The notes beneath the pieces were generated by a model, which was given only the letters and a program-made list of their open reading frames with translations, was not told the DNA's origin and did no database searches. A DNA stretch of 20,473 nt from a virus. A program made the translations under genes and the position numbers. The DNA is taken from the IMG/VR virus record IMGVR_UViG_3300042197_001097, positions 1-20,473 of that record, one strand, 5' to 3'. Of this stretch, positions 1 through 20,473 are shown piece after piece; positions within the stretch are counted from its first letter, which is position 1; each line of letters opens with the position of its first letter.

Positions 1-1
1 T

Positions 2-376
2 GCAGCAGCATTTAAAAAGAAAAACGCATGGATTGATGGAGATGTTGCAGATCCAGAGCCAGGCGATGTTGCATACTTTGATTTTCCATCTGACGGGGTA
101 GACAGAATATCTCACGTAGGCATTGTTATTAAAGACAATGAAGATGGAACAGTCTGGTGCATAGAAGGCAATACATCTAGTGATGCAAAAGGTAGCCAAC
201 GTAATGGTGGAGAGGTTTGTAAAAAACTTCGTGCCTATAAAAAAAATAAAAAGGGTGTAATGATTTCTATTGTAGGGTTTGGTAGACCTAAGTTTGGATC
301 TGCCCCTGCAGGTACCGCTAAAAAATCTCAAAATAAGCCTAAAACATGCTCAGAATGTGGTCAAACCATTAAATAA
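2..376 (+). CDS. CHAP-domain endolysin, C-terminal part (5' end outside window)
   Basis: The open frame enters from the left edge and stops at TAA 374-376, leaving 124 residues. It has the second half of a CHAP amidase/peptidase: a PGDVAYFDF strand (fragment residues 20-28), the catalytic-type His in ISHVGIVI (His38), and the EGNTS segment (55-59) that usually supplies the third polar catalytic residue. The nucleophilic Cys would lie upstream, outside the window. CHAP enzymes cut peptidoglycan peptides or the amide bond to the sugar, so the likely role is lysis or tail-associated wall entry. The tail after the domain is Lys-rich and ends in a CxxC pair (TCSECGQ), an unusual finish that could bind metal or be a remnant. 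A promoter follows directly, so this gene ends its transcription unit or is read through. Confidence 0.8.
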   Translation, partial: AAAFKKKNAWIDGDVADPEPGDVAYFDFPSDGVDRISHVGIVIKDNEDGTVWCIEGNTSSDAKGSQRNGGEVCKKLRAYKKNKKGVMISIVGFGRPKFGSAPAGTAKKSQNKPKTCSECGQTIK

Positions 377-382
377 TGGTGT

Positions 383-411
383 TTGACTAAGCAATAATCG
401 TTTGCTATACT
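383..411 (+). promoter_or_regulatory. Sigma-70-type promoter for the HslV-like gene
   Basis: TTGACT (383-388), 17-bp spacer and TATACT (406-411), preceded by TGC (an extended -10). The transcript would have a leader of about 20 nt containing the Shine-Dalgarno AAGGGG at 427-432 before ATG 440. Confidence 0.75.
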
Positions 412-439
412 TAAAGGGTATACTCTAAGGGGATTTACT

Positions 440-964
440 ATGACTGTGTTGGCTGTAGTTCGTCATGAAGGTAAGGTCTATATGGCTGGAGATCGTGGTG
501 CGTCTGATGACAACACAATACTTTCTTTAACAGCCCCAAAAGTTTGGAAACTTGGTCCATATTTACTTGGATATGCAGGGGCATTAGACGGAGAACGTAT
601 TCGTTATAACTTTAATCCTTATGTTCCAGATATAAAAGATTTAGATAAGTTTATGCAAACTAAATTTATTAAACAACTTAAAAATTTTTACAATGATTGG
701 TGGGTTGATACTGGTAAAGAGGCTGATCTTGGTCTAATTATTTGTATTAAAGGTCAAATATATGAGCACAACGCAGTTGATATGTCTTTATCTAAGTATA
801 ATTTAGACTATTTGGCTATGGGTTCTGGTGCTGAGTATGCTTATGGATATTTAAATGCTACCGAAAAATCTAAAGATCCTCGTAAAAGAGTTGTAGGGGC
901 AGTAAATTCTGCCATAAAATTTAGCCCATCTTGCATGGGTCCAGTTGACGTGGTAAGCGTTTAA
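440..964 (+). CDS. HslV/20S-proteasome-like Ntn-hydrolase (threonine protease)
   Basis: This 174-residue protein is the size of bacterial HslV. After removal of Met1 the N-terminus is Thr, the nucleophile of the family. With that Thr as residue 1, the AGDRGAS segment places Asp at 17 and TAPKVWKL places Lys at 33, the canonical catalytic Asp17 and Lys33. The MGSGAEYAYG segment puts Ser at 128, near the conserved GSG loop. The active site therefore looks intact and needs no propeptide. HslV is a barrel protease fed by the HslU ATPase; no HslU or other AAA+ unfoldase gene is in this window, so it may work alone, use a host ATPase, or its partner is elsewhere. It follows the CHAP lysin and has its own promoter and a good Shine-Dalgarno. 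The substrate (virion maturation or host protein turnover) cannot be read from the sequence. Confidence 0.82.
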   Translation: MTVLAVVRHEGKVYMAGDRGASDDNTILSLTAPKVWKLGPYLLGYAGALDGERIRYNFNPYVPDIKDLDKFMQTKFIKQLKNFYNDWWVDTGKEADLGLIICIKGQIYEHNAVDMSLSKYNLDYLAMGSGAEYAYGYLNATEKSKDPRKRVVGAVNSAIKFSPSCMGPVDVVSV

Positions 965-973
965 TAGTATACT
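945..973 (+). promoter_or_regulatory. Promoter inside the HslV-like 3' end giving a leaderless mRNA
   Basis: TTGACG (945-950), 17-bp spacer, TATACT (968-973), then six bases and ATG 980. Transcription would begin at or next to the A of the start codon. The -35 box lies within the coding end of the protease gene. Confidence 0.7.
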
Positions 974-979
974 TAATAC

Positions 980-1198
980 ATGGCAAATTTTGACGATATC
1001 TTAAGAGATATACAAGATGAGGCATCAAATCTTGATGAGTTTGAGATTTGGCTAAGTAATGGAATTGAGCGGGGATGGGTAACAGAACCGTTCTGTAATA
1101 CTCATGAAGGAGATCCTTACATGAGTGAAGAAGAAGCACAAGAATGGGAAGAGGGCGGAGACCCTTGTCAGGTAGTAATTAAAATAAAAGATAACTAA
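980..1198 (+). CDS. Small acidic conserved phage protein, function unknown
   Basis: It encodes 72 residues with strong acidity (DDILRDIQDE, MSEEEAQEWEEGGDP). The segment GWVTEPFCNTHEGDPYM followed by EEGGDPC resembles a small protein family I recall from actinobacterial phages and genomes with no assigned role. Two Cys and one His (EPFCNTHEG, DPCQVV) could bind metal but form no standard finger. There is no Shine-Dalgarno, and the -10 box ends only six bases before ATG, so leaderless initiation explains the start. It lies between two proteases, but the sequence gives no evidence that it acts on them. Confidence 0.75.
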   Translation: MANFDDILRDIQDEASNLDEFEIWLSNGIERGWVTEPFCNTHEGDPYMSEEEAQEWEEGGDPCQVVIKIKDN

Positions 1199-1212
1199 CA
1201 AAAGGGGTGGGA

Positions 1213-2097
1213 ATGAAAAAGATAGCAGTAGTAATCGTTGCGGTATTTGGTTTAACATTTTTACAGCCAGTACAAGCACAAACAAATCCATCAATTGCAA
1301 TAATTGATACAGGTATTGATACAACATTGCCAGAATTACAGGGTAAGGTTATTTATGAGGTTTGCTTAATGGAAGAATTACAATGTCCAAACAAAAAAGC
1401 ATTTCAAGAAGGTCCAGGATCAGCAACACTAACAACTGCACAAACTAGTGTTGGTACTTTTTCACATGGTACACGAGTAGCACAGGTAGCAGTAAAAACA
1501 AATCCAAACATCAATATTGTTTTTATTAGAATTATTCCTGCAGGAAAAGATGGTAGTCCTGCTTGGGTTGCTGCTAATGCTAATAGTACTGTCAAACAAG
1601 CACTTGATTGGGTAGCAATTAATAAAAATAAATTTAATATTGTTGCTGTTTCAGCGTCAGTTGGTCATAAGCCACAACGCACAGGGTCTGGTTATTGCGT
1701 TATAAGAGCAAAGCAGGATGCTGGATTAAAACAGTCAATCTTAACACTAAAAAATCTTGGAGTCGCTTCTGTTTTTGCAAGCGGTAACAATGGAGATAAG
1801 TCACGAATTGATTACCCAGCGTGTTTAAATGATTCAGTTGCTATATCTTCAGTTAGTATTTTTGGAAATATAGAAAACTATAGCAATGATGCAGCAGAAG
1901 TTGATTTTTATGCATTAGGTAAGTTTGATTTAAGCACTGGTCCTGTATCAGGAACATCTGCTGCTACCGCTGCATTTGCTGCTTACTGGGCAAAAAACTA
2001 TAAAGGTAATTATCAATTAACATATGATTATCTTAAGTCAATTGCTACTACTTCAACTACAAATAAAAATAACACTGTTGTAGATATTTTAAAGTAA
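1213..2097 (+). CDS. Secreted subtilisin-like serine protease (S8 family)
   Basis: ATG 1213 is preferred over the in-frame GTG at 1207 because AAAGGGG sits at the right distance before it, giving 294 residues. Residues 1-22 form a signal peptide (MKK, hydrophobic core, VQA cleavage context). The catalytic triad is complete: Asp32 in IAIIDTGID, His85 in FSHGTRVAQ, Ser249 in SGTSAATAA, with oxyanion Asn192 in ASGNN. The mature domain begins almost at the signal cleavage site, so there is no room for the usual inhibitory propeptide of about 70-80 residues. Cys pairs (51/58, 162/204) might form disulfides outside the cell. Export by the host Sec system is expected; targets could be surface or S-layer proteins or phage proteins, which is inference. 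A secreted subtilisin is unusual phage cargo. Confidence 0.88.
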   Translation: MKKIAVVIVAVFGLTFLQPVQAQTNPSIAIIDTGIDTTLPELQGKVIYEVCLMEELQCPNKKAFQEGPGSATLTTAQTSVGTFSHGTRVAQVAVKTNPNINIVFIRIIPAGKDGSPAWVAANANSTVKQALDWVAINKNKFNIVAVSASVGHKPQRTGSGYCVIRAKQDAGLKQSILTLKNLGVASVFASGNNGDKSRIDYPACLNDSVAISSVSIFGNIENYSNDAAEVDFYALGKFDLSTGPVSGTSAATAAFAAYWAKNYKGNYQLTYDYLKSIATTSTTNKNNTVVDILK

Positions 2098-2105
2098 ATA
2101 GTGTT

Positions 2106-2181
2106 GCAGAAGTAACTCAATTGGTAGAGTACTACCTTGCCAAGGTAGATGTTGCGGGTTCGAGTCCCGTCTTCTGCTCCA
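2106..2181 (+). tRNA. tRNA-Gly(GCC), CCA encoded
   Basis: A complete 76-nt cloverleaf. The acceptor stem GCAGAAG pairs with CTTCTGC (2171-2177). The D stem is ACTC/GAGT, the anticodon stem CTACC/GGTAG encloses loop TTGCCAA with anticodon GCC, and the T loop TTCGAGT is canonical. Discriminator T2178 is followed by an encoded CCA. It overlaps nothing and lies just after the protease gene. Confidence 0.93.
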
Positions 2182-2182
2182 T

Positions 2183-2254
2183 GCCCTCATGGTCTAGTGG
2201 TTATGACATCACCCTTTCACGGTGGTAACAGGGGTTCAATTCCCCTTGGGGGTA
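2183..2254 (+). tRNA. tRNA-Glu(TTC), CCA not encoded
   Basis: A 72-nt cloverleaf one base after the tRNA-Gly. Acceptor GCCCTCA pairs with TGGGGGT using G-T pairs; the anticodon stem TCACC/GGTGG carries loop CTTTCAC with anticodon TTC; T stem AGGGG/CCCCT has loop TTCAATT. Discriminator A2254 is followed by CTA, so CCA must be added by the host. The adjacency suggests one transcript for both tRNAs. Confidence 0.9.
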
Positions 2255-2265
2255 CTAAAGTTTGG

Positions 2266-2271
2266 TATAAT
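2266..2271 (+). promoter_or_regulatory. -10 box upstream of Hsp20 gene
   Basis: TATAAT preceded by TGG (extended -10). The stretch TATAATAGTATTG is repeated exactly at 2868-2880 before the HNH gene. No good -35 is seen; that position falls in the tRNA-Glu 3' end. The mRNA would have a leader of about 50 nt ending with Shine-Dalgarno AAAGGGG before ATG 2329. Confidence 0.6.
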
Positions 2272-2328
2272 AGTATTGTATCTGCCTACGGGGGATACAT
2301 TAACTTATTCGCTTGAAAGGGGAATAAA

Positions 2329-2757
2329 ATGGTAACACAGTTCGCAATGGATCTTTTCAATGATCCTTTTTTTATTGGATTCAACAGAGAGTTGAGTCGT
2401 TTAAATACAGCACATAAGGTAAATTCACAATCATATCCTCCATATGATCTTCTTAAATTAGATGAGGATACATACAAACTGTCCTTAGCCGTTGCTGGAT
2501 TCTCTAAAGATGATATAAAGGTATCCGTAGATAACGGAACGTTAATCATTAAAGGAGAAATAGTTGAAGTAACAGATGCAGAAATTGTTCATAAGGGAAT
2601 TGCTGGTCGTAAATTTACCCGCACATTTGCTCTTGGTGAATACATGGAAGTAACTGGTGCTGAAATGAAAGACGGCATGTTGCACATTGACATTGATCGC
2701 ATTGTTCCAGAGGATAAAAAACCAAAAGACATTGCAATCAAAGTTGCTAAAAAGTAA
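2329..2757 (+). CDS. Small heat-shock protein, Hsp20/IbpA class
   Basis: The 142-residue product is the normal size for class A small heat-shock proteins. It aligns by eye with IbpA along its length: YPPYDL at the start of the alpha-crystallin domain (about residue 37), SLAVAGFSKDDIKVSV, HKGIAGRKFTRTFAL, and DGMLHIDIDRIVPEDKKP near the end. The C-terminal IAI tripeptide matches the I-x-I motif that links dimers into oligomers. It is an ATP-independent holdase in the cytoplasm, known in some phages where it may protect proteins during virion assembly. The start has a strong Shine-Dalgarno (AAAGGGG) after its own promoter. Confidence 0.93.
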   Translation: MVTQFAMDLFNDPFFIGFNRELSRLNTAHKVNSQSYPPYDLLKLDEDTYKLSLAVAGFSKDDIKVSVDNGTLIIKGEIVEVTDAEIVHKGIAGRKFTRTFALGEYMEVTGAEMKDGMLHIDIDRIVPEDKKPKDIAIKVAKK

Positions 2758-2773
2758 TCTGGTAAAATAGATA

Positions 2774-2865
2774 GACCCCATACAGGTCTTAGGATGGATT
2801 AGTTACCTATTCTATATACTGGCTATTCGTGCCTTAATTTCACCTGTATGGGGCTAATATTTTTT
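2774..2865 (+). ncRNA. Long-loop hairpin with T-tract: structured RNA or terminator
   Basis: Two perfect 12-base arms (CCCCATACAGGT 2776-2787; ACCTGTATGGGG 2842-2853), extendable by a G-C and A-T pair past a one-base mismatch, enclose a 54-nt loop and are followed by TTTTTT at 2860-2865. It lies between Hsp20 and HNH. A simple terminator normally has a short loop, so this may be a small stable RNA ending in its own terminator, or a structured 3' UTR. The loop contains short competing pairings (for example GGC/GCC around 2821-2833). No tRNA fold fits. Confidence 0.5.
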
Positions 2866-2873
2866 GATATAAT
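2865..2873 (+). promoter_or_regulatory. Extended -10 promoter of the HNH gene
   Basis: TGA followed by TATAAT (2868-2873), right after the T-tract of the hairpin. ATG 2883 is nine bases downstream, so the mRNA would have only about 0-3 nt of leader. No clear -35, as expected for some extended -10 promoters. Confidence 0.6.
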
Positions 2874-2882
2874 AGTATTGCT

Positions 2883-3158
2883 ATGACTGAAAAAGAATTA
2901 GCAAGTAGACAGAAACAAGAGTCAAAAAGAAAACTTGTCAAAATTAAACAGGCAAGTGGATGTGTTGACTGCGGAGAAAATAATCATATAGTTCTTGACT
3001 TTGATCATATTAAAGATAAAAAATACAACATATCAAGAATGGTTCACGATGGATTTTCTTGGAAAGCAATCTTAAAAGAAATTCAAAAATGTGAAGTGGT
3101 TTGTGCTAACTGTCATAGAATTAGAACCTATTCTAGATTGACACAAATAACTGCTTGA
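2883..3158 (+). CDS. HNH endonuclease-like protein
   Basis: This 91-residue protein has the zinc-bound HNH layout: CxxC (Cys27, Cys30), the core LDFDH with Asp41-His42, and CANCHR (Cys74, Cys77, His78). HNH enzymes cut or nick DNA through one metal ion. The N-terminal 20 residues are strongly charged (KELASRQKQESKRKLVK), suiting DNA contact. It could be a homing nuclease or a phage DNA-processing nuclease; stand-alone HNH proteins of this size are common in phages. There is no Shine-Dalgarno, and the start sits nine bases after a -10 box. Confidence 0.85.
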   Translation: MTEKELASRQKQESKRKLVKIKQASGCVDCGENNHIVLDFDHIKDKKYNISRMVHDGFSWKAILKEIQKCEVVCANCHRIRTYSRLTQITA

Positions 3159-3167
3159 TGGTATACT
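3138..3167 (+). promoter_or_regulatory. Promoter inside HNH 3' end, leaderless FmdB-like gene
   Basis: Consensus TTGACA (3138-3143), 18-bp spacer, TATACT (3162-3167) with upstream TGG, then six bases and ATG 3174. The -35 lies in HNH coding sequence. Confidence 0.72.
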
Positions 3168-3173
3168 AGTATT

Positions 3174-3347
3174 ATGCCTAGATATGACTATAAATGTTCC
3201 ATTTGTTCTGGACAAGTTGAGTTTGAAAAATCAATCAACGAAGACAGATATCCTGTATGTTGTGGTGAATCTATGCAAAGACTTTGGAGCGCTCCTGCTG
3301 CAATTTTCAACGGTAGTGGATTTTATTCAACGGATAACAGAAAGTAG
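3174..3347 (+). CDS. FmdB-family zinc-ribbon protein
   Basis: A 57-residue frame starting with MPRYDYKCSICSG, typical of the FmdB-type zinc ribbon. The first Cys pair is at 8 and 11; the second knuckle, normally CPxCG, is here VCCGE (Cys29-Cys30), so the spacing is altered and only adjacent Cys are present. The end, FNGSGFYSTDNRK, matches the family's F-x-GSGFY-x-TD ending closely. These proteins are small putative regulators of unclear role, common in actinobacteria. The start is six bases after TATACT with no Shine-Dalgarno. A longer frame in another register (3184-3366) overlaps it and is a shadow. Confidence 0.8.
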   Translation: MPRYDYKCSICSGQVEFEKSINEDRYPVCCGESMQRLWSAPAAIFNGSGFYSTDNRK

Positions 3348-3350
3348 AGA

Positions 3351-3356
3351 TATAAT
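3351..3356 (+). promoter_or_regulatory. -10 box of leaderless DUF7455-like gene
   Basis: TATAAT four bases after the FmdB-like stop, then six bases and ATG 3363. Only a poor -35 (TTCAAC 3326-3331, 19-bp spacer) is visible. Confidence 0.6.
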
Positions 3357-3362
3357 ACTTAT

Positions 3363-3620
3363 ATGACAAACATACTTAAAGATCATCCAAGCGTTAAACC
3401 AAAAGAGTGGGTACTAACAGCAAATGACAGATGTGATAGGTGTCAGGCACAAGCGTATGTAAAAATTGCTGGGGCAACTGGAGAATTATTATTCTGTTCT
3501 CATCACTATAATAAAATTGTAGATAATGCAGAAGGCTATACAAAAATGATGGCTTTTATGTATGCCGTTGTTGATGAGCGTGAAAAACTTATAGAGAACA
3601 AAGCGATAGGGGCAGTTTAA
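3363..3620 (+). CDS. DUF7455-like small zinc-binding protein
   Basis: The 85-residue protein has the arrangement I associate with the actinobacterial DUF7455 family: LTANDRCDRCQAQAYVKI (Cys24, Cys27), then GELLFCSHHYNK (Cys45, His47, His48) and a charged helix. The family is abundant in actinobacteria and often sits near sigma factors; its function is unknown. Presence here supports an actinobacterial host. It probably starts a leaderless transcript running into SNase and thioredoxin, because its stop overlaps the next ATG by one base (TAATG). Confidence 0.75.
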   Translation: MTNILKDHPSVKPKEWVLTANDRCDRCQAQAYVKIAGATGELLFCSHHYNKIVDNAEGYTKMMAFMYAVVDEREKLIENKAIGAV

Positions 3621-4027
3621 TGTATCAATATTTTGTAAAAGAAGTAAAGAATGTTGTTGACGGAGACACCATTGATGTAATTATTGATTTAGGATTTGAT
3701 ATTTTATTTTCATCTCGTGTTCGTTTGGCTGGCATTGATACACCAGAGTCAAGGACAACAGACAAGGTTGAAAAAGTTCTTGGTCTTGAATCTAAAGAGT
3801 ATTTAAAAAAGCATCTCAAAGACGCTAAGTCAGTTGTAATCAAAACTGAAAAAATGAATTCATCAGAAAAGTATGGTCGAATTCTTGGTTGGATATACGT
3901 AAATGGTGATACCGAATCATTGAACGATAAGATGATTAATGATGGATATGCCTGGGGATATCTTGGCGAAACAAAAGTTAAAGATTTTGAATTATTAAAA
4001 AAGGCTAGAGCAAAGTCTGGCAAATGA
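3620..4027 (+). CDS. Thermonuclease (staphylococcal nuclease, SNase family)
   Basis: The 135-residue SNase has VDGDTIDV (Asp14, Asp16), VRLAGIDTPES (Arg35, Asp40, Thr41, Glu43) and KYGR (Arg87), covering the calcium ligands and catalytic Arg/Glu residues of the family. The DKMINDGYAW segment is also characteristic. SNases cut single- and double-stranded DNA and RNA to 3'-phosphates. There is no signal peptide, so it should act in the host cytoplasm, perhaps degrading host nucleic acid or trimming phage DNA. It overlaps the DUF7455-like gene by one base and thioredoxin by four (ATGA), suggesting coupled translation. Confidence 0.92.
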   Translation: MYQYFVKEVKNVVDGDTIDVIIDLGFDILFSSRVRLAGIDTPESRTTDKVEKVLGLESKEYLKKHLKDAKSVVIKTEKMNSSEKYGRILGWIYVNGDTESLNDKMINDGYAWGYLGETKVKDFELLKKARAKSGK

Positions 4028-4275
4028 AAAACGTATTTTATTTTACAGCAGACTGGTGTCAGCCTTGTAAAAAGGTAAAACCTATTGTTGAAGAAATGAA
4101 AAAAGAAGGTTTTCAGTTTCAAATGATAGACGCTGACTATGAGCAATTACTTGTTAAACAATTTAAAGTAAGTTCGGTTCCCACATTTATTTTATTAGAA
4201 GATGGCAAAGAAATAAATCGTATGAGTGGGGCAAAAACAAAAGAAGAGTTAGAAAGTTTTATAAATAATGAGTAA
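4024..4275 (+). CDS. Thioredoxin/glutaredoxin-like protein
   Basis: The 83-residue protein has a redox active site in FTADWCQPCKKVKP (Cys12 and Cys15; CQPC in place of the usual CGPC) and the cis-proline segment SSVPTFILLEDG (Pro53). It lacks the first beta-alpha unit of classical thioredoxin (about 105 residues), as in short phage and archaeal thioredoxins. It would reduce disulfides in the cytoplasm, for instance for ribonucleotide reductase, although no such gene is in the window. ATG overlaps the SNase stop, and its own end overlaps the next start by 8 bases. Confidence 0.9.
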   Translation: MKNVFYFTADWCQPCKKVKPIVEEMKKEGFQFQMIDADYEQLLVKQFKVSSVPTFILLEDGKEINRMSGAKTKEELESFINNE

Positions 4276-4597
4276 AGAAGAAGATCAGTTAATAGAAAAA
4301 CTTATTCTTGATGGCGGTCTTGAAGCAGTGGCTGTTGACCAAGAAAGTGGAGAACTACTATACTCTTTTACGCCAAAAATACAAAAGTTAATGCCAAACC
4401 TTTATAATGAGCATTTAAATGAAGTCAACGCTAACGTTATGAACCTGTGGGAAAAAGGGTTTATTAATATAGATTTTTTTGCTCAGGATCCTTTAATTAC
4501 CCTGACCGAAAAGGCTATTGATCCAAAAAGTATAAATGAACTATCCAAGCATGAGCGTTGGAATCTTTTTGAGGTAATTAGACTTCTTAAGCGCTAA
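4268..4597 (+). CDS. Conserved hypothetical protein, possible winged-helix character
   Basis: This 109-residue acidic protein is not recognised with certainty. It reads LIEKLILDGGLEAVAVD then GELLYSFTPKIQKLMP, a helical region LYNEHLNEVNANVMNLWEKG, and LITLTEKAI before an Arg/Lys-ending helix. The spacing of helices and the beta-like LITLTEKA resemble small winged-helix proteins, but this is weak. It overlaps thioredoxin by 8 bases and is the last gene before a fresh promoter, so it belongs with the DUF7455-like, SNase and thioredoxin genes. Confidence 0.7.
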   Translation: MSKEEDQLIEKLILDGGLEAVAVDQESGELLYSFTPKIQKLMPNLYNEHLNEVNANVMNLWEKGFINIDFFAQDPLITLTEKAIDPKSINELSKHERWNLFEVIRLLKR

Positions 4598-4604
4598 ATA
4601 CTGC

Positions 4605-4610
4605 TATAAT
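4605..4610 (+). promoter_or_regulatory. Extended -10 promoter of the 441-aa gene
   Basis: TATAAT preceded by TGC, seven bases before ATG 4618. No strong -35 (TTCTTA at 4584 gives a 15-bp spacer). The start has no Shine-Dalgarno, so leaderless initiation is likely. Confidence 0.62.
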
Positions 4611-4617
4611 AGACATT

Positions 4618-5943
4618 ATGCCATATCGTGTAGGTGCTAAGGGTTCATACGGTTGTTCAGGTTATCCCGCTTTAAAAGAGGGTACAAATGAAGTTATGGG
4701 TTGTCATAAAACTCGTAGCGAAGCAGCAGCACAAATTTATGCAATTAATCGCTCTGAAGGCAACATAGGAAAAAATATGCACGAAATTAAAGAGGGCGAT
4801 TTTGTAATGGGTACAACAACTGAAGGATTAATTCATGGTATGGTTGAACACATTATGATTGAAGGCGGAACTCTTGGAACTCCAGGATCTGAATATGCTC
4901 TTGAATCAAAACCACCAGAGAATCCTGCTATGTCTGTTAGAGTTTATAAAGAAAATGATAATGGTTGGGAACCAACTGCTTATAGCATTGGAATGATGTA
5001 TGCAGATGCACAAAAAATAGATATTAATACACACAGTATGGATGCAGAAGAAACAATGAAATCATACCATTCAGACAATGAAGATGAAGATAAATGGGAC
5101 AACATGGCTAAGGCTTGTTGGGTTGGATATGAACAAAGAGGCATGAAAGAAAAAGATGGACGCATGGTTCCTAATTGTGTTCCTGTTGGAAAAACATATG
5201 AAATGGAAGACAACATAGAAAAAGCAAAATCAATATCTGTTGGAGATCATGTTTTATTTGCAGTTCCAAAGCCTCCAGATAAAACAGAATCTGCTCATGG
5301 AGTTGTAGAGAGAGTAGAGCGTTCTGGCAAAGTTACTCTTCCTGGAACAAATGAAACAGTAGAGGCTTCATCAGATAATCCAGTAGCAGTTGTAAGAGTT
5401 TATGCTACGAATGAAAATGGTAAAAAAACAAGAACTGATAGGCGTGTTGCAAAACCATTTAGTTCTTTAAGAATTTCTTCAGAACCAATTGATAATCAAA
5501 AAATGTATGATGAAGAAGAGATGGAAAAAGTTTCTTCAGCAAGATTACAAGAACTTGCAGATGCTTACAACAAAGGTAAAGAAGGTGACAATAGAATTAC
5601 TGTTGCAGCCTTAAGACAAGTTTATAATCGTGGAATTGGCGCATATAGAAGTAATCCTTCTTCAGTTCGTGGAAGCGTATCTAGCGCAGAACAATGGGCT
5701 ATGGGCAGAGTAAATGCATTTATGGCTGGGTTACGTGGTAAATTTCCAAGAAAACCTTTTGACTTAGATCTATTTCCAAAAGGTCATTCAAGATCAACTA
5801 AAAAATCTTTGTTTGAGGGATTTGCAAAAGATGTTGACAAACCGCAAAGAGTTATAAATATTTTTCCAGAATCAAATAAAATAAGCAAAAATATGGATGG
5901 ATGGGGCGGATCAATATTTGATTTAAATCCGTTTAAAAAATAA
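4618..5943 (+). CDS. Modular phage protein with two Tudor-like beta modules
   Basis: The 441 residues divide into modules. Residues 1-48 have a Cys-containing segment (YGCSGYP, MGCHKTRSEAAAQIYAI) seen at the ends of phage head-maturation proteins. Residues 57-134 and 205-290 look like two copies of a GDxV beta-barrel module similar to DUF2945/hypervirulence Tudor domains (GDFVMG...VRVYKE and GDHVLF...VRVYAT). Residues 163-190 form ACWVGYEQRGMKEKDGR with VPNCVP; 308-391 form the AEQWAMGRVNAF module ending in DLFPKGH. In other phages such modules are fused to prohead proteases or portal-adjacent proteins; here I see no protease catalytic motif. A structural or assembly role is likely but unproven. 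It overlaps the next start by one base. Confidence 0.8.
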   Translation: MPYRVGAKGSYGCSGYPALKEGTNEVMGCHKTRSEAAAQIYAINRSEGNIGKNMHEIKEGDFVMGTTTEGLIHGMVEHIMIEGGTLGTPGSEYALESKPPENPAMSVRVYKENDNGWEPTAYSIGMMYADAQKIDINTHSMDAEETMKSYHSDNEDEDKWDNMAKACWVGYEQRGMKEKDGRMVPNCVPVGKTYEMEDNIEKAKSISVGDHVLFAVPKPPDKTESAHGVVERVERSGKVTLPGTNETVEASSDNPVAVVRVYATNENGKKTRTDRRVAKPFSSLRISSEPIDNQKMYDEEEMEKVSSARLQELADAYNKGKEGDNRITVAALRQVYNRGIGAYRSNPSSVRGSVSSAEQWAMGRVNAFMAGLRGKFPRKPFDLDLFPKGHSRSTKKSLFEGFAKDVDKPQRVINIFPESNKISKNMDGWGGSIFDLNPFKK

Positions 5944-6101
5944 TGGCTAACCGATCATCTGCTTCTTATTACTCAAACCACGGATTCAATCCAATGCAAA
6001 TTAAAAATGGTAGAATTGTTCGTTTAAGAAAAGACGGTAGCATTAAAGCGGATCTAGGTCCACACAAAACAAAACATAAAAAGGTGGTAAGCAATGGCTG
6101 A
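5943..6101 (+). CDS. Small basic protein, unknown function
   Basis: A 52-residue frame starts on the last base of the previous stop (TAATG) and ends 8 bases inside the next gene, the tight packing of a real phage gene. It begins MANRSSASYYSNHGFNPMQI, then a Lys/Arg-rich stretch (GRIVRLRKDGSI) and a basic His/Lys tail. It may bind nucleic acid or a neighbouring structural protein; I do not recognise it. A minus-strand frame in the same place (5969-6238) has no supporting signals. Confidence 0.65.
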   Translation: MANRSSASYYSNHGFNPMQIKNGRIVRLRKDGSIKADLGPHKTKHKKVVSNG

Positions 6102-6468
6102 AGAAACATATACCCCAACATCTGGCATGAAGGCTGCTGCTCGTCGTGCATTAAAATGGAAAGAAGATGGTAAGGCAACAGGTGCTGGAACTCCAGTTGG
6201 CTGGGGCAGAGCAACAGATATAGTTGCTGGCAGACCAATGTCTCTTAGTACAGTTAAAAGAATGTTTTCTTTCTTTTCTCGTCATGAAGTAGATAAAAAA
6301 GGTAAAGGATTTTTTGATGGTCCAGAGTTTCCTTCTAATGGAAGAATTATGTGGGATGCCTGGGGTGGCGATGCTGGATTTTCATGGAGTCGTGCAATTG
6401 TAGAAAGAGAAAAGAAAAAAGTAGAAAAGGCTTGGATAGGTAGTCCATTTAGTTTAAGAAAGGGGTAG
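6094..6468 (+). CDS. Conserved phage-associated protein (DAWGGDAG module)
   Basis: This 124-residue protein matches a module common in phage genomes: GMKAAARRALKWKEDGKA, TPVGWGRATDIVAGRPMS, STVKRMFSFFSRHEVDKKGKGF and the signature MWDAWGGDAGFSWS. The module is often fused with, or beside, the AEQWAMGRVNAF module found in the preceding 441-aa protein, so the two likely act together, probably in head assembly or DNA metabolism; its biochemical role is unknown. AGGTGG before ATG 6094 is a good Shine-Dalgarno. The Lys-rich helix near the end (EREKKKVEK) is followed by a short tail. Confidence 0.82.
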   Translation: MAEETYTPTSGMKAAARRALKWKEDGKATGAGTPVGWGRATDIVAGRPMSLSTVKRMFSFFSRHEVDKKGKGFFDGPEFPSNGRIMWDAWGGDAGFSWSRAIVEREKKKVEKAWIGSPFSLRKG

Positions 6469-6471
6469 AAA

Positions 6472-6636
6472 GTGGAAGATTTGGGTGTTGAAGAATTAAA
6501 ACAGTTAATTAATTTTTATAGACAAAGATCATCAGATCTTGAATTTAATGTATTGCAACTACAAATGAAGTTAAATAAAATTATTTCTCTTCAAGAATCA
6601 AAACCAGCAACAAAAACTGTTGTAGAAAAAAAATAA
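6472..6636 (+). CDS. Small coiled-coil protein, unknown function
   Basis: A GTG start at 6472 with AAAGGGG upstream gives 54 residues. Leu and other hydrophobic residues recur at heptad-like spacing (LKQLINFYRQRSSDLEF, VLQLQMKLNKIISLQ), predicting one long helix or coiled coil, with a Lys-rich end. The gene fills the gap between the 124-aa gene and the next start. No family is recognised; scaffolding or oligomer adaptor roles are possible. Confidence 0.65.
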   Translation: MEDLGVEELKQLINFYRQRSSDLEFNVLQLQMKLNKIISLQESKPATKTVVEKK

Positions 6637-6657
6637 CATTTAAGCAATAGGAGAAAT

Positions 6658-7083
6658 ATGCAAGAGTTAATTGCAGTAGCCTTGACATTGCCTATTGCTT
6701 GGGCTATAATTAAATTAATAAGGAAAAGGGCTAGAAAGAATTTTTCAAAAACTTTGTATCGTCAAAGCGATATACATAGTCTTTTAAAATATTTTTTTTC
6801 TATTAAGTTGTTAAACGAAGAGGAACGTCCCTCTCAGTTGACAAAACGCAAACAAAAGAGTATGATTAAAGTTATCTTCTTAGATGACCAGGCATACTGG
6901 GTATCTGATAATACGTTTTATGTTGCAGAGGCTGTAAATGGTGAAATTCAAAAACACACCGTAAAGCCAGTAAACACAAACGGATTATCAAAAGGAGATC
7001 TTGACAAAATGCTATTCATACTGGATAGCCTAAAGAACGGAAATAAAAATGATAGTGGCAGTACAGGGAACGAACGATTTTGA
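6658..7083 (+). CDS. Membrane-anchored protein of unknown function
   Basis: The 141-residue product starts after AGGAGA (Shine-Dalgarno). Residues 1-20 (MQELIAVALTLPIAWAIIKL) form one membrane helix followed by a basic stop (IRKRARKNF), so the rest probably lies inside the cytoplasm. The soluble part has a beta-rich segment, MIKVIFLDDQAYWVSDNTFYVAEAV, then GLSKGDLDKMLFILDSLKNG. This second part resembles small phage proteins near SLOG-type genes, but I assign no function. Its 3' end overlaps the next gene by 35 bases in another frame. Confidence 0.7.
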   Translation: MQELIAVALTLPIAWAIIKLIRKRARKNFSKTLYRQSDIHSLLKYFFSIKLLNEEERPSQLTKRKQKSMIKVIFLDDQAYWVSDNTFYVAEAVNGEIQKHTVKPVNTNGLSKGDLDKMLFILDSLKNGNKNDSGSTGNERF

Positions 7084-7399
7084 TGATTACAACATCTTTA
7101 TTCGTGCTATGGGGGTTGCCTTGTCTACAATGCGGGAAGATGATAGAGAATTCGTAATATATTCTGTTGGACCTGCAAAAATAAATTCTTTTGTCTCTGA
7201 ATTTTGCAATTTGTCAGAACGTGGAATGAAAGCAAGAGGTCGTAAGATTAAGTTTTATAAAGTGGCGTCTTCTTGGTTAGAAGAAAATATAGAAACAATT
7301 AATTATTTTGCATTTCTTTCTAAACCAAAACAACCTAATTCAAAATTGGTTGCTGCTGCTGAACTTAATAACATAGAGGTAGGAATTTTTAGATACTAG
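7049..7399 (+). CDS. SLOG/YspA-like Rossmann-fold protein
   Basis: The 116-residue protein begins MIVAVQGTNDFDDYNIFIRAMGVAL, close to the opening of the SLOG (DUF2493/YspA) fold, where a beta strand, a G-T/S-x-D/F loop and a helix form a nucleotide-binding pocket. Later strands EFVIYSVGP and KIKFYKVA also fit a Rossmann-like sheet. The family is thought to bind nucleotide derivatives; its phage role is not settled. It begins within the membrane-protein gene (35-base overlap) with no clear Shine-Dalgarno, so it probably relies on coupled translation. Confidence 0.7.
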   Translation: MIVAVQGTNDFDDYNIFIRAMGVALSTMREDDREFVIYSVGPAKINSFVSEFCNLSERGMKARGRKIKFYKVASSWLEENIETINYFAFLSKPKQPNSKLVAAAELNNIEVGIFRY

Positions 7400-7407
7400 G
7401 GGGAAGT

Positions 7408-7617
7408 ATGATAATTAATAAATTAGAAACAATGGAAAAAATTATTGCATCTAACTACATGCTTAATTGGGTAGGTTGGGATGTTGCAGAACGTAAGAAA
7501 ACAGAGGCTGGCAGAACTGCAGTCAATGGCGTAAGGGTCAATGGTCAGTGGTACACACAACGAGTATTTAAACTGAATCGTAATGGCTGGGATATTCCTA
7601 ACAAATATAAGATGTAG
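7408..7617 (+). CDS. Small hypothetical protein
   Basis: It encodes 69 residues; AGGGGG just before ATG 7408 supports this start over the internal Met at 7432. The N-terminal half is helical (LETMEKIIASNYMLNWVGWDVAERKKTE); the second half looks beta-like and aromatic (VNGVRVNGQWYTQRVFKLNRNGWDIPNKYK). Not recognised. It sits between the SLOG-like and WhiB genes with short gaps, within the same rightward unit. Confidence 0.72.
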   Translation: MIINKLETMEKIIASNYMLNWVGWDVAERKKTEAGRTAVNGVRVNGQWYTQRVFKLNRNGWDIPNKYKM

Positions 7618-7625
7618 GTGCTTAA

Positions 7626-7910
7626 ATGAAACAGCACTTATGGAAAGACAACGCTGCATGTTTGGGTCTTGAAAACAATTTATTTTTTGATAAATATGAA
7701 GAAGATGTAAAAGTTAGACCAATTGTAGATTCTATTTGTAATTCTTGTCCAGTTAGAAAAACTTGTTTTGCGGTCGGTATTTCTAATAAAGAGTGGGGAA
7801 TCTGGGGCGGTATTTATTTAGAAGGTGGAGATATATCAAGAGAGTTCAACAACCATAGAAATAAAGTTGGTTGGGCAGCAACTTGGGAATCTTTAACAAT
7901 GGAAAAATAA
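7626..7910 (+). CDS. WhiB-family iron-sulfur transcription factor
   Basis: The 94-residue protein has all four cluster ligands: Cys12, then Cys38, Cys41 and Cys47 (ICNSCPVRKTC), which hold a [4Fe-4S] cluster, and the following GIWGG turn (residues 58-62) that contacts the primary sigma factor. The usual basic C-terminal DNA-contact tail is short (REFNNHRNKVG). WhiB proteins are confined to actinobacteria and their phages, so this fixes the likely host group. Phage WhiBs such as mycobacteriophage TM4 WhiB (WhiBTM4) repress a host whiB gene and can block superinfection; a similar role here is inference. Its stop overlaps the next ATG. Confidence 0.92.
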   Translation: MKQHLWKDNAACLGLENNLFFDKYEEDVKVRPIVDSICNSCPVRKTCFAVGISNKEWGIWGGIYLEGGDISREFNNHRNKVGWAATWESLTMEK

Positions 7911-8140
7911 TGTATACAAACGATATGCGTAGAGCCTTTCATTCTATTCTTCCCCCAAAAGGATTTAAGGTTCAAGTTATTGACAATGAGCACTTCCTTA
8001 CGATAAAATTAAATGAACGACAATTTGCTACTATGGTTCATGATGAAAAGATAGAAGCATTAAAATATGTTGTTCAAGTAAAGAAGGCTTTAGAAATGAA
8101 TGGAGCAATTGTGTTAGTGACTAGGGAGCCATTAAAGTAA
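7910..8140 (+). CDS. Small hypothetical protein between WhiB and glycosylase-like genes
   Basis: I place the start at ATG 7910, overlapping the WhiB stop by one base (TAATG), rather than at the upstream TTG 7871 inside whiB. The 76 residues read MYTNDMRRAFHSILPPKGF, strands VQVIDNEHFLTIKLNE and a helix KIEALKYVVQVKKALEM, ending GAIVLVTREPLK. This alpha/beta pattern resembles small phage proteins without known role. Overlaps at both ends (1 base each) show it belongs to a coupled set with WhiB and the glycosylase-like gene. Confidence 0.72.
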   Translation: MYTNDMRRAFHSILPPKGFKVQVIDNEHFLTIKLNERQFATMVHDEKIEALKYVVQVKKALEMNGAIVLVTREPLK

Positions 8141-8628
8141 TGCAAACCTTTCTACCTTACAAAAATTACGATCAATGTGCAGAAATATTAGATAATAAAA
8201 GATTAAATAAACAGATATTAGAAGCCTATCAGATACTCAAAGTTTTATCTGGTCAGTCTCCTTCAGGTGCTTGGCGCAATCATCCAGCGGTACTGATGTG
8301 GAAGAACGCTGAGTATTCACTCAAGACATACGCTAAAACCATGATTAAAGAGGCTAAGTTAAGGGGCATTAGAACAGATAAGAACGAGTCCAATATAGAT
8401 GCTCTAGAGGCTATCTGTGGCGAAATTTGGGGTACTCAGAAGCCATTCTGGGCTATAGCATCAAGCCCACATATAGATCGTATTAATATTACTCATAGGG
8501 CTAACCTATATCGTAAAGATCCTATTTATTATGCTGAGTTTTATCAGGATACCCTGAGTAAGTATAATAAGCCTTGTTGTGATAAATGCTTATATTATTG
8601 GGTAACTCACGCTACCCGCTCAGTTTGA
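8140..8628 (+). CDS. Pyrimidine-dimer DNA glycosylase-like protein (Pyr_excise/MSE type)
   Basis: The 162-residue protein starts MQTFLPYKNYDQCAEILDNKRLNKQILEA, the hallmark of a phage family related to T4 endonuclease V (Pyr_excise), followed by GAWRNHPAVLMWKNAEYSLKTYA, where the NHP-x-V/W motif is strongly conserved. The T4 enzyme flips and excises UV pyrimidine dimers and cuts the backbone. Here the N-terminal residue after Met is Gln rather than Thr, so lyase chemistry like that of T4 (N-terminal Thr2) is uncertain. The C-terminus has a PCCDKC cluster, an apparent metal site. UV repair would suit a sunlit habitat. It shares one base with the preceding gene. Confidence 0.75.
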   Translation: MQTFLPYKNYDQCAEILDNKRLNKQILEAYQILKVLSGQSPSGAWRNHPAVLMWKNAEYSLKTYAKTMIKEAKLRGIRTDKNESNIDALEAICGEIWGTQKPFWAIASSPHIDRINITHRANLYRKDPIYYAEFYQDTLSKYNKPCCDKCLYYWVTHATRSV

Positions 8629-8653
8629 CAATCTCAGGATAAACGAGTACAAT
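8625..8653 (+). promoter_or_regulatory. Consensus promoter overlapping a stop codon
   Basis: TTGACA (8625-8630), 17-bp spacer, TACAAT (8648-8653). The -35 box overlaps the stop codon of the glycosylase-like gene (8626-8628). ATG 8661 is seven bases after the -10. Confidence 0.75.
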
Positions 8654-8660
8654 TGTAGAT

Positions 8661-9098
8661 ATGGAGGTATTCTTGAATAACATTATTGTTATAATTCTTG
8701 CAACATTTACTTTATCTTTTGCTATTGCTTATGTATCTGTTCTAAACAGATTATCTAAACTAACACAAGAATTTTCTAAACTTTTTATATCTCATAAGTC
8801 TTTGCAAGATTTTGTTGAAAAAAATAACTTTGAGTTTAAAAACGATAATGATATACATAAAGAAAACTTTATTAAGTTTCTTTCAGATTCTAGAGACTGG
8901 GCATTTACTTATATTGAAGATGTACAAAAAGGTTTGGAAAAATTTATATCAAATGTAGAGCCAGAGATTATGCACTTTGATGAGTATAGTTCTACATACG
9001 AAGGAACTGAGTATCATAAACTTATGAAAACAATTTCTCAAGAATATAAAGAGTTAAAAAAACTTATGCCTACAGAGAACATAAACAAAGATGCTTGA
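8661..9098 (+). CDS. Membrane-anchored coiled-coil protein
   Basis: The 145-residue product has an N-terminal membrane helix at about residues 7-27 (NIIVIILATFTLSFAIAYVSV) followed by helical, charged sequence with heptad character (LNRLSKLTQEFSKLFISHKSLQDFVEK, and a second helix at EYHKLMKTISQEYKELKKL). It could be a spanin-like or superinfection-exclusion membrane protein, but nothing decides this. The start is ambiguous: ATG 8661 fits a leaderless mRNA, while the GGAGG at 8663-8667 could instead serve an in-frame TTG at 8673; they differ by four residues. Its end overlaps the zinc-ribbon gene by 8 bases. Confidence 0.75.
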   Translation: MEVFLNNIIVIILATFTLSFAIAYVSVLNRLSKLTQEFSKLFISHKSLQDFVEKNNFEFKNDNDIHKENFIKFLSDSRDWAFTYIEDVQKGLEKFISNVEPEIMHFDEYSSTYEGTEYHKLMKTISQEYKELKKLMPTENINKDA

Positions 9099-9300
9099 TT
9101 TAAGGGGAATCCCTACCTGTAAATGTCCAGAGTGTGGTGGAACTCTTTTTAGGGCTTTAGTTGGTTTTGATCCAGCAACATACACAATCTCTACTTATCA
9201 TTTAGATATTCAATGTAATCAGTGTGGGGCTTTAGCAACTGCTCCAACCCCAGTAGATCATCCAACAAATCCAAGTGACGATATGGGGTTTAAAGAATGA
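9091..9300 (+). CDS. Zinc-ribbon protein
   Basis: A 69-residue protein with two CxxC knuckles, CKCPECGGTLF and IQCNQCGAL, separated by about 30 residues of beta-type sequence, the layout of a stand-alone zinc ribbon. Function is unknown; these small ribbons are common in phages and a second one lies at 19039 (CPICGG...CNKC), also with an x-x-x-L-V-G/Y-G-[FY] element after the first knuckle. Its stop codon overlaps the next ATG (ATGA at 9297-9300). Confidence 0.78.
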   Translation: MLDLRGIPTCKCPECGGTLFRALVGFDPATYTISTYHLDIQCNQCGALATAPTPVDHPTNPSDDMGFKE

Positions 9301-9455
9301 GAGATATTTTGCTATCAACTATAACAGGTTTTGGATGCGGTGTTGTGTTCGCAGCATTCAAATTGCCAGTTCCAGCACCACCAGTTTTTGCGGGAGTCGC
9401 AGGAATTGTTGGTTTATGGATTGGTTTTACAACGATAACACAAATTATATCCTAG
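9297..9455 (+). CDS. XapX-like (DUF1427) membrane microprotein
   Basis: The 52-residue protein reads LLSTITGFGCGVVFAAFKLP, then VPAPPVFAGVAGIVGLWIGF. The central P-x-PAPP-x-FAGVAGI-G motif between two membrane helices is the XapX signature. XapX proteins are tiny membrane proteins of unknown role. The start overlaps the previous stop by four bases and the stop sits in the Shine-Dalgarno TAGGAGGA of the next gene, so translation is coupled to it. A spurious frame covering this gene and joining the next one from 9275 should be ignored. Confidence 0.78.
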   Translation: MRDILLSTITGFGCGVVFAAFKLPVPAPPVFAGVAGIVGLWIGFTTITQIIS

Positions 9456-9463
9456 GAGGAATA

Positions 9464-9727
9464 ATGGAAAAACTAATAAACGATAAGACAAAAGCAATGC
9501 TAGCATCATATGGTCGCTCAGTTCTTGCATCAGGTCTTGCGCTATACATGGCTGGAGTAACAGATCCAAAAGATTTGTGGGCAGCACTTGTAGCAGCGAT
9601 TGCGCCAGTTGCGCTAAGAGCAATTAATCCAAACGATCCAGCATTCGGTGTTTTACCTGATGCCAAGGAAGTTGCAAAGGCTCTTAAGTCTGCAAAGGCA
9701 CCAGCAAAGAAGGCTGCTAAGAAGTAA
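9464..9727 (+). CDS. Possible holin-like small membrane protein
   Basis: ATG 9464 follows the strong Shine-Dalgarno AGGAGGA, giving 87 residues. Two short hydrophobic segments, VLASGLALYMAGV and LWAALVAAIAPVALRAI, are separated by TDPKD, and the tail is Ala/Lys-rich and strongly basic (KALKSAKAPAKKAAKK). This two-helix plus basic-tail plan is typical of class II holins and of small membrane proteins near lysin genes of actinophages. However, the lysin in this window is 9 kb away, and the first helix is short, so the holin call is tentative. It ends 18 bases before a hairpin terminator. Confidence 0.6.
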   Translation: MEKLINDKTKAMLASYGRSVLASGLALYMAGVTDPKDLWAALVAAIAPVALRAINPNDPAFGVLPDAKEVAKALKSAKAPAKKAAKK

Positions 9728-9744
9728 TTTATCTTCTATCAGAT

Positions 9745-9771
9745 AGCCAGTCTAGGAATAGGCTGGCTTTT
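9745..9771 (+). terminator. Rho-independent terminator of the rightward region
   Basis: AGCCAG (9745-9750) pairs with CTGGCT (9763-9768), with a further CT/AG pair inside, a 12-base loop and T-run TTTT after the stem. It separates the rightward block from the converging glycan operon, whose last stop is only a few bases away (9776-9778). Confidence 0.8.
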
Positions 9772-9775
9772 CTGT

Positions 9776-10813
9776 TTACTCGTTTATAATTTTTAAATAT
9801 TTATCTTTTAAAATTTCAACTGAAAAATTATTAAATCCTATTTCTACAGCCTTATTTTTATAATCATTTATATTTCCACCTTCAATGTATTTATCAACTA
9901 TCCTTGCCAATCTTTCTGGGCTAGCCTCATAAATATTAACCATTGATTTAGTTTTAAACTCACCTATTTTTTTAGATTCTACTAACCATTTTTCTGGCAA
10001 GATTTGATTATTGGGTGAGACGTCTGTCATGAAGACTGGCATACCACTTATTAAAGCCTCATTCATTGGTAAGCACAGCCCAGCATACCTTCTTGGCAAT
10101 ACCATTGCATCAAACCCATTATATAAATCTTCCCTGTTTTGCACGTTGTCTTTACTTAATGTTAGGCGCTTATCTCTTGTATTAAAGTCTAAAGGTGTTT
10201 GAGTTGTAACAACTAATTCATATTCTGCTTTAGAATATTTAAGCATTTCAATTACAGTATCAGTTCCATTTCTATCTTTGGCTGCTTTTTTACCACCGAC
10301 ATGAAGAATACGTTTATGAGTTTTTGATAAATTATTTTGTCTTACATTATCAAATAAGGATGTATCTGTTGGTGGTGGAAGATGTATTAATTTTGTTTTT
10401 GATCCAAACTTTTTATCTACTATGTCCATATTCCAAAGACTTGGAGATAACAAAATATCTGGTAATGCCCACTCTGGATTTGTCATATTTCCAAACAATT
10501 CATAATTATATTGAAGTATGGTTTTTATATTTCTTGCTCTTGCAAGATTAATAAAATCTACACTATAAAATGTTTCACAACTTATTACAACATCTAAATT
10601 TTCTAGAAATGCTAATATTTCTTTTGTTCTTGGCATTCCTCTAAGAGTTTTAAGAACATTATATCCACTATACCATTCAGGATGCTGCTTATTGTTATTA
10701 AAAAAAGCGGAATCAATAAGTAAAATCTTATTAGGATTAAGCATTTTAACTAATTCTCTAGTTTGATTACCAAGACCAGTATTATCTGATCTAGCGATGA
10801 TTCCTAATCTCAT
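9776..10813 (-). CDS. GT-B glycosyltransferase (group 1/GT4-like)
   Basis: The 345-residue protein has GT4-type features: an N-terminal Rossmann domain starting MRLGIIARSDNTGLGNQTREL, a phosphate-binding-type segment ILHVGGKKAAKDRNG (residues 169-183), and in the C-terminal domain PRRYAGLCLPMNEALISGMPV with the donor-binding Glu252 before the helix. The second Glu of the E-x7-E motif is not in its usual place (first element is Ala244/Gly245), so donor binding may differ. It transfers sugar from a nucleotide donor to an unknown acceptor. It is the last gene of the leftward glycan operon, overlapping the previous stop by four bases. Confidence 0.83.
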   Translation of the reverse strand: MRLGIIARSDNTGLGNQTRELVKMLNPNKILLIDSAFFNNNKQHPEWYSGYNVLKTLRGMPRTKEILAFLENLDVVISCETFYSVDFINLARARNIKTILQYNYELFGNMTNPEWALPDILLSPSLWNMDIVDKKFGSKTKLIHLPPPTDTSLFDNVRQNNLSKTHKRILHVGGKKAAKDRNGTDTVIEMLKYSKAEYELVVTTQTPLDFNTRDKRLTLSKDNVQNREDLYNGFDAMVLPRRYAGLCLPMNEALISGMPVFMTDVSPNNQILPEKWLVESKKIGEFKTKSMVNIYEASPERLARIVDKYIEGGNINDYKNKAVEIGFNNFSVEILKDKYLKIINE

Positions 10814-11571
10814 TCTTTATATCCCCAAACATCATCATCTGATGTAAATTTTCTTCCACCTTCACGACCATCTAAATGATATGAACGCTTTATGTTTCCT
10901 TCAGGATGATAGATCCACAATTTATGAGTATTCCATCCATCTTCATTAAAGTAACCATAAGGCAATATGTCATCTTGAACCTTTCCATGAAAAGTATCTT
11001 CTATAAAAAATTTATCTTTACAACTTGGTAACACAATTTTTTTATAATAATTTACTCTTGTTAAATGTGGTCTTTGACTCCATTGCGCCGTTTTCATAAA
11101 GCCATCTTCAAGACCAAGCATTAAATGTTTATGAGGTTCAGGTATTAATGCTTCGAAATGAAAACGAATTGTGTTTGCTTTGTTATATTCAAACATGTCT
11201 AAACATTTTGACCAATCTATAGGAAGATCTGGTGTTAATGGAGCATCTGCTTCAACATAAAGCATTAAAGGTGTTTTAATTTCATTAATAGTTTCACGCA
11301 TCATGTTTGTTTGATGACTATGTTGTTCAAATATAAATGGTATTACATTTTTATATTCATGCAAACATTTCCAAAGCATACGATTTTTATACTCATCGTA
11401 ATCTTTTTTCCTATCTTTTTGTTCTTTTCGTAATCCATCAATTTGCATAATTATTTCATTATCTGGAAAATGAACTCTAATAGAATTGATAGTTTCATCT
11501 ATGATATCTGTATTTGGGTGGCTCGCTAAGACAGAACTGGCAATAACTATTGTTACATTATCCTTATGCAT
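10810..11571 (-). CDS. GT-A-type glycosyltransferase-like protein (GT2-like)
   Basis: The 253-residue product begins with TIVIASSVLASHPNTDIIDETINSI, the opening strand-helix of GT-A enzymes, and has LMLYVEADAPLTPD at about residues 102-115, where E-A-D stands at the site of the metal-binding D-x-D. Later strands and the HFEALIPEPH segment are unassigned. Overall this looks like a divergent GT2-like nucleotide-sugar transferase; the exact acceptor cannot be told. The gene shares four bases with its downstream neighbour and starts 8 bases inside the upstream one. Confidence 0.72.
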   Translation of the reverse strand: MHKDNVTIVIASSVLASHPNTDIIDETINSIRVHFPDNEIIMQIDGLRKEQKDRKKDYDEYKNRMLWKCLHEYKNVIPFIFEQHSHQTNMMRETINEIKTPLMLYVEADAPLTPDLPIDWSKCLDMFEYNKANTIRFHFEALIPEPHKHLMLGLEDGFMKTAQWSQRPHLTRVNYYKKIVLPSCKDKFFIEDTFHGKVQDDILPYGYFNEDGWNTHKLWIYHPEGNIKRSYHLDGREGGRKFTSDDDVWGYKE

Positions 11572-12418
11572 TTACCTGCTCCATAATCTTTATTCCTAAA
11601 TCTCTTTTATATTTTATCCACCAAGTAACAATTTTGTGCATATTTTTTGGGTATTCATTTAATAACTCAGGAGTCAATTTATGTAACTCAGACCAATTAG
11701 AAACATGAGTAACAGGTATATGATATCCAAATAAATAGTTATAAAAATCTAAACTATTTCCCCTTGGATCTATCTTATCTGCAATTGGAAGGCATAACAT
11801 CTCTATAGCCTCATAAAACCTAAAAGAATCGATTACTACAGCCCCAGAAGGCACGGGTGCAATCTTAGCGCTGGATAAAATACGATAATAGTCTATTGGC
11901 TTATCTCCCTGTGCAAAGCCTGTTGTGGGCTTAAAAAGGGCATTTGGCATGCTTTGTATAGCGTTAGCCAACTGCTTTCGTCTTGAATGTGTAACCTGAC
12001 CACCAAAGTATAAATCGTTATCTTTAGAAGGATATTTAGGAATTAAATTTTTTAAATGTTGAGGCACACCAACTGGAAGTTTATTATATTGTTTGTGTTT
12101 TTCGTGAGGGTATTGAATCCATATCTCAATATTAGAGTGTTTAATTTTGGTAATATCAAATGTACCCTCTTCATCTCCCGTAATAAATAAAACAACCCTT
12201 GAAAGATTTTGTATTTGATTATTTATATCTTCTTCATAACCAATGTTTTGAGGTCCAGGAATCACAACAAAACCACGATCTACTTTTGGAATAGACGTTA
12301 CTCTGGTTTGATCTACTTGATACTTATCAAATATTTCTTTCAACAAACCGTAATCCCATTTATCAGCAGCACAGTCTTCTTGTTTAACTGAGTAAAGATA
12401 TGCTTTAGGCTGGCTCAT
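11564..12418 (-). CDS. Exostosin-like (GT47-type) glycosyltransferase-like protein
   Basis: I choose ATG 12418 (MSQPKAYLYS, 284 residues); an ATG 18 bases upstream at 12436 is possible but has no Shine-Dalgarno. The C-terminal half has LSSAKIAPVPSGAVVIDSFR then FYEAIEMLCLPIADKIDPRG, which resembles the exostosin donor-site pattern (SP-x-G-x-x-x-x-S-x-R-x-x-E-A-x-x-x-G-C-I-P-V). Earlier GGQVTHSRRKQL is the usual linker of that domain. The enzyme would add sugar to an unknown acceptor. Overlaps with both neighbours place it in the glycan operon. Confidence 0.68.
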   Translation of the reverse strand: MSQPKAYLYSVKQEDCAADKWDYGLLKEIFDKYQVDQTRVTSIPKVDRGFVVIPGPQNIGYEEDINNQIQNLSRVVLFITGDEEGTFDITKIKHSNIEIWIQYPHEKHKQYNKLPVGVPQHLKNLIPKYPSKDNDLYFGGQVTHSRRKQLANAIQSMPNALFKPTTGFAQGDKPIDYYRILSSAKIAPVPSGAVVIDSFRFYEAIEMLCLPIADKIDPRGNSLDFYNYLFGYHIPVTHVSNWSELHKLTPELLNEYPKNMHKIVTWWIKYKRDLGIKIMEQVNA

Positions 12419-13118
12419 AATATAAGTGTACTTCATGTTGATAGTCTAGCAATGTTTCTTTATAACCCAAACCCCATAACCAAAATCTTAAATCATACAA
12501 GTATTCATTCCATTGTTGCATCATAAATTCTGGGTGACCAGATAGCCAGATCTTAGGCTTAAACTCCTTTAAAACAGCCTCTGCGCCTCTTAAAACACGA
12601 CCTTCGCTGCCCTCTACGTCTAAAGAAATTGCCGTAGGAGGCTTAATGCCATGATCATACACACAAGAATCTATGGTAATTTGACCATAAGCATCTCCTT
12701 CAAGATATAGTTCTTTAAATCCATGTGCTGCTTCAATTTCTAAATTTGATTCTGGCGGGAACTCGTTATAATAAATACGTGTAAGGTTATTGTTTTTGTC
12801 TGAAGCAAATCCAGGAATGCAAACTGTTGGATTTTTTAAATTATTTGCCTTCCAAATTAATGGATAGTGAGACCAAACTTTTGGATTTGGTTCAAATATT
12901 ATAGTCTCTGCTCCCCAAATTTGACATAAGGCAACCATTTCGCCTTCTTCTCCACCAATGTAATAAATTACATCATTAGTTCCAAGATTTTTATGCATTG
13001 ATTGTAATCTATTTTTTTCCCAACCTTTTTCTGTATACCATTCAGGTCTATCAGCACGATGTTTTGGCAATATCATTTCAAATTCATTATTTAGTTTAGC
13101 ATTAATCATTTCAATCAT
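12405..13118 (-). CDS. FkbM-family SAM-dependent methyltransferase
   Basis: The 237-residue protein has the FkbM pattern: DVIYYIGGEEGEMVALCQIWGA (motif I variant, residues 49-70), TIIFEPNPKVW (72-82) and the typical AISLDVEGSEGRVLRGAE (163-180, Asp167/Glu169). FkbM enzymes O-methylate sugars, often at the end of glycans or in capsule and exopolysaccharide pathways, and are frequent in phage glycan clusters. Motif I is an IGGEEG variant of the usual GANxG loop, so activity should be tested. The start overlaps the epimerase gene by 8 bases; the second Met (13109) is an alternative. Confidence 0.85.
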   Translation of the reverse strand: MIEMINAKLNNEFEMILPKHRADRPEWYTEKGWEKNRLQSMHKNLGTNDVIYYIGGEEGEMVALCQIWGAETIIFEPNPKVWSHYPLIWKANNLKNPTVCIPGFASDKNNNLTRIYYNEFPPESNLEIEAAHGFKELYLEGDAYGQITIDSCVYDHGIKPPTAISLDVEGSEGRVLRGAEAVLKEFKPKIWLSGHPEFMMQQWNEYLYDLRFWLWGLGYKETLLDYQHEVHLYYEPA

Positions 13119-13998
13119 TGATTAACCAATCTTTTATTGATATTTGTGGAGTCCAACCAGTTAAATCTTTAAACTTTTGATTAGATGCAAGAGTTTCTTG
13201 TACTTCACCAACTCTTGGCGGTATAAATTTAATATCATTTGATATTGTATTAGCAATCTCAAGGATGGAATAGTTAGTTCCATACCCAATATTATAAACT
13301 TCACCAAAACCAGTTGTAACTTCTGATGCAAGAAGGTTTGCATGCACTACATCTGAGATATGGGTAAAGTCTCTGCGTTGAGATCCATCTCCAACTATTG
13401 TTAATGATTTTCCCTCACGCTTTTGTTTTAAGAATAGTCCAATTACTGGGGCGTATTGACCTTTTAGTGGTTGCCTATCTCCATAAACATTAAAGTATCT
13501 AAGTGAAATTGTTTTTAATCCATAAAGATTAAAGTAAACTCTTGCAAGGTTTTCACCAAAGACCTTAGCAGCAGAGTATGGGGTTAGTGGATCAGAGGGT
13601 TGTATTTCTTGGTTTGGTAGCAAAGCCTTTTTACCATAAGCAGAGGATGTACTTGAATAAATTAATCTATCTACTTTATTGACTCTGCAAAGTTCAAGAA
13701 CATTGGCTGTTCCTACTGCATTTGACTGAATAGATTTTTTAGGATTTAAGATTGCTGGCTGTATTCTTGCATCAGATGCAACATGAAATACACAATCAAC
13801 GCCTTCAAATAGCGGAGCAATTAAATCATAATTGCAAATATCATATTTATAGTTTTGTGCCTTGTCGTTCCAATAAAACTGTTCATGGCATTCAGCAGAC
13901 TCATCATCAATACAAATAACGTCGTGACCAAGACTAATTAATTTATCAACAAGGTTTGACCCAATGAATCCAGCGCCACCAGTAACCAAGTATTTCAT
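13111..13998 (-). CDS. NAD-dependent sugar epimerase/dehydratase (GalE-like SDR)
   Basis: ATG 13998 (295 residues) is chosen because it overlaps the preceding stop in an ATGA and starts directly at MKYLVTGGAGFIGSNL; an in-frame start at 14031 lies within the neighbour. The extended SDR signature GGAGFIG (residues 7-13) binds NAD, and the catalytic YSAAK (Tyr141, Lys145) and the SSTSSAYG strand (115-122) are present. RYFNVYGDRQP and GDGSQRRDFTHISDVV are typical of UDP-glucose 4-epimerases. It would make a UDP-sugar donor for the neighbouring transferases. Substrate specificity is not determinable here. Confidence 0.9.
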   Translation of the reverse strand: MKYLVTGGAGFIGSNLVDKLISLGHDVICIDDESAECHEQFYWNDKAQNYKYDICNYDLIAPLFEGVDCVFHVASDARIQPAILNPKKSIQSNAVGTANVLELCRVNKVDRLIYSSTSSAYGKKALLPNQEIQPSDPLTPYSAAKVFGENLARVYFNLYGLKTISLRYFNVYGDRQPLKGQYAPVIGLFLKQKREGKSLTIVGDGSQRRDFTHISDVVHANLLASEVTTGFGEVYNIGYGTNYSILEIANTISNDIKFIPPRVGEVQETLASNQKFKDLTGWTPQISIKDWLIND

Positions 13999-14954
13999 TT
14001 TACTTTTAAAGTTTCTAATATGGCTGCCCACCTATGAACATAGGTATGTTCTTTTTTAGTTCGCTCATGACCAGCAAATCTTATCTTTTCTCTTGTTAGT
14101 CCATCTAGTATATAGTAATCTATTTTTTCTTTAAGGTCTTTAAGGTTGCCGTGCTCATAAAATACAATTTCTTTACCGTCTTCAAAGTACTCGTCAAGTC
14201 CTTTTATACGAGGGTAGATAGTAAAGCCACCACGACCAGTGCTTTCAAACAACCTATCACTTGTATAGTATGGATAGTTAAAGTTTATATTAAGACTATC
14301 GCCTATGGCTACTTTGCTTTTTGCATAAATACGATTAAGCGCATCGCCACGAACTGTTCCAGTATCTCCATCGCCACCAACATGTAAGAATCTTTTACCA
14401 TATGTCTTTCGTAAAAAATCTATTAGTTGTGGACGGTATTTATGTTCTGGATGATAGCCCTTACTACCAACAAAGATTATGTCATGCTCAAAGTTATTTA
14501 TATCGTAATCAGAATGCATATAACATTCTTTATCGTAAACTCCAGCAGGTAAGAAGTGTCCTTTAACACTTGTGTTTTCATTAAACCAATCACACATTAA
14601 CTTATCTGTAGCAAAGAAATGACCTATGTTTGTATAAAAGTCATCACCCTTTAAATCTTTTTCACGCTCAATGCCAAACCATAAATCAAGATGGTAGGTC
14701 ATTGTTGTTTTGTTTACAGCCTTTAATTGTTTTAATACATCTGTCATTGATAAGTTTCCTGGGGTTTGCCACCTGTGTGTGTGTACCCATATAAACAGAT
14801 CAGACGCTAATGCTTTGTACAAAATTTCTTCGCTTGTTGCTTTTTTTTCCTGCATTTTTTGCACGGTATGTCCAAGAAACTCCAAAGACTTAGCATGATG
14901 ATTCTCACTGCTATAAGGAACTTCAAAGTTGCCAAGAAAAACTATATTAGCCAA
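13995..14954 (-). CDS. CgeB/YkvP-type glycosyltransferase-like protein
   Basis: TTG 14954 is the start, with AGGTGG five bases upstream; the 319-residue protein begins MANIVFLGNFEVPYSSENHH. Its last third has YTSDRLFESTGRGGFTIYPRIKGLDEYFEDG (Arg234, Glu237), then LKEKIDYYILDG and RFAGHERTKKEHTYVHR, the CgeB/spore-protein YkvP pattern in which the Glu binds a nucleotide-sugar. GT-B fold expected. It is the first gene of the leftward glycan operon and probably drives transcription of the rest, as its promoter is the only one upstream. Confidence 0.8.
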   Translation of the reverse strand: MANIVFLGNFEVPYSSENHHAKSLEFLGHTVQKMQEKKATSEEILYKALASDLFIWVHTHRWQTPGNLSMTDVLKQLKAVNKTTMTYHLDLWFGIEREKDLKGDDFYTNIGHFFATDKLMCDWFNENTSVKGHFLPAGVYDKECYMHSDYDINNFEHDIIFVGSKGYHPEHKYRPQLIDFLRKTYGKRFLHVGGDGDTGTVRGDALNRIYAKSKVAIGDSLNINFNYPYYTSDRLFESTGRGGFTIYPRIKGLDEYFEDGKEIVFYEHGNLKDLKEKIDYYILDGLTREKIRFAGHERTKKEHTYVHRWAAILETLKVK

Positions 14955-14982
14955 GAAAGCCCACCTATTCTATGTTCATATT

Positions 14983-15010
14983 AGTATACCAGATTCTGAT
15001 ATACTTGTAA
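14983..15010 (-). promoter_or_regulatory. Promoter of the leftward glycan operon
   Basis: On the minus strand TTACAA (15010-15005), 16-bp spacer, TATACT (14988-14983) preceded by TGG. It gives a leader of about 20 nt with AGGTGGG before TTG 14954. The -35 overlaps the rightward -10 described next. Confidence 0.62.
15000..15005 (+). promoter_or_regulatory. Rightward -10 for the Stealth-like gene, overlapping the leftward promoter
   Basis: TATACT preceded by TGA (extended -10), 21 bases before ATG 15027; a -35 (TTCATA 14975-14980) is weak with a 19-bp spacer. Shine-Dalgarno-like GCGGGG at 15015-15020. Rightward -10 and leftward -35 share base 15005. Confidence 0.55.
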
Positions 15011-15026
15011 TAAAGCGGGGTAATTA

Positions 15027-15722
15027 ATGGATTTTGTTTATATATGTCGTGATGGAGAAAATGAAGAGTTAAGATACTCTATTAGATCTGTCCTTCATAG
15101 TTTTCCAGAAGCAAAGGTTTGGCTAGTAGGGGGCAAGCCAGAGTGGTATTCTGGGCATTGCATACCAGTAGAACAAAATAGTAATAAATATGCTAATGCT
15201 TTAAAAAATCTAAAACATTTATGTGAGCATCCAGATATATCAGATGACTTTGTATTAATGAATGACGACTTTTATATTATAAAAAAAATAAATAGTGTTG
15301 AACAATTTTATAACGGGTTATTGTCTGATAAGATAAGTAGATTTACAGCAATAACTGGTTCATCAATGTACATTAAAAAATTAATCACAACAAACAAAAA
15401 ACTTATTGATTTAGGAATTAAAAATCCAATAGATTATGAACTACATGTTCCAATGCCAATGAATAAGTCTGGGCTGCTTAACGTGATAACAAATTATCCA
15501 GAATGTTTATGGAGATCTATGTATGGTAATTTATATAATGTTGGCGGGACGCAGATGGAAGATGTAAAAATATATGTAAATAAAAGGCATCTTGCTAGAT
15601 CAAATGAGATAACAGATAATTCAATTTATATGTCAACAGAAGATACTTCATTAAAGGTTATGCTTGATAAGATATTAAGACAAATGCTTTCAGAACCAAG
15701 CATTTATGAAAAAATTAAATAA
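15027..15722 (+). CDS. Stealth-like transferase (capsule-type sugar phosphotransferase relative)
   Basis: The 231-residue protein opens MDFVYICRDGENEELRYSIRS, matching the Stealth CR2-type LRYSLRS motif, then VWLVGGKPEWYSG, and DDFVLMNDDFYIIKK, corresponding to the NDDF motif that binds the metal in Stealth proteins. It has ELHVPMPM near residue 140-150, a typical next element. Stealth enzymes transfer sugar-1-phosphate; full family members are longer with four conserved regions, so this is a compact relative and donor chemistry is uncertain. It is the only rightward gene in the glycan block and converges on the next leftward gene with an 8-base overlap. Confidence 0.68.
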   Translation: MDFVYICRDGENEELRYSIRSVLHSFPEAKVWLVGGKPEWYSGHCIPVEQNSNKYANALKNLKHLCEHPDISDDFVLMNDDFYIIKKINSVEQFYNGLLSDKISRFTAITGSSMYIKKLITTNKKLIDLGIKNPIDYELHVPMPMNKSGLLNVITNYPECLWRSMYGNLYNVGGTQMEDVKIYVNKRHLARSNEITDNSIYMSTEDTSLKVMLDKILRQMLSEPSIYEKIK

Positions 15723-16635
15723 ATTGTTTTATTCTTCTTCCACCCAATGGGCTAATTGTAATCCTAGCATTTTTAATTCCATGATCACTTCTATCTTTTT
15801 TGTGCACCCCTAAAAATACTGGCTCATAATTATCAAAAGGAACGCTTGGATTATTGATTGTATTATCAGAAGCAATTAGCATATAGCAATCACCAATATT
15901 TTTAAAATAAAGATTGCCTTGTAGAACTGAGTTTACATTGTTTAATCCAAATGAATTACCAAAGTCAATTCCGTATACAGCCATTTGTTTTAATAAATCA
16001 TCTTTAATTCTTCTTGCAACTGTTGTAGCCCTTGGCAACTCTGCACCCATAGACACTATTGTTTTTATAAAATCTTTTGTTTCTGGATGGTTAAATATCA
16101 ATTCTTGAAATCTTTTTGATGTTCCAGACCATTGTTGAAAATCTCTTGGAGTATTTCCATATTTATGAGATATAAAAAATATTTCTTTACCATTAGTATT
16201 AATAAAATTAAAGTCTGACTTATAGCCAAATGGAGATGTAATAATTGAAACTACATCTTGTATTTCATTGTTTACACGAACCTTTACATAATCTTTATTA
16301 GTATTTTTTTTTATTTCTTGTAATTTATTATTTAAATTATAAATTTCTAAATCTTGTTTTACAGTAGTATTCTGTGTTCTGTTTGAAAATTCAGAGTCTT
16401 TGTATAAACTATTGAGTTTAACACTACTTCCGTTTTGTGTAGGAAGAACTATAGATTTTTTTTGTTTATAATAATTTAAACTTTCTAAATCTGTAAGATT
16501 ATCTAAAATAGATTTATCAAGCAAGATTAACTCATCTACACCAACTAAATAAAACCCTTGACCAATAGCAATTCTTTTGGCAAAAATATTAAAATTGTTA
16601 CGCTTAGAAAGTTCTTTTGTTGAAAGGCTTGACAT
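15715..16635 (-). CDS. Unknown protein with possible degenerate PD-(D/E)xK nuclease motif
   Basis: This 306-residue protein is not assigned. Residues 100-160 have VRVNNEIQDVVSIITSPFGYKSDF then EIFFISHKYGNTPRDFQQWSG. The arrangement SDF (Asp141)...ISHK (Ser156, Lys158) resembles a D-x(n)-S-x-K version of the PD-(D/E)xK nuclease core, in which the E is replaced by Ser. This is weak pattern matching. The C-terminal part ends with a glycine-rich basic stretch (GGRRIKQF). The start overlaps the GT-A stop (TAATG). I recall phage proteins with an ISHK...DFQQW segment of unknown function. Its place in the GT operon does not fix a role. Confidence 0.75.
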   Translation of the reverse strand: MSSLSTKELSKRNNFNIFAKRIAIGQGFYLVGVDELILLDKSILDNLTDLESLNYYKQKKSIVLPTQNGSSVKLNSLYKDSEFSNRTQNTTVKQDLEIYNLNNKLQEIKKNTNKDYVKVRVNNEIQDVVSIITSPFGYKSDFNFINTNGKEIFFISHKYGNTPRDFQQWSGTSKRFQELIFNHPETKDFIKTIVSMGAELPRATTVARRIKDDLLKQMAVYGIDFGNSFGLNNVNSVLQGNLYFKNIGDCYMLIASDNTINNPSVPFDNYEPVFLGVHKKDRSDHGIKNARITISPLGGRRIKQFI

Positions 16636-17348
16636 TACTTAGTAAAAAGTTCTTTTTGTAGCCCATTCCAATATAGATTGTAATAGTTAATATCAAAAGA
16701 AAATCTTTTCATGTGCTGTACTAGTGCACCAGTGTGTGCGTAAGCATCGACGCCTGCTGCTTTTAATTTTCTAAAAAACACAATGTCTTCGCTAATGTAC
16801 TTATCTCCAATGCCTTCTTCTTCTGCAAATAAAGAGTAGTCTGGACTAACTTTACGCATCTTAGGCACAATAGATTTATGCATTAATAAAAATCCAAACC
16901 CAGCAGAATCTACTTTGATTAATTCATTTTTAGGTAGTGGATGTATAATTTGCAATTCATGTTTATTGCTTCCTTCTTTAAACAAAGCAGGAAAAGGTTG
17001 CATTAAAGATCTTTCATTTTCTTTAGAAACAAAATAGGTTCCACTTACCACTGGTCTAGATACTTTGTCTGCAGAATCCCAAACCAACTTTAAAGAATCG
17101 GGGGTAACAACAATATCTGAATCAATCCAAAGCAACCAGTCAGTCTTTGTAACATCAGCCCAATTGTCAAATAAAACCTGACGCTGTCTACCTATTTGAT
17201 TTCCATTTACACGAATCTTATTTACTATATTCATTCCAATTTTTGGAGCATTCATTGTTGCCAATAAAAGACCATCCATAAATCTTCCATCTACCATTCC
17301 GCCATCGCACCATGCTAGTGCAACTGTTTCTTTTGAACTGTGTGGCAT
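16635..17348 (-). CDS. GT-A glycosyltransferase with D-x-D motif
   Basis: The 237-residue protein has the metal-binding motif WLLWIDSDIVV with Asp76 and Asp78, an acceptor-side GNQIGRQRQVLFDNWAD, and SGTYFVSKE followed by VDSAGFGFLLM and a YISEDIVFFRKL segment (the E-D-x-x-x typical of GT2 acceptor loops). This combination is common in phages and in capsule clusters. It would use a nucleotide-sugar donor. AAGGAG lies about 8 bases before its ATG (17348), and its stop is shared with the next gene, making the three-gene set with the upstream microproteins one operon. Confidence 0.84.
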   Translation of the reverse strand: MPHSSKETVALAWCDGGMVDGRFMDGLLLATMNAPKIGMNIVNKIRVNGNQIGRQRQVLFDNWADVTKTDWLLWIDSDIVVTPDSLKLVWDSADKVSRPVVSGTYFVSKENERSLMQPFPALFKEGSNKHELQIIHPLPKNELIKVDSAGFGFLLMHKSIVPKMRKVSPDYSLFAEEEGIGDKYISEDIVFFRKLKAAGVDAYAHTGALVQHMKRFSFDINYYNLYWNGLQKELFTK

Positions 17349-17467
17349 TACTTGTGCTCCTTTGTATGTCTTCTTAAAGTGTCGCTAGCAAAAATTCCCC
17401 AACGAACTTCTATTTCTTTTGTGCATATTTCACAAACTACAACTTTTTTATTTGTTATCTTGATCAA
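17348..17467 (-). CDS. C2H2-like zinc-finger microprotein
   Basis: A 39-residue frame ends with a TAATG overlap onto the GT gene. It reads VVCEICTKEIEVRWG then DTLRRHTKEHK: CxxC followed 17 residues later by HxxxH, a near-classical C2H2 finger. The start is uncertain: TTG 17467 is the only in-frame start candidate near, and GGAG abuts it with no spacing; a CTG six bases upstream is also possible. It begins inside the 30-aa gene in another frame. It could bind DNA or RNA; C2H2 fingers are uncommon but known in phages and actinobacteria. Confidence 0.58.
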   Translation of the reverse strand: MIKITNKKVVVCEICTKEIEVRWGIFASDTLRRHTKEHK

Positions 17468-17540
17468 CTCCAGCGGTCATCATAATGTAGCATGCAACAT
17501 AGCCTACAACAAAACTAGCAATTAAAAAAATAATTTCCAT
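17448..17540 (-). CDS. 30-aa single-helix membrane microprotein
   Basis: ATG 17540 follows AGGGGG (minus strand) and a strong promoter. The product MEIIFLIASFVVGYVACYIM is one membrane helix followed by a short polar tail ending DQDNK. Too small to name by family. Its stop lies 20 bases inside the zinc-finger frame, suggesting coupling. It may be a translation leader for the glycosyltransferase operon as well as a product. Confidence 0.65.
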   Translation of the reverse strand: MEIIFLIASFVVGYVACYIMMTAGVDQDNK

Positions 17541-17567
17541 TGTTTCCCCCTAACCACCTATCTAATC

Positions 17568-17596
17568 ATTATATCAAAAAAAGCGGGTATTGTAAA
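17568..17596 (-). promoter_or_regulatory. Promoter of the leftward microprotein/GT operon
   Basis: Minus-strand TTTACA (17596-17591), 17-bp spacer and TATAAT (17573-17568) with upstream TGA. It overlaps no gene; the neighbouring stop is at 17598. The leader of about 20 nt holds AGGGGG before ATG 17540. Confidence 0.75.
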
Positions 17597-17597
17597 G

Positions 17598-18236
17598 TTA
17601 CTCGTTATTATTTATATCGTAATGATAACTATCTGAATCCTCAGTAAGCCACTTAGAGGCATCCTCTACATCCCACTTCCTAGTATTAATAAGCCTATTA
17701 ATCACAGGCTTTCCAGGTTTAGTAGTAAATGATGGTTCTAATAAAAATACTCTGTTGTTTGGCTGTATAGCAAAGTTACCGTCATCTCTTTGTATTACAT
17801 GACCACACTTGTGCTGCCCTGGATTTTCTGAGTAGCCGTCATCAATTCTATTAGAATCAGGATTGTGCCAATCAAGGGTAAATAAATATTTGCCAGACAC
17901 TTTACTTTTAGTCCTATCCATGTAGGTCATACGCATGTTTGTAAGGTTTGCAAACTTAGTTACAGTGATAAATGGGCTAAATGAGTTCCATAAAACTAGA
18001 TTGTGAATGTCTTCTTCTGGAACACCTGGTTTGTCACAGAAAGCATTAATAGGCATTCTCCACCAGATACCACCATCTTCCATTAAAAAATGAAATAAAG
18101 GGCTTCGGTTTTGAACACTAGCCACACCAAAAATTACACATGGAAAGTATTGATCATGACTATCTTTTTGATCTCTTAAAAAATTACCACGGACATAACA
18201 TTCAATCGGTGGGATGTTTGCGTTTAATTCTGGCAT
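17598..18236 (-). CDS. Conserved phage protein of unknown function
   Basis: The 212-residue protein has striking aromatic/charged motifs: IFGVASVQNRSPLFHFLMED, GGIWWRMPINAFCDK, VLWNSFSPFITVTKF, YLFTLDWHNPDSN, GQHKCGHVIQ and GNFAIQPNNRVFL. I recall a similar phage family without assigned function. A possible metal site is the cluster HKCGH (His/Cys/His). It starts six bases after a -10 box (leaderless) and is a single-gene unit that ends at the promoter for the next. Function not assigned. Confidence 0.78.
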   Translation of the reverse strand: MPELNANIPPIECYVRGNFLRDQKDSHDQYFPCVIFGVASVQNRSPLFHFLMEDGGIWWRMPINAFCDKPGVPEEDIHNLVLWNSFSPFITVTKFANLTNMRMTYMDRTKSKVSGKYLFTLDWHNPDSNRIDDGYSENPGQHKCGHVIQRDDGNFAIQPNNRVFLLEPSFTTKPGKPVINRLINTRKWDVEDASKWLTEDSDSYHYDINNNE

Positions 18237-18242
18237 AACTTC

Positions 18243-18248
18243 ATTATA
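18243..18248 (-). promoter_or_regulatory. -10 of leaderless unknown gene
   Basis: Minus-strand TATAAT with upstream TGA, six bases (18242-18237) before ATG 18236. It lies at the very end of the adjacent 58-aa gene (stop 18249-18251); the -35 region is weak. Confidence 0.62.
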
Positions 18249-18425
18249 TCAGTAAAGATATTCATCTTTAATTACAGGATCAAGCCTATCCCAATACCCA
18301 CCACTGTTACCTTGATATATCTGACCAGTCTCTCTGTCTATCAATAACCATTTTTCTGGGCACTTTGTGTGAACCAATAAATCAACTGGCTGCTCAAAGG
18401 TTTTATATTCTTTATTGGATTTCAT
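18249..18425 (-). CDS. 58-aa conserved-type small protein, unknown function
   Basis: ATG 18425 overlaps the end of the upstream gene by 14 bases. The product reads EYKTFEQPVDLLVHTKCPEKW, then LLIDRETGQIYQGNSGGYWDRLDP. A mix of beta strands and conserved-looking Trp/Gly residues resembles small phage proteins, unassigned. Its stop codon ends one base before the -10 of the next gene, so it probably shares a transcript only with the upstream small genes. Confidence 0.68.
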   Translation of the reverse strand: MKSNKEYKTFEQPVDLLVHTKCPEKWLLIDRETGQIYQGNSGGYWDRLDPVIKDEYLY

Positions 18426-18627
18426 TCTGCCCTCTGGCTATTGCAGCAGATATCTGGAATGCCTTAGAGGTTCGACGAGATTTGTTAAGACCCTTAGCCT
18501 TCCAAAGATCACTGGTACCCTCAATGTCTACAGCAATTTGTTCACGAATCTCTTTTACAGTCTCTACAATAAAATGCCAGATCTGTTCTTTATGTTCGTC
18601 TGATAACTCTTCGGTCCAGTTACTCAT
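18412..18627 (-). CDS. Small helical protein, unknown function
   Basis: ATG 18627 with GAGGA at a proper distance is preferred over TTG 18639; the product is 71 residues. It is almost all helix, with WTEELSDEHKEQIWHFIVETVKEIREQ and a basic second half (WKAKGLNKSRRTSKAFQIS). Possibly nucleic-acid binding, but no family is recognised. It overlaps the preceding zinc gene by 8 bases and the next by 14. Confidence 0.7.
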   Translation of the reverse strand: MSNWTEELSDEHKEQIWHFIVETVKEIREQIAVDIEGTSDLWKAKGLNKSRRTSKAFQISAAIARGQNEIQ

Positions 18628-18721
18628 CTTCTTCCTCAAACTCTCTTAGGGCGTTTGAATTATCAAAGCAAAAACCACAATCGCCGTTTATTAATTTATT
18701 CCCACACTTAAAGCAGAACAT
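18620..18721 (-). CDS. 33-aa zinc-ribbon microprotein
   Basis: The product begins MFCFKCGNKLINGDCGFCFD, with CxxCG and CxxC knuckles, ending with an acidic tail (EEEDE). It is a minimal zinc ribbon. ATG 18721 is six bases after a -10 box, so this is a leaderless gene. It overlaps the next coding sequence by 8 bases. Confidence 0.68.
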   Translation of the reverse strand: MFCFKCGNKLINGDCGFCFDNSNALREFEEEDE

Positions 18722-18727
18722 CTACCC

Positions 18728-18756
18728 AGTATATCAAAGTTTGCGGATTACAGCAA
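18728..18756 (-). promoter_or_regulatory. Promoter of the zinc-ribbon microprotein (leaderless)
   Basis: Minus-strand TTGCTG (18756-18751), 17-bp spacer, TATACT (18733-18728) with TGA upstream, then six bases and ATG 18721. The -35 and spacer lie in the coding region of the 24-aa gene. Confidence 0.65.
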
Positions 18757-18808
18757 GTACCATCCCTGAAATGATAAAGGCAAAAATAATATCTATGACT
18801 ATCTCCAT
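18734..18808 (-). CDS. 24-aa membrane microprotein
   Basis: The product MEIVIDIIFAFIISGMVLAV with IRKL at the end is a single membrane helix with a basic finish, similar in plan to the 30-aa protein at 17448-17540. ATG 18808 is six bases after a -10 box. It ends immediately next to the -10 box of the next gene. Too short for family assignment, but the leaderless signal and arrangement support translation. Confidence 0.55.
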   Translation of the reverse strand: MEIVIDIIFAFIISGMVLAVIRKL

Positions 18809-18814
18809 TAATGT

Positions 18815-18843
18815 ATTATAACCGCAATTTCGGCGGTATAGAA
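18815..18843 (-). promoter_or_regulatory. Promoter of the 24-aa microprotein (leaderless)
   Basis: Minus-strand TATAAT (18820-18815), then six bases to ATG 18808. The -35 is weak (TTCTAT, 17-bp spacer). The spacer contains a CCGC/GCGG inverted pair. Confidence 0.5.
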
Positions 18844-18872
18844 CAAATAAACCTCAACCTGAGACTAACGTC

Positions 18873-19001
18873 TCAATAACGGTTAATATCCTCTACTCTT
18901 GCCTTAATCCTATTAACCATTTCCTCACGCTCATCTGGAGACAACTCAATACCTGTATCCATCTCTGTCATCGTAATGGCTAGGTGAATAATATCTTCCA
19001 T
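18873..19001 (-). CDS. 42-aa small acidic protein
   Basis: ATG 19001 is six bases after TATAAT (leaderless). The product MEDIIHLAITMTEMDTGIEL, then SPDEREEMVNRIKARVEDINRY, is helical and acidic, of unknown role. A good -35 (TAGACA, 17-bp spacer) supports the promoter. It diverges from the zinc-ribbon gene at 19039 with overlapping promoters. Confidence 0.66.
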   Translation of the reverse strand: MEDIIHLAITMTEMDTGIELSPDEREEMVNRIKARVEDINRY

Positions 19002-19030
19002 TTTTCAATTATACCTTAAACTGGTATAAT
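19002..19030 (+). promoter_or_regulatory. Rightward promoter of the 62-aa zinc ribbon
   Basis: TTTTCA (19002-19007), 17-bp spacer, TATAAT (19025-19030) with upstream TGG, then 8 bases to ATG 19039. The -35 covers the leftward -10, so the two promoters probably exclude each other. Confidence 0.6.
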
Positions 19031-19036
19031 TGTCTA
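19008..19036 (-). promoter_or_regulatory. Leftward promoter of the 42-aa gene
   Basis: Minus-strand TAGACA (19036-19031), 17-bp spacer, TATAAT (19013-19008), then six bases to ATG 19001. One mismatch from consensus -35. It interleaves with the rightward promoter on the other strand. Confidence 0.7.
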
Positions 19037-19038
19037 GT

Positions 19039-19227
19039 ATGTGTCCTATATGTGGAGGTCCTTTAGTTCCAATACTTTATGGATATAAAGACCCTAAGTA
19101 TCTTCAAATGAGTAAAGATGGTTTGATCCACCTGGTTAACTTAACCTATCATAATAAAAAAAGTCCTACGGCTTGGTGCAATAAATGTAATGAAGGTTTT
19201 AATATTAAACTAAAACACAAGTTTTAA
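19039..19227 (+). CDS. Zinc-ribbon protein, 62 aa
   Basis: Start ATG 19039 is eight bases after a -10 box; an in-frame TTG at 19030 overlaps that -10 box and is not a plausible start. The product MCPICGGPLVPILYGYKDPK, then YLQMSKDGLIHLVNLTYH, and WCNKCNEGFNIKLKHKF has two CxxC knuckles about 45 residues apart. It resembles the ribbon at 9091-9300 in plan. It is convergent with the next leftward gene, whose 3' end overlaps it by four bases. Confidence 0.75.
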   Translation: MCPICGGPLVPILYGYKDPKYLQMSKDGLIHLVNLTYHNKKSPTAWCNKCNEGFNIKLKHKF

Positions 19228-19373
19228 GAATAGGCTTGGTTTAAAAACTCATCTGCCCAAAAGGCTGCAAGGGATTCATTGCCTACATCATCAAAGTAAT
19301 AGCGGTTCTTAATAAGGCTGTAGGTCCAGCCCTTCCAGACATCGCCCTCGTTCCAAGTTAGGTTATCTTCCAT
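19224..19373 (-). CDS. 49-aa hypothetical protein
   Basis: ATG 19373 overlaps the previous stop (TAATG). The product MEDNLTWNEGDVWKGWTYSL, then NRYYFDDVGNESLAAFWADE, is acidic and aromatic and not recognised. It belongs to a two-gene leftward unit starting at 19549. Confidence 0.65.
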   Translation of the reverse strand: MEDNLTWNEGDVWKGWTYSLIKNRYYFDDVGNESLAAFWADEFLNQAYS

Positions 19374-19549
19374 TACTTTGTTAACTCCTTTTCAATACCT
19401 TGAATAGTTGGGCAAGGATAAGGCTTCTTGTCTTCTTGGCATCTTTTTACCAAGGTCCCCTCTGGAATATGAAGTTCGGCGACAGCACGAAGAGCCTCAT
19501 CTAAATTAAAAGATCCTGATGCAGATATAAGGTTTGATATATTTTTCAT
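19373..19549 (-). CDS. 58-aa hypothetical protein (first gene left of the repeat region)
   Basis: The product MKNISNLISASGSFNLDEAL, then RAVAELHIPEGTLVKRCQED, is an alpha/beta mini-protein of unknown function with two Cys near the C-terminus. ATG 19549 is six bases after a TATGAT box with TTGCTT -35, so it is leaderless. It contains one copy of the repeated octamer AAGGTTTG (19529-19536) in its coding sequence. Confidence 0.68.
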   Translation of the reverse strand: MKNISNLISASGSFNLDEALRAVAELHIPEGTLVKRCQEDKKPYPCPTIQGIEKELTK

Positions 19550-19555
19550 CACTCA

Positions 19556-19584
19556 ATCATATCAAACTTCGACGGTAAAAGCAA
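19556..19584 (-). promoter_or_regulatory. Leftward promoter at the edge of the repeat region
   Basis: Minus-strand TTGCTT (19584-19579), 17-bp spacer, TATGAT (19561-19556) preceded by TGA, then six bases and ATG 19549. The first rightmost promoter before the noncoding repeat region. Confidence 0.65.
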
Positions 19585-19706
19585 GGCGCAAAATAGAACT
19601 AACAAACCTTCCCCTGCCCAAAATGGGCAATAGCGGTTAATAACCTAAATTCGGCGGGTATAGAAAGAATGTCGTAATACCCCCAGTGTAATAACAAACC
19701 TTGTAT

Positions 19707-19735
19707 GCCAGATATCCCAGATAGCCAGATATCCC
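19707..19735 (+). repeat. Direct repeat GCCAGATATCCC, two copies 17 bases apart
   Basis: GCCAGATATCCC at 19707-19718 and 19724-19735, each containing the palindrome GATATC, and adjacent to the repeated octamer at 19743. A pair with 17-bp spacing would place protein sites at about 1.6 helical turns. Confidence 0.75.
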
Positions 19736-19757
19736 TGATATGAAGGTTTGTCAACTA

Positions 19758-19800
19758 TGTCCAATAACCCTGGTTTGGTATGGACAATATGGATCCAGGG
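19758..19800 (+). repeat. Nested inverted repeats
   Basis: TGTCCA (19758-19763) pairs with TGGACA (19781-19786), and CCCTGG (19768-19773) pairs with CCAGGG (19795-19800). The two hairpins overlap and exclude each other. On the minus strand the first includes TTGTCCATA (19787-19779), one base from a DnaA box. Confidence 0.65.
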
Positions 19801-20100
19801 TGATGGTTTTATACCCGCTGAAATAGGCTATAAAGGCTGATTTAAGGGGTTGTAGGGTTTGGCATAGACAAATTATTTCTTACTGATATTTTTTTGATAT
19901 GGTTTTGGTGGAGGAAAGTGGAGTAAAGTGGGTGATTGAGCGTTTTTATAGATGGCGTCGTAATCCCCTGGCTGCCAAACCTCCTATCCCCAAACCTTCC
20001 AAACCTTCAAACCTTCATAGCGGGGCATGCATTATACTCTCAAAACCATGGTTTGTCAAACCTTTTTATCTTAAAAACCCCCTATAAAAATGTCCAGAAA

Positions 20101-20120
20101 ATGTAGGAAAATGTAGGAAA
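20101..20120 (+). repeat. Tandem ATGTAGGAAA, two copies
   Basis: ATGTAGGAAA at 20101-20110 and 20111-20120, exact period 10, inside an A-rich tract that runs to about 20190. Confidence 0.75.
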
Positions 20121-20225
20121 AACCCCAGAAAAAATATAGAAAGGTTTGGTTATTATGGTAAAAAGTTTAAATATTCTACGATTTAAATTCCCGCTTCGTA
20201 ATGTCTAATAGTACTGTGAAACAGC

Positions 20226-20240
20226 GCCGCCACGGGCGGC
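20226..20240. repeat. GC-rich hairpin
   Basis: GCCGCC (20226-20231), loop ACG, GGCGGC (20235-20240). A 6-bp G+C stem in an AT-rich setting; no T-run follows on the plus strand and only TGTTTC on the minus strand. Confidence 0.6.
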
Positions 20241-20250
20241 AGAAATGGGC

Positions 20251-20270
20251 GGGTATAAAAAGATATACCC
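20251..20270. repeat. Palindrome GGGTATA ... TATACCC
   Basis: GGGTATA (20251-20257), six bases, TATACCC (20264-20270). A 7-bp inverted pair next to a CGGGTATA-type element; could be an operator or hairpin. Confidence 0.55.
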
Positions 20271-20301
20271 CATATCACTAGTATAACAATACACTGGATA
20301 C

Positions 20302-20450
20302 AAGGTTTGAAGGTTTGTCATGAATCTGGAAAATTTTTCAAACCTTCGTAATGTTTTTTTCAAAAATAAGGTTTGGAAGGTTTGTCCACAATCTGGGATT
20401 TTTTGAAATGGGTTCTTAATGTCTTTTCGTAAATAAGGTTTGAAGGTTTG
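20302..20450 (+). repeat. ~67-bp tandem repeat units
   Basis: Paired octamers begin at 20302, 20368 and 20435, a period of 66-67 bases. Units 1 and 2 share the pair, then TC, an AATCTGG element and an AATTTTTT/ATTTTTT tract before AAT and the next pair. The third unit runs off the window end. Repeat count beyond the edge is unknown. Confidence 0.8.
20382..20390 (+). other. Actinobacterial-type DnaA box TTGTCCACA
   Basis: TTGTCCACA at 20382-20390 matches the DnaA box form reported for actinobacteria (TTGTCCACA in Mycobacterium and Streptomyces). A second, 8/9 match, TTGTCCATA, is on the minus strand at 19787-19779. One exact 9-mer could occur by chance, but its place inside the second ~67-bp repeat unit, with the octamer sharing its TTTG, is suggestive. 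Confidence 0.5.
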
Positions 20451-20473
20451 GTAAACAAATACCCGAGCCATTC

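Follow-up and report, generated by a model that had tools for sequence, protein, structure and literature searches.

A conserved noncoding region, probably a replication origin, in actinobacterial phages

The noncoding region at the end of a virus fragment of 20,473 bases (IMGVR_UViG_3300042197_001097, the whole of which is called here the window) is probably a phage replication origin, iteron-plus-DnaA-like in its parts and fused with a strong promoter and a predicted site for the host regulator MraZ. The phages concerned are actinobacterial phages of about 90-115 kb related to the Stanwilliamsviridae. The region had previously been described as a candidate origin or master regulatory site. 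Both readings survive and the evidence suggests a combination of them, but where a choice is made it leans towards the origin. The record ends inside the region, so that its right flank is cut. The region recurs as a block of 0.6-0.9 kb in 106 non-redundant viral relatives, always with the same order of parts: DnaA boxes (in 64 of 105 relatives), an AT-rich element, an MraZ operator, and leftward then rightward octamers. A leftward sigma70 promoter reads through the AT-rich element and the MraZ operator (Table 1).

Relatives were collected by scans with different anchors. Viral contigs scanned with AAGGTTTGAAGGTTTG returned at least 119 stretches, against 39 in a control scan with the octamer read backwards. 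Among the matches listed, 84 octamer-selected loci, the window counted, have at least six octamers inside 1 kb, and several repeat the octamer order and spacing of the window; this set also takes in unrelated phages. A second, octamer-independent scan with the AT-rich element and AAAGTGGAG yielded 115 regions, and a wider anchor yielded 194, or 106 after removal of redundancy. The anchors of these later scans were the AT-rich element and GTGGAG, and the conservation of both is partly due to this choice of anchors. Of the 62 octamer-selected loci with full flanks, 32 have the AT-rich element (at most two mismatches), 40 an MraZ-type box, 42 a perfect promoter and 30 at least two DnaA boxes. Each complete or long genome examined has a single such cluster; no octamer cluster was found in the relative G005 (L030).

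When the window is aligned with five relatives, conservation spans the entire noncoding region, beyond the repeats alone. No conserved ORF was identified in this region, either in the alignment or in a profile over 57 non-redundant regions. An ATG-started ORF of at least 60 aa occurs somewhere within it in 25 of the 57 loci. Two overlapping ORFs of the window show conservation at the DNA level in more than one frame and were judged probably not to be genes, which disfavours a coding explanation. The small genes of the window run leftward away from the region, as the preliminary description stated. In relatives the genes to the right of the region are also leftward, that is, directed towards it; the region thus lies inside a leftward gene block and not at a point of divergence. 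The window region has no DNA match among annotated phages. The corresponding region of a complete circular relative (IMGVR_UViG_3300043409_001491, hereafter G001; 105,901 bases with a 127-base end overlap) has only short DnaA-box matches among them, in Klebsiella and Proteus phages, and none in plasmids.

Table 1 Features of the conserved noncoding region (positions of the window)
Feature	Positions	Strand	Remarks
Noncoding conserved region (candidate origin and promoter)	19553-20473		Alignment with five relatives; profile over 57 non-redundant regions
Left octamers (19603 minus, 19695 minus, 19743 plus)	19603-19750		Common to close relatives only
AT-rich element TTACTGATATTTTTT, candidate unwinding element	19880-19894	+	2-5 DnaA boxes immediately precede it in 64 of 105 relatives, none in the window
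Predicted MraZ operator GTGGAGGAAAGTGGAGTAAAGTGGG	19908-19932	+	Three GTGG units, 10-bp period
GATGGCGTCGTAAT, first unit of the TCGTAAT motif	19951-19964	+	Without the usual GTC end in the window
Three adjacent leftward octamers (19991, 20000, 20008)	19991-20015	-	Just downstream of the predicted transcription start
Perfect sigma70 promoter (TTGACA 20059-20054, 17 bp, TATAAT 20036-20031)	20031-20059	-	Predicted start near 20024
Octamer overlapping the -35 element	20057-20064	-	
First rightward octamer	20141-20148	+	Position conserved
CCCGCTTCGTAATGTC, unit of the second conserved motif TCGTAATGTC	20190-20205	+	
Right octamer array (20302, 20310, 20339 on minus, 20368, 20377, 20435, 20443)	20302-20450	+	

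The octamer array

The preliminary description counted fifteen exact octamers in about 850 bases, the left ones mostly in complement and the right ones mostly in plus orientation, with only a few single copies elsewhere. This account holds throughout: fifteen copies of AAGGTTTG lie at 19603-20450, and their orientation is broken only by the plus copy at 19743 on the left and the minus copy at 20339 on the right. A sixteenth copy stands near the cluster at 19529-19536, within a small leftward ORF, and the remaining seven are scattered singly. In total, exact AAGGTTTG/CAAACCTT occurs 23 times in the window, against a mean of 1.44 expected from 100 dinucleotide shuffles, the largest of which gave 7. 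A genome-wide octamer excess over base composition was also considered, and outside the cluster it is accounted for by the octamer's own 7-mers.

The proposed search for the octamer in related phages finds clusters that are present and strictly ordered. Over the 106 non-redundant regions, octamers between 0 and +200 from the start of the AT-rich element are 230 on the minus and 16 on the plus strand, and those between +200 and +760 are 362 on the plus and 39 on the minus strand. An 8-bp lattice fits the distances between same-strand octamers, degenerate copies included. Some relatives lack AAGGTTTG but have the same promoter and MraZ box; they carry ATGGTTTG 6-11 times per region, and further replacements are AATGTTTG in one relative and GTGGTTTG in another. 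By octamer type, 83 of the 106 regions are AAGG, 12 are ATGG and several are mixed. Drift in the specificity of a binding protein would be expected to change the whole array, so this replacement argues for a phage protein and suggests a co-evolving, probably phage-encoded binder. No octamer pairs were found in six Microbacteriaceae genomes and no arrays of three in 297 genomes of the class of Aquiluna. Together with the array-wide variants in relatives, this disfavours the octamer as the site of a host protein.

Clusters of AAGGTTTG also occur in apparently unrelated phages (L008 2055-2240, L032 1687-1959, L041 2879-3212; also L018, L026, L058, L086 and L121), where they lie between an HNH-type gene and small/large terminase-like genes, with no DnaA boxes, AT-rich element or MraZ box. 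L041 has a tandem TATAGCCTACCAAACCTT, and L075 and L118 have looser octamer clusters near a terminase. Such clusters beside terminase genes count against an origin and would be congruent with a packaging or partition site, at which the octamers would be recognised by a terminase or a segregation protein. Nevertheless, in the phage group studied here the terminase gene is far from the region and no partition genes were identified, and the DnaA boxes, the MraZ box and the promoter would be left unexplained, which makes this scenario very unlikely.

DnaA boxes and the AT-rich element

The DnaA box TTATCCACA has a single orientation beside the AT-rich element. In the 106 non-redundant regions, the 200 bases up to the start of the element hold 193 copies on the plus strand and none on the minus strand; the remainder of the region holds 2, and 55 more are found elsewhere in 1.01 Mb. 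Neighbouring boxes are most often 12, 11, 33, 34 or 21 bp apart, a helical spacing. Of the 105 loci with a full left flank, 64 have at least two boxes, 54 at least three and 38 none. The window belongs to the last kind: it has no TTATCCACA, and its lineage lacks the box beside the AT-rich element even at one mismatch. If an oriC-like origin is taken to need three or more DnaA boxes at a mean distance below 100 bp, those 54 relatives have such an arrangement and the window does not. An AT-rich element, as expected of a DnaA-dependent origin, is present and the boxes directly adjoin it in relatives, its role in unwinding being putative. A DnaA-trio was looked for by eye only, and no clear run of triplets was seen.

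The DnaA-type box reported in the window is real (TTGTCCACA at 20382-20390), but it is not of the conserved kind and at that place occurs in the window only. The conserved AT-rich element of Table 1, the MraZ operator, the promoter and the DnaA boxes of relatives lay outside the reach of the preliminary description. As a separate observation, tandem DnaA boxes at L070 3963-3999 match stretches of 37 bp, for the most part without annotation, in 44-46 kb phages of Klebsiella and Proteus (H51-H60), suggesting that DnaA-box tandems may also occur in other phage groups.

The promoter and neighbouring motifs

The sigma70 promoter with its 17-bp spacer is found on the minus strand with 12 of 12 consensus positions in 83 of the 106 relatives and with 11 of 12 in a further 21. 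The main rival to the origin is a master region for transcription control that has no origin function. In it an early, strong leftward promoter would be governed by a phage repressor or activator bound to the octamers around it in the manner of stoperators, with host MraZ and DnaA acting as transcription factors. The promoter is perfect, one octamer sits on its -35 element and three lie just past the start. MraZ is a transcription factor whose operator normally stands at promoters, the octamer changes array-wide as in repressor-operator pairs, and no skew signal is seen. Yet tandem same-strand DnaA boxes beside an AT-rich element are parts of an origin, the octamers extend hundreds of bases past the promoter, each genome has only one site, and a large gene gap is seen in cultured relatives too. 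A control region of this kind is therefore a serious possibility, to which we give a distinctly smaller probability than to an origin.

The second motif, TCGTAATGTC, has a third unit in the window at 20346-20355, beyond the two in Table 1 (19951-19964 and 20190-20205). It usually has two or three copies per region, on the same strand throughout. TCGTAATGT occurs 208 times in the 106 non-redundant regions, every time on the plus strand.

An inverted repeat (TGTCCA/TGGACA) lies to the left of the AT-rich element, at 19754-19806 of the window. Both of its arms are changed in relatives (TGTGCA/TGCACA; AGGC/GCCT in L192), and it is confined to part of the lineages without DnaA boxes. A pseudoknot was considered and rejected, as its second stem is invariant and some relatives lack an arm. 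The leftward transcript could itself be the product, in the form of a conserved regulatory RNA, and the hairpin block whose two arms change together in some relatives would fit this. Several relatives nevertheless lack one hairpin arm, the conserved blocks resemble protein-binding sites, and Rfam has no match in the region, its matches in the window being two tRNAs only. We consider an RNA product the most improbable of the alternatives.

A predicted MraZ operator

The published MraZ core, (AAAGTGKN3)3 (PMC5282649), is fitted by the window at 19908-19932 with the 10-bp period. In bacterial and archaeal genomes (one for each of 84,980 species), GTGGAGNAAAGTGGAGNAWAGTGGG has 63 exact matches, and in 57 cases the match immediately precedes an ORF that bears the MraZ signature; the genera include Microbacterium, Aquiluna and Arthrobacter. 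In viral contigs it has 69 matches, of which 58 adjoin octamers. The other 11 mostly have the same AT-element start, promoter or DnaA boxes, and no mraZ follows downstream of any of them. Within the octamer-selected loci, the regions (121 kb) contain 37 three-unit boxes and the flanks (623 kb) none. Neither an mraZ nor a dnaA gene was found in 23 phage records; host MraZ is therefore the most likely binder of the predicted site, if it is bound. A search of open-licence papers found neither a phage nor an origin reported to carry an MraZ operator, nor any report on DnaA boxes in actinobacteriophages, which is weak evidence of novelty.

Another scenario is that the sites are decoys: the phage DnaA boxes and MraZ operator would titrate host DnaA and MraZ, so that host replication slows and division changes. 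The occurrence of sites for host proteins that have no phage homologues is in line with this. On the other hand, each genome has just a few DnaA boxes and a single MraZ box, which is little for titration until many phage copies are present, and the octamers, the promoter and the AT-rich element would have no explanation. A decoy function is thus improbable.

Genes, host and cultured relatives

WhiB-like proteins are a mark of actinobacterial phages. One was recognised by eye in the window (7626-7910) from its four spaced cysteines and points to an actinobacterial host. The two tRNA genes matched by Rfam are adjacent, at 2106-2254. In the complete relative G001 the one cluster occupies 23.9-24.7 kb, within a block of leftward genes, and genes for a DnaB-like helicase, a primase, DnaE and a presumed terminase lie at 89-103 kb; no DnaA gene was found in this genome. 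Its DnaE is 52-54% identical to that of the Streptomyces phages BillNye and Wakanda and of other Stanwilliamsviridae.

In BillNye, four exact TTATCCACA lie within 290 bases (119428-119715), mostly between annotated genes. Parts of this region are shared by 35 Streptomyces phage records, nearly all without an annotated feature under the match. Gaps that hold no annotated gene, with three TTATCCACA each, occur in TunaTartare (991 bases) and Wakanda (1,372 bases). The octamer and the MraZ box are absent from the stretches read of these three phages. A separate, unannotated stretch of about 96 bases is about 80% identical between BillNye (L252 19570-19665) and the tectivirus Forthebois (L318 3001-3098); it is thus common to tailed Stanwilliamsviridae and an 18-kb tectivirus, which belong to unrelated virus realms but share a host genus.

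Two small conserved proteins adjoin the region in nearly all relatives (L113 1125-1394 and 1378-1614, minus strand). Their structure models have pLDDT values of 91 and 83. Considered as initiators, these proteins, p77 and p89, have no family and no significant fold match and so are not supported in that role.

Evaluation of the origin hypothesis

The observations that speak for an origin are the excess and order of the octamers, the same-strand DnaA boxes, the clusters in gaps of cultured relatives, the promoter and the replacement of the octamer. G001 adds to them, as it has one cluster and encodes a DnaB-like helicase, a primase and DnaE but no DnaA. Several points speak against an origin: DnaA boxes are missing from the window lineage and from about a third of relatives, the 8-bp unit and lattice are unlike the 17-22 bp iterons of plasmids, and no initiator was identified, the adjacent conserved proteins having no significant fold match. 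The GC-skew check advised by the preliminary description shows no clear switch at the region, neither in GC and third-codon skew around it in four relatives nor in the plain GC skew of BillNye. An origin is nonetheless favoured over a pure control region because the features found are those of which iteron-plus-DnaA origins and oriC are made: an AT-rich element with adjoining DnaA boxes, an array of repeats, a promoter nearby and occurrence once per genome.

If the region is an origin, a phage protein would bind the octamers and, together with host DnaA where boxes exist, melt the AT-rich element; in the window lineage the octamer-binding protein would act without DnaA boxes. Transcription from the leftward promoter may aid opening or priming, and the phage's own DnaB-type helicase, primase and DnaE polymerase would then take over. 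With octamers on the -35 element and at the start site, the same protein could regulate the promoter, and repeats over the -35 element fit autoregulation. Host MraZ, about 14 bp from the AT-rich element, might block or gate one step. It is conceivable, and put forward here with considerable reserve, that MraZ at the phage origin reports the building of the division machinery and so permits or blocks the opening of the origin or the activating transcription. As lineages differ in their use of host DnaA, one origin family would show a switch from a host initiator to a phage octamer binder.

Should the origin hypothesis be right, it would mark the replication origin of a widespread group of uncultured aquatic actinobacterial phages, point to the same, unannotated site in their cultured Streptomyces relatives, and provide an unusual viral origin that carries an operator for a host cell-division regulator. 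The MraZ site, with the DnaA sites of most relatives but not of the window, could couple the copying of phage DNA to the condition of its host. Because about one relative in three has lost the DnaA boxes, a change in initiator dependence would become testable between close relatives.

Comparison with known systems

The stoperators of cluster A mycobacteriophages are repeats of about 13 bp, dispersed over the genome and bound by a known repressor. The octamers resemble them as short asymmetric repeats that change together between lineages, but are clustered in one place and have no known repressor.

Iteron-plus-DnaA origins of plasmids and phage-plasmids, such as RK2 oriV, the P1 origin and pSC101, have iterons of 17-22 bp in helical phase (PMC4980987). 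The candidate origin shares with them an array of direct repeats at one site per genome, an AT-rich element, a nearby promoter and, in most relatives, host DnaA boxes of fixed orientation. It differs in its 8-bp repeats on an 8-bp lattice, its built-in MraZ operator, the lack of an identified Rep gene, the apparently lytic nature of the phages and the absence of DnaA boxes from the window lineage. That the region works like an iteron origin is therefore better supported than its membership in the iteron class, as its unit length and phasing depart from those of that class.

Bacterial oriC combines DnaA boxes with an unwinding element (PMC7561715), and the 54 of 105 relatives with three or more TTATCCACA directly beside the AT-rich element are similar in this respect. 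No clear DnaA-trio is seen by eye, however, the octamer arrays are additional, dnaA is not adjacent, and the window lineage has no boxes. The predicted MraZ operator, compared with that of the dcw cluster (PMC5282649), has the same three GTGG units at a 10-bp period and is letter-identical to sites upstream of mraZ in Microbacterium, Aquiluna and others. It stands, however, in a phage noncoding region and not before mraZ; it lies about 95 bases downstream of the leftward promoter, to which it is oriented in reverse. Finally, the gaps of the Stanwilliamsviridae phages BillNye, Wakanda and TunaTartare are GC-rich, with boxes on both strands and no octamer array or MraZ box in the stretches read, but they share with the region studied here related replication proteins, a gene-poor gap of about 1 kb and a cluster of exact TTATCCACA.
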